Assembly (NCBI GenBank): GCA_011772495.1
Contig: WVZL01000004.1
Coordinates: forward strand, 1 to 64,000
Direction of reading: 5' to 3'
Length of the DNA stretch: 64,000 nt
Origin: Candidatus Aminicenantota bacterium
GTDB taxonomy: Bacteria > Acidobacteriota > Aminicenantia > Aminicenantales > Aminicenantaceae
Part shown: in pieces, positions 1 to 64,000 of the stretch
How positions within the stretch are numbered: position 1 is the stretch's first letter
How the letters are laid out: each line of letters begins with the position of its first letter
Made by a program: the position numbers and the translations under genes
Notes under the pieces: generated by a model
What the model was told of the DNA's origin: nothing
Seen by the model: the letters and a program-made list of their open reading frames with translations, nothing else
Databases searched by the model: none

Positions 1-28
1 GTTCAGGGGAATAGCGCTTTCTGGCCAT
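1..28 (-). CDS. IS3-family transposase OrfA, N-terminal 9 residues only (partial)
   Basis: The minus strand shows an AAGGAGGAGG ribosome binding site at 31-40, followed by ATG at 28-26 and the residues MARKRYSPE before the window ends. Many IS3-family OrfA proteins (helix-turn-helix DNA-binding subunit) begin with this kind of sequence, followed by a QII-KLREAE segment that would lie outside the window. The gene would run leftward out of the window, with OrfB beyond it. Nine residues are little evidence on their own. The IS-like end at base 94 raises confidence. Confidence 0.6.
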
Positions 29-94
29 ATCCTCCTCCTTTCGTCCAGCTCAATTATAACTCAAAGACTGGATCAATCTGAGGGGGTCAGGTCA
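1..94 (-). mobile_element. End of an IS3-family insertion sequence, cut by the window edge
   Basis: Read on the minus strand, the element begins at base 94 with TGACCTGACCCCC. This has the 5'-TG terminus and GACCCC-rich inverted repeat common at IS3-family ends. About 65 bases further in lies a strong ribosome binding site and the first codons of a transposase OrfA. The element enters a TPR coding sequence that resumes directly at bases 95-96. The other end, the second inverted repeat and the target duplication lie outside the window. The assignment rests on the terminal bases plus the OrfA start, and the exact IS3 subgroup is not determined. Confidence 0.72.
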
Positions 95-186
95 ACTATA
101 AGAAGTCATTGGAGTTGAATCCGGATAATGAAAACGTAAAAAAGGCATTGAAAAAGTTGAAAAAAGATTCATTCAGCCTGAACTAA
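95..186 (+). pseudogene. 3' remnant of a TPR-repeat protein gene, interrupted by the IS
   Basis: The frame that contains bases 97-99 reads YKKSLELNPDNENVKKALKK, then a short lysine-rich tail and a TAA stop at 184-186. This is the typical last TPR helix pair plus capping helix (YxxSLELNPxNxxA/VxxxLxxL). No start codon lies upstream. The frame meets TGA at 79-81, inside the IS end. The simplest reading is that the insertion sequence split a longer TPR protein whose 5' part lies left of the window. Confidence 0.65.
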
Positions 187-205
187 TATGGATTAATGAT
201 ATATT

Positions 206-532
206 GTGGGAATTATTGCTCCAGCAATAATCTACAGTCAACTTGATGACCATGCCCTGTTCATGGAGGCACGAGCTCACACATATTACATGAGGAAAGA
301 TTTGGAAAAAGCTAGAGAGGATTATGAGAATATCGTTATCCTTACGCTTGGCCGATTGCATTGTGGAGATATTTTTGCCAAGAGCTATTATATGCCCGGT
401 ACGATCTATGAAAAAAAGGGTTGGCCGGGCAAATCCATCGAGAACTACGAGAAATTCCTAGACCTCTAGAAAAACTCCGGTCCCGGCCTCCCTGAAGTCG
501 AAGATGCGAAGCAGAGGCTGGCTAGGTTGAAG
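206..532 (+). pseudogene. Second TPR-protein C-terminal relic with an in-frame amber codon
   Basis: The frame from 206 encodes TPR-like helices (DLEKAREDYENI; then SYYMPGTIYEKKG; then SIENYEKFLDL) and stops at TAG 467-469. Reading on in the same frame gives KNSGPGLPEVEDAKQRLARL. This continues the usual ending of this TPR class, in which the stop position is normally tryptophan (FLDLWK). A TGG-to-TAG change is therefore likely. The frame is also closed upstream by TGA at 197-199, so the N-terminal part is gone. It is best called a decayed gene and not a short protein. Confidence 0.6.
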
Positions 533-552
533 ATCCAGCGGAGCATTTTGTT

Positions 553-584
553 CCATGTGGGTTCGAATCCCTCCTCCGGCACCA
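553..584 (+). other. Orphan 3' end of a tRNA (T-arm, acceptor strand and CCA)
   Basis: Bases 557-561 (GTGGG), 562-568 (TTCGAAT) and 569-573 (CCCTC) form a T-arm with the GTTCGAAT-type loop. They are followed by the 7-base acceptor strand CTCCGGC (574-580), a discriminator A and an encoded CCA (582-584). The expected 5' acceptor strand GCCGGAG, D-arm and anticodon arm are absent in the preceding 90 bases, which instead read as TPR-relic coding sequence. The acceptor strand would suit a tRNA-Leu-type gene, but the identity cannot be fixed. Such tRNA tails are typical products of integration at tRNA genes. Confidence 0.6.
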
Positions 585-675
585 GTTATTCCCATTGCAA
601 GTGTTTGACTTTACCTGCAAACAGCCTTGATAAAAAGCTATATTTTTCGTTGCAGGTCAATCAGATTTTATTTCG

Positions 676-704
676 TTGATTTAATATTTTTTATTTGCTA
701 TAGT
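676..704 (+). promoter_or_regulatory. Candidate sigma-70 promoter for the PilZ gene
   Basis: TTGATT (676-681) and TATAGT (699-704) are separated by 17 bases in an AT-rich stretch about 95 bases upstream of the PilZ start codon. The match is by eye only. Confidence 0.4.
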
Positions 705-800
705 TCTTCACTGAAATTCTGAGCGCTTAGATTTTTTGCTGTGGAGGCATGTCTGAGACGACAAAAATTATAGAATGAAAGGGCTTTTAGGGAATGTAAA

Positions 801-1163
801 ATGAGAGAGAACAGAGAATATGTAAGGCTGGATTCAAATTTGAGGGTAAACTGGAGAAAGATCGTGGAAACGACCGACCATATTGTAGAATTTCCGGATG
901 TTACTACGAATATTTCTGCAGGCGGGCTTTGCATGATTATGCATGAGAGAATAAATGTGGGAGATGAATTGAAATTAAGAATGGAATTGCCCTCAAAAAA
1001 ATTCATCTACGCCCAGGGGATAGTCCTTTGGATTAACGAATTTGAGATAAACAAAAGACTAGGCAAAAGGATCTATTATACAGGGATTGAATTCACAGAG
1101 CTTCATGGTGAATTTCAACACGCTTTAAAAGAATTTGTACAAACTAACCTGCCGTCGAAGTAA
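801..1163 (+). CDS. PilZ-domain protein
   Basis: This is a single-domain protein of 120 residues, the usual size of a stand-alone PilZ domain, which binds cyclic di-GMP and changes the activity of a partner. The N-terminal arginine motif is present as R5xxxR9 (RENREYVR), and the second motif appears as NISAGG (residues 37-42), close to the D/NxSxxG consensus. Downstream strands (KLRMELP, GIVLWINE, YTGIEFTEL) follow the PilZ beta-barrel pattern. The ATG at 801 is preceded by AGGGAATGTAAA, which gives a modest ribosome binding site. No cyclase, phosphodiesterase or motility gene lies nearby, so the partner is unknown. It is probably transcribed alone or with the small gene at 1287. Confidence 0.8.
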   Translation: MRENREYVRLDSNLRVNWRKIVETTDHIVEFPDVTTNISAGGLCMIMHERINVGDELKLRMELPSKKFIYAQGIVLWINEFEINKRLGKRIYYTGIEFTELHGEFQHALKEFVQTNLPSK

Positions 1164-1286
1164 GAATCATCAAGCCGATTGAAAGACAGAATCAGGGTCT
1201 GGATAGATTTTTTGGAAAAATTGGATCAGTGAAGCTGCTGATTCAGTAGACGGCAAGAGTACTTCTTAAATAAAGGGGAGCTAATC

Positions 1287-1484
1287 ATGAAGAGACATCC
1301 ATTTGTGAATACAAACCTCATCCAAACATTAGAAGAAGAGATAAAGTCATTCGAAGAGGGGAAGTCCAATGTAGAGCAAGCCAAATCCATCGTCAAAGTT
1401 GCCCAAAGGTTGATTTCTTTCAAAAAACTTGAAATTGAAGAAGAAGAAAAAGTGCTGAGGGAATTATTAAGAAAGATAAAGTAG
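1287..1484 (+). CDS. Small helical hypothetical protein (65 aa)
   Basis: A good ribosome binding site (GGGGAG, 1275-1280) precedes ATG 1287. The product is 65 residues, very rich in Glu and Lys, and looks like one or two long amphipathic helices (IQTLEEEIKSFEEGK; FKKLEIEEEEKVLRELLRKI), perhaps a coiled coil. I do not recognise a family. The ribosome binding site, the composition and the position 123 bases after the PilZ gene on the same strand support a real gene, but no function can be assigned. The last codons include a run of acidic residues, so chance low-complexity coding remains possible. Confidence 0.55.
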   Translation: MKRHPFVNTNLIQTLEEEIKSFEEGKSNVEQAKSIVKVAQRLISFKKLEIEEEEKVLRELLRKIK

Positions 1485-1991
1485 TTTTAAGGCTGATCTC
1501 GACGAATGACAAATGGTGGCTCACTACAGATTTCTTGCATATTTCCTGGAAATAATTTCCGTTGATATTTTAAGTGGATGTGTTAGACTGTTAATAAGCC
1601 TTGTTGTGCTGGCTGGGCAAGGTAAGATAATAATTGCCTTCCTTCATATTTCTCCCTATTGCCTAATTTTCCCCAAACCCAAACACAGCCAGCACTGTGC
1701 TTGCTTCTTTTGATACCTTAGGGCAAGATTACAGCTGTAATTGATCAAGTATTTTGCGAAATTTTCTTTACCTCTTTCTTACTTTTTAATAAACTTAAGC
1801 GTCTGCATTCAGGTTTTACAAAACAGGAGTATGGCTAGAAAGATTAAATACCTTTTGAATTTTTTTTTTGATTGAGAGAAAATAGGAAACCAAACGAAAT
1901 TCTATGAAGTATTATGAATAGGACTTCATAAGCAAGCCTTCTTTTTTTCAGACAAGAAGAGCTTAGGATAAAAAGAATTTTGGAGAAGAAG
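1485..1991. other. Gene-free interval of about 500 bases
   Basis: No convincing coding sequence was found. A plus-strand open frame at 1513-1713 has no ribosome binding site and an unnatural hydrophobic composition. The interval contains a short perfect palindrome, AGCACTGTGCT (1691-1701), without a T-run, and several AT-rich stretches that could hold a promoter for the downstream DUF362 gene. It may be decayed coding sequence, but nothing recognisable remains. Confidence 0.5.
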
Positions 1992-2996
1992 ATGAACAAA
2001 TGGAATGGATTCCCTTTAAATCGCCGCGAGTTTATCAAAGGCTCAATGATAGGTTTAGCCTGTTTGCCGAACCTGGATTTTTCATCGTTCCTGGAGAAGG
2101 AGAAAAGTAGAAAAACAAAGATCGCTCTCTTTAAAACCCAAGACCGGAAACAAGGGGTCAGCAAAGTTCTAGAAGCATTGGATTTTGCTCCTGTAAAGGG
2201 AAAGAAAGTGATGATCAAGCCTAACTTCAACACAGCTGATCCAGTACCTGCGTCCGCTCACAATGATACTCTTATCCAGCTGATTCAGGAATTGAGAGAG
2301 CGAGGAGCCGTGGAAATAACAGTTGGAGAAAGGAGCGGCCCTCCTCCGACTCAGAAAGTTATGGAAGACAAGGGCATTTTTCGGTTAGCTCAAGAGATGA
2401 ATTTTAAGATCATAAATTACGAAGAACTCGAGGAGAAAGATTGGGTTCATTTCAATCCTCCTGGAAATCATTGGAAGGAAGGATTCTATATCGCCCGCCC
2501 AGCTGTTGAAGCTGAATACTTTGTTTCCACTTGCTGTCTAAAGACTCACCAATACGGAGGAGTCTTTACCATGTCTTTAAAATTAGCAGTAGGCCTTACA
2601 CCCAAGAGATTGATGAGAGAGCTTCACAGCTCTCGTCTGGATATGAGAAGAATGATTGCGGAATTGAGTCTTGGATACAAGCCTCGATTGATTGTTCTCG
2701 ATGGAGTGGAAGCCTTTGTTGATGGCGGACCTTCGACGGGAACAAAAAAAGAGGCCAATGTCTTTCTAGCAGGGACGGATCTTATTGCAGTTGATGCAAC
2801 AGGCGTTGCGATCCTGAAAGAGTTAGGCTCCAATCAAGCCATCATGGAGCGAAAGATCTTCGAGCAAGAGCAAATCGCCAGAGCTGTGGAGCTGGGTCTA
2901 GGAATAAGAGGTCCTGAACAGATTGAATTCCTAACGCCGGATGAGCCCAGCCATGAATATGCTGAAAAGCTGAAATCTATCTTAGACCAAGGCTGA
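1992..2996 (+). CDS. DUF362-family protein with a twin-arginine signal
   Basis: ATG 1992 is preferred over the upstream TTG at 1980 because GGAG (1982-1985) sits six bases before it. The 334-residue protein starts with a Tat-type signal, NRREFIKGS at residues 10-18, followed by a hydrophobic stretch. Export in folded form by the Tat system is therefore likely. The rest matches DUF362: KVMIKPNFN near residue 80, then AEYFVSTCCLKTH and a conserved GGVFTMSLKLAVG segment. DUF362 proteins often carry ferredoxin-type clusters, but no CxxCxxC set is visible here, so this is the cluster-free form. The substrate is unknown. It is followed 84 bases later by a nitroreductase on the same strand, which suggests a redox-related pair. 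Confidence 0.75.
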   Translation: MNKWNGFPLNRREFIKGSMIGLACLPNLDFSSFLEKEKSRKTKIALFKTQDRKQGVSKVLEALDFAPVKGKKVMIKPNFNTADPVPASAHNDTLIQLIQELRERGAVEITVGERSGPPPTQKVMEDKGIFRLAQEMNFKIINYEELEEKDWVHFNPPGNHWKEGFYIARPAVEAEYFVSTCCLKTHQYGGVFTMSLKLAVGLTPKRLMRELHSSRLDMRRMIAELSLGYKPRLIVLDGVEAFVDGGPSTGTKKEANVFLAGTDLIAVDATGVAILKELGSNQAIMERKIFEQEQIARAVELGLGIRGPEQIEFLTPDEPSHEYAEKLKSILDQG

Positions 2997-3080
2997 TCGT
3001 TTTCCCTTGCCTGTTCAGGAATTGTTATATTGAATTTTCAGGAATAATAACCAAGAATTAATCGGTTCTTGATAATAAAA

Positions 3081-3656
3081 ATGACCCTATATGAGGTGCT
3101 TCTCACCAGAAGGTCTATCCGCCAGTTCAAAGCCCAGCCCGTTTCCAGGAATATCTTAGAAAAATTAGTCAATGCCGCCAGACTGGCTCCCTCGGCAGCT
3201 AATATTCAACCTCTGGAGTTTGTGGTTGTCGATGAAGAAGAGGTCAGGGGAAAGATTTTTAGCTGTCTAAGGTGGGCGGCCTATATAGCGCCTCAGGGCA
3301 ATCCAAGACCAGGTCATGAACCTATGGCTTATATTATTATTCTGGCTAACACCGGAATAAAAGAGAAAGGATATGAATATGATGCTGGAGCGGCCATCGA
3401 GAACATGATCTTGGCCGCCTGGGACCAAGGTATCGGCAGCTGCTGGCTTTTATCAGTAGAGAGAGATAAGATCCAAGCTGTGCTAGAAATCCCTAAGACT
3501 CATAGGATTGACTCTGTTTTAGCTTTGGGTTACCCTGACGAAGAGCCTGCGGTAGAGGTCATGGAGGACTCGGTGAAATACTGGAAAGACAGTACGGGAA
3601 GACTACATGTTCCGAAAAGAAAGCTTGAGGATATCATTCATTTCAATAAATTTTAG
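3081..3656 (+). CDS. Nitroreductase-family flavoprotein
   Basis: The 191-residue protein begins with the classic nitroreductase entry RRSIRQF (residues 9-15), which contributes to FMN phosphate binding. LAPSAANIQPLEFVVV (about 37-52) is the usual second FMN motif, and GIGSCWLLS lies in the C-terminal half. ATG 3081 gives the standard family N-terminus MTLYEVLLTRRS. A TTG at 3069 would add four unlikely residues. Members reduce nitro compounds, quinones or enones with NAD(P)H, or act as dehydrogenases. The specific substrate cannot be read from sequence. The gene lies between DUF362 and a small membrane protein on the same strand. Confidence 0.85.
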   Translation: MTLYEVLLTRRSIRQFKAQPVSRNILEKLVNAARLAPSAANIQPLEFVVVDEEEVRGKIFSCLRWAAYIAPQGNPRPGHEPMAYIIILANTGIKEKGYEYDAGAAIENMILAAWDQGIGSCWLLSVERDKIQAVLEIPKTHRIDSVLALGYPDEEPAVEVMEDSVKYWKDSTGRLHVPKRKLEDIIHFNKF

Positions 3657-3680
3657 CCTTTCGTGAACAGGGAGGAAGGG

Positions 3681-3821
3681 ATGCGTGTCCTAGGTTTTAT
3701 CTTCTTGATAGGCGGGATTCTTATAAAATTGCTAAGCCCTATGACCTTTCCCCTTAGTTGGATTTTTGTAGGATTAGGAGCCTTAATCGTAATCATTTCT
3801 TTCTTAACTAAGAGAAAATAG
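3681..3821 (+). CDS. Small membrane protein (46 aa), hypothetical
   Basis: A strong ribosome binding site (GGGAGGAAGGG, 3670-3680) abuts ATG 3681, and the frame ends at TAG 3819-3821. The product has two hydrophobic segments, about residues 2-18 (VLGFIFLIGGILIKLL) and 24-41 (PLSWIFVGLGALIVIISF), joined by a short proline-containing turn. It ends in TKRK, a positive-inside C-terminus. It starts 24 bases after the nitroreductase stop and is probably co-transcribed with it. No family is recognised. The combination of ribosome binding site, two clean membrane helices and basic tail makes it a credible gene despite its length. Confidence 0.65.
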   Translation: MRVLGFIFLIGGILIKLLSPMTFPLSWIFVGLGALIVIISFLTKRK

Positions 3822-3833
3822 GGGTATGAATCC

Positions 3834-5174
3834 TTATTGGCCCGCTACGGTAAGCTCCTGGATCTTGATGGTTGGCCCTGCGAGAGGAGTATAAAAATTT
3901 AGATCATTTCCTACCATTTGTATTTGATTCAAGATATTCCCCAGATTCCCAGAGATCGTTATTTCAGAAACAGGATAAGCGATTTCTCCTTTTTCGATCC
4001 ACATTCCAAAGGCTCCCCGGGATATATCGCCAGTTATCGGATTGAGGCCGTGGCCAAGGGTTCTGATCAACATCAATCCTTTGTCTACAGAGGCAATGAT
4101 CTCTTCAGGTGTATGATCGCCAGGCTGAAGATAAAAATTATGGGGGCCCACGCTGGCTCCAGCGGCATTACCGGTGGATTTAAGTCTTAATTTTCGGGCT
4201 GCATAGGTATTGCATAGATAATTCTTGAGGATTCCTCTCTCAACCACTGGAGTTTTCTGGCAGGGCATTCCTTCGGAGTCAAAGGGCTTTGAGCCCAGCT
4301 TGCCAGGAAGAAGGCCATCATCGAATACAGTGACCTTTTCGTTTCCGATTCTTTTTCCCAGTCTATCGACCAGGAAGGATGTCTTTTGGTAGATGGATAC
4401 CCCAGATACACAGGAGAATAGAAAACCCAGCAGCCAAGAGGTCATCAAGGATTCGAAAACAACAGGGACTTTCTGAGTTTTAATCTTTCTGGGATTTAAT
4501 TGGCGAACAGTCCTTTCGACTGCTCGAAGAGCGACTTCTTCTGCTGTATCGAGTTCATGGAAATGTCTCTTGGATGAGAACCAGTAATCTTCCACCCGGC
4601 TATCCGTTTCCCCGGCCTGAAGACCAAGGCTTAGAGAACAAAGGGTTTGTTCGTATTCATCAAGAAAGCCATTGGAATTGGCCAAGATGAATTTGATTTC
4701 GTTGGTTTCAAAGTTTGCTCCATGAGAATTGGTGATTCTTTTATCCTGAAGGGCAATTTTTTCTGTATCCTTAGCCAAGGTGATTTTTTTCTCTGGAGGA
4801 AGCTCAAGGATTTCGGGATCATGAAGCTTCAGGCACTCAGGATCATTTTTTTGGAGGGATAAAGGAGGAAGTCCTCCGAATTCATCGGGATTGGCCAGAA
4901 TCGCCCTCTGGATGGACTTTTTCAGGAGATACTGGAGAGTCTCCAAGGATAGGTCAGAGGAAGTGACATAGGCAGTCTTTTGATCCTTGATAACTCTGAT
5001 ACTTAGGTACCTGGGACCAGCCTCCAAGAGATTTTCGATTTCACCAAACCTGATATCTGCCCTGAATTCATATCCATCAATGATGGATACTTCCATTTCG
5101 TCAGCACCTTCCTTTTTTCCGAGAACAATCAGTTCTTCTGCTAAGTCAGCCAGATGAGGACGTTTTTTCTTCAT
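3834..5174 (-). CDS. tldE: TldE/PmbA-family protein (metalloprotease partner)
   Basis: The 446-residue protein belongs to the TldD/PmbA (U62) family but lacks the HExxxH motif of TldD, as expected for TldE. In E. coli TldD and TldE form a heterodimer that degrades unfolded peptides and trims microcin B17 and CcdA. The C-terminal block (NTYAARKLRLKSTGNAAG, then GHGLNPITGDISRGAFGMW, then ISGNLGNIL) is characteristic. The start overlaps the tldD stop by four bases (ATGA), which indicates translational coupling. It is the last gene of a three-gene minus-strand operon. Confidence 0.9.
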   Translation of the reverse strand: MKKKRPHLADLAEELIVLGKKEGADEMEVSIIDGYEFRADIRFGEIENLLEAGPRYLSIRVIKDQKTAYVTSSDLSLETLQYLLKKSIQRAILANPDEFGGLPPLSLQKNDPECLKLHDPEILELPPEKKITLAKDTEKIALQDKRITNSHGANFETNEIKFILANSNGFLDEYEQTLCSLSLGLQAGETDSRVEDYWFSSKRHFHELDTAEEVALRAVERTVRQLNPRKIKTQKVPVVFESLMTSWLLGFLFSCVSGVSIYQKTSFLVDRLGKRIGNEKVTVFDDGLLPGKLGSKPFDSEGMPCQKTPVVERGILKNYLCNTYAARKLRLKSTGNAAGASVGPHNFYLQPGDHTPEEIIASVDKGLMLIRTLGHGLNPITGDISRGAFGMWIEKGEIAYPVSEITISGNLGNILNQIQMVGNDLNFYTPLAGPTIKIQELTVAGQ

Positions 5175-6628
5175 TTGAGTCCTCCCACAGTCATCTTAGC
5201 AATTTTTATCGTCGGGCACCCATCAGTTACCGGTGCTTCTTGTCCTTCTTTCCCACAGGTGCCGGTTTGAAGTCCGAATTTGAGGTCAGAGCCTACCATT
5301 TCAATCTTCTCCAAGATGTCAATGTTACTCCCTATTAAAGTCGCTTGCTTTACTGGAGCTGTAAGTTTCCCCTCTTCCACTAGATAGCCAGAGCTCACTG
5401 AAAAAGTGAATTTTCCCGAATCCTCCACTTGGCCCCCCTGATATTTTTGGGCGTAAAATCCTCTCTCGACTGATTTTATGATTTCCTCTGGGTTGTACTC
5501 CCCTTGATCAATGTAGGTGTTAGACATCCGAGGAAGGGGGATATGGGTGTAATCCTGCCTCCGGCCATGCCCTGTTAATGGCCTCTTCATGAGTTTGGCG
5601 GACAATCTGTCTTGAAGGAGTCCTTTCACCGTTCCTTTTTCGATGAGAGGAGTTTTTTGAGGGATTGTCCCTTCATCGTCGATATTGTAGGAACCTCTAA
5701 AATGAGGAATCGTGGGATCATCATAGATGTTGATTTGAGGACTGCCCACTCTTTTTCCCATCTTGTCCCAGAAAATTGAAGTTTTTTTCCTGTTAAAATC
5801 TGCCTCCAGAAGGTGGCCGACAGCCTCGTGAATCAAGACTCCGCTGTGGCCAGGGGCCAGGATGACTGGCATTTCACCGGCTGGAGCTTCCACGGCTTCC
5901 AAGAGATGCAAAGCTTCTTCAGCCGCTTTCGAGCCTATTTCTTCAGGTTTCAGTTCCTCACTAAAATATTCCATACCCACTCTTCCTCCGCTGCCAAAGA
6001 AGCCGAATTCTCTTTTTTCTCTTTCCTCGGCTATAGCAACACAACTGAGCCTGATCATGGGCCGGACATCTGAGATCATCAATCCTTCTGAATTGACTAT
6101 TGTGAGGTACTGGATTTGGTCTTGGAGGGAAGCCTTTACCTTTTTTATTTTTTCGCCTGAATTCTGGGCAGCCGAATAAGTCCGCTTGACCAAGGAGATC
6201 TTCTTTTCCAGAGACTCTGTCTGGGGAGGAATCAAAAGAGAGTAATAATCATGCTCAATTTTTGAAGAAATGAGGCTAGAGACAGTCTTGAGGGAAGGCG
6301 AGGCGGTGATGGAGGCTGCGGTGAGGGCAGCTTTTTTGATTTTATCAAAGGATAAATCGTTGGTGTATCCGTAGCCGGTTTTTTCTCCTGATAAGACTCT
6401 AATGCCTAAACCCAGGCTTATGGACTCTGCAGTTTCTTTGATTATATCTTCTTCCATATGGATAAGATTATAGTTCTTGTACTCCAGGAATATTTCAGAG
6501 AAGTCTCCACCTTTGGAGAGGGCGATGCTGAGAACATTGTAAAGATCATCTTTGTTAAGTTGAAAGTGGTCTTCGAAGACAAGAGATTGGGGAATTCTTT
6601 TGTCTTTCATCATTTCATCCAGGTTCAT
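5171..6628 (-). CDS. tldD: TldD-family metalloprotease subunit
   Basis: At 485 residues this matches TldD length. The zinc site is visible as HEAVGH in the sequence GHSGVLIHEAVGHLLEAD, and the C-terminus carries the usual GTCGKEGQEAPVTDGCPTIK signature. TldD supplies the catalytic metal centre of the TldD-TldE protease, which cleaves small unfolded peptides inside the oligomer. It overlaps tldE by four bases and begins 19 bases after the upstream flippase-like gene. ATG 6628 has no strong ribosome binding site, and coupling from the upstream gene may help. No peptide precursor for such a protease is seen nearby. Confidence 0.92.
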   Translation of the reverse strand: MNLDEMMKDKRIPQSLVFEDHFQLNKDDLYNVLSIALSKGGDFSEIFLEYKNYNLIHMEEDIIKETAESISLGLGIRVLSGEKTGYGYTNDLSFDKIKKAALTAASITASPSLKTVSSLISSKIEHDYYSLLIPPQTESLEKKISLVKRTYSAAQNSGEKIKKVKASLQDQIQYLTIVNSEGLMISDVRPMIRLSCVAIAEEREKREFGFFGSGGRVGMEYFSEELKPEEIGSKAAEEALHLLEAVEAPAGEMPVILAPGHSGVLIHEAVGHLLEADFNRKKTSIFWDKMGKRVGSPQINIYDDPTIPHFRGSYNIDDEGTIPQKTPLIEKGTVKGLLQDRLSAKLMKRPLTGHGRRQDYTHIPLPRMSNTYIDQGEYNPEEIIKSVERGFYAQKYQGGQVEDSGKFTFSVSSGYLVEEGKLTAPVKQATLIGSNIDILEKIEMVGSDLKFGLQTGTCGKEGQEAPVTDGCPTIKIAKMTVGGLK

Positions 6629-6647
6629 AGATATCGGGAAAACAAAG

Positions 6648-7673
6648 TTAACTCTTTTGGCCTCTAATTCTTTTTAAAAAAGGAAAGGCCAGGATTAGAA
6701 TGCTCATGATTCCTAAAGAATATTCAAAGAGGTTAGTGAGAAGATGAACTCCGATTCCAGAGAGGATAGCTAGTCGTTGCTCGAAATCCATCAATTGAAA
6801 AGTCAAGGCCCAAGCTGATTCCCAAGTGCCAAACCCGGCAATCCCCTTGATTGGCAAAGCCGAAGAAAGTTCGGCTCCTGTAACGCCCAAAATCGTCTTC
6901 CAGAAACTTAATTCTCTAAGAAAAAACCCCTGACTCCTGAGAAGAGAAAAGAGGAGAAAATAAAGAGAAGTATATTTTGCCAGACGAATGGAAAGAGAAA
7001 GCAAGAAAACCGGCCCATAGATCTTTTTCTCTTTGATTTGAGATAGACTATCTATGGTCAAAATGATTTTCTCAACTGAGATTTGGGCCCATTTTTTTTC
7101 TTCGAATTTAAAGGTTTTTAACATCCTCTGGTAGGCCTTCAAAAGGAGGCTGAGTAAGGGAATGATTTTCCATAGGATAACGAATATAAAAATGAAAAAT
7201 ACCAGAGCCACAATCAATAAGGCAAAAGAGGAGATGGCTGTAGAGCCAAGACCTACGATAATGATGGCTGTAACGAGAAAAGGGCTTAAGGTGAGAAAAT
7301 CGAAAACTATGGCGACCACGAAGGAAGAAGCAGCCGCCTCGAAGGGATAATTCAACCTTCTATTCAGAAAATAAATATAGGAAAGCGAGCCTATTCGTGC
7401 TGGGAGGAGGTCGACAAAAAGATTGCGAATTAGAGTGACCAGGAAAATGTTTCCCCAGCCGATAGTCTGAGGCTTGAGAAGCCATTTATAGCGCCAGGCT
7501 CTGAGCACTGCTCCTGCAAGGGCTATGACCATGAAGACAAAGAGAGCAGGGTAGTCAATTCCTTTAAAAGTCTGCACCAAATCCTCGATCTCTATTTGAG
7601 AGAGAAGAACATAAATGAGGACAGCAGTAACAATAAAGGAAAGGAGCAGGTAGAGGGATTTATTTTTTAGCAT
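6648..7673 (-). CDS. Flippase-like integral membrane protein (UPF0104/LPG-synthase TM family)
   Basis: This 341-residue multi-spanning protein has the pattern of the lysylphosphatidylglycerol-synthetase membrane region family (also called UPF0104/YbhN). It shows LRAWRYKWLLKP after the second helix, the conserved FVDLLPARIGSLSYIYFLNR segment and ELSSALPIKGIAGFGTWE near residue 280. Family members are thought to move or synthesise lipids; the exact role here is unknown. It is first in the operon with tldD and tldE. The ATG is only six bases after a TAATAT -10 element (7685-7680), so its mRNA is predicted to be leaderless. Confidence 0.82.
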   Translation of the reverse strand: MLKNKSLYLLLSFIVTAVLIYVLLSQIEIEDLVQTFKGIDYPALFVFMVIALAGAVLRAWRYKWLLKPQTIGWGNIFLVTLIRNLFVDLLPARIGSLSYIYFLNRRLNYPFEAAASSFVVAIVFDFLTLSPFLVTAIIIVGLGSTAISSFALLIVALVFFIFIFVILWKIIPLLSLLLKAYQRMLKTFKFEEKKWAQISVEKIILTIDSLSQIKEKKIYGPVFLLSLSIRLAKYTSLYFLLFSLLRSQGFFLRELSFWKTILGVTGAELSSALPIKGIAGFGTWESAWALTFQLMDFEQRLAILSGIGVHLLTNLFEYSLGIMSILILAFPFLKRIRGQKS

Positions 7674-7679
7674 TTATGT

Positions 7680-7708
7680 ATATTATTTTTCTTCAAATTC
7701 AATGTCAA
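7680..7708 (-). promoter_or_regulatory. Sigma-70-type promoter for the flippase-tldD-tldE operon, predicted leaderless
   Basis: On the minus strand a perfect TTGACA (bases 7708-7703) and TAATAT (7685-7680) are separated by 17 bases. The start codon occupies 7673-7671, so a transcript starting seven bases after the -10 element would begin at the A of ATG. Confidence 0.6.
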
Positions 7709-7847
7709 ATTCCTCTTCTTGGAAAAATAGGGCCTAGCTCTATTATTATCGGGTAAAGTAGACCCATTCCCGAGTTTTCGGTCTAACATGACTGAACTAT
7801 AACAGATTCGGAGAGGCTTCCATTCCTCTCCAGAAGCTTAATAGGAT

Positions 7848-7877
7848 TTGACTGGCACAATAAAAAAAATCTATAAT
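7848..7877 (+). promoter_or_regulatory. Sigma-70-type promoter for nadC-nadB, predicted leaderless
   Basis: TTGACT (7848-7853) and a perfect TATAAT (7872-7877) are separated by 18 bases. The nadC ATG is at 7886, only eight bases after the -10 element, and no ribosome binding site is present, so the mRNA would have a leader of zero to two bases. Confidence 0.6.
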
Positions 7878-7885
7878 TTTTCTGT

Positions 7886-8719
7886 ATGAAAATAAAAGAG
7901 TTAGATAAAATACTCGAAATCTCCCTGCAAGAAGATTTACCCCAAGGTGATATTACCTCGGAGAGTTGCATTTCTCCCCGATCCTCTTCAGAAGCCGTAG
8001 TTCTGGCTAAAGAGGGAGGTGTTCTGGCAGGTATTGAGGTGGCGGAAAGAGTATTCAAAAAAATAGACTCGCGTATTGAGTTCGAGAAAAGCTTCGAGGA
8101 TGGTCAAGAGTTTCGTGACGGCGACATACTAGCCAGGCTAAAAGGGAATTCCGTTTCGATCCTTAAAGGAGAACGGACAGCCTTGAACTTCCTACAGCGT
8201 ATGTCTGGAATCGCCACTAAAACTAAAAAGTTTGTCCAAGCTTTGGAAGGGGCAAAGACAAAGATCCTGGATACCAGGAAGACAACTCCTGGTCTTAGAG
8301 CACTAGAAAAATATGCCGTCAAAATGGGAGGAGGAGAAAACCATCGGCATAATCTTTCGGAGATGGTTATGATCAAAGATAACCATATCAAGGTTGTGGG
8401 TTCTGTGTCCGAGGCGGTGAAAAGGGCTAGAAAAAAGGTGAAGAAGAGAGTAAAGATAGAAGTGGAAACTCAAAATTTGGCTGAAGTCAAAGAAGCTGTC
8501 GAGAACGGAGCAGATATCGTTATGCTTGACAACATGCCTATGGAAAAAATGAGAGAGGTCCTAACTTGGGTAAAAGGGAAAGTACCAGTGGAAGTTTCTG
8601 GGGAGGTGGTTTTGAATAAAATAAGAGATATCGCTTCCTTGGGTGTTGATTTTATCTCGGTGGGGAGTTTAACTCATTCCTTCAAATCCCTCGACATAAG
8701 TCTTGAATTTTTAGATTAG
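7886..8719 (+). CDS. nadC: Nicotinate-nucleotide pyrophosphorylase (quinolinate phosphoribosyltransferase)
   Basis: The 277-residue enzyme converts quinolinate and PRPP to nicotinate mononucleotide in de novo NAD synthesis. Recognisable blocks are LQEDLPQGDITSE at the N-terminus, ALNFLQRMSGIAT in the middle, the PRPP/quinolinate site ILDTRKTTPGLRALEKYAVK, GGGENHRHNLSE and the barrel strands IEVETQNL, VMLDNM and VEVSGEV. ATG 7886 gives the standard N-terminus. nadB follows after six bases, so the two form a unit. nadA is not in the window. Confidence 0.95.
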   Translation: MKIKELDKILEISLQEDLPQGDITSESCISPRSSSEAVVLAKEGGVLAGIEVAERVFKKIDSRIEFEKSFEDGQEFRDGDILARLKGNSVSILKGERTALNFLQRMSGIATKTKKFVQALEGAKTKILDTRKTTPGLRALEKYAVKMGGGENHRHNLSEMVMIKDNHIKVVGSVSEAVKRARKKVKKRVKIEVETQNLAEVKEAVENGADIVMLDNMPMEKMREVLTWVKGKVPVEVSGEVVLNKIRDIASLGVDFISVGSLTHSFKSLDISLEFLD

Positions 8720-8725
8720 AGAGCT

Positions 8726-10291
8726 ATGGAAAACATAAAATCAGATATTCTCATCATTGGTTGTGGAATTGCTGGCGCCAGTGCGGCTTTAGAAGCCGCC
8801 AGGAGTGGACTGAAAGTCATCATCGTAACTAAAAGCTCAAAATTCGAGGAGTCGAACACTTATTATGCTCAAGGAGGAATTGTTTCTCTGGGACATGATG
8901 ATAACCCAGAGCTATTAAAAGAAGACATCTTAGAAACCGGCGATGGAATCAATAATCTTGAGGCTGTAGAGATTTTAGCCAGGGAAGGTAAAGAGATCGT
9001 AGAGAAAATTTTAATCCAGGAGTTGAAGATTCCCTTCACCAGGAGTTCTCCTGATTCCTTGGATTATGCTCAGGAGGCGGGTCATTCACGGAGGCGGATC
9101 CTCCACATAAAGGACATGACTGGTCGGACAATCGAAGAAAAATTCATCGAGGCTCTACAGGAATATTCAAACGTAACTCTCATTGAAGATCATACCGCCG
9201 TGGACTTGCTGACTGTACCCCATCATTCAAAAGACTATACAGCCTATTACAAAAAACCTCAATGCATAGGAGCCTACGTCTTGGAAAATCAATCTCAGAA
9301 GGTAAAGGCCTTTTTTGCCCCTTACACCATTTTGGCTACCGGTGGCTGCGGTGCTGTGTATTTGTATACTTCCAATCCGAGTGGGGCCATTGGAGATGGT
9401 TACGCCATGGCCTACAGAGCGGGAGCCAGAATAGTCAACATGGAGTACATTCAGTTCCATCCCACCTCCTTTTTTCATCGTGATGCTGAGGGTTTCTTGA
9501 TCTCTGAAACGGTCAGGGGAGAGGGTGCAAGGTTAAAGACTAGAGATGGTCAGACATTCATGGAAAATTATAACCAAAAGAAAGACCTTGCGCCCCGAGA
9601 TGAAGTGACCAGAGCTATCTACGAGGAAATGACCAACAGCAACTCAAGTTATGTCTACTTGGATTTGGCCTCGTATGCAAGGATTGATATCAAAAAGAGA
9701 TTTCCCAACATTTACCGGACTTGCTTGGAGTACGGGCTAGATATAACCAAAGAGGCGATTCCAGTTGTGCCAGCGGCCCACTACTGTTGTGGAGGTATCT
9801 TGGTGGATAGCTGGGGAAGGAGCTCTCTTAAGGGCTTATCTTCTGTAGGAGAGGTTTCTTGCACTGGAGTTCATGGAGCAAATCGCCTAGCTTCGACCTC
9901 GCTTCTGGAGGGGTTGGTTTGGGGAACTAGAGCCTCCAGGTATATCGTTTCTCACTTTGACCCAGCCACACCCTATAAAACTGCCGAGATTCATGATTGG
10001 TACTACCCTGGAATTCAAGAAGAGATCGACCCTGCTTTGATCAATCAAGATTGGCTATTCATCAAATCGACCATGTGGAATTATGCCGGTATTATCAGGA
10101 CGAAGAAAAGGTTGGAAAGGGCAAGAGCAGACTTAGACTACCTGCGTCATCGGATCGAGAGATTTTACCGAGAGGCAAAGATGGATCCAAAAGTCGTTGG
10201 ATTGAAACATGGAATCCAGGTTGCCCAGCTGATCACGCATGCCGCCCTAAGCAACCCCGTGAGTCAGGGAGCCCACTACCTCAAAGATTAA
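8726..10291 (+). CDS. nadB: L-aspartate oxidase
   Basis: The 521-residue FAD enzyme oxidises L-aspartate to iminoaspartate, the first step of de novo NAD synthesis. The FAD-binding start DILIIGCGIAGASAALEAA (Rossmann GxGxxG) is at residues 6-24. It is followed by NTYYAQGGI, the succinate-dehydrogenase-like active-site region EYIQFHPTSF, RGEGARL and CTGVHGANRLASTSLLEGLV near the flavin. The C-terminal helical part ends GAHYLKD, close to the usual SRGxHYRxD end. It is co-transcribed with nadC. NadA, which would condense the product with DHAP, must be encoded elsewhere. Confidence 0.95.
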   Translation: MENIKSDILIIGCGIAGASAALEAARSGLKVIIVTKSSKFEESNTYYAQGGIVSLGHDDNPELLKEDILETGDGINNLEAVEILAREGKEIVEKILIQELKIPFTRSSPDSLDYAQEAGHSRRRILHIKDMTGRTIEEKFIEALQEYSNVTLIEDHTAVDLLTVPHHSKDYTAYYKKPQCIGAYVLENQSQKVKAFFAPYTILATGGCGAVYLYTSNPSGAIGDGYAMAYRAGARIVNMEYIQFHPTSFFHRDAEGFLISETVRGEGARLKTRDGQTFMENYNQKKDLAPRDEVTRAIYEEMTNSNSSYVYLDLASYARIDIKKRFPNIYRTCLEYGLDITKEAIPVVPAAHYCCGGILVDSWGRSSLKGLSSVGEVSCTGVHGANRLASTSLLEGLVWGTRASRYIVSHFDPATPYKTAEIHDWYYPGIQEEIDPALINQDWLFIKSTMWNYAGIIRTKKRLERARADLDYLRHRIERFYREAKMDPKVVGLKHGIQVAQLITHAALSNPVSQGAHYLKD

Positions 10292-10349
10292 AAATCAGAA
10301 AACTCTTGCTCTGGTCTGCTCTAATAACTTTTTAGGAAAAATAATTCGT

Positions 10350-10399
10350 CCTTAAAGGGGCAGCTTAAACCCCAACATGGATTTCCTAAGGCTTTTTTT
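10350..10399 (+). terminator. Possible branched terminator after nadB
   Basis: An outer CCTTA/TAAGG stem (10350-10354 with 10387-10391) encloses a GGGG/CCCC hairpin (10357-10360 with 10370-10373) and is followed by seven T residues (10393-10399). The stems are short, so this is tentative. No T-box consensus is visible in the region before ileS. Confidence 0.3.
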
Positions 10400-10463
10400 C
10401 GTAAAGGAACCGACTCTTATTTTTCTAGAACCAATCGTTTAGCTTGGCCCGAGCCCAAATAAA

Positions 10464-10492
10464 TTGAGAAATGGAGGCGCTTATTTTATAAT
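10464..10492 (+). promoter_or_regulatory. Sigma-70-type promoter for ileS-lspA-lgt-rluD
   Basis: TTGAGA (10464-10469) and a perfect TATAAT (10487-10492) have the ideal 17-base spacing. The expected start near 10499 leaves a leader of about 27 bases with a GGAGAG ribosome binding site before ATG 10526. Confidence 0.6.
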
Positions 10493-10525
10493 AAAACGTC
10501 AAAAAAGCGGAAACTGGAGAGAGCA

Positions 10526-13300
10526 ATGGCTGAGAAACTCGAAATCAAAAACACTTTGAATCTTCCTCAGACTCCTTTTTCCATGAAGGCCAGGCTGCCT
10601 CAAAAAGAGCCAGAGATCTTGGAAAAGTGGAAGAAAATGAGTCTTTACCAGAAGATTTTAAAGAAAAGAGAGAAGAGCTCTCCTTTCATTCTTCATGATG
10701 GTCCACCCTACGCCAACGGAAGAATCCATTTAGGAACCGCCCTGAACAAGATCTTGAAGGACTTTGTGGTTAAATCAAAAACTATGCAGGGATACAGGTC
10801 GCCTTATTTGCCAGGTTGGGACTGCCATGGTCTTCCTATCGAAATCAGGGTGGATCAGCTCCTCGGAGAGAAGAAAAAGGATATGTCCATCATCGAAATC
10901 AGAGAGGAGTGTAAGAATTATGCCCTTAAATATATAGACATTCAGAGAGATGGCTTTATGAGGTTAGGAGTCTTTGGTGATTGGGAAAAGCCTTATCTGA
11001 CCATGCATCCTGAATATGAAGCGGAAGTGCTTCGCTTTTTGGCCTCTTTTTTTGCCGAGGGAAATGTCTATAAAGGAAAGAAACCTGTCCACTGGTGTCT
11101 CCACTGCCAAACAGCTCTGGCCGAAGCTGAGATTGAGTACAAGGACCACAAATCCCCTTCGATCTACGTTAAGTTTCCCATGATTACAGACCTTTCCCAA
11201 AAATACCCTGCTTTGAAAGGAAAAAAGGTTTCAGTCCTGATCTGGACCACCACGCCCTGGACTTTGCCTGCCAACCTGGCTATAGCTTTTCATCCTGATT
11301 TTGAGTATGCGGCCTTCGAAGCCCAAGGAGAGGTCTTTATCGCAGCCAAAAGATTGATTCCGGTTATCTCTGAAGTTTTGGGTTTCCTGAAGCCAAAAAT
11401 ATTGGTGACTTTTCCTGGAAAAGACATAGAAGGCTTAAAAGCCCGGCATCCTTTTATAAAGCGAGAGTCAATTTTTGTTCTGGCAGGCTATGTCACTCTC
11501 GACCAAGGAACCGGAGCTGTTCACACAGCGCCAGGCCATGGGCATGATGATTATTTAACCGGAGTGGAATATGGCCTTGATATCTATACTCCAGTAGATC
11601 GCGAAGGAAATTTCGTTCCTAGCGTCGAAAAATATAAAGGAATGAATGTCTTCAAGGCCAATATGGTAATTACCGAAGACATGAAGAAAGAGGGCAGTCT
11701 TCTCAAGGAAGAAGAGATCGTGCATTCTTATCCTCACTGCTGGCGGTGCAAGAATCCAGTGATATTCCGGGCCACAGCGCAATGGTTCATTTCCATGGAT
11801 AAGAGTGATTTAAGAACGAAAGCCCTGGATGAGATTAAGAAAGTTCGATGGGTCCCTTCGTGGGGGCAGGAGAGAATCGCTAGCATGGTGGAGGCTAGAC
11901 CAGATTGGTGTATTTCCCGTCAGCGTTCTTGGGGCATTCCGATTCCTGCGTTTTACTGCCATGAATGCGGCTACATTCTGGCTGATGAAGAGATCACTCT
12001 CCAAGTCGCGGAGAAATTCTCAGAAGAAGGATCCAATTCGTGGTATGTCAAAGAAGCAGAGGAATTTCTTCCTACAGAGACAAAATGTTCTCAGTGTGGC
12101 TCAGAGAAGTTCAACAAAGAGAATAATATTCTGGATGTATGGTTCGAATCAGGAGCCAGCCACAATGTGTTGAACCGGTATGAGGACCTTCTCTGGCCTT
12201 CGGATGTCTATTTAGAAGGCCATGACCAGTATCGAGGTTGGTTCAACAGTTCCCTTCTAATCGGAGTTGCCGGCAGAAAGGCTGCTCCCTTCAAGACAGT
12301 CATAATTCATGGCTTTGTTCTTGACGAACAGGGGAGAGGCATGTCTAAGTCGTTGGGTAACTATATCGAACCAGAGGAAATCATCTCCGAAAATGGAGCT
12401 GAAATTCTACGTCTCTGGGTAGCCATGCACAATTACAAAGAGGATGCCCGCTTTGGCAAGGAGACCCTCCAGAGATTGGTCGAGGCTTACCGAAAAATAA
12501 GGAACACCTGGAGATTCATGCTGGGGAATGTTCACGATTATTCTCCTGATGAAGAATTCAGAGCCGAAGATCTATTGCCCTTGGATAGATGGATTCTAGA
12601 GAAGGCGAACCACGTCTGGAATAAAGTTCTCAAAGCTTATGATGATTATGAATATCATGTCGTCTATCACGCTGTATACAATTTTTTCACAGTCGAGTTA
12701 AGCTCTTTTTACTTGGATGTTCTCAAAGACAGGCTCTATTGCTCAGGCCGTAGCTCTCGGATCAGAAAGTCTGCTCAAACAGCACTCTTCTCCATCCTCA
12801 AGAACTCTCTGATTTTGATGGCGCCGATATTGCCTTTTACAACTGAAGAGGCTTGGGAGAATCTGTCCTCATATCCAGGGAAGGAAGCCTCTGTTCATCT
12901 GGAGACATTCCCAGAATTTAAAGAAAAATGGCTTGAGCCTGAACTCTTTAGAGAGTGGGAGGAACTAATCCTGGTAAGAGAAAAGGTCCTGAAAAAGCTC
13001 GAAGTTGCTCGAGAAAGTAAGCTCATCGGGAATTCCTTAGAAGCCCAAGCCGTGCTTAAGGTTCCTGCTTCTCATACAGAACTCTTGAAAAAATACGAGG
13101 AAGAGCTGGCTTCGTTCTTCATTGTTTCTTCTGTAAAGCTTGAAGCTTGCGATGGAGAGGAATTAAAAGTGGAAATCTTGAAGGCGCCGGGAGAGAAATG
13201 TCTGAGATGCTGGAATTTTTCGACCTATGTCGGGAAAAGCCAGGCGTATCCTCAATTCTGTCAGCGCTGTGAACAAGTCGTTGAAGAGATCAAAGCATGA
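10526..13300 (+). CDS. ileS: Isoleucyl-tRNA synthetase
   Basis: This 924-residue class I synthetase charges tRNA-Ile. The HIGH-type motif is in PPYANGRIHLGTALNK (about residues 60-75), and the KMSKS motif appears as GRGMSKSLGNY. The editing domain is marked by LIWTTTPWTLPANLA and the TGAVHTAPGHG block. A C-terminal zinc finger with CLRCW and FCQRC is present, as in the bacterial-type enzyme. The start has a GGAGAG ribosome binding site. The stop overlaps the lspA start by four bases, so translation is coupled, and the linkage to lspA is a very common bacterial arrangement. Confidence 0.97.
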   Translation: MAEKLEIKNTLNLPQTPFSMKARLPQKEPEILEKWKKMSLYQKILKKREKSSPFILHDGPPYANGRIHLGTALNKILKDFVVKSKTMQGYRSPYLPGWDCHGLPIEIRVDQLLGEKKKDMSIIEIREECKNYALKYIDIQRDGFMRLGVFGDWEKPYLTMHPEYEAEVLRFLASFFAEGNVYKGKKPVHWCLHCQTALAEAEIEYKDHKSPSIYVKFPMITDLSQKYPALKGKKVSVLIWTTTPWTLPANLAIAFHPDFEYAAFEAQGEVFIAAKRLIPVISEVLGFLKPKILVTFPGKDIEGLKARHPFIKRESIFVLAGYVTLDQGTGAVHTAPGHGHDDYLTGVEYGLDIYTPVDREGNFVPSVEKYKGMNVFKANMVITEDMKKEGSLLKEEEIVHSYPHCWRCKNPVIFRATAQWFISMDKSDLRTKALDEIKKVRWVPSWGQERIASMVEARPDWCISRQRSWGIPIPAFYCHECGYILADEEITLQVAEKFSEEGSNSWYVKEAEEFLPTETKCSQCGSEKFNKENNILDVWFESGASHNVLNRYEDLLWPSDVYLEGHDQYRGWFNSSLLIGVAGRKAAPFKTVIIHGFVLDEQGRGMSKSLGNYIEPEEIISENGAEILRLWVAMHNYKEDARFGKETLQRLVEAYRKIRNTWRFMLGNVHDYSPDEEFRAEDLLPLDRWILEKANHVWNKVLKAYDDYEYHVVYHAVYNFFTVELSSFYLDVLKDRLYCSGRSSRIRKSAQTALFSILKNSLILMAPILPFTTEEAWENLSSYPGKEASVHLETFPEFKEKWLEPELFREWEELILVREKVLKKLEVARESKLIGNSLEAQAVLKVPASHTELLKKYEEELASFFIVSSVKLEACDGEELKVEILKAPGEKCLRCWNFSTYVGKSQAYPQFCQRCEQVVEEIKA

Positions 13301-13794
13301 GATGGAAATTTATCTACTTTTTAGTCATTCTTAGTGTTCTGGTCGTTGATCAGTTAACAAAAATCATCATTTCCCAGACTGTAAGTCCCTACGCCAATCT
13401 TCCCGTTATTCCAGGTTTTTTCAATCTTACTCATATCCACAATCGAGGAGCCATCTTCGGTTTCTTTTCGCGAAGTGAAAGCCCCTTTGTCTCTATTCTG
13501 CTCACTATTGCTTCTCTGGCAGCTTTGGGCTTTGTCATCTATTATTTTTTAAAGACTCCCTCTACAGAGAAGACGATGAAGATATCCCTTTCCTTGATCT
13601 TGGGCGGAGCGTTGGGAAACTTAGTGGATCGAGTCTTTAAGGGTTATGTGGTTGATTTTGCAGATTTTTACATCAGGCAGTGGCACTGGCCTGCTTTCAA
13701 TGTTGCTGATGCCTCCATCACTATAGGGGCGCTTTGCCTTATCTTTATCCTTCTTAAAGGGAGACCAAAATGTTCCCCATCCTCTTCAAAATAG
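13297..13794 (+). CDS. lspA: Lipoprotein signal peptidase (signal peptidase II)
   Basis: The 165-residue inner-membrane aspartic protease removes the signal peptide from prolipoproteins after Lgt has added diacylglycerol. Conserved blocks are FNLTHIHNRGAIFGFF, GGALGNLVDRVFKGYVVDF (first catalytic Asp region) and FNVADASITIG (second). Four membrane helices fit the hydrophobicity. The start overlaps ileS by four bases and the end overlaps lgt by 25 bases, which is an unusually long coding overlap. Having lspA and lgt adjacent puts both early lipoprotein-processing steps under one promoter. Confidence 0.95.
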   Translation: MRWKFIYFLVILSVLVVDQLTKIIISQTVSPYANLPVIPGFFNLTHIHNRGAIFGFFSRSESPFVSILLTIASLAALGFVIYYFLKTPSTEKTMKISLSLILGGALGNLVDRVFKGYVVDFADFYIRQWHWPAFNVADASITIGALCLIFILLKGRPKCSPSSSK

Positions 13795-14567
13795 GACCGA
13801 TAACCATACACACCTACGGTTTTATGATGGCCGTGGGAGTCGCTTTTGGATTATGGTTCATTTATGTCCAGGCCAAGAAACAAGGTCTGAATGCTTCAAA
13901 GGTTATCGATGCCGCGTTCTACACTATTATCATTTCACTGCTAGGTGCTAAGCTGATCCTCTTTTTCGGGAATATCTCTTACTATCTGGAATATCCCAAA
14001 GAGCTTTTTAGTTTGGCCCGTTCAGGAGGTGTCTTCCAGGGAGGTTTGACTTTTGGCATAGTCTTTGCGCTGTTGTATTTTCGGAAGCACAAGATCCCAA
14101 CCTGGAAAGTGGCAGATATCATAATCGCAGCTTTAGCTCTAGGGCACGGCTTTGGAAGGTTGGGATGCTTCAGTGCTGGGTGTTGTTTCGGACGGGAAAG
14201 CTCCCTACCCTGGGGAATTACTTTTCAGAGTGAATACGCTCATGGCCTTACAGGTCTTCCTATAGGGATTCCTCTCCATCCTGTACAGCTCTATGAGTCG
14301 GCCTTGAATTTCTTGAATTTCTTCGTTCTATTCCTAATATTGAGGAAGAAAAAGTTCGATGGTCAAGTTTTTTCCTTCTATATCATGAACTATTCCTTGA
14401 TAAGATACTTTGTTGAATTTTATCGTGGAGATCACCCTGATAAAGCCTTTCTCATCCTCAACCCTTCTCCTTATCTCAGCCTTTCTCTTCCCCAGCTTTT
14501 TTCTGTTTTAGGGCTGATCAGCGGACTAGCCTTGTTTTTTATTTTTAAAAAGAGAAAAAGTGCCTAA
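13770..14567 (+). CDS. lgt: Prolipoprotein diacylglyceryl transferase
   Basis: The 265-residue membrane enzyme transfers diacylglycerol from phosphatidylglycerol to the lipobox cysteine. The family signature is present as GRLGCFSAGCCFG, the cysteine-rich version of GRxGNFxNxE. It is followed by HPVQLYES and, near the C-terminus, RYFVEFYRGD, the conserved motif next to the last helices. ATG 13770 lies inside lspA (25-base overlap) and the stop overlaps rluD by eight bases, so all four genes of this cluster are translationally linked. Confidence 0.93.
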   Translation: MFPILFKIGPITIHTYGFMMAVGVAFGLWFIYVQAKKQGLNASKVIDAAFYTIIISLLGAKLILFFGNISYYLEYPKELFSLARSGGVFQGGLTFGIVFALLYFRKHKIPTWKVADIIIAALALGHGFGRLGCFSAGCCFGRESSLPWGITFQSEYAHGLTGLPIGIPLHPVQLYESALNFLNFFVLFLILRKKKFDGQVFSFYIMNYSLIRYFVEFYRGDHPDKAFLILNPSPYLSLSLPQLFSVLGLISGLALFFIFKKRKSA

Positions 14568-15474
14568 GAGAAGATTCCTGGTCAATGGCTCATCCGGCTC
14601 CGATCAAAGATTGGATACCTTCCTGTCCCAGAAAATCAAGGAGTTGAGCCGTTCTCAGCTTCAAAAAACCATTGACCAGGGAAAGGTTAAAGTCGACCGT
14701 ATCATTCGGAAGTCAAGCTATAGACTCAAGGAGGGAGAGGGGATTGAGATCGAGCTTGAAATTACGGAGCCAGCAAAGATCGAAGGGGAAGATTTGCCTT
14801 TAGAAATCATCTACAAGGATAAGCATCTCTTAGTCATCGACAAACCCTCAGGAATGGTTGTTCATCCTGGACCAGGTAACAGGCGAGGAACCCTGGTCAA
14901 TGCGCTGCTATTCCATTTTCCCCAGTTAGAGGGAATAGGACCCAAAGAGAGGCCAGGGATTGTCCACCGCCTCGATAAGGAAACCTCAGGAGTCATGGTT
15001 ATAGCCAGGACACAGGATGCTTACAGAAAGCTGCAGGAGCAATTTAAGAAGAGGCAGGTTGAAAAAGTCTATTCGGGCCTTGTCTGGGGAAAAATGCCTG
15101 AAAAAGAAGGAATCATTGATTGGGCCTTGGGCCGCCATGTTAAACACGGGCAGCGGATATCGATCAAAACCAAAAGGCCCCGCTCAGCTGAGACCCATTA
15201 TTTTGTCCAAGAAGAGATAGAGGATTTCAGCCTTTTAAAGATAAGACCTGTCACCGGAAGGACACACCAGATAAGAGTTCACTTCGCAGCTTCTGGTCAT
15301 CCTGTGGTCGGGGATACACGATACGGCCGGAGGAAATCAAAGCCAAGGTGTTCTCGCCTTTTTCTTCATGCTTCAGGTCTTTCTTTCCTGCACCCAGAGA
15401 CAGGAGAGAGAGTAGAGCTTAATTCTCCTTTACCCCAGGACTTACGAAAGTTTTTGAAAGCCATAGAGAAATAA
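14560..15474 (+). CDS. rluD: RluA/RluD-family 23S rRNA pseudouridine synthase
   Basis: The start codon is GTG 14560, inside the lgt gene (eight-base overlap). The 304-residue protein has an S4 RNA-binding domain at about residues 15-70 and the catalytic motif HRLDKETSG at 136-144, with D139 as the catalytic aspartate. It is followed by GRTHQIRVHFAASGHPVVGD, as in the RluA/C/D family. The S4 domain makes RluD or RluC the closest analogues. The exact rRNA position modified cannot be read from sequence. Linkage to lspA-lgt is common in bacteria. Confidence 0.88.
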   Translation: MPKRRFLVNGSSGSDQRLDTFLSQKIKELSRSQLQKTIDQGKVKVDRIIRKSSYRLKEGEGIEIELEITEPAKIEGEDLPLEIIYKDKHLLVIDKPSGMVVHPGPGNRRGTLVNALLFHFPQLEGIGPKERPGIVHRLDKETSGVMVIARTQDAYRKLQEQFKKRQVEKVYSGLVWGKMPEKEGIIDWALGRHVKHGQRISIKTKRPRSAETHYFVQEEIEDFSLLKIRPVTGRTHQIRVHFAASGHPVVGDTRYGRRKSKPRCSRLFLHASGLSFLHPETGERVELNSPLPQDLRKFLKAIEK

Positions 15475-15613
15475 GCTAATAATCATTATTAGGGGAAGAA
15501 TAAAAGGAAGGGGATATTCTCATTTTTGCGAGCGGGAACAGGTTTTGCCAGGTTGATGATCGATAGCTAGCCACGAAGAAATTGAAAGTATAGCCCTGAT
15601 CCCAGCCCTAGAA

Positions 15614-15649
15614 CAGAGAAACTAGACAAACTCGATAAACCCGACAAAC
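15614..15649 (+). repeat. Four phased 9-bp repeats
   Basis: Four consecutive 9-base units are CAGAGAAAC, TAGACAAAC, TCGATAAAC and CCGACAAAC. They share the consensus NNGA(C/T/G)AAAC and an exact 9-base period. Related units occur at 30461-30487 and 62321-62338, with a single unit at 36444-36452. The array lies about 110 bases before the elongation factor gene. Confidence 0.6.
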
Positions 15650-15657
15650 TTTTTATC

Positions 15658-15687
15658 TTGAGCAGAAGGGAATTTTTATTGTATCAT
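15658..15687 (+). promoter_or_regulatory. Weak candidate promoter for the EF-G-type gene
   Basis: TTGAGC (15658-15663) and TATCAT (15682-15687) are 18 bases apart, directly after the 9-bp repeats and about 75 bases before the start codon. Confidence 0.3.
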
Positions 15688-15761
15688 ATCCTTTGCTTTC
15701 TTTTTAAAGAGGCACGATTTTCTACTCCAAGACCTATTGACTTATTTCATGGAGGAACACG

Positions 15762-17855
15762 ATGAAAGATTATGCTCCCGATGCCATAAGAAACGTTGCT
15801 CTGGTCGGTCATGGCTCATCTGGAAAAACATCCTTGGCAGCTGCTTTTTTGTTTAACACTGGAGCCACCTCGAGATTGACTAAAGTCGAAAGTGGAAACA
15901 CCGTGACAGATTATGATCCAGAAGAGATAGAAAGAAAGATCTCTATCAATTCGGCTGTTTGTCTTTTAGAGTGGAAGGAGCACAAGATTAACCTTATCGA
16001 TAGCCCTGGATACAGCAATTTTCTCTGGGATACGAGGGCTTCTTTGAGGGCTGTGGATGCAGGAGCAGTTGTTGTCGATGCCGTAGAAGGTGTGGAAGTC
16101 GGGACTGAGAAGGTATGGGAAATGCTCAAGGAATTCAACCTTCCCGGGATATTCATAATCAATAAGCTGGACAGGGAGAATGTTGATTTCAACAGAGCTG
16201 TAGAGTCCATTCACCAATTTTTTGGGCGACTGGCTATCCCTGTTCAACTCCCCATAGGCAAAGAAAAAGATTTTTCTGGGGTGGTAGATTTGATAGAGAA
16301 GAAGGCTTACGTCTTTGAGAAGAACGAGAGTGGAAAATTCAAGGAGGAGGAAATCCCTTCTGAGATGAAAGAAGCGGCGGAAAAGCGCCTCGAAGAGCTG
16401 ACAGAGATGATCGCTGAAAACGATGAGGCACTGATGGAAAAATATTTCGACAAAGGTGAACTTTCCCCAGAAGAGCTAAGAGACGGCCTGAGAAAAAGCA
16501 TTCTCAACCGCCAGCTTTTTCCGATTTTAGTATCTTCGGCTGCCCTCAATATAGGGACACAGCCCATCCTGGACAGCCTGGTAAATTATCTTCCTTCCCC
16601 TCTGGAGAGAGAAGACATCATGGGAAAAATAGACGGGAAAGAAGCAAGCGTCAAGATTGCCCTGGACGAGCCTTTTGCCTCCTTAGTCTTTAAGACTATT
16701 TCTGATCCTTATACAGGAAGAATATCTTTGATGAGAGTCTTTTCAGGAAAGGTGAATCCGGATGGTACTGTATCCAATACCACCAGAGACATAGATGAGA
16801 AATTGGGAGGATTATTCTTTCTCCAAGGAAAGGAACAGATTCCAGCCGGTCAAGCAAAATGCGGTGACATCGTCGCCACAGCCAAGCTTAAGGAAACCGT
16901 TACCGGGGACTCGCTGTGTGGGAAGGGGACTGCGACAGAATTCCCATCCATTGGATTTCCAGAGCCTTCCATTTCTTTCGCCATCCAGCCCAAAACCCGA
17001 GCTGATGAAGATAGGATATCTCAAGCCACTCACCGCATCAGTGAGGAAGATCCCACGGCCAGAATTGAGAGGGATCCTGAGACAAACGAATTGATCATTT
17101 CAGGGAACGGCCAGCTCCATGTGGAGATTATCACAGACCGCCTAAAGAAGAGATACAACGTGGATGTCGTTCTCAAGCCACCCAAAATTCCTTATAAGGA
17201 AACTATAAGAGGAAAATCAGACGTTCAAGGAAAATATAAAAAGCAGACAGGAGGAAGAGGTCAGTATGGGGATGTCATGATAAAGATGGAGCCCCTCCCC
17301 AGGGGGACGGACTTTGAATTCGAGGACAAGATATTCGGAGGAGCCATCCCCAAGAACTACATCCCTTCCATAGAAAAAGGAATCCAGGAAGCCCGAAAAA
17401 AGGGAGTGATGGCTGGCTATCCGGCGGTTGATTTCAAAGCTATTCTCTATGATGGCTCTTATCATGATGTCGATTCCTCTGATATTGCCTTCAAGATCGC
17501 AGCTTCCATGGCTTTTAAGAAGGGGATGAAAGAAGCTAAACCCACTATCCTGGAGCCCATCATGAATGTTGAAGTCTATACGCCCGAAGCCTACATGGGA
17601 GATATCATGGGAAATATCAACGGGAGAAGAGGTAAAATGCAGGGAATGGAACAGAAGGGCAATTTGCGAATCATAAAAGCCCAGGTTCCGATGGCTGAGA
17701 TGCTCGACTTTGAGCCTACTCTGACTTCAATCACTGGAGGAAGAGGCTCTTTCTTGATCGAGTTCTCCCGTTATGAAGAAGTTCCAGCTCATCTCCACCA
17801 GAAGATCATCAATGAGTCTGTTAAAGAAGGAAGGATAAAGCCAGAGGAGGAATAG
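15762..17855 (+). CDS. Elongation factor G-like GTPase, EF-G2 type
   Basis: GGAGG sits before ATG 15762. The 697 residues cover the five EF-G domains: a GTPase domain with a P-loop GHGSSGKTSL at 17-26, NKLD at about 136-139, a domain II, a domain IV segment with GGRGQYGDVMIKMEPL, and a C-terminal LTSITGGRGSF. Canonical EF-G has GHIDAGKTT and DTPGHVDF. Here these read GHGSSGKT and DSPGYSNF, so the histidine that positions the hydrolytic water is tyrosine. That pattern marks the paralogous EF-G2 group, whose role in translation or recycling is less clear. The gene stands alone, without rpsL, rpsG or tuf, which also argues against the main EF-G. Confidence 0.85.
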   Translation: MKDYAPDAIRNVALVGHGSSGKTSLAAAFLFNTGATSRLTKVESGNTVTDYDPEEIERKISINSAVCLLEWKEHKINLIDSPGYSNFLWDTRASLRAVDAGAVVVDAVEGVEVGTEKVWEMLKEFNLPGIFIINKLDRENVDFNRAVESIHQFFGRLAIPVQLPIGKEKDFSGVVDLIEKKAYVFEKNESGKFKEEEIPSEMKEAAEKRLEELTEMIAENDEALMEKYFDKGELSPEELRDGLRKSILNRQLFPILVSSAALNIGTQPILDSLVNYLPSPLEREDIMGKIDGKEASVKIALDEPFASLVFKTISDPYTGRISLMRVFSGKVNPDGTVSNTTRDIDEKLGGLFFLQGKEQIPAGQAKCGDIVATAKLKETVTGDSLCGKGTATEFPSIGFPEPSISFAIQPKTRADEDRISQATHRISEEDPTARIERDPETNELIISGNGQLHVEIITDRLKKRYNVDVVLKPPKIPYKETIRGKSDVQGKYKKQTGGRGQYGDVMIKMEPLPRGTDFEFEDKIFGGAIPKNYIPSIEKGIQEARKKGVMAGYPAVDFKAILYDGSYHDVDSSDIAFKIAASMAFKKGMKEAKPTILEPIMNVEVYTPEAYMGDIMGNINGRRGKMQGMEQKGNLRIIKAQVPMAEMLDFEPTLTSITGGRGSFLIEFSRYEEVPAHLHQKIINESVKEGRIKPEEE

Positions 17856-17933
17856 AAGAAAAGACTCTGGCTGGAGTTGTCTATTCGAATAGATTCCTGA
17901 AATCAAAATCCATAAACCTTGATGGTTTTCCTC

Positions 17934-20705
17934 TTAGCTTTCTGAACCTGGATCTCTTTCCTGCTGAGTATGTTCAGGCCGTGATTTCTTTTTCCTCTCT
18001 AAGAATCCGATAATGCCCGGCAGGATTATCACTGTGGTGAGAAAGCAGGTGCCGACTCCTATGGCTAAAGCACCTCCCAGCTGTCCAAAACCTCGCCAGA
18101 CTGAAAAAATCAACGAACCAAAGGCCAGCATGGTGGTGAGAGAAGTGAGAAATATGGCTTTGCCCGTGCTGGCAAAGATGATTCTTAATTTTCCCCGGCC
18201 CTCTCTCCGCCAGCGGTGAATGATGTGAACTCCATCATCTATTCCTATTCCGATGATTAAAGGAATTCCCATCACGTTGACCACGGTGAGCTGCATGCCT
18301 ACCAATTTCATCAATCCCACCATCCAGAATAGGCCGAAAGCTAGAGGAATCATCGCCATGAGAGCTTTTCCAGGATTTGCGTAGTCAAGGGTCAAGAGAA
18401 GAAAGACAATGAGCAAGGTTAGCAGGGCTGCATTCAGTCCATCCCGGCCGATGATTTCAATGAGAGCTCGAAAGATCGGGGGAAATCCTGTTGCTCTATC
18501 GCTGATCTTTTTCAAATCTTCTGTGAATCGTCTTAAATATTCTGCATCCTGCCAAATGTTACCAGCCGGAAAAACGGTTACCAAGAAGGTTTCTCTTTCT
18601 TGGTTGGAATAGCGGTCGAGCACAGACAGGGGGAGCATATCCAGGGTAATTTTATCTGGAGAAGACATATTGGTGACTGTTTCCTTGAAGTAGGGCACAT
18701 AATCCCTTTCAAATCTTTCCAGCCCCTTACTCGCCTGACTTTTATTCTTTTCGAGGAGGAGGACCAAATCTTCAATCCGGTTTTTCAAAGAAGGATCTTC
18801 TGGAGAGCCCACGATTCCAGAGCATTTTTTCTCGACTTTATCCTGCCCGCCTAGGTAAGCCATGTCCTGCAATTCCTTGATATTCATGTCCAGGCGCTGG
18901 AGTTCCTTTAGCAGATCGTCAATATGCGCAGCTTTAACGGAAGACGCAGAGGATCCTGACAAGATAGCTTCCCGAATCTCGATAATATGGGGCAGTCGTT
19001 TTTTCTGTTCTTCCTCAGAAGGAAGGTAGAACGAGATATCCTCGGTCATTGCCACTGAGGCCAGTTCTCTAGATGCCTTGGCAATCTTCCGACTCTCATC
19101 TGGGCTGCTAGCTAAGATGAGGGCATAATCCATGCCTAAATCGAATTTTTCAAGGACAGTATCTTGAAGAAGGATAGAAGTAAGACCTTTAGGTTCGATA
19201 TTCATGTAGTTCTGGTCAAAAGTTATCCTAGTGGCAAAAAAGATCAGAAGGACAGTGACCACCAGAGAGGCAATCAAAGTGGTGATAAAATGTCTTCCCA
19301 TGAATTCTGTAGCCTTTCCCAAGAACCTGAACGAGATATCTGTCCTTATCCAAAGCCCTTTTTCTTTTCCTTTTTTTCTTCTCTTTTCTAAGCGTCTCTC
19401 CCTGATCACCAGTAACGAAGGAAGAAGTAAAAAAGTAACCAGCAGTATGCATAAAAGCCCTGAACCGGTAACAAGTCCCATCTCTTTCATTCCTCTAGAG
19501 CTGCTTATGGTTAGAGTCAAAAAAGCACAGGCTGTAGTCAGGGCTCCGCTCAAGATCCCTTTTCCACTCTTGAGAAAGGCTTCTTCCATGGATTTCTCGA
19601 TTGACTTTCCTAAAGATCTTGCTTCGGTGAAGCTGGATATAATATGAATGGAGAAATCAATTCCCAATCCTAAAAGAATGACCACAAACATGGAGGTCAT
19701 GATGTTGAGTTGTCTGACAAGGAGAAAAACTGTACCCCCGGCCCAAATGACGCCCACCAATAAGCTTATCACAGCCAGTAGAGGAGCGACCCACATCCTG
19801 AAAGAAACAATGAGAAGGATGATAATGGCAATAATGGCAATGAGTGTCGTGTACCCCAGGCTCTTCTCAGCATAGACCATCTCATCATGTCCCAAAGGAA
19901 TCATACCGGTAAGCCCAGCCGTGACATCAGGAAAATCCTTTAGGATCTCATCGACCACGTCTTGGATAGCTTCCGTGCCGGAGACAAGTTTGGCTGCATC
20001 CATCATGGTAAAGTTAGGGATAATATTTAGAATAAGGACTGACCTATCGTAAGAAAGAAAGTAAGGTTCACCTAGGATGAGATTATCGACGGCCTTTTTC
20101 GCAGAATCTTTAGAAAGCGAGGTTTCCAAGGCGTATTCTCTTATTGACTCGACCCATTCTAGAAGACCGTGTAAAAAGCCAACAGCACTATCTTCTTTTT
20201 CTCTGGTGGAAATAGACTCCTCTCTCTGGATGTATTCCTTCTCAAAGCTATTGTTAATATTGGTCAAGAGAGGAAGAAGATGTGGATCTTTAAAAATATC
20301 TTTTAGGTTTTCCAAATCTTCTGCTTTCATGAGCATGAATCCGTGATTCTTCAGGAAGTCGATTTCTTGCTTGTAATCCACCCGTCGAGCACACAGCTGG
20401 TTGTCTTTGGGGTCCCGCGCAGCAAGGATCTTGGGCACAGCTTGCTCGGCAAATGATTTAATGCGGTCTTCTTCTCCCTCCACAACAACAACAATAGAAG
20501 TGGCAGAAACAAATTCTTCGATGATTCTGTTGAATTCTACTGTCCTAGTATCCTTGGCCGGGAGAAGGTCAGACCAGCGCATGGTCTGTTTGAGATGCGC
20601 GAACAGCCAGCCTAAGAGGATGGTTAGTATGAAGACAATGATTAGCATCCGCCCCGGATGGGAAGAATGCCAGTGGGCAAGTTTGAGCAGAATTTTGTCT
20701 CTCAT
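17934..20705 (-). CDS. RND/MMPL-family exporter
   Basis: This 923-residue inner-membrane protein has two repeats, each with one N-terminal helix, a large periplasmic loop and five clustered helices. Signs are the N-terminal MLIIVFILTILLGWLFAHL, the conserved membrane motif LGLGIDFSIHIISSFTEA in the first half and IGIGIDDGVHIIHRWRREG in the second. These are typical of MMPL or hopanoid-transport-like (HpnN) RND proteins and not tripartite AcrB pumps. No membrane-fusion or outer-membrane partner is nearby. A ribosome binding site AGGAAAAA precedes ATG 20705. The upstream gene on the same strand is an MFS transporter 128 bases away. The substrate is unknown, with lipids a reasonable guess. Confidence 0.85.
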   Translation of the reverse strand: MRDKILLKLAHWHSSHPGRMLIIVFILTILLGWLFAHLKQTMRWSDLLPAKDTRTVEFNRIIEEFVSATSIVVVVEGEEDRIKSFAEQAVPKILAARDPKDNQLCARRVDYKQEIDFLKNHGFMLMKAEDLENLKDIFKDPHLLPLLTNINNSFEKEYIQREESISTREKEDSAVGFLHGLLEWVESIREYALETSLSKDSAKKAVDNLILGEPYFLSYDRSVLILNIIPNFTMMDAAKLVSGTEAIQDVVDEILKDFPDVTAGLTGMIPLGHDEMVYAEKSLGYTTLIAIIAIIILLIVSFRMWVAPLLAVISLLVGVIWAGGTVFLLVRQLNIMTSMFVVILLGLGIDFSIHIISSFTEARSLGKSIEKSMEEAFLKSGKGILSGALTTACAFLTLTISSSRGMKEMGLVTGSGLLCILLVTFLLLPSLLVIRERRLEKRRKKGKEKGLWIRTDISFRFLGKATEFMGRHFITTLIASLVVTVLLIFFATRITFDQNYMNIEPKGLTSILLQDTVLEKFDLGMDYALILASSPDESRKIAKASRELASVAMTEDISFYLPSEEEQKKRLPHIIEIREAILSGSSASSVKAAHIDDLLKELQRLDMNIKELQDMAYLGGQDKVEKKCSGIVGSPEDPSLKNRIEDLVLLLEKNKSQASKGLERFERDYVPYFKETVTNMSSPDKITLDMLPLSVLDRYSNQERETFLVTVFPAGNIWQDAEYLRRFTEDLKKISDRATGFPPIFRALIEIIGRDGLNAALLTLLIVFLLLTLDYANPGKALMAMIPLAFGLFWMVGLMKLVGMQLTVVNVMGIPLIIGIGIDDGVHIIHRWRREGRGKLRIIFASTGKAIFLTSLTTMLAFGSLIFSVWRGFGQLGGALAIGVGTCFLTTVIILPGIIGFLERKKKSRPEHTQQERDPGSES

Positions 20706-20833
20706 TTTTTCCTATCTTTTGCTCTTGCTTCAAAATTCCTGAAAATCTGTCATCACCTGAATAATTGATTTTGAGCGCGGCTTTCTTGCTCCGTCTTTAG
20801 AAAAATAATATAAAATCAGTCCAATTGCAAAGT

Positions 20834-21979
20834 TTAAGGCGTCTTGACGAAGGTGAGCATAACTCCTGCCAGCATTGTCAGAGCAAGGGAAAGATAAAAG
20901 GGAGCAGATATACCAAGAGTTGTCCAGAGGATCCCGGCCATGAAAGAGGCAGGCAAGGCGCAAAGACCAGTTATCATCTGGAATCCCCCCAAACAGCTGG
21001 CCCTGAATTTTTGAGGAGCCAATTCACAAACGAAACTTCTTTGAACCGGCTCCAAAGCTCCCTTATGAGCCCCATACAGGATGAACACTAAAATAACCAT
21101 CAAGCGATCAGGACGCAAGATCAGGGTAAGGCATACAGTTGCCCAGAAAATATAAGAGAGCATCAACACGGGTTTCCTCCCGATTTTATCCGAGAGTTTT
21201 CCGAAAGGATAAGAAAAAAGAGACGCGGCTGCTGTGAAGATTAAGTACAGAACAGGAACAAAGGTGAGCCTAAAACCAAATTCTTTAGCGTAGATGAGCA
21301 AGAAAGAATAGCTAAAGGCCCCGATAGCGTAGAAGGAGCTCAGGAGGAGGAAGAGTCTGAAATTTCTATCCAGGTCTTTAAAGGAGATTCCTTGGTAGAT
21401 TTTGATCTTCTTTATTCTTTTTTCCTTGATGAGAAAGAAAATAAGAAGAGCACTCACTACCGAGGGGAGGGCGGCCAGGGCGAACAAGAGTCTGTATCCC
21501 AGTAAATTAAAGAAAAAAATGCAAATGAGGATGCCAAAAATTGCACCCAAGTTATCCATGGCTCTAATAAAGCCGAAATTTCTTCCTCGATTCTCCTCAG
21601 TTGACAGGTCGGCAACCAGGGCATCCCTGGGCGCGCTTCTTATTTTTCCGGTCCGATCTAGGATCCGAAAAGGGATAAGATGAGGCCATATCATGGAGAG
21701 AGAATACCCTAGCCGGGAGAGGGCGCCGAAAAGATAACCTGACCAGATGAATACTTTCCTTTTTCTTATCCTGTCAGATAAATACCCAGACGCTGCCTGG
21801 GAAAGCGAAACAAGAGCATCACCTAGTCCATCCAGAAAGCCCAGGGCAGCCATGTTCGCCTTCAAGACTGTCGTGATAAAGAGAGGCCAAACAGGGTAGA
21901 TGATGTCAGAGCCCAGGTCATTAAGAAACGAAGCCAGAGCAAAGGTTCTAATGGCTTTCGTTCTATCTTTTTCTCTCAT
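20834..21979 (-). CDS. Major facilitator superfamily transporter
   Basis: The 381-residue protein has about 12 hydrophobic segments. It contains the MFS loop motif twice in variant form: GYLSDRIRKRKVFIW after helix 2 and GKLSDKIGRKPVLML in the second half. RTGKIRSAPRDALVADL resembles the motif of a sugar/drug-like subgroup seen in many uncharacterised bacterial MFS proteins. The substrate cannot be inferred. It lies upstream of the RND exporter on the minus strand. A possible TTACAA/TATACT promoter is at 22034-22007. No strong ribosome binding site is visible before ATG 21979. Confidence 0.85.
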   Translation of the reverse strand: MREKDRTKAIRTFALASFLNDLGSDIIYPVWPLFITTVLKANMAALGFLDGLGDALVSLSQAASGYLSDRIRKRKVFIWSGYLFGALSRLGYSLSMIWPHLIPFRILDRTGKIRSAPRDALVADLSTEENRGRNFGFIRAMDNLGAIFGILICIFFFNLLGYRLLFALAALPSVVSALLIFFLIKEKRIKKIKIYQGISFKDLDRNFRLFLLLSSFYAIGAFSYSFLLIYAKEFGFRLTFVPVLYLIFTAAASLFSYPFGKLSDKIGRKPVLMLSYIFWATVCLTLILRPDRLMVILVFILYGAHKGALEPVQRSFVCELAPQKFRASCLGGFQMITGLCALPASFMAGILWTTLGISAPFYLSLALTMLAGVMLTFVKTP

Positions 21980-22253
21980 AGAAATTACGACCTAGAATGA
22001 GTCAACAGTATAAAATTATCTCTCTGAATTGTAAATTCCATGATCTAGGCCTTAGTTTTTTTTGGGATGAAGATATATTCATTGATAAAACTTGTTGTTT
22101 TCTACCAAGTTTGATTCTTCGTCTTGTATAATAGCGACCTAATGAGTAGCTGGGCGAAGGCCAAGTGATGATATAACAGTCTAAAGACTGAGCCATTTGA
22201 CATAGACAAAATTTCGGGGATATCATATCAGAGAACTCAGAAGGAGAGTGTAC

Positions 22254-23501
22254 ATGAAATTGGCAAGGCGTATAATCTTTTCCCTCATTTTCTTATCCAT
22301 TTTATTTCTGTGCTTTCTTTTCAGCGAAGAAAAGGAAGATAAGTCTCTTCTTCTCCAGATAGGAGAGAGAGATTACAGGGAGGAAGTCCTGGAGATTTTT
22401 CCCGGCCAGGTCTATTCACAACGAGAGGGGAAGTCTGTTTCCTTTTTAAAGATGATAAAAGATATGAAAAACAGCCGTTTTGTTTATGTTGGAGAAACTC
22501 ACAACAGCCTTCCTATGCATGATATTCAGTTCAAAATCATCCAGGCGCTATTTGAACAAGATAATAGCCTCTCCATCGGACTAGAAATGCTCCCCTTGTC
22601 AACTCAGGAACCTCTGAATAAATGGAGCCTGGGAACTCTGACCCAGGATGAGTTTATCATTGAAATCGAATGGTATATTAACTGGAATTACAATTTTGGC
22701 TTCTACGAAAAAATCTTCGAATTTGCCAAAGAAAATAAAATTCCTCTCTATGCTCTTAATGTTTCGCGAGATATCATCAAAAAGATTCGGATGAAAGGCT
22801 GGGATGGGCTTTCAGATGATGAAAAGAAACTTGTTCCTCAACCAGATCTGACAGATGAAGAACACAGGATCTTAATCCGGACCATTTTTGAGAGCACCGA
22901 GATTCCTCACCAGATGAAAGGCAGGAGCCTGGAAATGGCTTTTGAAGGACTTTACAGGGCTCAATCAGCTTGGGATGAAGTCATGGCTTTCAACGCTGTT
23001 CGGGCAGTGAAAGAGAAAAAGATGATTGTCCTGGCCGGTTCAGGACATCTTTTATACAATCTAGGAATTAATCGCCGAGCCTATAAGAGAAGCCGAGTTC
23101 CTTTTAAGACAGTCATCAGCCTGGCAGTGCCTAAGGAGAAAGAAAGCATAGAAGTTTCCAGAAGCCTGGCCGATTATGTATGGGGAATTCCTGAAGAGGG
23201 GAGGCCGGCCTTTCCTTCCGTGGGGCTGAGTTTTAAGAAATTCAAAGGCTTGGATAATTTAGTGGTGGAGAGAAAACCCATCGATGGAGTTGCCAAAGGA
23301 GCTAACTTTGAGAAGGGGGATGTCGTTCTTTCAGTTGATGGAAAAGCCTTCCAAGACCTTAATCAGCTTAGGGTATATCTGGCCAAACTTACCTGGGATG
23401 ATGAGACAAAGTTTGGCCTCTTGAGAGATGGTCGGGAAATAGAAGTCCTCTTAAAATTCAAGATGCCCGAAAAGAAACAGGATAAAGAGAAAGAAAATTA
23501 A
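22254..23501 (+). CDS. ChaN-like protein fused to a C-terminal PDZ domain
   Basis: ATG 22254 is preferred over GTG 22248 because AAGGAGA (22241-22247) is correctly placed before it. The 415-residue protein has an N-terminal signal or anchor (KLARRIIFSLIFLSILFLCF). A ChaN/Tiki-type domain follows at about 60-290, with the metal or haem-binding pattern FVYVGETHNSLPMHD, then IGLEMLP, then MIVLAGSGHLLYN. The last ~90 residues form a PDZ-like fold (GVAKGANFEKGDVVLSVDGK) before a charged tail. ChaN binds haem or iron at the membrane, whereas Tiki homologues act as metalloproteases. PDZ would add peptide recognition. It is transcribed alone. Both domain boundaries are estimates. Confidence 0.8.
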   Translation: MKLARRIIFSLIFLSILFLCFLFSEEKEDKSLLLQIGERDYREEVLEIFPGQVYSQREGKSVSFLKMIKDMKNSRFVYVGETHNSLPMHDIQFKIIQALFEQDNSLSIGLEMLPLSTQEPLNKWSLGTLTQDEFIIEIEWYINWNYNFGFYEKIFEFAKENKIPLYALNVSRDIIKKIRMKGWDGLSDDEKKLVPQPDLTDEEHRILIRTIFESTEIPHQMKGRSLEMAFEGLYRAQSAWDEVMAFNAVRAVKEKKMIVLAGSGHLLYNLGINRRAYKRSRVPFKTVISLAVPKEKESIEVSRSLADYVWGIPEEGRPAFPSVGLSFKKFKGLDNLVVERKPIDGVAKGANFEKGDVVLSVDGKAFQDLNQLRVYLAKLTWDDETKFGLLRDGREIEVLLKFKMPEKKQDKEKEN

Positions 23502-23592
23502 ATCCGTGAAATCGTTCCTCGTTCGTTGCTAAAATTAATTTTATCTAGAAAATCCCTTCTCTTTTTGCTTGAAAAGACTAAGAGATGAAGAG

Positions 23593-24492
23593 CTATTTTT
23601 TTTCGGTGAGCTCGAGATAGATAACCTCAACAAGACTGAGCCAGCGGCGCCTGCCCGGCTGAGCAGGACGGTCTTCCACCCCGAAGGCTTGCTTGATTTC
23701 GTCTAAAGATTTTTCTTCTTCGATGAGAGCCTTTATTTTAGCTTGCTTGTCTTCGAGCGATTTGATAAGGTCTTCGATGTCGCTTCGACTAGCGAGGTTT
23801 CCATGACCGTGGACGAAAGTCTCGGCATCCAGTTTTAAGACCTTTTTTAATGTCTTGACCAGCCCAAAGGAGCACCCCTTCTTGTGTCGGTGAACAAGGG
23901 GATCTCTCCCGAGAAAAAGGAGATCACCGAGGAAAGCCACTTTCTCTTCTGGAAAATAGACGACCACATCCCCGCTTGTGTGGGCCGGGCCAAAGTGGAA
24001 CAATTTGACAACTTTGTTGCCTAAATAGAATTTTAGTTTTTCAGAAAAAGTCAGCTGGGGAAGAAAGGCTCTTTGATCTGGCTCCTGGAAAGCCTGGTCC
24101 ATGTCTTTTCTGGCTTCATGGTGAGCAACGACTGTTATGCCTTCAGGGAAGCCGACAAGTCCATTGACATGATCGCCATCGCTGTGAGTGATAATGACAT
24201 ATTTCAGGGGATGAGGAGTGAGTTTTTTGATTTCGGCTATCATCTGTTTAGCTGATTCTGCGTTCATTTTGGCATCTATGACCAAGACTTCTTCTTCTCC
24301 GATAAAAAATCCACAATTAGCTCCGCTACCGCCTTTGGCTTCATAAACATGACCTTTGACCTGGTGGGTGGTGACTGGAGCGGGCTCTTGTCTGTATTGA
24401 AGAGGCTGCTTTTGTTGATCACCCCAGGATAAATGAAGATTCAGCGATAAAACAAGAGCAGTGAAAAGACAAAGCTTCAAGACTTTTTTCAT
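23593..24492 (-). CDS. Secreted metallo-beta-lactamase-fold hydrolase
   Basis: A very strong ribosome binding site (AAGGAGGATCATA) precedes ATG 24492, so the upstream in-frame ATG at 24516 is not used. The 299-residue protein has a signal peptide (KKVLKLCLFTALVLSLNLHLSWG). Its MBL fold shows THSDGDHVNG (the HxxxDH metal motif), HFGPAHTSGDVVVYFPE (next histidine), FLGDLLF (metal-bridging Asp) and TFVHGHG (final His). Export implies a periplasmic substrate. Its class (quinoprotein relay/MBL-like or beta-lactamase-like) cannot be fixed. It sits 58 bases after the PHP gene on the same strand. Confidence 0.85.
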   Translation of the reverse strand: MKKVLKLCLFTALVLSLNLHLSWGDQQKQPLQYRQEPAPVTTHQVKGHVYEAKGGSGANCGFFIGEEEVLVIDAKMNAESAKQMIAEIKKLTPHPLKYVIITHSDGDHVNGLVGFPEGITVVAHHEARKDMDQAFQEPDQRAFLPQLTFSEKLKFYLGNKVVKLFHFGPAHTSGDVVVYFPEEKVAFLGDLLFLGRDPLVHRHKKGCSFGLVKTLKKVLKLDAETFVHGHGNLASRSDIEDLIKSLEDKQAKIKALIEEEKSLDEIKQAFGVEDRPAQPGRRRWLSLVEVIYLELTEKK

Positions 24493-24550
24493 TATGATCC
24501 TCCTTATCTGGTACATGTTTCCTTAAGAAGAAATTTTCTCAGGAAACGCA

Positions 24551-25240
24551 TCAAAACCTGAATGACGTTTTTAATCTTTTAGCCAGGAAAAAGTTTAGCG
24601 ATACTCTGGCCATGGTTACCAATGAAACAGGAGCAGTCCTGATCTCGATTTTCCCTTCCTTTATGGCCTGGAAAACAGAGAACATCTCTTTTTTAGCCTC
24701 AATTAGAGTATAAGTTTTTCCAAACTGCCAAATGTTATGGCAGTCCGACATTCCCAGCAAAGGCTTATTGTACTGATTAGCCGTTTGCACAGCCTTTTTA
24801 TTAAAATCAATAAGCCGATTATAAAAGTGCGAGAATTCGAGGGCATCAAAAAAGAAAAGATAGGGGTAGAGATCTGATTTCAATGATTTTTTGTTGGGGA
24901 AGAAAGGATGAGGAGCAATGATCAAGCTATGGTTTTTTTTTATTTTCTCAAGATCTTCTAATGAACTCCTTAAAGGATTCTTTTTAAAATCGGGATTAAG
25001 GATAAGGACTTCTTTATCAGAGAAAGTGGCTTCTATCCCCGGAATGAGCAGGATGCCTTTTTTCTCCGCATATTCAGCCAAGTCTTCATTATAGGTGACG
25101 AGCTTATGGTTGGTGATAGCTAGAACATCGAAACCTTCTTGGCTTGCTCTCTCGATAAGCTGGAAGCTATCGTATTTGATGTTTTCTATGGGATCTTCAG
25201 CTGTATGAGTATGCAAGTCGACCTTTAGTTTTTTCTTCAT
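24551..25240 (-). CDS. PHP-domain phosphoesterase
   Basis: The 229-residue protein starts with the PHP signature KVDLHTHTAEDP (residues 5-16) and continues VLAITNHKLVTY, IPGIEATF, LIIAPHPFF, ALEFSHFY and GMSDCHNIWQFG. These supply the His/Asp/Glu set for a trinuclear metal site as in PHP phosphoesterases. Family members hydrolyse phosphoesters such as histidinol phosphate or nucleotides. The short length and missing extra domains suggest a YciV-like or uncharacterised enzyme. It is 38 bases downstream of sucD on the same strand and may be read through from the sucCD unit, but a functional link is not evident. Confidence 0.82.
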   Translation of the reverse strand: MKKKLKVDLHTHTAEDPIENIKYDSFQLIERASQEGFDVLAITNHKLVTYNEDLAEYAEKKGILLIPGIEATFSDKEVLILNPDFKKNPLRSSLEDLEKIKKNHSLIIAPHPFFPNKKSLKSDLYPYLFFFDALEFSHFYNRLIDFNKKAVQTANQYNKPLLGMSDCHNIWQFGKTYTLIEAKKEMFSVFQAIKEGKIEIRTAPVSLVTMARVSLNFFLAKRLKTSFRF

Positions 25241-25278
25241 CCTTTATGAATTATCCCACGGCGAGGCTGATCAGTCTA

Positions 25279-26151
25279 CTATTTACTCAAAGCCTCTTTA
25301 ACGTTTTGGCCGATTTCAGCCGGACTCTTGGCCACAGACACTCCTGCTTCCTCAAGGGCTTTCATTTTTTCTTTGGCCGTGCCCTTTCCGCCAGCGATGA
25401 TGGCTCCTGCATGCCCCATTCTTCTTCCTGGAGGGGCAGTCTGGCCAGCAATGAAGCTCACCACAGGTTTGTTGAATTCTTTCTGGATGTATTCAGCCGC
25501 TTCCTCTTCAGAGGTGCCTCCGATTTCGCCGATGAGTATCACCGCTTCCGTATCTTTGTCTTCTTTGAAATACTGGAGAAGGTCGACAAAATTCAATCCA
25601 ATAACCGGATCTCCTCCGATACCTATGGCTGTAGATTGACCATAGCCCTGCTGCGAGACTTGGTCAACTGCCTCATAAGTCAAAGTGCCAGAACGGGAGA
25701 TGATTCCGATCGAACCAGGAGTATGGATATGGCCGGGCATGATCCCGATTTTGCACTTTCCCGGGGAGATGATGCCGGGAGTATTGGGACCGATGAGGCG
25801 GCAATCCTTTTGGCGGAGAAATTGTTTGACTTTTATCATGTCAAAAGTAGGGATGCCTTCTGTTATACAGACCACGAGTTTAATCCCGGCATCGGCAGCT
25901 TCCATGACTGCATCCCCAGCAAAAAAAGCAGGAACGAAAATGGCTGAGGCATTGGCTCCTTCTTTTTCAACGGCTTCGGCTGCAGTGTTATAAACAGGAA
26001 CGCCAAGATGGATTTGTCCACCCTTACCGGGTGTGACTCCAGCTACAACTTTGGTTCTGTATTCTTGCATTCTTTGAGTATGGAAAGTTCCTTCTCCGCC
26101 TGTGATTCCTTGAACCACGACCCGCGTTTTTTCATCGATGAGTATACTCAT
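25279..26151 (-). CDS. sucD: Succinyl-CoA synthetase alpha subunit
   Basis: The 290-residue subunit binds CoA and carries the phosphorylated histidine. The N-terminal [16 protein letters not shown] and GVTPGKGG make the CoA site. [20 protein letters not shown] and the phosphohistidine loop [17 protein letters not shown] are exactly as in the family. It starts 11 bases after the sucC stop, so the pair is an operon. The enzyme makes ATP or GTP from succinyl-CoA and can also run in reverse. The methylmalonyl-CoA mutase encoded 8 kb away provides succinyl-CoA from propionyl-CoA. Confidence 0.96.
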
Positions 26152-26162
26152 GATCCCCTTCC

Positions 26163-27323
26163 TTATGGCTTGGCCAGCGGAACAACCTTCTCAGCCGCTT
26201 CTTTCATGCTTGAGGCAGGGTAGAAAGCCAAGCCCGATTCTTCGAGAATCTTTTTTCCCTGCTCAACATTTGTCCCTTCAAGCCTGACAACCATCGGCAC
26301 CTTGAGACCGATTTCTTTGGCTGCTTGGATAATGCCCTTGGCCACTAAGTCACAGCGAACAATCCCGCCAAAAATATTGATCAGGGCAGCTTTAACATCC
26401 TTATCAGAGACCAGGATCTTAAAGGCGTTCTTGACCGCTTCTTCAGAGACTCCTCCGCCCACGTCCAGGAAATTGGCAGGCATTCCCCCTGTATGCATAA
26501 TAATGTCCATGGTGGCCATGGCTAATCCGGCTCCGTTGACCATGCAGCCTACGTTTCCATCCAGTTTGATGTAATTGAGGTCGTACTTTGAAGCTTCGAC
26601 TTCTAAAGGTTCTTCTTCGTCCAAGTCCCTCATCTTCATGATATCAGGATGACGGCGGAGAGCATTGTCGTCAAAATTCATCTTGGCATCCAGGGCGAGT
26701 ACATTTCCCTGTTTGGTGATGAGCAGGGGATTGATCTCAGCTAGAGAGGCATCAGTCGCTTCAAAGACTTTATAAAGACCTAAGATGAATTTCACCGCCT
26801 GTTTCAAGGTCTCACCTTCGAGGCCGAGTTTAAAGGCTAGTTTCCGGGCTTGGAAGGCTATAAATCCTGTGGCTGGGTCTACGTATTCTTTAAAGATGAG
26901 TTCTGGAGTTTCAGCCGCAACTTTTTCGATTTCCACTCCACCTTCAGAGGAAGCCATGACTACTGGGGCTTCCCGGGCTCTATCAATGACAATCCCGATG
27001 TAAAGCTCTTGGTCAATATCTAGAGCTTCTTCGACTAGAATCCTCTTGACCAGCTTTCCTTCTGGTCCGGTCTGATGAGTGATCAAGGTCATGCCGATCA
27101 TTCCCTCAGCGATTTTTTCTGCCTCTTGGGGGCTGCTGACGAGCTTGATTCCACCTCCTTTGCCCCGGCCACCGGCGTGCACTTGGGCTTTAAGAACGAC
27201 CTTTGAGCCGATTTTCTCTGCGATCTCTCTGGCTTTGGAAGGTTCGTCAGCAACTTCACCCCTGGGAATTTGCACACCATATTGACTGAGGATTTGCTTG
27301 GCTTGGTACTCATGAATTTTCAT
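26163..27323 (-). CDS. sucC: Succinyl-CoA synthetase beta subunit
   Basis: The 386-residue subunit has the ATP-grasp fold: [16 protein letters not shown] at the N-terminus, [19 protein letters not shown] nucleotide-binding loop, LAEINPLL, and the C-terminal ligase domain with [31 protein letters not shown] and [16 protein letters not shown]. Together with SucD it catalyses succinate + CoA + NTP to succinyl-CoA. AGGAAGAAGCC precedes ATG 27323. It lies 141 bases after the fumarase beta subunit on the same strand, consistent with a TCA-cycle transcription unit mdh-fumB-sucC-sucD. Confidence 0.96.
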
Positions 27324-27464
27324 GGCTTCTTCCTTTACAGATGTAGTCTAAATTCTTATCCTAGAAAAATCGTTTTGCTTGCAAGTGGGAATTTTTCCCT
27401 CAAATTCTAAAATTTTTTGGAAGCAAGAAGATTATGAATCTTTCTTATTTGAACTCTTTGTTTC

Positions 27465-28019
27465 TCAGCCTCGGCTGTACTTTTTCTTGCCTTCCTCGTA
27501 CAGGTCGCCTCCGTACATATCGTTGATAACAATGCAGGGAAAATCTTTCACTTTGACTTTTCTGATCGCTTCTGGTCCTAATTCTGGATAGGCGATCACT
27601 TCAGCTCCTTCAATGCTTTTGGAAATCAAGGCTCCGGCTCCCCCTACAGCAGCGAGATAAACAGCTTTGTGTTCTTTTAGGGATTCTTTGACCTCTTCAT
27701 TCCTGGAACCTTTTCCGATGGTCCCTTTCAATCCCAAGGAATGAAGAGTAGGAGCGAAGGAATCCATCCGGTAGCTGGTGGTAGGCCCTGCTGAGCCGAT
27801 GGGTTTTCCAGGTCGGGCTGGAGTCGGGCCGACATAGTAGATGAATTGTCCTTTGACATCGATAGGAAGTTCTTTGCCTTCTTGAACAAGTTCGATTAGC
27901 TTTTTATGGGCAGAATCTCTACCTGTGTAGAGGAATCCCGTGATAAAAACTCTATCTCCTGCCTTGAGTTTTTCTATCACCTCATCTGTGACAGGTGTTT
28001 CAATGTGGTGTTCCGCCAT
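27465..28019 (-). CDS. fumB: Class I fumarate hydratase, beta (C-terminal) subunit
   Basis: The 184-residue protein matches the beta subunit of two-subunit class I fumarases and L-tartrate dehydratases: VGPTPARPGKPIGSAGPTTS, GTIGKGSRNEEV and AAVGGAGALISKSI are signatures. The alpha subunit, which holds the 4Fe-4S cluster cysteines, is not next to it or elsewhere in the window, although alpha and beta genes are usually adjacent. The position six bases after mdh strongly supports fumarate-to-malate as the reaction, not tartrate. The symbol follows the two-subunit nomenclature used in such genomes and is not the E. coli FumB isozyme. Confidence 0.85.
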   Translation of the reverse strand: MAEHHIETPVTDEVIEKLKAGDRVFITGFLYTGRDSAHKKLIELVQEGKELPIDVKGQFIYYVGPTPARPGKPIGSAGPTTSYRMDSFAPTLHSLGLKGTIGKGSRNEEVKESLKEHKAVYLAAVGGAGALISKSIEGAEVIAYPELGPEAIRKVKVKDFPCIVINDMYGGDLYEEGKKKYSRG

Positions 28020-28025
28020 TTTTTC

Positions 28026-28952
28026 CTATAGTTTTATCAGATCTACGACAGTGCGAACTGCAGTCTCAGAGCTCTTCAGCATCTCCTTCTCTTCATCAGT
28101 GAGGTCTATTTCTATGATCTCTTCGACTCCGCCGGCACCTAATTTTATAGGGACTCCAAAATAAAGGTCTTTGATTCCGTATTCTCCTTCAAGATAGGCT
28201 GCGCAAGGGAGGATTTTTTTCTTGTCTTTTACGATAGATTCGACCATCTCGGCGACTGCCAGGGAAGGAGCATAGTAGGCGCTTCCGGTTTTCAGGTATT
28301 TGACGATTTCTCCACCGCCTTTCCTTGTTCTTTCCACAATTGCATCAATCTTGTCTTGGCCAAGAAAATGAGTGAGAGGGATTCCGGCGACAGTAGTGTA
28401 TCTGGCAATAGGAACCATTGTGTCTCCATGTCCTCCCAGAACCAAGGCTTGGATGTTTTCCACAGAAACATTGAGCTCCATGGAAATGAAAGCTCTAAAG
28501 CGGGTTGTGTCCAGAATCCCAGCCATTCCGAAGACTCTGTTTTTAGGAAAGCCACTGACTTTGTAAGCCAAGTAAGCCATGGCATCCAGTGGATTAGTCA
28601 CGACCAGAAGCATCGCGTTAGGGGAGTGTTTGACGACTTCTTCGGTTACAGGTTTGACAATTTGAACGTTAGCATCCAGGAGCTCATCCCGGCTCATTCC
28701 TGGCGTTCTGGGCTTCCCAGCCGTGATGACCACGATATCTGAATTGGCTGTGTCTTCATAGGAATTTGTTCCCATAATTGCCGAGTCGTATTGGCCAACC
28801 GGTCCACCTTCGCGCATATCCAGTCCTTTTCCGATGGGCATATCTTCGACGACATCCAACAAGACGACATCACCTAGTTCTTTCTCCGCGATCTTAAAAG
28901 CCGTGATTTCTCCCACGTGGCCAGCTCCGATAACAGTTATCTTTTTCCTCAT
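28026..28952 (-). CDS. mdh: Malate dehydrogenase (LDH-like type)
   Basis: A perfect AGGAGG ribosome binding site precedes ATG 28952. The 308-residue enzyme has the NAD site [19 protein letters not shown] and [18 protein letters not shown]. It continues with [20 protein letters not shown] (substrate loop with the arginine-rich R-x-P-G-M-S-R motif of MDH and not the glutamine of lactate dehydrogenase), [12 protein letters not shown] and the catalytic histidine in [11 protein letters not shown]. It oxidises malate to oxaloacetate. fumB follows after six bases, giving consecutive cycle steps in one operon. Confidence 0.95.
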
Positions 28953-28996
28953 ATTTATACCTCCTGTTAGATTGACTTTATTTTAAGCTAATATTT

Positions 28997-29026
28997 TTTT
29001 AGCCGATTCTTTAAAAAATGTGTCAA
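28997..29026 (-). promoter_or_regulatory. Candidate promoter for the mdh-fumB-sucCD unit
   Basis: On the minus strand a perfect TTGACA (29026-29021) is followed after 18 bases by a weak CTAAAA (29002-28997), about 45 bases before the mdh start. The -35 is good and the -10 is poor. Confidence 0.35.
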
Positions 29027-29069
29027 AAAAAATCTCTTTTTAAAATCTTTAAAGACTATTCTTTTAACT

Positions 29070-30269
29070 TCAAACCTTGGTGTAATTTTCCCACTTTTCC
29101 TTCAAATTCGGATCCTGTATAGTCTCCATCAGGTAGCTAGCATAATCTTCTCCAGTCGAACCTGTATCTCGGCCAGTGATAACCAGTTTCTTTTCGTAAT
29201 TCCCACAGACATCCAGGGCCATCTCCAGGTTTTTGGCTCTTTCTGCGTAGCCAATGTGATTGACCAGCATGGCCGCAGCTCGAATCATGCTGGCCGGATC
29301 AGCATACTTGGCCCGGCCTTCACGAACCATTCGGGGCGCTGAACCATGAATAGCTTCAAACATACTATAGCGCTTTCCGATGTTGGCGCTTCCGGCAGTT
29401 CCTACTCCACCTTGGAACTCAGCAGCTTCATCGGTGAGGATGTCTCCATAGAGGTTAGGGAGAACCATAACTTTAAACTGGGTTCTTCGTTTGGGATCCA
29501 CGAGCTTGGCAGTCATGATGTCGATGTACCAGTCGTCGACTTCGATCTCAGGGTATTCTTTGGCAATTTTGTAGCCTATATCCAAGAATTTTCCGTCAGA
29601 AGTTTTCACTACGTTGGCTTTAGTGACTATAGTGACCTTGTTGATATTGTTTTTTTTCGCATACTCAAAGGCAAGGCGGATGATTCTTTCAGCTCCTTGA
29701 TTTGTGATCACTTTAAAATCAATAGCTAAGTCGTCGGTCACGTTGATGCCTTTGCTGCCCATGATATAGGCGCCTTCGGTGTTCTCTCGGAAAAACATCC
29801 AGTCTATTCCCTCTTTAGGAACTTTTACAGGTCTGACATTTGCAAAAAGGTCCAAATAGCGCCGCATGGAAACATTGCAGCTTTCAATATTCGGCCAGGG
29901 GTCTCCTCTTCTAGGCGTGGTGGTTGGACCCTTGAGGATAACGTGACATTTCTTGATTTCTTCCAAGATTTCCTCAGGAATGGATTTATTCTGTTCGGCC
30001 CGGTTCTCGATGGTCAATCCTTCAATATTGCGAAATTCGACTTTTCCGATTTTCAACTCCTCCTGGAGCATGAACTCTAAAACTCGCCGGGCCTCTTTTG
30101 CGATATAGGGGCCGATTCCATCGCCTCCAATAATACCGATAATAATCGGCTTGACTTGAGTGTAATCTATCCAATCGTGAGCCTTTTTCAATTCCTCTAC
30201 CCGATTCAATTGTTCCTCAACAATCTGACCAAAGTATTCTTTGGCTTTCTCGATAGCGGCTTGATCCAT
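29070..30269 (-). CDS. icd: Isocitrate dehydrogenase (isocitrate/isopropylmalate dehydrogenase family)
   Basis: The 399-residue enzyme has IGIIGGDGIGPYIAKEARR at the N-terminus, the substrate block NVSMRRYLDLFANVRPVK, FRENTEGAYIMGSKG, VTIVTKANVVK with the catalytic lysine, VMVLPNLYGDILTDEAAEF with the metal-binding aspartates, and FEAIHGSAPR at the cofactor site. Long N-terminal extension and position next to mdh and acnB favour isocitrate over isopropylmalate. Cofactor preference (NAD or NADP) cannot be read with certainty. GGGAG precedes ATG 30269 at good spacing. It is separated from mdh by 117 bases that contain a promoter, so icd may be a separate unit. Confidence 0.9.
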   Translation of the reverse strand: MDQAAIEKAKEYFGQIVEEQLNRVEELKKAHDWIDYTQVKPIIIGIIGGDGIGPYIAKEARRVLEFMLQEELKIGKVEFRNIEGLTIENRAEQNKSIPEEILEEIKKCHVILKGPTTTPRRGDPWPNIESCNVSMRRYLDLFANVRPVKVPKEGIDWMFFRENTEGAYIMGSKGINVTDDLAIDFKVITNQGAERIIRLAFEYAKKNNINKVTIVTKANVVKTSDGKFLDIGYKIAKEYPEIEVDDWYIDIMTAKLVDPKRRTQFKVMVLPNLYGDILTDEAAEFQGGVGTAGSANIGKRYSMFEAIHGSAPRMVREGRAKYADPASMIRAAAMLVNHIGYAERAKNLEMALDVCGNYEKKLVITGRDTGSTGEDYASYLMETIQDPNLKEKWENYTKV

Positions 30270-30306
30270 GATGAATTCTCCCTTCTAGGTAGGATGGAAA
30301 GAGCAT

Positions 30307-30333
30307 ATTATAATTTTTCTTGAGGAAAATCAA
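30307..30333 (-). promoter_or_regulatory. Candidate promoter for icd
   Basis: On the minus strand TATAAT (30312-30307) is perfect. The best -35, TTGATT (30333-30328), has only a 15-base spacer. The leader would be about 30 bases and includes the GGGAG ribosome binding site. Confidence 0.4.
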
Positions 30334-30460
30334 CTCAAATCTAGTTGATCTCGTTTTAGCGTGTTTCTTGATTATGTAGCCAGGCTCAAATAACGATTAT
30401 CTGATTCATATCAAAAGATTTACGCTTGAAAATAAAATGAATTGTATGAACGCTAAAAGC

Positions 30461-30487
30461 TAAGTAAACCGGACAAACTGAACACAC
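30461..30487 (+). repeat. Three phased 9-bp repeats
   Basis: Units TAAGTAAAC, CGGACAAAC and TGAACACAC follow one another with a 9-base period, preceded by AAAAGC. They match the array at 15614-15649, with the third unit degenerate. Confidence 0.5.
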
Positions 30488-30495
30488 GATTATGT

Positions 30496-30524
30496 TTGAA
30501 CTTTTTGTTTTTCTATTATATATT
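30496..30524 (+). promoter_or_regulatory. Sigma-70-type promoter for acnB
   Basis: TTGAAC (30496-30501) and TATATT (30519-30524) are 17 bases apart. The start codon is 67 bases further on, with GGAG as ribosome binding site. Confidence 0.5.
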
Positions 30525-30591
30525 AGGTCCTTGTTTTCTCGACTTGGAGATCCCATAATCCTTAATACAAAATGATAACGGAGTAACAGTT

Positions 30592-33129
30592 ATGCTGGAT
30601 CTATATTTTAAACATGAGGCTGAAAGAGAACAGGGAGGAATTCCGCCTCTCCCCTTGAGACCCAAGGAGGTTGAGGAAGTCTGTAAATTCTTGGAAAAGC
30701 CGCCCAAAGGAAAAGAAGAGCTCCTTTTAAACCTGTTGAAGAACCGAGTAGCACCTGGAGTTGATCCTGCGGCCAAAGTCAAAGCCGAATGGTTGACTAA
30801 GGTCGCTGAAGGCGAAACTTCTTCTCTTGTTATTTCGAAAAAAGAAGCGGTCTTTCTGCTTGGCACTATGATTGGTGGTTATAATATCGAGCCTTTAATC
30901 TCATTTTTAGAGGATAAAAGTCTAGCCACTGAAGCCGCAGCAGCCTTGAAGAAAATTATCCTTGTCTACAGTGCCTTTGACAAGGTTGTGGAGCTATCCA
31001 AGAAGAACAAATTTGCTAAAGAGGTTCTTGAATCGTGGGCCAATGGAGAGTGGTTCCTATCAAGGTCTGAGTTTCCAGAGAGTGTTACCCTCAAAGTCTT
31101 TAAAGTGGACGGAGAGATCAACACAGACGACCTCTCTCCTGCCAAGTATGCTTGGAGTCGATCAGATATTCCCCTTCATTCGCTTTCTTTGGGAGAGGCA
31201 AGATTTCCTGGCGGGATTGATACCATCAAGAAGTTCCGTGATCAAGGACATCGGGTTGTCTTCGTCGGCGATGTCGTGGGCACAGGTTCTTCCAGGAAGT
31301 CTGCGACCAACTCGTTAATGTGGCACATTGGCGAGGATATTCCATATGTGCCAAACAAAAGAAAAGGAGGAATAGTCATCGGGGGTTTGATCGCTCCGAT
31401 TTTCTTTAATACTGTTGAGGATTCAGGAGGATTGCCATTAATGTGCGGTGTGGGGAAGATGAAAAACGGTGACCTGATCACCATCGAAACGCAATCCGGT
31501 ACGATCAGCAGTGAATCTGGTGAAACGCTGGCGACTTTCCAATTCCAACCCCCGGCTCTCAAAGATGAATACAGGGCAGGAGGACGTCTTTTCTTAATCA
31601 TTGGCCGCTCGTTGACGGCTAAGGCCCGCCAAGAGCTCGGCCTGCCAGAGGCTGATTTCTTCACAACTTTTAAGAATCCTTCGCCCAAGAAAGGGCAGGG
31701 ATTTTCCTTGGCCCAGAAAATCGTCGGAAAAGCATGCGAGGTGGAGGGAATACTTCCCGCCTCAGCCTGCGAGCCAAAGATGACGACTGTTGGTTCCCAA
31801 GATACAACAGGGACAATGACCGCAGATGAGCTGAAAGAGCTTGCCTGCCTGGAGTTTCAGGCTGATTTATTCATGCAGTCTTTCTGTCATACTGCTGCTT
31901 ACCCAAAGCTTTCTGATGTGAAAATGCATGATTTTCTTTCCCAGTTCATCGAGGAACGCAAAGGCGTTGCGCTCAAACCAGGTGACGGTATTATTCATTC
32001 TTGGCTAAATCGTTTACTGGTACCGGATACCATGGGAACCGCAGGGGATTCTCATACGCGTTTTCCGGTCGGACTCAGTTTTCCTGCCGGCTCAGGTCTG
32101 GTGGCCTTTGCAGGTACGTTAGGATTCATGCCCTTGGATATGCCCGGGTCAGTCCTAGTGCAATTCAAGGGAAAGCTAAATCCCGGCATCACCCTTAGGG
32201 ATGTGGTGAATTCTATTCCTTATTTTGCTATCAAGGAGGGAATGCTTACCGTCGCTAAAGAAGGAAAAAAGAACATTTTTAACGGCCGGATAATCGAAAT
32301 GGAAGGATTGCCCGAGTTGACCGTCGAACAGGCCTTTGAGCTCACCAACGCTACGGCTGAGAGGTCTGCTGCGGGGGGGACAATCGCTCTCAGTGAGGAA
32401 AGTGTTGCTGCTTATATCAAAAGCAATATCGCTTTGATGGAAAAGATGATCGAAGATGGCTACCAAGATGCCGACGCTCTCGGCCGCAGGATAAGAGTCT
32501 GTAAGGAATGGTTGGATAATCCGATGCTTCTTAAAAGAGACGAGAGCGCAGAATATGCCGCCGTGCTAAAAATTAACCTTGAAGATATCCGAGAACCGAT
32601 TGTAGCTTGTCCCAATGACCCTGACGATGTGAAAACCCTTTCCGAGGTTGCTGGAGACAAGATTAATGAAATATTCATCGGGTCCTGCATGACGAACATC
32701 GGTCATTTCAGAGCGGTGGGAAGAATATTCGAAGGAGCAGGCTACCTGAATACAAGGGTATGGTTGACTCCTCCGACAAAAATGGATAGAGCCCAGTTGA
32801 TTCGGGAGGGCTACTACACAATATACTCAAACGTCGGAGCGAGGACAGAGATCCCTGGTTGCTCTCTTTGTATGGGGAACCAGGCCAGGGTTAGACCCAA
32901 GGCTACCCTAATCTCAACCTCGACTCGAAACTTTGACAACAGGATGGGAGACGGAGCTCGTGTTTATCTGGGCTCGGCAGAGCTGGCCGCCGTGGCTGCT
33001 CTGTCAGGAAAACTTCCTGAACCTGAAAAATATTTCTCGGTATTCAAGGAAAGAATATTGCCCAAAGCCAGCGAGATCTACCGTTATCTTCAGTTTGATG
33101 AAATGGAAGATTTATCCCTTCAATACTGA
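30592..33129 (+). CDS. acnB: Aconitate hydratase B (AcnB type)
   Basis: The 845-residue enzyme has the AcnB domain order: an N-terminal HEAT-like domain (residues 1-160, with GGIPPLPLRP, LLNLLKNRVAPGVD and GTMIGGYNIEPLI), then the swivel domain (about 165-365, with GEINTDDLSPAKYAWSRSDI and GTGSSRKSATNSL), then the catalytic domains. The three 4Fe-4S cysteines are in GSCMTNIGHF and PGCSLCMGNQ. AcnB isomerises citrate to isocitrate and often also hydrates 2-methylaconitate. It lies divergently from icd, so the two steps from citrate to 2-oxoglutarate are paired. The ribosome binding site is GGAG, nine bases before ATG 30592. Confidence 0.96.
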   Translation: MLDLYFKHEAEREQGGIPPLPLRPKEVEEVCKFLEKPPKGKEELLLNLLKNRVAPGVDPAAKVKAEWLTKVAEGETSSLVISKKEAVFLLGTMIGGYNIEPLISFLEDKSLATEAAAALKKIILVYSAFDKVVELSKKNKFAKEVLESWANGEWFLSRSEFPESVTLKVFKVDGEINTDDLSPAKYAWSRSDIPLHSLSLGEARFPGGIDTIKKFRDQGHRVVFVGDVVGTGSSRKSATNSLMWHIGEDIPYVPNKRKGGIVIGGLIAPIFFNTVEDSGGLPLMCGVGKMKNGDLITIETQSGTISSESGETLATFQFQPPALKDEYRAGGRLFLIIGRSLTAKARQELGLPEADFFTTFKNPSPKKGQGFSLAQKIVGKACEVEGILPASACEPKMTTVGSQDTTGTMTADELKELACLEFQADLFMQSFCHTAAYPKLSDVKMHDFLSQFIEERKGVALKPGDGIIHSWLNRLLVPDTMGTAGDSHTRFPVGLSFPAGSGLVAFAGTLGFMPLDMPGSVLVQFKGKLNPGITLRDVVNSIPYFAIKEGMLTVAKEGKKNIFNGRIIEMEGLPELTVEQAFELTNATAERSAAGGTIALSEESVAAYIKSNIALMEKMIEDGYQDADALGRRIRVCKEWLDNPMLLKRDESAEYAAVLKINLEDIREPIVACPNDPDDVKTLSEVAGDKINEIFIGSCMTNIGHFRAVGRIFEGAGYLNTRVWLTPPTKMDRAQLIREGYYTIYSNVGARTEIPGCSLCMGNQARVRPKATLISTSTRNFDNRMGDGARVYLGSAELAAVAALSGKLPEPEKYFSVFKERILPKASEIYRYLQFDEMEDLSLQY

Positions 33130-33152
33130 AAATACCGATGGGGGAAGAAGAG

Positions 33153-33911
33153 ATGATCAGTTTAAAGAGAAGGAAAGCCCTTATTACTGGAGGCTCTAGA
33201 GGAATTGGACGCGCTACAGCTGTTTTGTTTGCCAAAGCTGGGAGCGATGTGGCCCTGAATTATCTCAATCAAAAAAGCGCCGCCGAAAGGGTTAAAAAAG
33301 AGATTGAAAAGATGGAAAGAGAGTGCTTGATCGTAAGGGCAGATGTTTCCAGCCGGAAAGACGTTAACTTGATGATAGAGGAAATAATGAAGAAGTGGAA
33401 GCGAATAGATATCTTGGTTAATAATGCAGGAATATGGACCTACGGAGAGATGGGGGATATGTCTGAAAAAGTCTGGGAGGAGACGATGAGGATAAATCTG
33501 AGCAGCATTTTTTACGCCTGTAATGCAGTGGTTCCTGGTATGAAGGCAAAAATGCGGGGCTCCATCATCAATGTTTCCTCTACCGCAGCTATAAGAGGAG
33601 AAGCTTATCACTCGCATTATGCGGCCAGCAAAGGAGCCGTAGTGTCTTTGAGCAAATCTTTGGCCGTGGAGTTAGCACCTTATAATATCCGGGTGAATTC
33701 TGTAGCTCCTGGTTGGGTGGATACGGATATGTGTGCCGAAGTTTTCAGTGATCCGAATTTTCGGAAAAGAGTTCAAGATTCCATTCCTTTGAAAAGAATA
33801 CCTCCTCCCGAGGATATTGCCGGAGCCATTTTGTTCTTGGCTTCTGACCTAGCCCGCCATATCACAGGAGAGGTCTTGAATGTGAATGGAGGCTCGGTTC
33901 TTTGCTCCTAA
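33153..33911 (+). CDS. Short-chain dehydrogenase/reductase, FabG-like
   Basis: ATG 33153 is favoured over ATG 33138 because the GGGGGAAGAAG in between acts as ribosome binding site. The 252-residue protein shows TGGSRGIGRA (cofactor loop), VNNAGIW, the serine-containing INVSSTAAIRG and the catalytic YAASKGAV, followed by VNSVAPGWVDTDM and GEVLNVNGGS. All classical SDR residues are present. It resembles 3-oxoacyl-ACP reductases, but no fatty-acid synthesis genes are close, so the substrate is open. It starts 23 bases after acnB and may be read through from it. Confidence 0.87.
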   Translation: MISLKRRKALITGGSRGIGRATAVLFAKAGSDVALNYLNQKSAAERVKKEIEKMERECLIVRADVSSRKDVNLMIEEIMKKWKRIDILVNNAGIWTYGEMGDMSEKVWEETMRINLSSIFYACNAVVPGMKAKMRGSIINVSSTAAIRGEAYHSHYAASKGAVVSLSKSLAVELAPYNIRVNSVAPGWVDTDMCAEVFSDPNFRKRVQDSIPLKRIPPPEDIAGAILFLASDLARHITGEVLNVNGGSVLCS

Positions 33912-33975
33912 AAGTCCTTGCGAATTTATTTTTTTTTTGATATTTTTTGAAAAAGTGCTCAAATAGGAGGACTTG

Positions 33976-34233
33976 ATGGAAGAGGAGATTGGCAGAATTA
34001 CCCATTATTTTTCCAAAATAAATGTGGGAGTTTTAGAGCTGGATAAAGGTGAACTCAATGTCGGAGATACAATCCACATTAAGGGACATACGACTGATTT
34101 TTATCAAAAGGTTGAGTCGATACAGGTAGAACATCAGCCTGTCGATTCTGCCAAACCAGGAGAGCCGGTGGGAATTAAGGTCGAAAGCCCAGTCCGGCAA
34201 AACGACCTCGTTTTTAAAGTCACCGAAGAATAG
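33976..34233 (+). CDS. Small protein resembling the beta-barrel domain of elongation factors
   Basis: AGGAGG (33965-33970) is five bases before ATG 33976. The 85-residue product has the EF-Tu/IF2 domain II pattern: IGRITHYFSKINVGVLEL, LNVGDTIHIKGHTTDFYQKVESIQVEH, then PGEPVGIKVESPVRQNDLVFKV. It lacks a GTPase domain. Stand-alone proteins of this type are known in bacteria and archaea as translation-factor-like proteins, with no established role. It lies between the SDR gene and methylmalonyl-CoA mutase on the same strand. A link to either is not evident. Confidence 0.75.
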   Translation: MEEEIGRITHYFSKINVGVLELDKGELNVGDTIHIKGHTTDFYQKVESIQVEHQPVDSAKPGEPVGIKVESPVRQNDLVFKVTEE

Positions 34234-34323
34234 TACTTCCGAGGAATTGACTTAATTCTTTTAAAAAGTTCGTTCTGAATAAAGCTCTCGTGCCTTCTTA
34301 TCTTTGAAAGGAGGAATGCCCAG

Positions 34324-36003
34324 TTGAAGAAGGATGAAGATCCCAAGAAAGACCTAGAGTCTGGATATCAGCATTGGAAAAATAAACGATATTCGAATTC
34401 TTTAAGAAAATCATCTCCTGAGAAGAAAGAATTCACCACGATTTCCGGAAAAGAAATTAAGGAACTCTATACTCTGCTCGATCTAGATGGATTCGATTAT
34501 CAGAGGGAATTAGGTTTTCCCGGCGAATATCCCTACACGCGGGGAATTCATCCCACCATGTATCGAGCTCAATTGTGGACCATGCGTCAATTCTCTGGAT
34601 TCGGGACAGCAGAAGACACCAACCAGAGATATAAGTATCTTCTCTCCCATGGACAAACCGGATTAAGCGTAGCGTTTCATTTGCCGACCCTGATGGGGAT
34701 AGATTCTGACCACCCATTGGCACAAGGGGAGATCGGGAAGTGTGGAGTGGCTATAGATTCTTTGGCTGACATGGAGATTCTCTTTAATGGTATCCCTCTG
34801 GATAAGATAACCACTTCGATGACCATCAACCCGCCGGCCGCAGTGTTGTGGGCCATGTACATTGCCGTGGCTGAAAAGCAAGGAATTTCGCCAAAGGTCA
34901 TATCCGGGACTATCCAGAACGATATCCTCAAGGAATACATCGCCCAGAAGACATTCATCTTTCCTCCCCAACATTCCATGAAATTGATCGTCGACACCTT
35001 TGAATACGGAGCCAAAGAGGTTCCGAGATGGAACACGATTTCTATCTCTGGCTATCACATCAGGGAAGCTGGATCCACTGCCCTCCAGGAGTTGGCTTTC
35101 ACCCTTCGGGATGGTATTGAGTATGTTGAATGGACCCTAGAAAGGGGACTCGATGTTGATGAGTTTGCTCCCCGACTCTCATTCTTTTTCAATGCCCATA
35201 ATGATTTTTTCGAAGAGGTGGCTAAGTTCAGGGCAGCCAGAAAGATCTGGGCTGAAGTCATGAGAGAAAGATTTAAAGCAAAAAATCCAAGATCTTTGTG
35301 GCTTAGATTCCACACTCAAACTTCAGGAGTTTCTTTGATGGCCCAACAGCCCTACAATAATGTGATCAGGGTTGCTCTCCAAGCGTTGGCAGCTGTGATG
35401 GGTGGCACCCAATCTCTCCACACCAATTCTCTCGACGAAACTTATGCTTTACCTTCTGAGGAAGCCGTTACAATAGCCTTGCGGACTCAGCAGATCATTG
35501 CGCATGAGAGCGGAGTGGCGAATACGATTGACCCTTTAGCTGGCTCCTATTTCGTGGAAAAGTTAACCCAAGAAATGGTAGAAGAAACCAAAGAATATTT
35601 CAGAAAGATCGACGAGATGGGAGGAATGCTCAAAGCCATCGAACTCGGATTTCCTCAGAAAGAGATTGCTGATAGCGCTTACGCTTATCAAAAGGCCGTT
35701 GAAAAAAAAGCAAAAATAATTGTAGGAGTCAATGCCTTTCAAATGGACCATGAGCCTATTCCCATTTTGCACATAGATGAAGCAGTCCCCAGACAGCAGC
35801 TGGCGCGGTTAAAGCAAGTGAGACAGACAAGGAATAACTCCCGAGCAAAGACAAGCTTAAAGGACTTGAAGAAGGCAGCTGAGGATGAACAAAATTTAAT
35901 GCCTTATATACTAGCCTGTGTCAAAGTCTATGCGACTTTGGGAGAAATCATTGATTCCCTGAAAGAGATTTATGGAGAATACCAAGAGCCGATAACCTAT
36001 TAA
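34324..36003 (+). CDS. mutA: Methylmalonyl-CoA mutase, large (catalytic) subunit
   Basis: The start is TTG 34324, nine bases after a strong GGAGG (34310-34314). No in-frame ATG occurs before the conserved region, and an out-of-frame ATG at 34316 ends after three codons. The 559-residue protein matches the separate catalytic subunit: [73 protein letters not shown] and [13 protein letters not shown]. With the B12-binding protein encoded 31 bases downstream it interconverts methylmalonyl-CoA and succinyl-CoA. The C-terminal B12 domain is absent here because it is supplied by the small subunit. No epimerase or MeaB chaperone is in the window. Confidence 0.94.
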
Positions 36004-36034
36004 AGGCGCCTCTCTGTTTTATGAGGAGGATTTC

Positions 36035-36433
36035 ATGGCAGAGAAAAAAATTAGAGTTTTGATCGCCAAGCCGGGTCTGGATGGTCATGATCGAGGGGCG
36101 AAAGTGATATGTCGTGCCTTGAGAGATGCCGGAATGGAAGTCATTTACACAGGATTGCGGCGCACACCAGAAGAAATCGTCAATGCTGCTATCCAAGAAG
36201 ATGTCGATGTTATCGGTTTGAGTATCCTCTCAGGCGCTCATAATGTTCTTTTTCCGAAGATTATGAATCTCCTGATGGAAAAGGAAGCCGAGGATATTCT
36301 CGTTCTGGCCGGAGGAATCATTCCAGATAAAGATATCCCCAAGATGAAGAAAATCGGGATAGCTGAGATTTTTTTACCTGGATCTTCAACACAGGATATC
36401 ATCCAATGGATTGAAAAACGCCTTTCTAAATAA
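36035..36433 (+). CDS. Methylmalonyl-CoA mutase, cobalamin-binding subunit
   Basis: GAGGAGG precedes ATG 36035. The 132-residue protein is a B12-binding Rossmann-like domain with the base-off/His-on motif DGHDRGA (the DxHxxG pattern), GLSILSGAH (the SxL motif) and [15 protein letters not shown] (the GG motif). It completes the catalytic subunit encoded directly upstream. Split mutases of this size are common in bacteria and archaea. The next gene begins 83 bases later behind its own promoter. Confidence 0.94.
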
Positions 36434-36455
36434 TATAAAAAACTTGATAAACCCC

Positions 36456-36483
36456 TTGACAATGATAACTTTATTAATATAAT
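36456..36483 (+). promoter_or_regulatory. Near-consensus sigma-70 promoter for the M23 peptidase gene
   Basis: Perfect TTGACA (36456-36461) and perfect TATAAT (36478-36483) are separated by 16 bases. A single 9-bp repeat unit (TTGATAAAC, 36444-36452) lies just upstream of the -35. The start codon is at 36517. Confidence 0.7.
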
Positions 36484-36516
36484 CAAGATTAACTTAATTA
36501 GAATAGATTAGGAAAA

Positions 36517-37410
36517 ATGGCTAAAAGGTTCTTCTCCTTAATCATCATCCCTCATTCCAGGGCAAGCTCTAGGACCATCACTCTTTCCGAAAAAACAATA
36601 AAGATTCTAATCGGAATCTGCGGCACTCTCTTTCTTGTTCTAGTCGTTTTCCTGATTGATTATTTTTCGGTAGCTGGGATAAGGCTGAAATACAAAAACC
36701 TTGTCAACGAGAATATAAGGCAGAAACAGATGATTGCCGAATACAAAGTATCCTTCAATAAACTAAGGGACAGCGTTGACCATTTTAAGAATTACGCTCA
36801 AAAGTTGAACGTGATGGCAGGGCTGAAATCGCCAGAAGCCTTGAAAGAAATTGGGATCGGAGACGGGAGTGATGGTATATCAGAAACACCAGCCGCAAAT
36901 ACCTCCCAGGATATAACATTCAATAATATCAATAATATAAGCAAGAACGCAGAGGGAATTGAAAAGAACCTGAGCACCCTAACAAAATTTTTTGATGCTC
37001 AATCCACCAGGCTGGCTTTTACTCCTTCTATCGCGCCAGCGAGAGGGTACTTGGCTTCTGCTTTTGGCTGGAGGGATGACCCCTTTACTGGAAAACGAAC
37101 CTTTCATTATGGAATAGATATTGCCACTCAGACAGGAAATCCTATTGCAGCTACTGCAGATGGTATCGTCGTGACCACCAAAAGAGAGAAGATAGGAGGA
37201 AGGACGATCATTTTGAGTCATAGATTCGGCTATCAGACTGTTTATTGTCATTTGAGCAAATTTTTAGTCACACCTGGCCAGAAAGTAAAAAGAGGCGATA
37301 TCATCGGTTTGGTAGGAAGGACAGGGAAAGCTCTAGGTCCCCATGTCCATTATGAAATTCGAGTTAATAACAAGGAAGTCAATCCGTTTTATTATATCCT
37401 GGAAGAATAA
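36517..37410 (+). CDS. Membrane-anchored M23-family peptidoglycan endopeptidase
   Basis: The 297-residue protein has a short basic N-terminus, one membrane helix at about residues 28-50 (LIGICGTLFLVLVVFLIDYF) and a coiled-coil-like stretch to about 160. A C-terminal LytM/M23 domain follows: HYGIDIATQTGNPI (zinc ligands H and D), TVYCHLSKF and GPHVHYEIRVNNKEVNP with the HxH motif. All zinc residues are present, so it is likely active, unlike NlpD/EnvC-type activators. It would cut or regulate peptide cross-links of the cell wall. It has its own strong promoter, and its neighbours on the right (fmt, def) are on the other strand. Confidence 0.88.
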   Translation: MAKRFFSLIIIPHSRASSRTITLSEKTIKILIGICGTLFLVLVVFLIDYFSVAGIRLKYKNLVNENIRQKQMIAEYKVSFNKLRDSVDHFKNYAQKLNVMAGLKSPEALKEIGIGDGSDGISETPAANTSQDITFNNINNISKNAEGIEKNLSTLTKFFDAQSTRLAFTPSIAPARGYLASAFGWRDDPFTGKRTFHYGIDIATQTGNPIAATADGIVVTTKREKIGGRTIILSHRFGYQTVYCHLSKFLVTPGQKVKRGDIIGLVGRTGKALGPHVHYEIRVNNKEVNPFYYILEE

Positions 37411-37558
37411 CCCTGGCGTCTTTCTTCGCTAACCCCCTTTCGACGATTGAAATTATGATCATCCCTATGAACTCGATAACTCAAATTCATTTCCTAGCAA
37501 TTTTGAGCTCATTGGAGATAAAAAAAAAGAAGCAAAACTTATAAGCTCTCTGCCACGC

Positions 37559-38491
37559 CTAGGTAAAGGTATCTCCAATTTTTATTGCGGCTCCGTGTGA
37601 AAAAGCATAGGCATGCATTTCTTTTTTATTCTCCGGCTGAATTTTTTGAATGAGATAAGAGGTTGTTCCACCGCAGCAGATTTCGATGCCTTCTTTGCTC
37701 ACAGCCAAGATTTTGCCAGGCGATGAGAGGCAAGGGAGCTTCCCTTTGTCTTTCCCTTCATGAATTTTTATTCTCTTTTCGTAGAAAAAAGCAAAAGTCG
37801 ATGGCCAAGGATTGAAAGCTCTGACCTGCCGATCAATAAAGAGGGCATCTTTTGTCCAATCGATTCTGCCATCCTCTTTCTTCAACTTAGGAGCGTAAGT
37901 TGCTTGGGCGTGATTTTGCTTTAGAGGCACGATTTTATCGATTTGAGATATTGTCCTTACCAGTAACTCTGCTCCCATTTCAGCCAGCCGGTCTTCAAGC
38001 TCAAAGGCTCTTTCTCTAGGAAAAATCTTGACTTCTTCTTGAGAAAGGATGTCTCCCTCATCCATCTTTTCGTTGAGTTGGAAGATAGTGATGCCTGTTC
38101 TTTCTTCGCCGTTTAATAGAGCCCATTGAACTGGGGACGCTCCTCTGTATTTAGGAAGAAGGGAGAAGTGCAAGTTGACCGAATTGTATTGTGGAAGATA
38201 GATGATAGAATCAGGGATAATCTGACCATAAGCCACCACGACAATAAGATCAGGCCTGATATTTTTTATTTTTTGGAAAGCTAGGGGGTCTTTTCTGATT
38301 TTAGGAGGCTGAAAGCAGGGAAGGTTCAACTCTTGAGCTAATGACTTGACTGGAGATAGGACGAGTTTTTTCCCTCGCCCTCGAGGCTTATCAGGCTGGG
38401 CGATAACAAGTTTAATCCGGTGGCCTGCTGCTAGGAGCTTTTTAAAAGTCGGGAGAGCAGATGCAGGGCTTCCGAAGAAAACAACTTTCAT
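37559..38491 (-). CDS. fmt: Methionyl-tRNA formyltransferase
   Basis: The 310-residue enzyme formylates initiator Met-tRNA using 10-formyl-THF. Family blocks are VFFGSPASALPTFKKLL, KPRGRGKKL, VVAYGQIIPDSII, NLHFSLLPKYRGASPVQWAL (the SLLPKYRGAAP region), GITIFQLNEKMDEGDIL and RVRAFNPWPSTF-like (QVRAFNPWPSTF). The start codon overlaps the def stop by one base (TAATG), so the def-fmt pair is translationally coupled, as in most bacteria. Confidence 0.95.
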   Translation of the reverse strand: MKVVFFGSPASALPTFKKLLAAGHRIKLVIAQPDKPRGRGKKLVLSPVKSLAQELNLPCFQPPKIRKDPLAFQKIKNIRPDLIVVVAYGQIIPDSIIYLPQYNSVNLHFSLLPKYRGASPVQWALLNGEERTGITIFQLNEKMDEGDILSQEEVKIFPRERAFELEDRLAEMGAELLVRTISQIDKIVPLKQNHAQATYAPKLKKEDGRIDWTKDALFIDRQVRAFNPWPSTFAFFYEKRIKIHEGKDKGKLPCLSSPGKILAVSKEGIEICCGGTTSYLIQKIQPENKKEMHAYAFSHGAAIKIGDTFT

Positions 38492-39003
38492 TAAGATTTC
38501 TTTTCTTCAAGCTGCCTTTTTAGTTTTTTCTTGATTAGGCTTCTTTTGAGAGGAGAGAGGTGATCGATGAATAGTTTTCCGTTGAGGTGATCAATCTCAT
38601 GACTTAGAACCCTAGCTAACAAATCCTCGGCTTCTATAACCTTTTCCTTGCCTTCCAGATCAATCCCCTTAACCACAACTTTAGCCGACCTAGTTACTTT
38701 TTCCTGGATGCCGGGGACAGAAAGACAGCCTTCTTCAGAGGTCACTATCCCTTCTTGTGACACAAATTCAGGATTAACTAAGATGATCAAGTCTTCACTT
38801 TTTTCTCCAACCGAGAGGTCCACAGTTATCAGTCTTTTACTGGTCTTCACTTGAGGAGCAGACAGGCCTATCCCAGGAACAGAATGCATGGTCTTGACCA
38901 TGTTTTGAGCGAGCTCGACGATCTCCTCATTTATATTTTTTATGGGCTCAGCCTTTCGAGTTAGAACTGGATCACCGTAAACCACAATCTGCAAGACAGG
39001 CAT
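38491..39003 (-). CDS. def: Peptide deformylase
   Basis: The 170-residue metalloenzyme removes the formyl group from nascent chains. All three family motifs are visible: GIGLSAPQV (motif 1, with serine in place of the usual alanine), EGCLSVPG (motif 2) and HEIDHLNG (motif 3, metal ligands). Its start has no outstanding ribosome binding site. It lies between a PqqD-type gene and fmt on the same strand. Confidence 0.95.
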   Translation of the reverse strand: MPVLQIVVYGDPVLTRKAEPIKNINEEIVELAQNMVKTMHSVPGIGLSAPQVKTSKRLITVDLSVGEKSEDLIILVNPEFVSQEGIVTSEEGCLSVPGIQEKVTRSAKVVVKGIDLEGKEKVIEAEDLLARVLSHEIDHLNGKLFIDHLSPLKRSLIKKKLKRQLEEKKS

Positions 39004-39113
39004 TCTTCTTCTCTCTACTTATCCATTTTAAAAGAATTCCCCCTTGAATTCAACGCCGGGTTTAGGCTCACTCAGATGGGGATTTGAGGAGCCTTTCTAA
39101 GAAGACAAGAAAT

Positions 39114-39476
39114 CTAACGATGGAAGTTTTTATAGTAGATAAAATTATTTTTTTCTAAATTCTGGAGAAAAAGGCCCAAGCGATCATAAAGAGGCTCCAC
39201 CTTATCTTTGAATTTGTCTTTCAGCCTTCTCCCCAATTCTTTGACAGTTGAATGACCGTCACAAAGCTCCCAGATAAAACTGCCCACTCCGTCGAGTTTA
39301 ATCCTGTAATAAGGGTTTTTTAAACGAGGGAGAAGGTGTTTTGCCAGGAATGGATTTTTAAATTTAGGTTTGAGAAGAACGATCAATTTCTCTTCAGTTT
39401 TTTCCCATTCTATGTTTTTTTCGGGAATGAGATCCAGAAGGTTAATTTCTGTTTTCAGGTCACCTTTGGATTTCAC
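39114..39476 (-). CDS. PqqD-superfamily small protein
   Basis: The start codon is GTG 39476, 32 bases after the upstream OPT transporter stop. The 120-residue product has the PqqD pattern: RIKLDGVGSFIWELCDGHSTVKELGRRLKDKF, that is, a winged-helix-like RRE fold in which D/G-T-V-x-E-L is typical. PqqD-type domains bind the leader peptide of ribosomal peptide natural products and hand it to a radical SAM or similar enzyme. No such enzyme, precursor peptide or transporter of that kind is nearby, so the partner is unknown. The first ~35 residues are an extra N-terminal extension. Confidence 0.72.
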   Translation of the reverse strand: MKSKGDLKTEINLLDLIPEKNIEWEKTEEKLIVLLKPKFKNPFLAKHLLPRLKNPYYRIKLDGVGSFIWELCDGHSTVKELGRRLKDKFKDKVEPLYDRLGLFLQNLEKNNFIYYKNFHR

Positions 39477-39508
39477 GGTCTATTTTATTAATCGCTTTCA
39501 GGACTAGC

Positions 39509-41533
39509 TCAGCGGTCTTCTCCTTCAGTCGGGGCTCCAATTTCTCCTGAACTCACCATCTTTTTATAGGGGAAGTAGATCAGGATGAAACCAAGGATGA
39601 AGAAGATTACCAAGCCTAGCCAGGGGCTGTTCCAGACTTCAGGTAGCCTGAGTTGCGTGCCTTTGACAGCGGCAGTGATGATTCCCATGAGAGCCTGTCC
39701 GGCAATCAATCCTGAAGCCAGGAGAAGTCCGATATTTTCTACGGTTTCTTTTCCTTTGGCTGTTGGTTTTTTCTTGGCTACGCTCCTGTCGAGAAAATAT
39801 TTTATCACCCCTCCGAAGAAAATACAGGCCGTGGCTCGAAAGGGAAGGTACATTCCCACGGCAATAAGCATTGGAGATGGAGAGCCAATAAGGATAAGCA
39901 CCACAGCGAGGAGCATTCCTGCGACAACAAGAGGCCAGGCCATTTCTCCCCCGACAATTCCTTTAGCCATGGTGGCCATGAGTCCAGCCTGAGGCGCAGG
40001 AAGGGCTTCGCTTCCGATCCCGATATTGTCATGCAAGAGCTGAAGCGAGAAAGTCAAGGTTAAGGCTGCCGCAATGACTCCGACTAATCCCCCTATTTGC
40101 ATTCGCCAGGGCGTTCCACCGAGAATATGTCCGACTTTCCAGTCTTGGATCATATCACCAGCCACGCCAGCCACACAGCAGACGACTGCTGCCACTCCCA
40201 ACACAGCGGCAATTCCCTCGTTTCCTCTTTGCCCCATGAGCACCATCATCAAGGCTGCGATAAGCAACGTGGTTAAAGTGAGGCCTGATATAGGATTGGA
40301 GGAGGAGCCGATGATCCCCACCAGGTAGCCAGCCACAGCAGCAAAGAGGAGGCCCATGATAATCATCACCAGAGCGGCGACAAGAGAAGACCCTATGCTC
40401 CGAGTGAATATATTGTAGAGAAAGACCATGGGGATAATCATGGCGATGATGACGATGATGATAGAGGGGAAAGGCAGGTCTTTATCGGTTCTGATCGTTT
40501 CAGTTTCTACTCCTGATCGTGCTTTCTTGACATCAGAGATTGAACGCCCGATCCCTACGATAAGACTTTTTCGCATTCTAAAGAGCGTGTAAAAGGCACC
40601 GACAAGCATGGCTCCAACCGCAATAGGCTTAATCTGGGCATTGTAGGCAGAAACGGCCATGTCGGTCCAGTTTCCCTCGAAGCTAGAAACAACGGTACCC
40701 AAATCGCCGCTGATGAAGAGGAGAATCGGCATCAGGAAGAGCCAGCCGAGCACGCCCCCGGAAAAAGTGAGGGCAGCCAGCTTGGGGCCGATGATGTAAC
40801 CGACTCCAGTCATGGCTGCATTCGCTGCTGGAGATTCTATGAACATTCGTCCTTTTATTTGGGGGATTTGTTCTACGGGAGTTTCAGGAGGTGGATAGAG
40901 TTGGTTATTATCTCCGTTGAGATATCTTATGATTGATAGGCCTGGAATCTTGAAAACTGACCTTGCATAGGGTGTTATGAGCCTGATTCCGTTTTCGCTG
41001 GTGAAGAATTCTACGAGTCCTCCTAAACCCATGGCCCAGAACATGTAAGCCGCGTTTGACCCTGCTTTCTGGCCGGTCTTGACCATCTCGGCGCAGGCAA
41101 CGCTTTCCGGGAATGGGAGTTCTGCGTCCTCAACCAAGGTACGCCTGACAAGGATGATGAGAAAGACGCCCAATATTCCACCTACGAGCATAAGCATGGA
41201 GGATTTAAACACGTCAAACTTTGTCCATACTCCTGTAAACAGGAAAGCAGGAATGGTGAATATTGCTCCTGCAGCCAGAGCTTCTCCTACAGCTCCGGTA
41301 GTTCTGGCCAAATTTTCTTCTAATATTGTTCCCTTGAAGGGGCGAAGCACGGCCATAGCTATGACTGCTGCTGGGAAAGTTGCGGCAACTGTCATCCCGA
41401 CCATGAGACCGAGATAAGCATTGGCTGCACCCAACACGATGGCCATGATTATTCCCAGAAAAATTGCTTTGAACGAGACCTCTTTCATAGTTTGTTCAGG
41501 GGGAACATAAGGTTTGAAAGCTTTGTCGCTCAT
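39509..41533 (-). CDS. OPT-family oligopeptide transporter
   Basis: ATG 41533 with GAAGGAGGTAGCT directly before it is preferred over an in-frame TTG at 41554. The 674-residue protein has about 14-16 membrane helices and the OPT/YSL signatures ANAYLGLMVGMTVAATFPAA near the start, DAELPFPESVACAEM, GSSSNPISGLT and the C-terminal SPSPMLIAVGMYLPF. Bacterial OPT members take up oligopeptides or metal chelates with protons. A second OPT gene is at 54165-56066, and the two share this architecture, for example the YVPP/YVPD N-terminus followed by a KAI block. The substrate is unknown. The PqqD gene follows it. Confidence 0.88.
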   Translation of the reverse strand: MSDKAFKPYVPPEQTMKEVSFKAIFLGIIMAIVLGAANAYLGLMVGMTVAATFPAAVIAMAVLRPFKGTILEENLARTTGAVGEALAAGAIFTIPAFLFTGVWTKFDVFKSSMLMLVGGILGVFLIILVRRTLVEDAELPFPESVACAEMVKTGQKAGSNAAYMFWAMGLGGLVEFFTSENGIRLITPYARSVFKIPGLSIIRYLNGDNNQLYPPPETPVEQIPQIKGRMFIESPAANAAMTGVGYIIGPKLAALTFSGGVLGWLFLMPILLFISGDLGTVVSSFEGNWTDMAVSAYNAQIKPIAVGAMLVGAFYTLFRMRKSLIVGIGRSISDVKKARSGVETETIRTDKDLPFPSIIIVIIAMIIPMVFLYNIFTRSIGSSLVAALVMIIMGLLFAAVAGYLVGIIGSSSNPISGLTLTTLLIAALMMVLMGQRGNEGIAAVLGVAAVVCCVAGVAGDMIQDWKVGHILGGTPWRMQIGGLVGVIAAALTLTFSLQLLHDNIGIGSEALPAPQAGLMATMAKGIVGGEMAWPLVVAGMLLAVVLILIGSPSPMLIAVGMYLPFRATACIFFGGVIKYFLDRSVAKKKPTAKGKETVENIGLLLASGLIAGQALMGIITAAVKGTQLRLPEVWNSPWLGLVIFFILGFILIYFPYKKMVSSGEIGAPTEGEDR

Positions 41534-41793
41534 AGCTACCTCCTTCCTAAGCAAGGCCTGATTTTTTGGAATAATATATTTCTCAAGAGCGAAAAGTCAA
41601 GAGAAATTATGGGAATGAAAACAGTTATGTCTCTCTAAAGAGAAAAAATTGATGTAAAAAAAGGCCAAAAAATGAGTTATGGATTATGCTCATCAATGAG
41701 GTGATATTTCTGGTAAAATAAAATAAGGTGAATTTTTGTTTGCCTCAGAGGAAATTTTGTGATAAATAACACTTGTAAAAGAAGAAAGGCAAG

Positions 41794-42825
41794 ATGAGCA
41801 TATTTGGTTGGCTTAAAAATAGAATGTTTGGCGACTTGGCCATCGATTTGGGAACCGCCAGTACTCTTGTTTTTTTAAAGGGAAAGGGCATTGTGTTGCA
41901 AGAGCCTTCTATCGTCGTCATCAATAAAGAAAACGGAAAAGTTGAAGCTGTAGGAAGTCGGGCCAAAGAGATGTTGGGGAAAACACCTGCAAACGTTGTG
42001 GCTGTCAAACCCATGAGAGATGGAGTGATCGCGGATTTTGAAATCACAGAGAAAATGCTCGACTTTTTCATAAAAAAATCGACCAATAATCGAAGCGTCT
42101 TGCTCAGGCCAAGAATCATCATCGGAATTCCCACGGGAATCACTCAAGTTGAAAGACGAGCTGTAAAGGACGTTGCTCTGAGGGCTAAAGCCTCAGAGGT
42201 ATATCTAGTCGAGCAGCCTGTTTCTGCTGCCATCGGTGCAGAGCTTCCTATATCCGAACCAACAGGAAACATGATCGTCGACATAGGAGGAGGGACAACG
42301 GATATAGCTGTTATTTCCCTTGATGGAATCGTCTTTAATCATTCCATAAGAATAGCCGGGAATGAGATGGATGAAGTCATCATCCATTACCTCAAAAAGA
42401 AATATAACTTGTTGATCGGCGAGAGAAGTGCAGAGATGGTGAAAATTCAGATAGGCTCTGCTTACCCTTTGGACAAACCCCTTACCATGGAGATTAAAGG
42501 GAGAGACTTGAGGGAAGGAATTCCGAAAACGATTGTTATAGATGATCAAGAAATCAGAGAAGCATTAGAGGAAGTAGTTTCTTCCATTGTCAATGCCATT
42601 AAGATAGCTCTTGAAAAAACGCCTCCTGAGCTTTCAGCAGATATCATTGATCGGGGCATTATCCTCACCGGAGGAGGAGCTCTTCTTAAGAATTTAGATA
42701 AACGCATACGAGAAGAAACTCAATTGCCTGTTTTCATTACAGATGATCCCATAAGCACGGTGGTCTTAGGAGCGGGCAAAATGCTCGATGACCTAGACCT
42801 CTTAAAGAAAATTTCTCGTATATAA
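41794..42825 (+). CDS. mreB: Rod shape-determining actin homologue MreB
   Basis: The 343-residue protein has the actin-fold nucleotide motifs: GDLAIDLGTASTLVF (phosphate 1), VAVKPMRDGVIADFEITEKML, GTTDIAVISLDG preceded by IVDIGGG (phosphate 2), and IILTGGGALLKNLD (adenosine). It forms membrane-bound filaments that guide lateral wall synthesis. The N-terminal MSIFGWLKNRMFG fits an amphipathic membrane-binding helix. mreC follows after six bases, starting the mre-rod operon. Confidence 0.96.
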   Translation: MSIFGWLKNRMFGDLAIDLGTASTLVFLKGKGIVLQEPSIVVINKENGKVEAVGSRAKEMLGKTPANVVAVKPMRDGVIADFEITEKMLDFFIKKSTNNRSVLLRPRIIIGIPTGITQVERRAVKDVALRAKASEVYLVEQPVSAAIGAELPISEPTGNMIVDIGGGTTDIAVISLDGIVFNHSIRIAGNEMDEVIIHYLKKKYNLLIGERSAEMVKIQIGSAYPLDKPLTMEIKGRDLREGIPKTIVIDDQEIREALEEVVSSIVNAIKIALEKTPPELSADIIDRGIILTGGGALLKNLDKRIREETQLPVFITDDPISTVVLGAGKMLDDLDLLKKISRI

Positions 42826-42831
42826 TCCTTT

Positions 42832-43677
42832 ATGCGCCTTTTTCTGAAAGAGAAAAAAAAGGCAATCATTCTTTTCAGCCTCATCTTCTTCCATCTGATA
42901 TTGATTTCCTTCCAAGTTCCCCTTGGTGATAAGCAAAATTACTTTGAAAGAGCCATTTTTTCCGTTTTTTCTCCTGTTCAACACGGAGTTATTTTTTTCT
43001 TCAAGAAAGCAGGTGAAATTTGGAATGACTATTTCTATCTGTGGGAAGTCCAGAAGATGAACAAGGAATTGAAGGAAGAAATGTTTTTGCTTCGCCAGGA
43101 GAATAGTCAGCTGAGAAGGGCTCTCCGAAGGCTCAAGGCGGAGAGAGATATTCGGAATTTTATCTCGAATCTTCACGATTCTTTTTTAGTGACTCGAGTC
43201 ATAGGGATCGACGCCAGGAATATTTACAAATCTATCATTATTGCCAAAGGCTCACTCGACGGCCTCAAGAAAAATATGGTGGTTTTGGATTGGCAAGGTC
43301 ATTTAGTGGGGAGAATCATAGATCCGATTTCCTTAAAGGAAGCCAGGGTCCAATTGATAACTGACATCGAAAGCGGAGTGAGTGTTATTTCACTGAAATC
43401 GAGGGCAGGAGGAGTCCTGAAAGGAGATGGGAAAGGAAATTGTCGTTTAGAATATATTTACCCTACTCAAAAAGTAAACAATGGAGAAGAACTCGTGACG
43501 TCTGGTCTTGATCATATTTTTCCTCCTGGAATTAAAGTAGGTACGATTGTTTCGATTAAAACCGAAGCTTCTCTGTTTAAGATAATAAAAGTCAAAACCT
43601 CTTTTGAATTCAGCGAGCTGGATCTGGTGGTCGTCATCCTTGGAGATTCGAAAGATGTTCTTTTAAAGGGAGAATGA
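42832..43677 (+). CDS. mreC: Rod shape-determining protein MreC
   Basis: The 281-residue protein has one N-terminal membrane helix (about residues 11-28), a coiled coil rich in Glu/Leu/Arg (MNKELKEEMFLLRQENSQLR) and a periplasmic beta domain with GIDARNIYKSIIIAKGSLDGLKK and GLDHIFPPGIKVGTIVSI, as in MreC. It links MreB filaments to PBP2 and RodA. It overlaps mreD by four bases. Confidence 0.92.
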   Translation: MRLFLKEKKKAIILFSLIFFHLILISFQVPLGDKQNYFERAIFSVFSPVQHGVIFFFKKAGEIWNDYFYLWEVQKMNKELKEEMFLLRQENSQLRRALRRLKAERDIRNFISNLHDSFLVTRVIGIDARNIYKSIIIAKGSLDGLKKNMVVLDWQGHLVGRIIDPISLKEARVQLITDIESGVSVISLKSRAGGVLKGDGKGNCRLEYIYPTQKVNNGEELVTSGLDHIFPPGIKVGTIVSIKTEASLFKIIKVKTSFEFSELDLVVVILGDSKDVLLKGE

Positions 43678-44153
43678 GAAATTTTGTTGAGATAAGTATT
43701 GGAATAATCATAGCTTTCTTTCTTTACACCATCATAGGTAAAATTTCTTTCTCTCTTTCGCAGCTTCTGAATTTTTTCACTCTAGCAGTCATCTATTTTG
43801 CCATCACTAAAGGGGAGCTCTACGGAGCCTGCATCGGGACAGTGTGCGGCTTGATCCAAGACTCTTTTTCCTTGGGTGTATTTGGTATTAGCGGCCTGTC
43901 TAAAACTCTTATTGGTTTCTTGGCGGGCTTCATAGCTCAAAGAATCAATGTTCTCCCGCTGGTTCGTAATTTTCTGTTTATATTGGTGTTGATTATCGGG
44001 GAGACAGCCTTGTCGCTCTTTCTGTATTATTTTATTTCAGCCGAATATGCAAGGGAAATAACCCCCTTGATTCTTTTTCAGCCCTTATGTACTGCTATCC
44101 TGGGAAGCATCGTGTTTCTTTTTTTAAGGAAATTCAGGGTGTTAAGTTTCTGA
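43674..44153 (+). CDS. mreD: Rod shape-determining protein MreD
   Basis: The 159-residue protein is almost wholly hydrophobic with five or six membrane helices, and has the family pattern LYGACIGTVCGLIQDSFSLGVFGISGLSKTLIGFLAG in the middle. It is recognised mainly by this and by its place between mreC and mrdA. The start overlaps mreC (ATGA) and the stop overlaps the mrdA start by one base (TGATG), so all are coupled. Confidence 0.88.
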   Translation: MRNFVEISIGIIIAFFLYTIIGKISFSLSQLLNFFTLAVIYFAITKGELYGACIGTVCGLIQDSFSLGVFGISGLSKTLIGFLAGFIAQRINVLPLVRNFLFILVLIIGETALSLFLYYFISAEYAREITPLILFQPLCTAILGSIVFLFLRKFRVLSF

Positions 44154-45970
44154 TGAAAAACAGCAAGATTTACGAAGACCTTTCTCTAATCAAAAAAAGG
44201 TCCTTAAAAGTTTTTCTTTTGGTTGAAATATTACTCGTGGCTTTAGCCATCTATTTTTGGAAAATTCAGATCGTGGATCACGACAAATATTGGCATCAGT
44301 CTGAAGCTAATCGCATACGAGAAGTCATCCTTCCCGCCCCGAGAGGATTGATAAAGGATAGAGACGGCAAGATTCTAGCAGACAATATCGCCTCCTTCAA
44401 GGCTTCTTTCATCAGGGAGAATTGCGAGAACTTTGATTTATTCAGCCTGAGAGTTTCTCGATTGTTAAATATTCAGGAAAATATTTTAAAGGAGAGAATT
44501 CGAAAATATAAATCTTGGCCCCAATTCAAACCCATCGTCTTTGAGGATAATTTAAGTCTAAAAGAGGTTTCTTTGATCGAGGGAAGGAAATTAGAATTTC
44601 CTGAATTAGTTCTCCAAACAGAGCCCAAAAGATTCTATCCTGGAGACACTTTTGCTGCCCATACGATAGGTTATCTGCAAGAATTATCAGAAGAAGAGAT
44701 AAAATCAAGCCTTCACAAGGAAAGAAGATTAGGGGATTTAGTGGGCAGAAGGGGAATTGAAAAGATGTACGATAACCTCTTGAGAGGACAAGACGGTTAT
44801 TATGTTGAAACTGTAGACTCTTTAGGAAGACATATAGGAATGTTAGAGAAGAGGGATCCCATTCAAGGCTACACACTCAGGCTGACAATAGATTCAGAAC
44901 TCCAAGCGAAGGCTGAAGAATTGTTAGGGGGGAAAGAGGGAGCTGCGGTCATCTTGAATGCCCAAAATGGGCAAGTTTTGGCTCTGGCCAGCTATCCCAC
45001 TTTTGATCCGAATAAATTCATCAACCTCTTTTCACCCGAAGAATGGCAGGACTTGATAAATAATCCCGAGTTTCCTCTTGAAAATCGGGCTATTCGCGGT
45101 TTATACGCTCCTGGTTCTGTGTTCAAGCTAGTGATCGCTCTGGGAGGGCTCGATTCGAATTTGATAGCTCAGAATACAAGTTTTTTCTGCTCAGGAAGCA
45201 CGAGGATTTACAATCAACCTTTTGCCTGCTGGAGGGGAGGTGGTCATGGCTGGACCAATCTCTTCAACGCGATCAGGAATTCATGTAACATCTATTTTTA
45301 TAATGTAGGGAAAAGACTGGGAATAGAGGAGATCGCGAGTTATGCAAAGAAGCTCGGCTATGGGTCGAGGACTGGAATTGACTTAACTGGAGAGAAAGAG
45401 GGATTAGTTCCTTCTCCTGAATGGAAGAAAAAGGTGAAAGACGCTCCCTGGTTTCTAGGAGAAACAATTTCCGTCTCGATTGGTCAAGGGCCTCTTTTGG
45501 TGACTCCTCTTCAAATCGCAGTTCATACTGCGCTTATCGCTAACAGAGGAGTTATGGTGACTCCTCATATTCTTAAGTCTTATCAAGATCCCGATACAAA
45601 AGAGGAAAAAGAAGTTCACTTCTCTCCTAAGAGTATCAATCCTGGGATTAAATCATCCGCTTATGAAAAGGTTATCAGGGGAATGTGGGGAGCTGTCAAT
45701 AATGAAGGAACAGCCAGGTTAGCGAAGATCCAGGGGTATGATGTGTGTGCCAAGACTGGGTCGACTCAAGTGGTGAATTCTATAAAGGGAGGGAAAGAAC
45801 CTAATCCTGAGGATGAGCTAAAGACGCATTCTTGGTTTACGGGTTTTGCTCCCCAGAATAATCCAAGAGTCGTGGTCACCGTCATTGTTGAATTCGGAGG
45901 AATGGGAGGAGCAAGTGCCGCTCCCTTGGCCAGGAAATTATTCGAACTTTATCGAAAGAAATATGATTGA
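44153..45970 (+). CDS. mrdA: Penicillin-binding protein 2 (peptidoglycan transpeptidase)
   Basis: ATG 44153, overlapping the mreD stop, gives the usual N-terminus of a short cytoplasmic segment, one membrane helix (LKVFLLVEILLVALAIYFW) and the PBP dimerisation domain (APRGLIKDRDGKILADN). Catalytic motifs are YAPGSVFK (SxxK), RNSCN (SxN) and AKTGST (KTG), so the transpeptidase is intact. The 605-residue size fits PBP2 of the elongasome. It overlaps rodA by eight bases and probably acts with it as a synthase pair. Confidence 0.95.
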   Translation: MKNSKIYEDLSLIKKRSLKVFLLVEILLVALAIYFWKIQIVDHDKYWHQSEANRIREVILPAPRGLIKDRDGKILADNIASFKASFIRENCENFDLFSLRVSRLLNIQENILKERIRKYKSWPQFKPIVFEDNLSLKEVSLIEGRKLEFPELVLQTEPKRFYPGDTFAAHTIGYLQELSEEEIKSSLHKERRLGDLVGRRGIEKMYDNLLRGQDGYYVETVDSLGRHIGMLEKRDPIQGYTLRLTIDSELQAKAEELLGGKEGAAVILNAQNGQVLALASYPTFDPNKFINLFSPEEWQDLINNPEFPLENRAIRGLYAPGSVFKLVIALGGLDSNLIAQNTSFFCSGSTRIYNQPFACWRGGGHGWTNLFNAIRNSCNIYFYNVGKRLGIEEIASYAKKLGYGSRTGIDLTGEKEGLVPSPEWKKKVKDAPWFLGETISVSIGQGPLLVTPLQIAVHTALIANRGVMVTPHILKSYQDPDTKEEKEVHFSPKSINPGIKSSAYEKVIRGMWGAVNNEGTARLAKIQGYDVCAKTGSTQVVNSIKGGKEPNPEDELKTHSWFTGFAPQNNPRVVVTVIVEFGGMGGASAAPLARKLFELYRKKYD

Positions 45971-47051
45971 TCGACGCCTTCTGAGTAATATTGATTGGAT
46001 TCTCATAGCTCTTTTACTCTGGAACTCAGCTTTGGGTGTCGTTTTTATATACAGTTCATCACATTATTTGCCAGGAAATTTTTATTTAAGACAAGTTATC
46101 TGGATAGTCCTAAGCTTAATAGCCCTGTTCCTGTTTATCATGGTAGATTATAAAAATTTCCTGACTTACTCTCTCCACCTTTACATCGTTTTTGTCTTCC
46201 CTTTGGCAGGAATGCTCATTTTTGGCAAGCTCGTGGCTCGGGAGAGCTGGATTAGATTTCCTTTTTTTCAAATTCAGCCCTCAGAGTTGATAAAAATTAT
46301 TATGATCCTCCTTCTCGCTCAGATCTTTTCAGAATATAAAGACAGATATTTTTCTTGGAATAAATTGTTATTGAGCGGGGGCGCTGTTTCCCTGCCTATC
46401 CTTCTCGTTGTTTTACAACCGGATTTAGGCACAACTTTAACTTACGTGCCCATCATTCTGGCGGCTTTGATTCTGGCTGGTTTCAGTAGGAAGAATTTCA
46501 TTCTTTTATTGATTTTGGCCCTGATTCTTGCCCTTGGAGTTTGGAATTTTTTTCTGAAGGAGTATCAAAAACAGAGAATAATTACTCTGATCAATCCCTT
46601 ACAGGATCCTTTGGGCACTGGGTACCATATTCTCCAGTCGAAGATAGCCATTGGTTCCGGAGGATTTCTGGGAAAAGGTTACAAGAAAGGAACCCAAAGC
46701 CAGTTGAGATTTCTTCCTGCTCGCCATACTGACTTTGTCTTTTCTGTTATAGGCGAAGAGTTTGGCTATGCGGGAGTCATCGTTGTCTTTCTCTCTTACT
46801 TTTTGCTTCTTTCCAGGTTGTTCCGCTCGGTCGATAAGTCCAGAGACCGAGCCGGAATATACATCATCTTCATGGTAGCCATGATGATCGCCTTTCAATT
46901 CTTTGTTAATGTCATGATGGTGATTGGTCTTTTTCCGGTAATAGGAATCCCGCTACCGTTCCTCAGCTATGGAGGCTCCTCCCTCTTGACCAACTACTTA
47001 GCAGTGAGTCTTGTTCTGAATGTAAAAATGAGAAGATTTGTGAATGTTTAA
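45963..47051 (+). CDS. rodA: RodA, SEDS-family peptidoglycan glycosyltransferase
   Basis: Although longer frames exist, ATG 45963 inside the mrdA 3' end yields the standard start MIDRRLLSNIDWILIAL. The 362-residue membrane protein has about ten helices and the SEDS signature WIRFPFFQIQPSELIKI, VVLQPDLGTTLTYVPI, ARHTDFVFSVIGEEFG and the C-terminal IGIPLPFLSYGGSSLL. RodA polymerises lipid II with PBP2. It is the last gene of the mre-rod operon. A non-coding interval of 188 bases follows. Confidence 0.95.
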   Translation: MIDRRLLSNIDWILIALLLWNSALGVVFIYSSSHYLPGNFYLRQVIWIVLSLIALFLFIMVDYKNFLTYSLHLYIVFVFPLAGMLIFGKLVARESWIRFPFFQIQPSELIKIIMILLLAQIFSEYKDRYFSWNKLLLSGGAVSLPILLVVLQPDLGTTLTYVPIILAALILAGFSRKNFILLLILALILALGVWNFFLKEYQKQRIITLINPLQDPLGTGYHILQSKIAIGSGGFLGKGYKKGTQSQLRFLPARHTDFVFSVIGEEFGYAGVIVVFLSYFLLLSRLFRSVDKSRDRAGIYIIFMVAMMIAFQFFVNVMMVIGLFPVIGIPLPFLSYGGSSLLTNYLAVSLVLNVKMRRFVNV

Positions 47052-47240
47052 GTCGGACTGGGCACACATGATAGGCTAGGATAGATCACGAGATAGGGAA
47101 GACACATTTTTCTTCCTGTTTCTATGATTTGGTGGGGATAAGAGCAGGTGATACGATTTGCTCCTTCTCAATGTTTGCCAAAAGTCTTAAAATTGAATAA
47201 GGTATGATGAAGAAACCAAAACAGATATAAGAACTCTGAC

Positions 47241-49862
47241 ATGAAAAAAGCAGCCGACCTTGAAAAAATCCTCAGATGCGTTGAAAAGCCGGGACGCTAT
47301 TTAGGAGGAGAGTGGAATGAGATAAGGAAAGATCTGAGCCAGGGTAAGGCTAAAGTCGCTCTGGTATTCCCGGATTCATATGAAATCGGTATGTCCTATT
47401 TGGGACAAAAAATACTCTATAATCTCTTGAATAGTCATTCCTCTATTCTAGCAGAGAGAGTGTATGCTCCCTGGGTGGATTTTGAACAGCAGCTTCGCCT
47501 TCACCATAGGCCCTTATTCTCCCTTGAGAACAAGATTCCTTTGTATGAGTTTGACATGTTAGGTTTTTCTCTTCTCTATGAGCTCAATTATTCAAATGTT
47601 CTGACTATTCTCGACTTAGGTCAAATTCCTTTGCTTTCATCAGAAAGGAGCCTGAAATATCCATTAGTTATCGGAGGTGGCCCCGCGGCTTTCAATCCTG
47701 AACCGATTGCTCCGCTGTTTGATATGTTTGTGGTGGGAGATGGCGAGGAAGCTTTTATTGAAATCATAGAAAAATTCATGCTCTTAAGGCAGGAACTCAG
47801 CGGGAAGAAGGAGCTCTTAGAAGAGATGTCTAAGATCAAGGGTGTCTACGTTCCTTCCCTGTATGAAGCCTTTCGGCCTCAAGAATCCCCTCTACTTGCA
47901 GTCAGGCCAATCGATGACGCACCGGCGAAGATAGAAAAAAGAGTTTTCAACCGCTTTATACAATTCCCGTTTCCTGAAAATATTATTGTTCCCGATATTA
48001 AGACCGTTTTTGATAGGGCAGCAGTAGAAGTAGCCAGAGGATGTCCTCAGAAGTGCAGATTCTGTCAAGCTTTGAGTATTTATTTTCCTTACCGAGTTAA
48101 GAACCCCTCTGTTGTCATTCAAAATATATTGAACAGTCTTCAAGCCACAGGATACGAAGATGCTTCCTTAGCCTCTCTTTCTATCAGCGATTACCCTTAC
48201 CTTGAAGAAGTTATCGATTCCTTGATGAAAGAGCTTGCGGAACAGAAGGTTTCTCTTTCCTTGTCCGCGCTGCGACCTAAAGGTTTAACTCCTGAGGTGG
48301 TCAAGAATATCATCAAAGTTAGAAAAACAGGGTTCACGTTAGTACCCGAAGCAGGCACTCAGCGGTTGCGTCGAGTTATCAATAAGAACCTGGAAGAGGA
48401 TGAAATCATTGAAGCAGCAGCCAACGCTTTCTCCCAAGGGTGGAAGCTGCTTAAATTGTACTTTATGGTTGGCATTCCTACTGAAAAAGACGAAGATTTG
48501 GAGGGGATCGTCAGCTTGGTTAAAGAGATAATAAGAATTGGTTCTAGTATTCTTCGTTCTCCCCCTCGGATCAACTTGAGTGTATCATCGTTTATTCCCA
48601 AGCCCCATACGCCGTTTCAATGGTTGGAGATGGAAGAGGAAAAGATTCTACTGGAAAAACATCGTTATCTAAGACTTGCCTTGAAAAGACATCGCTCGAT
48701 CAGCTTCAAAGATCATTCCCTCAGGAGCTCAATCCTGGAAGCCATCTTTTCCAGAGGAGATAGGAAGCTCTTCCAGCTTCTTTTAAAAGCATGGGAGAAC
48801 GGGGCCCGCTTCGATAGCTGGAAGGATAGATTCAAGTTTTCTACCTGGGAAGAGGCTTTTGATTCAGAGAATATCGATCGCTATCCTTACCTCTCCTCAT
48901 TATCTAAAGACGTGAGGTTACCTTGGAGCCATATCGATTGTGGGCTGAAAAAATCCCATTTACTCCAGGAGTTAGCTAAAGCGATGAAGGGAGAATCGAC
49001 TCCCTCTTGTTTAGACAACAATTGTGGCCTCTGCCAAGGATGTGAATTTTGGCCTCGGTGGGAAAAAAAGTTCAAGGAGAAGATCCGAATCAAAACGAAG
49101 AAACCACCTGCTGTAGGTAGGAAGACGAAGAGAATATTTCGTTACAGAGCCTATTATTCAAAGCTTGACCGGGCCCGCTTTTTATCTCATCTTGACTTGT
49201 CTCATATCATCCAGAGGGCGTTGCGAAGAGCGAATATTTCAATAGCCTATTCGAAAGGATTCCATCCTAAAATGTTGATCTCGTATCTCCCTGCACTTCC
49301 CTTAGGCATGGGAGGGAAACGAGAAATCATGGAGTTTAGATCTGAGTATCATTACTCTCCAGGGAAATTTATCTGCCAGGCTAACAATTTTCTACCCTCA
49401 GGACTAAAATTCCTTGAATTGAGGAAGTTAGACAAACCTGAGCCTTCTTTGAATGAAACTATAGAGAAGATGGTCTATTCACTTGATTTAAAGAACAAAG
49501 ATGTAAGCGAGTCTATAAGAAAGCATAAACATAAAAGAGAAAAGAAAATGTCTGCGTCAAACAATTACGAAATGGTCCAGGAATTGATCGAGTCATTTCT
49601 TAAACAAAACAGTGAGGCTCTAGAAAGTTACTATCTAGATAAGAAACAAGGAAAGCTCTACTTATCCTGGAATTTCTCTCAAGTGAAGGGCGTTCGGCCT
49701 CAGGATATCATCGAAGATATTTTTGGAATAGACAATCCTGTCTTTTTTTTAACGAGAGAAGAGATATTATTCAAATTGACAAGACCGAGAGATTCCAGTA
49801 TAAGAGTTTCTAAAAATCGAATCCAAGACATGGAAAGACGTGAAGAAAGGAGGACGAGGTGA
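47241..49862 (+). CDS. B12-binding-type radical SAM protein fused to a TIGR03936/DUF2344 module
   Basis: The 873-residue protein has two modules. The first, up to about residue 610, is the TIGR03960 type: KVALVFPDSYEIGMSYLGQKIL, GGGPAAFNPEPIA, then the radical SAM cluster motif CPQKCRFCQ (CxxxCxxC) and SLSALRPKGL, GFTLVPEAGTQRLR. The second, from about 640, is the TIGR03936/DUF2344 module with FRYRAYYSKLDRARFLSHLD and SYLPALPLGMGG. Separate or fused, these modules occur in many bacteria, often close to rpmA or rng, but their reaction is not established. Here the gene overlaps an acyl-CoA dehydrogenase by four bases. A cysteine-rich patch CLDNNCGLCQGC lies between the modules. Confidence 0.85.
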   Translation: MKKAADLEKILRCVEKPGRYLGGEWNEIRKDLSQGKAKVALVFPDSYEIGMSYLGQKILYNLLNSHSSILAERVYAPWVDFEQQLRLHHRPLFSLENKIPLYEFDMLGFSLLYELNYSNVLTILDLGQIPLLSSERSLKYPLVIGGGPAAFNPEPIAPLFDMFVVGDGEEAFIEIIEKFMLLRQELSGKKELLEEMSKIKGVYVPSLYEAFRPQESPLLAVRPIDDAPAKIEKRVFNRFIQFPFPENIIVPDIKTVFDRAAVEVARGCPQKCRFCQALSIYFPYRVKNPSVVIQNILNSLQATGYEDASLASLSISDYPYLEEVIDSLMKELAEQKVSLSLSALRPKGLTPEVVKNIIKVRKTGFTLVPEAGTQRLRRVINKNLEEDEIIEAAANAFSQGWKLLKLYFMVGIPTEKDEDLEGIVSLVKEIIRIGSSILRSPPRINLSVSSFIPKPHTPFQWLEMEEEKILLEKHRYLRLALKRHRSISFKDHSLRSSILEAIFSRGDRKLFQLLLKAWENGARFDSWKDRFKFSTWEEAFDSENIDRYPYLSSLSKDVRLPWSHIDCGLKKSHLLQELAKAMKGESTPSCLDNNCGLCQGCEFWPRWEKKFKEKIRIKTKKPPAVGRKTKRIFRYRAYYSKLDRARFLSHLDLSHIIQRALRRANISIAYSKGFHPKMLISYLPALPLGMGGKREIMEFRSEYHYSPGKFICQANNFLPSGLKFLELRKLDKPEPSLNETIEKMVYSLDLKNKDVSESIRKHKHKREKKMSASNNYEMVQELIESFLKQNSEALESYYLDKKQGKLYLSWNFSQVKGVRPQDIIEDIFGIDNPVFFLTREEILFKLTRPRDSSIRVSKNRIQDMERREERRTR

Positions 49863-51013
49863 TTGATTTTAGTCTAACCGAAGAACAACAGGCTCTTCAG
49901 AATATGGCCCGAGAGTTTGCAGAAAAGGAGATGAAACCTAGCGCCGCCAAATACGACAGAGGTGAGGAGTTTGCTGAGGATGTTATGAAGAAAGCCTTTG
50001 AAGTGGGTTTTCTCACCTGCACTATTCCAAAAGAGTACGGAGGTGGGGGATTGAATGATGTTGATACGGTTATCATCAGCGAGGAATTGGCAGCAGGCTG
50101 TGCTGGGATGTATACCACCATGATGGTCAATGCTCTAGCTTATACCCCAATTATTCTTTTTGGGACCGATGATCAGAAAAAGAAATTCCTGACACCTCAA
50201 ACCGAAAAAATGTCTTTCGCCTCTTTTTGTCTGACCGAAAGAGAAGCAGGCTCTGATGCCAGCGCGCTGCAGACTAAAGCCAAAAAGGTTGGGTCTGAGT
50301 ACATTATCAATGGGTCTAAATGCTTTATTTCCAATGCCGGGATAGCCAATCTCTTCGTCGTTTTCGCCAACGCAAAACCTGAGAGAGGAGCCCGAGGATT
50401 GAGCGCCTTTATCGTTCCTGGAGGGACTCCTGGTCTGAGCTTAGGAAAAGTCGAAGATAAAATGGGCCATAGGGCTTCAAATACGGCGGAACTCTATTTT
50501 GAAGATGTCAAAATACACGAGGAAAATCTTCTTGGTAAAGAGGGGATAGGATTCATCATAGCCATGAGAACTTTAGATAAGACCAGAGCTCCAGTGGGAG
50601 CAGCAGGAGTAGGCGTGGCCAGAGCAGCTCTTGAATATGCAATCGAGTATGCCAAAACGAGAAAACAATTCGGGAAGCCGATTGCCCTGTTTCAGAATAC
50701 ATCTTTCCAGATCGCCCAAATGGCCATGGAAATAAACGCGGCCCGCCATCTAGTCTGGCATGCGGCTTGGCTTTTAGACCAGGGAAAGCCTGCAGGGAAA
50801 GAATCGGCCATGGCCAAAGCATTCGCATCTGATGTGGCCATGAAGGTCACTACAGAAGCTCTGCAGATTCTCGGCGGATATGGATACATGAAAGATTATC
50901 CTATGGAAAAACTGATGAGAGATGCCAAGCTCCTTCAAATTTATGAGGGAACGAATGAAATCCAGCGTCTAGTCATATCTAGAGAAGTGATAGGCCCGAT
51001 AGCAGAGAAATAA
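49859..51013 (+). CDS. Acyl-CoA dehydrogenase
   Basis: The start is GTG 49859 with AGGAGG upstream, and it overlaps the radical SAM stop by four bases. The 384-residue flavoenzyme shows TIPKEYGGGGLNDVD, CLTEREAGSDASALQT, KMGHRASNTAELYFEDV, and the C-terminal QILGGYGYMKDYPMEKLMRD and IYEGTNEIQRLVISRE with the catalytic-base glutamate in YEGTNE. This is the short/medium-chain type, passing electrons to ETF. No electron-transfer flavoprotein gene is in the window. It may feed beta-oxidation products into the same propionyl-CoA route as the mutase. Confidence 0.92.
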   Translation: MIDFSLTEEQQALQNMAREFAEKEMKPSAAKYDRGEEFAEDVMKKAFEVGFLTCTIPKEYGGGGLNDVDTVIISEELAAGCAGMYTTMMVNALAYTPIILFGTDDQKKKFLTPQTEKMSFASFCLTEREAGSDASALQTKAKKVGSEYIINGSKCFISNAGIANLFVVFANAKPERGARGLSAFIVPGGTPGLSLGKVEDKMGHRASNTAELYFEDVKIHEENLLGKEGIGFIIAMRTLDKTRAPVGAAGVGVARAALEYAIEYAKTRKQFGKPIALFQNTSFQIAQMAMEINAARHLVWHAAWLLDQGKPAGKESAMAKAFASDVAMKVTTEALQILGGYGYMKDYPMEKLMRDAKLLQIYEGTNEIQRLVISREVIGPIAEK

Positions 51014-51025
51014 GAGATTAGAATC

Positions 51026-51502
51026 TCAGTCTATTTTGTAGATAATATCTATTAAATCCTCTTCAACCGATTTGGCAGGGGTTTCTATTATTCTTCCGAT
51101 TTCTTGATTCTTAAAATAAATGATAAAGGTGGGGATTCTTAGGATGTTTTTTCCTTGGATGAATTCCTTTCGAGCTTCTTTTTCTCTTGGAATCCCTACA
51201 TAGGAAGTGGAGATATGGGGATTATCTGCCATCTCCATAATCTTGAAATAGGCGCTGACGTGTTCTTTGCAATCAGGGCACCAGGTGCCCAGAAAAATTT
51301 CAACCTGAATATCTTTATGGATAGCTTTGATCTTTTCTAATATCGCTGTGTCAGGAATGTAAGAGGCCACCATCTCTTGCCAGTCAGGAATGTTCTGGAG
51401 GATATCTTCTTTGGAAAGGGGACCGGTCAGGTCTTTTTCGCTGAACAGGCATAGATTTGAAAAAAGGAAAAAGACGACTGCAAAAGGAAATATTCTTTTC
51501 AT
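51026..51502 (-). CDS. Secreted thioredoxin-like protein
   Basis: The 158-residue protein has a signal peptide (KRIFPFAVVFFLFSNLCLFSE) and a thioredoxin-fold domain with the active-site motif GTWCPDCKEHV at residues 72-82. It ends with IPTFIIYFKNQEIGRI, where the cis-proline is in RIPTF. Compared with TlpA/ResA it lacks the long insert, so it is closer to small periplasmic reductases. It starts 33 bases after the ExbD stop and is convergent with the acyl-CoA dehydrogenase. Substrate unknown. Confidence 0.82.
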   Translation of the reverse strand: MKRIFPFAVVFFLFSNLCLFSEKDLTGPLSKEDILQNIPDWQEMVASYIPDTAILEKIKAIHKDIQVEIFLGTWCPDCKEHVSAYFKIMEMADNPHISTSYVGIPREKEARKEFIQGKNILRIPTFIIYFKNQEIGRIIETPAKSVEEDLIDIIYKID

Positions 51503-51535
51503 GGGAATTCGAAAAGAGCAAAGAATAAAGCTATG

Positions 51536-51961
51536 TTATATATCGCCAGCTTCCTCTTCTGTGAAGTATTCGGGAATTATCCCTAAGACTTCGACTCCCG
51601 CGCCCTTAGCTAGATCTATGAGCTCAATAACTCTCTGGTAGTTGATCTTAGCATCGGCTCGGATGAAAATTGTTTTATCATGACGGGTAGAGTAGAGGCG
51701 TCTAAGCTCTTCTTGGACGAGGTCGTACTGATAGACATCTTGATTAATCATAACAGTGTTATCTTTCTTTAAGGTCAGAACAATCAGGCCCGCCGGAGTC
51801 CCTGAAGTATCGCTTGTCGTTTCAGGAAGCTTGACATCAATCCCCTTTTGGACCAAGGGAGTTATAACCATGAAAATGATGAGCAGCACTAATAAGACAT
51901 CACATAAAGGAACGACATTCGGTTCTGCTGAGGTCTTTTTGGATGGCACAGGTACAGCCAT
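51536..51961 (-). CDS. ExbD/TolR-family energy-transducing protein
   Basis: A perfect GAAGGAGGTAGCT sits before ATG 51961. The 141-residue protein has one membrane helix with the essential aspartate D21 in VPLCDVLLVLLIIFMVI, followed by the periplasmic ExbD domain (GIDVKLPETTSD; IRADAKINYQRVIELIDLAKGAGV). ExbD works with an ExbB/TolQ proton channel and TonB or TolA. None of these partners is in the window, so it must pair with ExbB encoded elsewhere. The thioredoxin-like gene follows it. Confidence 0.9.
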   Translation of the reverse strand: MAVPVPSKKTSAEPNVVPLCDVLLVLLIIFMVITPLVQKGIDVKLPETTSDTSGTPAGLIVLTLKKDNTVMINQDVYQYDLVQEELRRLYSTRHDKTIFIRADAKINYQRVIELIDLAKGAGVEVLGIIPEYFTEEEAGDI

Positions 51962-52084
51962 AGCTACCTCCTTCTATCCTTCAAGGCTAGATTATAATTT
52001 TATGATATTCATTTTTCCTTTGTCAACGTGTTTATTGATTTTTTTCCTTGAGGCATATATATTTGGGAAGAGAAAGGAGGAGGG

Positions 52085-52360
52085 ATGAGAGAATTAAAAG
52101 TAGAAGTCGTGGAGGTCAAAGATCGGTGTGGAGCCAGACACAAGGTGGGAGATTGTTTTTATATCCGCGGAGAAGGTACCATCGAGATTCCCGAAGGAAA
52201 GAAGGTCTGTATATATGCTTTAAACAGCCTCTTTCCGTTTCTGACCACCAAACAGAGAGAAGATGAGATTCCCGAGGATGATTGGATTTCTGGGACAGAA
52301 ATCCTAAATTGCCCAGATCCTAAAGGTGTCGCGTTCCGTGTGGTAACTCTTACTGAATAA
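52085..52360 (+). CDS. TIGR04076-family protein
   Basis: AGGAGGAGGG precedes ATG 52085. The 91-residue protein has the family layout: VEVVEVKDRCGARHKVGDCFYI, then a hydrophobic middle with ALNSLFPFLTTK, then the cysteine-containing NCPDPKGVAFRV. TIGR04076 proteins are small, widely scattered and without an assigned function. The cysteines (positions 15, 24, 41 and 77) might bind metal or iron-sulphur. It faces cstA tail to tail. Confidence 0.75.
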   Translation: MRELKVEVVEVKDRCGARHKVGDCFYIRGEGTIEIPEGKKVCIYALNSLFPFLTTKQREDEIPEDDWISGTEILNCPDPKGVAFRVVTLTE

Positions 52361-52399
52361 GGAATTTTTTGGGAAGTTATTGCTTTCCTGAGTTGAATT

Positions 52400-54061
52400 T
52401 CATCTCTTCTTAGAGCTTCGCTTAAAAAGGATTTTTCTGGCATCGTAGACAATGATAGCAGCTAGGATTATCAAAATAAGGCTTACAATTCCCAAGAGAA
52501 AGCTCCTGGCTTTAAAAAAATTGTATCCCTGATAAGCTAAGGCGGCAAGAGTCGTCGTCAGCATGAAGTAAGCAGGATAAATCGTGTAGGCTTTGGGCTT
52601 TTTTATGCCCACCAGGAAAGAAGAGACAATAATCAAAGCCAAGGCAGCCACAAGTTGGTTTGAAGCGCCGAAGACTGGCCAGATGGCTTTATAGCCCTCT
52701 GTAACCCCCAGGATCGCGGCTAAAATAATTATGACCGATGAGGCTACCCATCTATTCCTGAAAAGGGGGATTTTTTGTCCTGCCAATTCAGTAAGAATGA
52801 ACCGTCCTAGTCTTGTTCCTGTATCTAGAGTTGTGAGGACAAAAGCATTGAGCATGATCATGCCGAAGAAGAGGCCTATGGTTAGAGAAAGCCCCGGGAG
52901 AGAAGAAATGAACCTTCCATATCCGGTAGCAAAAGCTTGGATGGGGTCTCCGAGGGAAGTCATTAAATACTGAAAGCCGAATTGACTCTTGGTACCCGAA
53001 GGGTCCCAGACCAAAGCGCCTGAGGCGATGAATATCACCAATCCTGCTAGGGCAGCCTCGGTGACCATTCCTCCGAATCCGATAATTTTTCCGCTTGATT
53101 CATCGGGAAGTTGTTTGGCTGTAGTCCCCCCAGCAACGACAGAATGAAAGCCGGAGATCGCTCCGCAGGCAATGATCACGAAGAGCATAGGCCAGAGAGG
53201 ACCACCTTTGCTGGAAAAAGATACAAAAGCAGGTGCACTCAAGGAAGGATTGGTGGCTAACAAACCAAGATAACCTAAGGCGAGCCCTAAGAAGAGAATC
53301 CAGGTGCTGATGTAATCCCTCGGCTGGAGGAGAAACCAGACTGGAAGGGAAGAGGCTATAAGACTATAGATAATCAGGATAAAGAACCAAAAGGTATGAT
53401 TTGGCAGGCCAAGAATTTTTGCCGGAAGAGAAATCGGGAATAGTTTTCCCAAGTAGATAAGCAGGAATAGAGCCACGAGAGCGGAAAGAGTTCCGGCAAG
53501 CACTTTGATGCCCTTTTTGTAGATCAACCAGCCGAAGATCATGGCAATGAAGATCAGGCCGAAAGTGGGAATGACTATTTCAGGCTGCGAGACAAGAGTT
53601 CGAGACGCAACTACGGCGAAGACAGCTATGACCAGCGCCAGGGCTAACCAAAGAAATACAGAAAATATTATTTTGGCTCTCGAGCCTAAGGTTTTTCTTG
53701 ATATATCGGCTAAAGAAGTCCCCTTATTCTGAACAGATATCATCAAGGACGTGTAGTCATGGACTGCTCCCAGAAAAACACTGCCTAAAGCAACCCACAA
53801 AGTGGCGCCAAGCCAGCCAAAATAAAGAACTCCTAACAGAGGACCCAGAATAGGGCCAGCACCCGCTATGGAAGAGAAGTGATGGCCGAAGAGAAGAGTT
53901 CTTTTGGCTGGAGAGTAGTCGACACCATCATTGAATTCTCTGGCAGGAGTTACTCGGCTGTTATCTGCTTGGATGACTCTCTTTTCTATAAAACTTCCAT
54001 AAATTTTATAGCCAAGCCCAAGCCAGACGATGAGAATGACGGCCACGATTAAGGCGTTCAT
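52400..54061 (-). CDS. cstA: CstA-type carbon starvation protein (peptide/pyruvate transporter family)
   Basis: GGAGG precedes ATG 54061. The 553-residue multi-spanning protein has the CstA signature FGHHFSSIAGAGPILGP, FGWLGATLWVALGSVFLGAVHD and SGFHSVVAGGTTAKQL, with GTRLGRFIL near residue 410. It is shorter than E. coli CstA (about 700 residues) but covers the conserved core. CstA proteins import peptides or pyruvate under carbon limitation. Next to OPT transporters it suggests reliance on amino-acid and peptide carbon. A shared promoter with the OPT gene is not evident. Confidence 0.93.
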   Translation of the reverse strand: MNALIVAVILIVWLGLGYKIYGSFIEKRVIQADNSRVTPAREFNDGVDYSPAKRTLLFGHHFSSIAGAGPILGPLLGVLYFGWLGATLWVALGSVFLGAVHDYTSLMISVQNKGTSLADISRKTLGSRAKIIFSVFLWLALALVIAVFAVVASRTLVSQPEIVIPTFGLIFIAMIFGWLIYKKGIKVLAGTLSALVALFLLIYLGKLFPISLPAKILGLPNHTFWFFILIIYSLIASSLPVWFLLQPRDYISTWILFLGLALGYLGLLATNPSLSAPAFVSFSSKGGPLWPMLFVIIACGAISGFHSVVAGGTTAKQLPDESSGKIIGFGGMVTEAALAGLVIFIASGALVWDPSGTKSQFGFQYLMTSLGDPIQAFATGYGRFISSLPGLSLTIGLFFGMIMLNAFVLTTLDTGTRLGRFILTELAGQKIPLFRNRWVASSVIIILAAILGVTEGYKAIWPVFGASNQLVAALALIIVSSFLVGIKKPKAYTIYPAYFMLTTTLAALAYQGYNFFKARSFLLGIVSLILIILAAIIVYDARKILFKRSSKKR

Positions 54062-54164
54062 AGTGCCTCCGGAATATTTGAATATAGTCTATATAGATTA
54101 AACTTTCAAGAAAAGTTAGGGTCAAGAACTCTCTTCAAATCCTTGATGGCAGAGGAGAGATTAA

Positions 54165-56066
54165 TTATTTAGAGGTTTTGTAGAAAAGATAAGCTACTAA
54201 TCCCAGAAAAGCGATCAGAGATACGAAGTCTGCGAGATTTTCAGGCCAGATCAGACCTATGCCTTGGGGTTTTGCCTTGGCGATATAGGCATAAATAGCT
54301 ATGGCAACTCCGGTGAGGCCTTCTCCGGCAATGAAACCGGAGCCCAGGAGGACTCCCTTTTCTCTTCGGCTTTGTTTCAGCTCTTCGTTCTTGGCTCTTC
54401 TTTCGACGAAAGACCTGACAAGTCCACCGACATAAATAGGAGTCATCGTGGAAAGGGGTAGATAAATACCTACCGCAAAAGGAAGAGAAGGGACGCCTAT
54501 GAGTTCAGCCACCACGGCGAAAGTTCCTCCGATAAAAACGAGTCCCCACGGCAGGTCGCCTCCGAGGACTCCTTCGATAACGGTTTTCATCAATACGGCC
54601 TGAGGGGCTGGAATGTCTGGAGAGCCAAAAGTAAAAGACTTACCCAAGAGCCAGACAGCCGCAGCGATGGCAAAAGCTGAGGTGATAACGCCTATCAATT
54701 CTGTGGTCTGTTGTCTTTTAGGCGTGGCTCCGATGATATAGCCAGCTTTGAGGTCTTGAGAGATGTCCCCTGCGATCGAGGCTCCTACGCAAACCACTGT
54801 TCCCACAGTTATGGCCGTGGCTTGACCGAGCAAGTCTGTCCACCCTAAAGCATAGAATAAAAGGCTGGTTCCTAAGAGAGTCACTATGGTCATTCCTGAG
54901 GTCGGATTTGAAGTGACGCCGACCATGCCCACGATTCGAGAAGACACGGTGACAAAACAGAAAGCAAAGACGACTATGCAGACGGAAGCAATGATTCTAA
55001 CCAGAAAAGTCGTTTGGATTCCGAGGATTTGTGGGGAGAGAATCAGAATAGCGGCCACGATGAGAATCCCAGAAAAAAGGACAGTGATGGGGAGATCAGT
55101 TTCTGTTCTCTTTTTTTTCAAGCCTCCCTCAGCTCTTCCGATTTTGAATTCTTTGATGCTGATCTTCAAAGAGTTGAACATGGTGGGGAAGGACTTGACG
55201 ACCGTAATGAGTCCACCCATTGCCACTGCACCGGCTCCCACATACCTGATGTATTTTTCCCATATTTCGGAGGCTGGCATCTCTGCTATGGAATGAACGG
55301 TCTCAGGAAATAAAGGAATGCTCAGGTGCTCTCCGAAGTAGGCAATGAGAGGAATTATTCCTATCCAAGAGAGTAAGCCTCCGGCTACCATTATACCAGC
55401 GATACGGGGGCCAAGGATGAAGCCAACGCCAAGCAGGGCAGGGGTAGGTTCCATACCCAGCAGAGCCTTCTTCAGGACAGGAATCTTGAGATAGATTTTG
55501 TCCGGCCAGAGACGGAGAAATCCAATCAGACTCTTGAAGATAAAACCAACTCCTAGGCCAAGAAAGACATTTTTTGCCTTGGCTCCACCCTCATCGGCGG
55601 CTATTAAGACTTGGGCGCTGGCTGTTCCTTCAGGGTAAGGCAGAACACCATGTTCTCGGACAATTAGGAATCTTCGCAGAGGAATCATGAAGAGCACACC
55701 CAGGACTCCACCTAATAGAGCTAGAATGCCTATTTTAAAAATGCTAGGATTAAATCCCCATAGAAATAGAGCAGGAATGGTAAAAATGATCCCGGAGGCG
55801 AGAGAAGAACTGGCTGATCCCGTGGTTTGAGATATGTTACAATCTAAAATTGTGCTCTTGCCAATGATGGGAACCAAAGCTCTGAATACAGCCACAGAAA
55901 TCACTGCGAGGGGGATGGCGGTGCTTATAGTCAGCCCCACTCTCAGACCTAAGTATGCATTGGCAGACCCAAAGACAATGCCAAAGATGGCGCCAACGAT
56001 GATGGCCTTTAAACTGATATCTTTGTAGTTCGTAAGATCGGGAACATAAGGTTTATGCTCGTTCAT
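54165..56066 (-). CDS. Second OPT-family oligopeptide transporter
   Basis: The 633-residue protein is a paralogue of the product of 39509-41533. Shared features are YVPDLTNYKDISLKAIIVG at the N-terminus, ANAYLGLRVGLTISTAIPLAV, LPYPEGTASAQVL, MVGVTSNPTSGMTIVTLL and VPSLPFAVGIYLPLSTM. About 14-16 helices are expected. AAGGATATCTCCC before ATG 56066 is a moderate ribosome binding site. Its C-terminal stop is 103 bases before the cstA start. It is probably a proton-linked peptide transporter with unknown substrate. Confidence 0.88.
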   Translation of the reverse strand: MNEHKPYVPDLTNYKDISLKAIIVGAIFGIVFGSANAYLGLRVGLTISTAIPLAVISVAVFRALVPIIGKSTILDCNISQTTGSASSSLASGIIFTIPALFLWGFNPSIFKIGILALLGGVLGVLFMIPLRRFLIVREHGVLPYPEGTASAQVLIAADEGGAKAKNVFLGLGVGFIFKSLIGFLRLWPDKIYLKIPVLKKALLGMEPTPALLGVGFILGPRIAGIMVAGGLLSWIGIIPLIAYFGEHLSIPLFPETVHSIAEMPASEIWEKYIRYVGAGAVAMGGLITVVKSFPTMFNSLKISIKEFKIGRAEGGLKKKRTETDLPITVLFSGILIVAAILILSPQILGIQTTFLVRIIASVCIVVFAFCFVTVSSRIVGMVGVTSNPTSGMTIVTLLGTSLLFYALGWTDLLGQATAITVGTVVCVGASIAGDISQDLKAGYIIGATPKRQQTTELIGVITSAFAIAAAVWLLGKSFTFGSPDIPAPQAVLMKTVIEGVLGGDLPWGLVFIGGTFAVVAELIGVPSLPFAVGIYLPLSTMTPIYVGGLVRSFVERRAKNEELKQSRREKGVLLGSGFIAGEGLTGVAIAIYAYIAKAKPQGIGLIWPENLADFVSLIAFLGLVAYLFYKTSK

Positions 56067-56147
56067 GGGAGATATCCTTTTCCAAAAATTTTAAACTGAG
56101 CAGGAGTTTAGCATATTCAAAATTTTATTTCTAACACAAAGTATTCT

Positions 56148-57203
56148 TTACTTACGAATGATCAGGTTTTTTACGGTATCTTCCCAATTGAACATGGAGA
56201 TAAATTCGTAAGCCTTTTGACCCATTTTTTCCGCCAGATCTTCCCTCTCCGCAAGTTCATCGATTTTTTCAGCAATTTTTTTGGGGTCAGGATCCAGGAC
56301 ATGTCCTGTTTGGCCATTATTGACTAATTCAGTAGGACCTCCGCTATCATAAGTGGTCAGCACGGGTTTCCGGGAGGCAAAGGCTTCTGCAGTGACAAAA
56401 CCATAATCTTCTCTCAAGGGGCTGAAAAACACAGCCCGACACCGAGCATAATGATCGAGGAGTGTCTCTTCATCTGTTTGACTCAAAATAAAGACTCTTT
56501 TTTCAAGATGGCTTTCTTTTATTCTTGAGGAAAGGTTTTTGTATTCTGATCCTTCTCCCATGATGAAGGCCTTGCACTCTTTGTTCTTGACATGCTTGAA
56601 GGCTTCGATGAGTAGATCCATTCTTTTTAGCTTTTGAAGTCTGGAGACAGAAAAGATGAAATTTTGATAAGAATCTGTTCGGTATGATCTTGGAGGAGCC
56701 GGTGGGTAGAGAACTTCAGCTTTGATGTTTCCCCATCTTCTCAATCTCGCCTGTACAGTTTTAGAGATGGAAAATAATTTGGTAACGTTGTGTTTCAGAA
56801 GATAAGAATCGAGGGAATGAATGATGGGTTTTTTTAAGCTTTCTTTTATTTTTCCTCTGAGGCCGCTCTGGGAGCTAAGAATTTCCCACAAATCATAATA
56901 TTCTCTTGGGCGATGCGTGAGCCAGCAGACATGAAGGGGATGCTTTACCGCATAACTCGGATAGCGGAAAGAGATCACTTGGTGGATTTTCCTTTCTAAA
57001 CCATCTTGCTGCACATCTGTCAATCGGGTCGCCAGGTAGGCTTGGAACAAGCGACCGAATCTGTTTGAGGGAGTGAGAAAAAGATCGGCCTCGTATCCGA
57101 GTTCTTTTAAGGCCTGAACAGTGCAGCGGGCGATCGTCAGATGTCCTCCCTCGACAAAGGGCACATCAGAGGTAACCGCGACAATTCTTTTGCTCTTAGG
57201 CAT
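56148..57203 (-). CDS. GT4-type glycosyltransferase
   Basis: The 351-residue protein has an N-terminal Rossmann-like half (VTSDVPFVEGGHLTIARCTV) and the GT4 C-terminal half with FIFSVSRLQKLKRMDLLIEA, AFIMGEGSEYKNLSSRI, and the EX7E region FFSPLREDYGFVTAEAFASRKPVL. These bind the nucleotide-sugar donor. The acceptor is unknown, likely a cell-surface polysaccharide. AGGGAAAACG precedes ATG 57203. The next gene upstream on the same strand (deoA-like) has a stop 47 bases away. No wider glycan cluster is present apart from rfbD at 61454. Confidence 0.88.
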   Translation of the reverse strand: MPKSKRIVAVTSDVPFVEGGHLTIARCTVQALKELGYEADLFLTPSNRFGRLFQAYLATRLTDVQQDGLERKIHQVISFRYPSYAVKHPLHVCWLTHRPREYYDLWEILSSQSGLRGKIKESLKKPIIHSLDSYLLKHNVTKLFSISKTVQARLRRWGNIKAEVLYPPAPPRSYRTDSYQNFIFSVSRLQKLKRMDLLIEAFKHVKNKECKAFIMGEGSEYKNLSSRIKESHLEKRVFILSQTDEETLLDHYARCRAVFFSPLREDYGFVTAEAFASRKPVLTTYDSGGPTELVNNGQTGHVLDPDPKKIAEKIDELAEREDLAEKMGQKAYEFISMFNWEDTVKNLIIRK

Positions 57204-57249
57204 CGTTTTCCCTATTGTATTAAATATTCAAGAAATAATCTAAAGATTC

Positions 57250-58386
57250 TTATCCAAGGTGACTATTTCTTACGCTCTCGATAATAAAAGGCTTAAACCC
57301 AGGAGGTTTTTTTGATAGGATAAAGGCCTTTTTTAATCTGTTCCCAAGAACAGGCCAAGGACCAGCATCATTGAGATGAACTTCAGCTATGACTTCATCC
57401 TCTTCAATTCTATCGCCGATCTTCTTAAAGATTAGAAATCCTGTTCTGTCGCTATCTGGCTGGCTGGTGGTGAATTCGTGCCATAAATGATTCATTTCTT
57501 CCATCTTTATCCTTTGGAGATAGCCTGTTCTTGGAGACAATAATATTTTCCTTATTTTAGCTCGGGGGAAAAGGGAGCCATCGCTGAACAGGAGCGAGTT
57601 TCCTCCTTGAGCCATGACGATTTCTTCGAATTTCCTCAGAGCTTGCCTTTCTTCTATTTTCCTCTTAAGCCAGCTCTTGGCTTCTGTTTTGGTCTTAAAT
57701 TTTCTGGCTAAAAGGAGCATTTCTGATCCTAGCTCGAGGACAAGCTTCAACACATCCAAAGGACCATTTCCTTTTAGGGTCTTGGCCACTTCTCTCACTT
57801 CTAAACAATTTCCGATGGATTCCCCCAGAGGTTGATTCAGGTTATTCAAGATAAAACAAGAGCCTATTTCTAATCGTTTGCATAGCTTTTCAAGCGAGGA
57901 GATAAAGATCTTGGCTTCCTGCCGACTCATGAGCGAGGAACCTTCGCCGACCTTGACATCGAAGACGATTCCCTGCATCCCTCCGACCAATTTTTGGCTT
58001 AGGACAAGCTTCTCGATTTCAGCGAGACCTTTTCCCGCAGTTGAAGACTCGTCGAATTCATAAATTCTCTTGAATGAGCTTGCAGTCTGATCAGGAATCG
58101 CTGCTATGGCGCTTCCAACCTTTAGCAGTTGCTTCTTTAATTCTTGGAGGCTGAGGGAAATTCTTACTCCTGGGATAGATGCAAATTTATCCAGACTATT
58201 ATCCTGAGCGCTTGGAGAAGAGGATAATATCAGAGGTATAGAAACCCCAGCTGAAGACACAAGCGGGGCAAGAATCAGTGGAGTTTTGTTGCCCAGGGCT
58301 CCTGTAGAACAGAATCCGATCCTTGGATAATTTTGGCACTGGAAGTCGATATTTGGTCCTCCGCTAGGATATTGACTTCAAGGCAT
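57250..58386 (-). pseudogene. Degenerate thymidine phosphorylase (DeoA) homologue with UGA at codon 3
   Basis: The conserved frame from 58377 to 57250 matches DeoA from its KTSLILAPLV segment onward (STGALGNKTPLILAPLV, then LDKFASIPGV, GIVFDVKVGEGSSLM, QPLGESIGNCLEV). Key parts are altered: the DKHSTGG region reads GFCSTGA, the GRGLGHTGGT loop is replaced by SSSPSAQDNS, and the YALRD and SIMSKK-type catalytic pieces read YEFDE and LVLSQK. An ATG at 58386 with AGAGGA upstream is in frame but is followed by TGA at 58380-58378. The N-terminal alpha domain is missing. If translation starts at the inner GTG 58260, a 336-residue product results. It is a pseudogene or a repurposed protein. Confidence 0.7.
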
Positions 58387-58535
58387 CCTTACGGTCCTCT
58401 TAAGATTTCTTAGAAACATAAAACCATACTTCTCCAGCAAGCAGACGTTTCAAGGAAGATGAGCTCTTGGAGAAGACCAATTGTGTTAGAGTTATTATTT
58501 CCGGCCTTGGTCAAGAAAGATACTCGGTGATTCTA

Positions 58536-58931
58536 TTATCTTAACGTATCAAGCGCTCTTTTATTGTCGCTGGTCTTGAAAACCAAGAGTGCCTTTCCTA
58601 CCTCGGCTGAGGTACCGTAGCAGTATTCGATGTTGATGACTGCATTTCCGAGTAAAGCGCCAATTTCTGCTCCTGCCCCGATACGATCGCTGATTTGAAC
58701 CGTGATAACCTCGTTCATCATGACTTCAAACCCCATGGCTTTCAAGGCTTTGTTAGCTTTTTTATTTTCCGAAGTCACCAGCAAAAAATGCCCTTTATCT
58801 TCTTCTGAATAAGCACAAAGGGCTCTGAGATTTATTCCCGCATTAGCTAGCGTACCGAGGACTCGGCCTAAAATTCCAGTCTCATTGGGTGTGATCACAT
58901 GAAGCTCAGTTTCTTTTGTTACGTTGTGCAC
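58536..58931 (-). CDS. ACT-domain protein
   Basis: The start is GTG 58931 with AAAGGAGGA upstream. The 131 residues show two ACT-like units: ELHVITPNETGILGRVLGTLANAGINLRAL (first, typical ligand-binding glycine-rich turn) and TVQISDRIGAGAEIGALLGNAVINIEYCYG (second). Such tandem ACT proteins bind amino acids and regulate enzymes or transcription. No effector domain is attached. It lies 149 bases upstream of the degenerate deoA gene and may be unrelated to it. The partner is unknown. Confidence 0.85.
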   Translation of the reverse strand: MHNVTKETELHVITPNETGILGRVLGTLANAGINLRALCAYSEEDKGHFLLVTSENKKANKALKAMGFEVMMNEVITVQISDRIGAGAEIGALLGNAVINIEYCYGTSAEVGKALLVFKTSDNKRALDTLR

Positions 58932-59018
58932 TTTTGGTCCTCCTTTAATAAGCTCCCATTATACCAGAAGTCTCAGGATAAACAAAAAAAATATAAAAGA
59001 AAGTGGTGTGAGATATAT

Positions 59019-59048
59019 TTGTTTTCGGATCATTTTTTGGCATATAAT
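59019..59048 (+). promoter_or_regulatory. Candidate promoter for the amidotransferase gene
   Basis: TTGTTT (59019-59024) and a perfect TATAAT (59043-59048) are 18 bases apart. The start codon is 20 bases after the -10 element and has no clear ribosome binding site, so the leader would be about 14 bases. Confidence 0.4.
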
Positions 59049-59068
59049 TTGGAATCTGGATTCTTTGG

Positions 59069-59779
59069 ATGGCAAGAAGAGAAAAGACAAAAACTAAGTT
59101 GGCTATAATCGATAATTCCATTAACTCCGAAATTTATAATCCGCTGGAGCATTGGGGGCCTTTCGTGAATACGGATTGGACTTCTTATAAGGCCACCAAG
59201 AGCCATTTTCCTCGAATCCAAGATGGCTACACTCATCTTCTTCTCACTGGTTCTGAAGCTTCTATCTTAGAAAGAGAGAGTTGGGTACATGAAGAAATTG
59301 AAGTTGTCCTGCAGGCGGTAGAGAAGGGCATTTCTGTCTTGGGAAGCTGCTACGGACATCAACTTTTGGCTTTGGCTTTGGCGGGTTCAGCCCATGTCAG
59401 GCGAAGCGAGAGGCCAGAGATCGGCTGGATTTCTATCGATATCAAAGAGACACATAATATTTTAGGTCCAGCAAATCGTGCTTGTTCGTTTTCTATACAT
59501 TTTGATGAAGTTGTTAACCTAGAAGAGCCCTTTCTCATCCTTGCTTCTTCCAAACATTGCCGGATTCAAGCCTTTCAGTGGGAAGAAAAGCCTGTATGGG
59601 GAATTCAAATCCACCCCGAGATTGGAGTATCTTCAGCTAAAGAATTGTTGAAGACTCTAATCAATCAGAATCCGGGGAATAAGGGCCTTTTTAGGGATGC
59701 CCTAGAATCGAAACCAAGGGATTCGAAACTTATCTATCCTATTGTTAGGGCATTTCTAAAACCTAGAAGAAGTTCTTAA
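59069..59779 (+). CDS. Class I glutamine amidotransferase-like protein
   Basis: The 236-residue protein has the triad glutaminase fold: nucleophile cysteine in VLGSCYGHQLLALAL (GxCxGxQ), histidine and glutamate in WGIQIHPEIGV. It resembles GMP synthase-like stand-alone GATase domains. No synthetase partner is adjacent. Typical roles are glutamine or gamma-glutamyl hydrolysis. ATG 59069 has no good ribosome binding site. The N-terminal MARREKTKTKLAIIDNSINS fits the family. It is monocistronic, between the ACT gene (minus strand) and the PKD-domain gene. Confidence 0.83.
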   Translation: MARREKTKTKLAIIDNSINSEIYNPLEHWGPFVNTDWTSYKATKSHFPRIQDGYTHLLLTGSEASILERESWVHEEIEVVLQAVEKGISVLGSCYGHQLLALALAGSAHVRRSERPEIGWISIDIKETHNILGPANRACSFSIHFDEVVNLEEPFLILASSKHCRIQAFQWEEKPVWGIQIHPEIGVSSAKELLKTLINQNPGNKGLFRDALESKPRDSKLIYPIVRAFLKPRRSS

Positions 59780-59833
59780 ATATATCGATTTTTTTGGCTT
59801 TTGTAGAGAAGGGGATAAATAGTCTTTTTTTTC

Positions 59834-59863
59834 TTGACAAATAAAATTTTTTATATTTACATA
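59834..59863 (+). promoter_or_regulatory. Candidate promoter for the PKD-domain protein gene
   Basis: Perfect TTGACA (59834-59839) is followed after 18 bases by TACATA (59858-59863), which is weak. TATAAG at 59862 is an alternative -10 but with a 22-base spacer. Confidence 0.35.
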
Positions 59864-59913
59864 TAAGCACCATAATCCAAATAATTTAAACAATGAGCCG
59901 AAAGGAGGCTGGA

Positions 59914-61356
59914 ATGAGAAACAAAAAATTAGTGCTTTTAATTGCCGGATTGCTCTTAATTTCTACTATAGGTTCCTTTGCCGAGACAAAAAAACTCAGA
60001 CAGATTGGTCAATACACATTAAGTCGATGCAAAGGAGGAATTCCTACTGCTGAAGTGATGAAAAGTATTGTTGATAGATATGCTGGTGATATCAAGTACG
60101 GTTTTGACCTGGTTGGCTACGGAGACCTTTATCTTCCTTTTATGGATCAGCTCAAGACCGCTTCTTTTGTAGAAAAATCTTTGCCTATTGGTGACAAAAT
60201 GGTTTGGATGCTCTTTCGCTCTAGAGGCAGGGTAAAAGCTGTTGAAGACCTCGAATGGGCAGGAAAAGCCCCGTTAGACGTCTTCTCTTTCACGGTGAAA
60301 AAAAATTATAAGATCTACGAATTCATCATGCCAAAACCTTGTGGAAATGTATCCCTCCGGAAAGTTGAAGAATTCATTCCCACTGCCGTTTGTGACTTAA
60401 AAGTTTCGCCTTCCAAGGCTAACCTGAATGATCCCATCACTATAGATATGAGTGGTTCTCAGCACGCGAAATCTTTACAGGTTGATGTTTTCAATGCCCA
60501 GGGAACTAAAGTCGCTTCCAAAGCCTTAGCCCCTGATTCTCCTAAATGGCAAACAAGCTTTGATAAGCCTGGAGAATTTACTTTCAAAGGAAAAGCTGTC
60601 AACATTAAGGGTGAAGCCTCTACCTGCGAAGCCAAAGTTTATATCAATTATCCTCCGGAATGCAGTCTGAACTTGTCTACCACAAAAGACTATGTAGGCA
60701 TACCTATCATTATTGATGCTTCAGGATCCAGTGATTCCGATGGGCAAGTCGTTAAAGCAGAATTTGAGATTACTGACGAGGCTGGAAATGTGGTGGATAA
60801 GTACACGGTTACTCAAAAGCCTTTCTCCTGGGAAAAAGTGTTTGAAACACCCGCGCCTTACACAGTGACTCTAGTGGTTACTGATGATTTTGGAGGAGTT
60901 TCTAAGCCTTGCCGAGCTGGATTAGAAGCCGCCCAGAAGACGTTATTTGTTATGGTCGAAGCTATGCCTTTATGGGCTCGGGGAAGCTATGGAGCCTACC
61001 TTGGCGCGAGGGCAGGTATAGTCTACAAGATTGTTCCTGGCACCTTAGATCTTGTGCTCTCTGGTGGAGGAGCTTTCTCCCTTAAGGACGAGCCTTGGAA
61101 ATCTTTCTTCACCGCCAACTTCCTTCTCAATGTCCATGCTGGGCCTGTCTTTTTCGGTGGTGGAGCGGGCATCAGCACTAAAGTTAAGGAAACAAGGGAG
61201 TCTGATTTCGAATTGGTCGGCAGTCTGGGATTCAATCTCTTTGACAAAAATACCTCTGCCGCTGCCCTCTTCGGAGAAGTACGAGTTCCAGTCGGAGATG
61301 AACGGTCTTTCTCGGATCATCATAAATTAGTTCTTGGTTTCAGGTTCCTGTTCTGA
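59914..61356 (+). CDS. Outer-membrane-type protein with PKD-like domains
   Basis: AAAGGAGG at 59901-59908 favours ATG 59914 over ATG 59893. The 480-residue product has a signal peptide (NKKLVLLIAGLLLISTIGSFAE), an N-terminal domain of unknown type and two PKD/Ig-like units (about residues 162-240 and 248-340; DPITIDMSGSQ and IPIIIDASGSSDSDG carry the PKD-type motifs). A C-terminal ~120-residue stretch of alternating residues ends in the aromatic LGFRFLF, as in outer-membrane barrels (GAYLGARAGIVYKI; VFFGGGAGISTKV). It is probably a surface or envelope protein. Function is unknown. A strong terminator follows. Confidence 0.75.
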   Translation: MRNKKLVLLIAGLLLISTIGSFAETKKLRQIGQYTLSRCKGGIPTAEVMKSIVDRYAGDIKYGFDLVGYGDLYLPFMDQLKTASFVEKSLPIGDKMVWMLFRSRGRVKAVEDLEWAGKAPLDVFSFTVKKNYKIYEFIMPKPCGNVSLRKVEEFIPTAVCDLKVSPSKANLNDPITIDMSGSQHAKSLQVDVFNAQGTKVASKALAPDSPKWQTSFDKPGEFTFKGKAVNIKGEASTCEAKVYINYPPECSLNLSTTKDYVGIPIIIDASGSSDSDGQVVKAEFEITDEAGNVVDKYTVTQKPFSWEKVFETPAPYTVTLVVTDDFGGVSKPCRAGLEAAQKTLFVMVEAMPLWARGSYGAYLGARAGIVYKIVPGTLDLVLSGGGAFSLKDEPWKSFFTANFLLNVHAGPVFFGGGAGISTKVKETRESDFELVGSLGFNLFDKNTSAAALFGEVRVPVGDERSFSDHHKLVLGFRFLF

Positions 61357-61376
61357 TCTTCAGAAGATCGCTGCTG

Positions 61377-61412
61377 AAAAAGGCCAAGGAGATCCTCCTT
61401 GGCCTTTTTTTA
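61377..61412 (+). terminator. Strong intrinsic terminator after the PKD-domain gene
   Basis: A perfect 15-bp stem (61377-61391 with 61395-61409) with a three-base loop contains GGCCAAGGAG/CTCCTTGGCC and ends in a run of T residues. With the A-run on the 5' side it could also work in the opposite direction. Confidence 0.9.
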
Positions 61413-61453
61413 TAGAGTACGATCAAACCCTTTAAGAGATAGTCACTATTTAA

Positions 61454-62323
61454 GTGAAAACAAAAATTGCGATCATCGGAGCCGATGGTCAGCTCGGTTC
61501 GGATTTGGTCAAGTCTCTTCAAGAACACAGAATCTTTCCCCTCTATTATCCAGATTTTGACATCACAAAGCCTGACCAGGCAAGAAAAGCCCTATCTCGT
61601 CTGAAGGCTGAAGTTGTCATCAATACTGCCGCTTACAATAGAGTTGATGAAGCTGAGGATAATCCCCAAGAAGCATTCAGAGTCAATTCTATCGCTGTTA
61701 GAGATATGGCCCTAATCTGTCGAGACCTTGATTCTGTATTGGTCCATTTCAGCACGGATTATGTCTTTGATGGGCAAAAAAAGGACCCCTATACAGAAGA
61801 AGACCTGCCTAGTCCCCTGAACGTCTATGCGATTTCTAAACTGGAAGGAGAACACTTCGTACAAAATATCTTAGATAAATATTTTGTGATCAGGACTTGT
61901 GGTCTTTACGGAGAAGCAGGATGCTGGGGAAAAGGTTCAAATTTTGTGGACACTCTCGTGGCCTTGGAAAAGGAAGGAAAGCCTTTGAGAGTGGTCAATG
62001 ACCAGCGGATCACTCCCACCGCCACGGCGGAATTGGCTGAGAGAGTAAAAGAATTGATCGGAACTGACCAATACGGGCTTTATCATTTATCGAATGAGGG
62101 AGATTGTACCTGGTACGAGTTTGCCCAAGCCATATTCTCCCTAATGGATAAAAAGCCAGACATTATTCCTGTCGATTCGAAGAGTTATGGAGCCAAGGCA
62201 GAGAGGCCACCCTATTCTGTGCTAGACAACAAGAGAGCTCGAGAGATCGGGTTGACTGAATTCACTCCTTGGAAAGATGCCCTCAAAAGGTATTTAATCA
62301 GAAAGAAGTATATAAAAAGCTAG
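61454..62323 (+). CDS. rfbD: dTDP-4-dehydrorhamnose reductase-like enzyme
   Basis: The start is GTG 61454. The 289-residue SDR-type protein has the NAD(P)H loop IIGADGQLGSDLV (GxxGxxG) and family blocks: INTAAYNRVDEAEDNPQEAFRVN, HFSTDYVFDG, YTEEDLPSPLNVYAISKLEGE (catalytic YxxxK) and the C-terminal YHLSNEGDCTWYEFAQAIF and PPYSVLDNKRARE. It would make dTDP-L-rhamnose for cell-surface glycans. rfbA, rfbB and rfbC are not adjacent, so the pathway must be completed elsewhere. It is convergent with the thioesterase gene. Confidence 0.92.
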   Translation: MKTKIAIIGADGQLGSDLVKSLQEHRIFPLYYPDFDITKPDQARKALSRLKAEVVINTAAYNRVDEAEDNPQEAFRVNSIAVRDMALICRDLDSVLVHFSTDYVFDGQKKDPYTEEDLPSPLNVYAISKLEGEHFVQNILDKYFVIRTCGLYGEAGCWGKGSNFVDTLVALEKEGKPLRVVNDQRITPTATAELAERVKELIGTDQYGLYHLSNEGDCTWYEFAQAIFSLMDKKPDIIPVDSKSYGAKAERPPYSVLDNKRAREIGLTEFTPWKDALKRYLIRKKYIKS

Positions 62324-62338
62324 GACAGCTAGACTAAC
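62321..62338 (+). repeat. Two phased 9-bp repeat units in a convergent gap
   Basis: Units TAGGACAGC and TAGACTAAC follow AAAAGC, like the array at 30461. The first unit overlaps the rfbD stop codon. The similarity to the other arrays is weaker than that between 15614 and 30461. Confidence 0.35.
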
Positions 62339-62792
62339 TTTTGAATTTTCTTAGAATCTCCTCAGGAAGAGAACAAACTTGAGCTCTCGAGTTCGTCACC
62401 ACATGAACTGTATGGCCTGAAGCTATCAATTTTTCTTCTTCCTCTGTTAATAACTCGTAGGAGAAGACAACTTTTTTGGGCTTTATTTCTGCTGCCCAAA
62501 CACGTATCAAGAATTCTTCATCGTATCTTAAGGGCATTTTGTACCGGCAAAATGATTCCGCCACCACGAGAAAGTACCCCTGAGCTTCGATATCTTTATA
62601 GGGAATGTTTTTTTGGCGGCAGTATTCTGTTCGAGCTATCTCAAACCACTCGAAATAGTTCTTGTTATGGGCCACGCCCATTTGGTCTGTTTCAGAATAT
62701 CGAACTCTCTCTTTGAATTCGATATAGTCTTTTTTATTTAGACTTGGTGTGAATCTATTTCCATATTTTCCCGAGCTTCGATATTTCTTCAT
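62334..62792 (-). CDS. Hotdog-fold acyl-CoA thioesterase (YbgC/FadM type)
   Basis: ATG 62792 is chosen because the family begins shortly before RVRYSETDQMGVAHNKNYFEWFEIARTE. The longer ATG at 62894 would overlap the DUF507 gene by 140 bases. The chosen start still overlaps it by 38 bases. The 152-residue protein has the hotdog active-site pattern SETDQMGVAHNKNYF (Asp of DxxG) and KPKKVVFSYELL. Members hydrolyse acyl-CoA esters, and some act with Tol-Pal. The substrate is not known. It is downstream of two DUF507 genes on the same strand. Confidence 0.83.
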   Translation of the reverse strand: MKKYRSSGKYGNRFTPSLNKKDYIEFKERVRYSETDQMGVAHNKNYFEWFEIARTEYCRQKNIPYKDIEAQGYFLVVAESFCRYKMPLRYDEEFLIRVWAAEIKPKKVVFSYELLTEEEEKLIASGHTVHVVTNSRAQVCSLPEEILRKFKS

Positions 62793-63045
62793 TATAGTAT
62801 TTGCGGTAGAGGATTTCCCACTCTCGGCTTCCTTCTTCGATGGATTTTTTTTGCGAACGGATCTTCTCTGCGGATTTCTGATTGAGCAAATCATAGAGCT
62901 TCAATTCATCCTCGATGGATTTTACTATTGATAGCCTGATTTCATTCGGCTCATCCAGGAATTCAACCTCATCATTCTCAAAAAGAGCATTGAGAATGAG
63001 CCGGGCCAGAAAGTTTATTTTTTCTCTTGATAATCTGCTGTTCAA
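62755..63045 (-). CDS. DUF507-family protein (second copy)
   Basis: The 96-residue protein is a DUF507 member: SRLSREKINFLARLILNAL at the N-terminus and a charged helical middle (EIRLSIVKSIEDELKLYDLL, a DELK-type motif). It starts inside the preceding DUF507 gene (ATGA, four bases) and overlaps the thioesterase start. DUF507 proteins are small, helical and often encoded as tandem pairs, with unknown function. Confidence 0.85.
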   Translation of the reverse strand: MNSRLSREKINFLARLILNALFENDEVEFLDEPNEIRLSIVKSIEDELKLYDLLNQKSAEKIRSQKKSIEEGSREWEILYRKYYNEEISKLGKIWK

Positions 63046-63320
63046 AGGACTAAGTTCCTTTCCTTTGCCAATTTTGTTTTTATCATCCTGAACATAGTCT
63101 GGTATTCGATGTTGTCTTGGCGAATCTTTTCCATATGCTGGCTGAGTATTTCTCTGACTTCCTGGTCAAGTTTATCCTCTTTTTGAAACTCATCGGTGAT
63201 AAGGGTAACGATTTCTTCGTGAAGCTTGATCTTGTCTTCTACGATGATTTTTTCTTCCTGGATTAGATTTCTAACTATGACAAAGGCCATATGCTCTATT
63301 TGATTCCTGTTGAGTCTCAT
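63042..63320 (-). CDS. DUF507-family protein (first copy)
   Basis: The 92-residue protein parallels its neighbour: MRLNRNQIEHMAFVIVRNLI, then KLHEEIVTLITDEFQKEDKLDQEV and IEYQTMFRMIKTKLAKE. The two copies differ enough to suggest an old duplication and probably form a heteromeric pair. Function is unknown. It lies about 200 bases downstream of the MetS-like gene. No strong ribosome binding site is seen before ATG 63320. Confidence 0.85.
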   Translation of the reverse strand: MRLNRNQIEHMAFVIVRNLIQEEKIIVEDKIKLHEEIVTLITDEFQKEDKLDQEVREILSQHMEKIRQDNIEYQTMFRMIKTKLAKERNLVL

Positions 63321-63518
63321 TGCATAGTTAAAAATACACTACTCCACCAAAAAATTCAAGGATTCATTGGGTTGGCATCTCTTTTTCCGTTGTTAAGGAG
63401 GATTTGCTTCGAAAGTAACAATCCGTTATCAAGGATATAGGGAGGATTCTCCAATAATTCTAGCAAAAACCAGGAAAAAGTGGACTTTTTCTGATTGATA
63501 CTGAGAATAAAAACAGAT

Positions 63519-63614
63519 TTATTTTCTTTTGGAGGACAGGTAGAGTGAATAAACAAAGCCTCCAAGGCAAACAGTGAAGATGAAGATCATAAAGATAATT
63601 GCGTCAAGGCTCAT
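63519..63614 (-). CDS. MetS-like small membrane subunit (31 aa)
   Basis: The frame ATG 63614 to TAA 63519 encodes 31 residues: one hydrophobic helix (about residues 4-24) and a basic tail SSKRK. It starts 11 bases inside the end of the sodium symporter gene. Stand-alone single-helix proteins of about this size follow NSS transporter genes in bacteria, the best-known being MetS with the methionine transporter MetP. The overlap and hydrophobic profile support the same role here. Confidence 0.7.
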   Translation of the reverse strand: MSLDAIIFMIFIFTVCLGGFVYSLYLSSKRK

Positions 63615-64000
63615 TGTTATTTAGCATCTTTTTGGTGATGGCTTTATTAAAGAAAATAAACACAGCTATGGCCACTACCCACTGGAAGAGGACCGTCCCT
63701 ACGGTTGATTGAGAAAATATATTAAACCAATTGTTGGGATTTTCAGAATAAGCCTGCCAAAACCACCAGCCAAGCATGGCTACGAACTGGAGCGGAAGGA
63801 ATAATTTCACTATGATATCAAATCCTGTTCCTAAATTGATTCTGTCTTCAGCGGTTGAAATGATTTCCTGGCGGAACCTTTTGGGGCCAACTTTTAGCAC
63901 CGCCAGGGTGAAGAAGAAACCACTCACCATCAAACCCAATCCCCAAACCCAATCTTGGTTATTGAAAAAGCCCATGCTGATAGCTGAAGGAAGTCCCAGT
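63604..64000 (-). CDS. Sodium-dependent (NSS-family) transporter, C-terminal part only
   Basis: The frame is open to the right edge of the window and ends at TGA 63606-63604. The ~131 visible residues start LGLPSAISM and contain DNQDWVWGLG-like NNQDWVWGLGLMVSG. This is followed by helix-rich sequence with GPKRFRQEI, AEDRINLGTGFDIIVKLFLP and a hydrophobic C-terminus, as in bacterial NSS symporters of the amino-acid type. The N-terminal two thirds lie outside. The likely substrate is an amino acid, carried with sodium. The MetS-like small gene overlaps its end. Confidence 0.85.
   Translation of the reverse strand, partial: LGLPSAISMGFFNNQDWVWGLGLMVSGFFFTLAVLKVGPKRFRQEIISTAEDRINLGTGFDIIVKLFLPLQFVAMLGWWFWQAYSENPNNWFNIFSQSTVGTVLFQWVVAIAVFIFFNKAITKKMLNNNEP

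Follow-up and report, generated by a model that had tools for sequence, protein, structure and literature searches.

We identify a frame in the window (the whole 64,000-nucleotide stretch of DNA that was analysed) as a dead homologue of thymidine/pyrimidine-nucleoside phosphorylase, with 375 open codons and a closing TAA. In the account that we consider likely, it is an Aminicenantes-specific pseudoenzyme derived from thymidine phosphorylase (TP), linked to an ACT-domain gene and selected yet dispensable; it would have a binding role, and the window copy would be in early decay after the loss of its start. The features of the locus are collected in Table 1.

Table 1. Features of the pseudo-TP locus and its neighbours, in window positions.
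Feature	Positions	Strand	Basis or remark
Open frame of the dead phosphorylase homologue	57250..58377	-	Sequence, profile and PDB matches, normal codon usage, TP fold in the model
TAA closing the phosphorylase-like frame	57252-57250	-	Sequence
ATG-CCT-TGA directly 5' of the open frame	58378..58386	-	Sequence; TGA seen in one assembled genome
AGAGGA, Shine-Dalgarno-like, 8-nt gap to ATG 58386	58395..58400	-	Sequence
FCSTG replacing KHSTG (K84, H85 lost; S86 kept)	58300..58314	-	Alignment
LSSSPSAQDNS replacing the glycine-rich SGRGLGHTGGT loop	58195..58227	-	Alignment
YEFDE replacing YALRD (R171 lost)	58048..58062	-	Alignment
LVLSQK replacing SIMSKK (S186, K190 lost)	57991..58008	-	Alignment
GTG, first canonical start codon in frame, residue 40, inside the fold	58258..58260	-	ORF call and model
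GGAGG (58362-58358), 7-nt spacer, in-frame ATC (58350-58348, residue 10); possible non-AUG start	58348..58362	-	Sequence and model; speculative
Spacer of 158 bp, non-coding, stops in all frames	58378..58535	-	Codon usage and alignments
Paired ACT-domain protein gene (PF19571), upstream, co-directional	58536..58931	-	Present in nearly all family members
Group 1 glycosyltransferase gene, downstream	56148..57203	-	Neighbour annotation
OPT oligopeptide transporter gene, downstream	54165..56066	-	Neighbour annotation
CstA-type carbon starvation protein gene, downstream	52400..54061	-	Neighbour annotation

By descent and fold, the frame belongs to the thymidine/pyrimidine-nucleoside phosphorylase family. 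In a profile search it matches TIGR02644 with 194 bits (E=3.5e-57), covering positions 63-415 of the 417 in the model but far below the curated cut-off of 409.05 bits, and its best solved relative is the PyNP of PDB 1brw (E=9.8e-47), from residue 69 onward. Because the matches begin at these positions, the N-terminal alpha domain is absent from the frame, which agrees with the preliminary description, where the DeoA alignment was said to start only after that domain. The AlphaFold model has the TP fold (pLDDT 88.3, pTM 0.90) and finds 1brw as its top Foldseek match (TM 0.86); residues up to 9 are disordered, order sets in at about residue 17, and the first strand starts at residue 19. What the window protein has in common with the DeoA and PyNP enzymes (TIGR02644; 1brw, 1tpt) is homology that spans the greater part of the alpha/beta and C-terminal domains, the same modelled fold and a PYNP_C-like C-terminal domain, and the alpha/beta core and the C-terminal domain are the parts it retains. 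It differs from them in lacking KHSTGG, SGRGLGHTGGT, YALRD and SxxxKK, and the window copy is also without the N-terminal domain, which in human TP forms part of the active-site cleft and of the dimer interface (PMC2719695). The body of the frame has codon usage that is normal for the genome, at 0.276 bit per codon versus 0.13-0.44 in the other window genes, while the 158 bp upstream look non-coding, so the open frame is not the product of chance. The coding signal of the first 75 codons is weaker (0.10 bit per codon). An intact second TP taking over was considered and rejected, as no second TP homologue was found in the window genome (88% complete). As a side observation, the 88% complete genome G000 has no Glycos_transf_3 domain match anywhere, hence no TrpD, which may reflect incompleteness or tryptophan auxotrophy.

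The active site is lost throughout. Substituted in the window are the positions of K84, H85, S113, R115, H119, T120, G121, G122, T123, R171, S186 and K190, where the residue numbers are those that we take to be of E. coli TP, assigned to the window alignment by motif; S86 is retained. The HTGGT loop and the catalytic Arg/Ser/Lys region had already been described as missing, and in our alignment all of these positions are changed. The catalytic Lys-His of KHSTG is F-C in the window and P-F/Y, G-F, I-M or L-F in the relatives, and the pyrimidine-binding R171, S186 and K190 are replaced by D, L and Q. The SGRGLGHTGGT phosphate loop is missing from every pseudo-TP, with replacement residues that differ from genus to genus. 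The catalytic motif is retained by the 23 intact TPs of this alignment, with conservative exceptions only. For human TP, the mutants H116F, H116K, R202E, R202S and S217G have no detectable activity, and K115A is still active (PMC2719695). H116, R202 and S217 are the equivalents of H85, R171 and S186, all of them substituted in the window. Judged from its residues, the window protein would be without phosphorylase activity, and phosphorolysis is very unlikely because both the phosphate loop and the pyrimidine contacts are gone.

To place the loss in the family, we compared 38 genomes of the same GTDB family (Ca. Aminicenantes), in which the window genus is represented by one genome. The phosphorylase homologue is present in 11 of the 38, on contigs that, for the relatives, belong to Candidatus Aminicenantes MAGs. 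A search with the window protein alone gave no hit to a named relative; these hosts were named through the alignment. All homologues with enough flanking sequence have the ACT gene immediately upstream and GT, OPT or CstA genes downstream. Copies range in length from 425 codons (G029, G031, G032) through 405 (G003), 401 (G024) and 370 (G008) to 292 (G004, G005), and the catalytic motifs are absent from all family copies tested. The g5 and g7 copies have no N-terminal domain and their frames are still open. In a tree of 59 proteins, the six copies that align best, the window copy and those of G029, G031, G032, G003 and G024, form one clade (support 100/99) on a long stem, separate from all intact TPs; the long branches of this tree were flagged by the tree program, and the short g5 and g7 copies, which are outside it, were placed by position and similarity. 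The intact TPs of f6, another family of the same order, have different surroundings, in a setting that resembles nucleoside salvage. The pseudo-TPs are one descendant family at one conserved locus.

Since the copies in the same slot are dead and fall in one clade, the loss of the active site is shared and old and is not local damage. Damage to a working DeoA in the window alone was rejected on the same evidence. An intact DeoA in the same place in relatives, which would have spoken for simple local damage, was not found; the relatives there are catalytically dead. The preliminary description had offered two readings: a pseudoenzyme whose gene recently became a pseudogene, or a protein begun at an internal codon. 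These readings stand up well, given the dead relatives and the selection on the dead frame, but the loss of the active site is family-wide and not this copy's own decay; what is the window copy's own is the lesion at the 5' end.

Purifying selection on the dead frame, for which dN/dS had been suggested as a check, appears wherever it is measurable. Among the three full-length g19 copies, which run through 425 codons without frameshift or stop, dN/dS comes to 0.28-0.32 (bootstrap upper bounds no higher than 0.43), and for the g5 pair it is 0.27 (0.19-0.37). The flanking ACT, OPT and CstA genes have values mostly of 0.05-0.2 in the same genome pairs. Copies with intact starts are thus under purifying selection that is weaker than that on the flanking genes. 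The gene is a pseudoenzyme in the sense that the motif was lost on a shared branch and the protein was kept (100/99; dN/dS about 0.28). Selection is strongest in the core helices and in the C-terminal domain. The TP/CstA ratio of tip-branch lengths is 4.8 for the window, 3.9 for G003, 6.3 for G024 and 2.5-4.8 for the g19 tips, ratios that are only approximate, given the poor resolution of the family backbone; the window value lies inside the 2.5-6.3 range of several intact copies and gives no rate excess. We hold it highly improbable that the protein has remained an enzyme by rebuilding its active site for a different substrate. The confident TP fold, the purifying selection and the retention of S86 and of the core helices are consistent with it, and pseudoenzymes with migrated residues are known (PMC10211241). 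However, the phosphate-binding glycine loop is lost too and its replacement is different in each genus, no new shared polar motif appears at the old catalytic places, and codons 61-160, which surround the former active site, have a dN/dS (0.31-0.38) not below that of the rest of the gene.

Elsewhere in the family the gene is found in pieces. The very close relatives G030 and G029, of one genus, differ in that G029 (L017) has the full gene and G030 (L067 2484-2615) has only the first ~44 codons and a 39-aa mini-ORF left after a deletion. In G037 (L025 1462-1864) what is left of the pseudo-TP is an open frame of about 130 C-terminal codons that has no early ATG and is possibly a stand-alone domain fragment. 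G002 has a short segment around the former phosphate strand (a weak match, E about 0.0002-0.008), and G010 a weak N-terminal trace (E about 0.015). In g2, g10, g16 and g18 nothing is detectable between the ACT gene and the next gene. Because the remaining pieces differ, the losses in G030, G037, G002 and G010 are separate; losses are therefore repeated, and the weak backbone of the family tree makes their number inexact. As sister genomes lose the gene, the role of the pseudo-TP is dispensable. In g11, g12, g15 and g20 (L061, L065, L066, L068, L071, L072, L076), the place behind the ACT gene is occupied by a convergent gene block, with a 430-490 aa protein, a 160-185 aa coiled-coil-like protein and glycosyltransferases.

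At the 5' end of the window copy, the letters are as first described: an ATG with AGAGGA upstream, a TGA at codon 3, and more than 370 open codons (375) after it. The UGA is present and is not the sole defect, as the N-terminal domain is gone and a start at GTG 58260 cuts the fold. A mechanical ORF caller begins the gene only at that GTG (336 aa), a start whose product would be missing the first strand of the modelled fold and the greater part of its first helix, and there is no fold-preserving ATG, GTG or TTG in the frame. The g19 and g4 relatives encode the N-terminal domain at the position of the window's 158-bp spacer. In no frame of the spacer did protein or DNA alignments, compared with shuffles, find a decayed N-terminal domain above chance, and the score of the best DNA alignment between spacer and N-terminal domain was equalled by 10 of 200 shuffles. 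No promoter above shuffle level was found in the spacer, and an exact-match search gave no match of the window 5' end in viral contigs.

The window frame thus has a defective 5' end, yet its body is open, free of frameshifts and unaccelerated. The most economical account is a recent loss of the start in an already trimmed gene, and the window copy has probably lost its start recently; the placement of ATG 58386 fits a start used until recently, because of the spacing of AGAGGA and a distance to the first strand like that in g5. Taken alone, a body free of frameshifts and with normal codon usage is no sign of decay, and the window copy may still be translated. The placement of the ATG would also suit a TGA that is a sequencing, assembly or strain-specific difference, with the gene of the population intact from ATG 58386 over about 378 codons. 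AGAGGA is well placed before this ATG, which lies ~25 codons ahead of the first strand, similar to the trimmed g5 copies (MPPQDPW... in G004). We find this decidedly unlikely, as the one assembled genome of the species shows the TGA, and the short N-termini of the window and g5 copies are too weakly alike to count as homology. A recoded UGA, by selenocysteine or tryptophan read-through, is scarcely credible. A long open frame does follow the single UGA, but further in-frame stops lie upstream, and TGA ends 15 of the 45 window genes. The best matches to the tRNA-Sec model in the genome (88% complete) turned out to be tRNA-Ser and tRNA-Leu genes, and selenocysteine at the TGA was rejected.

The window copy could also be a working pseudoenzyme, trimmed at the N-terminus as in g5 and g7, whose translation begins at a non-canonical codon, for instance the ATC at 58350 that follows GGAGG; we regard this as unlikely. 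Such a start would keep the entire modelled fold, the GGAGG is suitably spaced, codon usage is normal, the copy has no rate excess, and the g5 and g7 copies stay open despite the missing domain. On the other side, the first 75 codons are weakly coding, and AUC is very rare as a start codon. Shine-Dalgarno-like words, sought with the same loose criterion, precede 20 of the 45 window genes, and being so common they make the GGAGG weak evidence for a start. We think it seriously doubtful that a non-catalytic binder working with the ACT protein is still made in the window genome from a non-AUG start after N-terminal loss.

In the favoured account of an old pseudoenzyme with a recently lost start, an active TP/PyNP ancestor would have lost its catalytic residues on the shared ancestral branch while the protein was retained. 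The window copy, already trimmed of its N-terminal domain, would then have lost its start fairly recently, and would have begun to decay in the way that has already removed the gene from close relatives. Because fold and coding have outlasted the chemistry, we infer that the protein worked by binding a ligand or partner and not by phosphorolysis. The first candidate partner would be the co-directional paired-ACT protein, and the partnership is our first hypothesis from gene order. ACT domains usually sense amino acids or other small ligands, and the nearby transporters would fit a nutrient-use setting. The partner would be an optional one, because genomes that have lost the phosphorylase gene still have the ACT gene.

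Like known pseudoenzymes such as pseudokinases and pseudophosphatases (PMC10211241), the pseudo-TP has an enzyme fold without catalytic residues and is under purifying selection in several lineages; unlike them, it is lost repeatedly rather than conserved. Non-catalytic modes described for pseudoenzymes include allosteric regulation, scaffolding and competitive binding (PMC10211241). Under the terms searched, we found no TP-derived pseudoenzyme in open-access papers. Dead-enzyme genes are usually viewed as either established regulators or ruined pseudogenes. Here one fixed locus in one family presents many stages: full-length copies under selection, N-terminally trimmed ones, an open body that has lost its start, fragments, and empty sites. 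Given these staged copies, how long dead enzymes are retained, and for what, becomes a question that can be put to a direct test by sampling sequences and purifying a few of the proteins. Automatic pipelines may label these genes thymidine phosphorylase and so predict a pyrimidine salvage that the cells probably cannot do this way.

Two minor observations concern the G008 locus. Its OPT gene (L022 11465-13642), in the conserved place, has 39% identity to the window OPT versus 66-79% in other genera, and has probably been replaced, judging by this identity. The 370-codon pseudo-TP copy of G008 begins inside a stretch repeating GAATTTATGAATAG(C/A)ACAGG (L022 8805-9130), and because the start sits in this stretch, the 5' end of the copy may stem from a repeat insertion.
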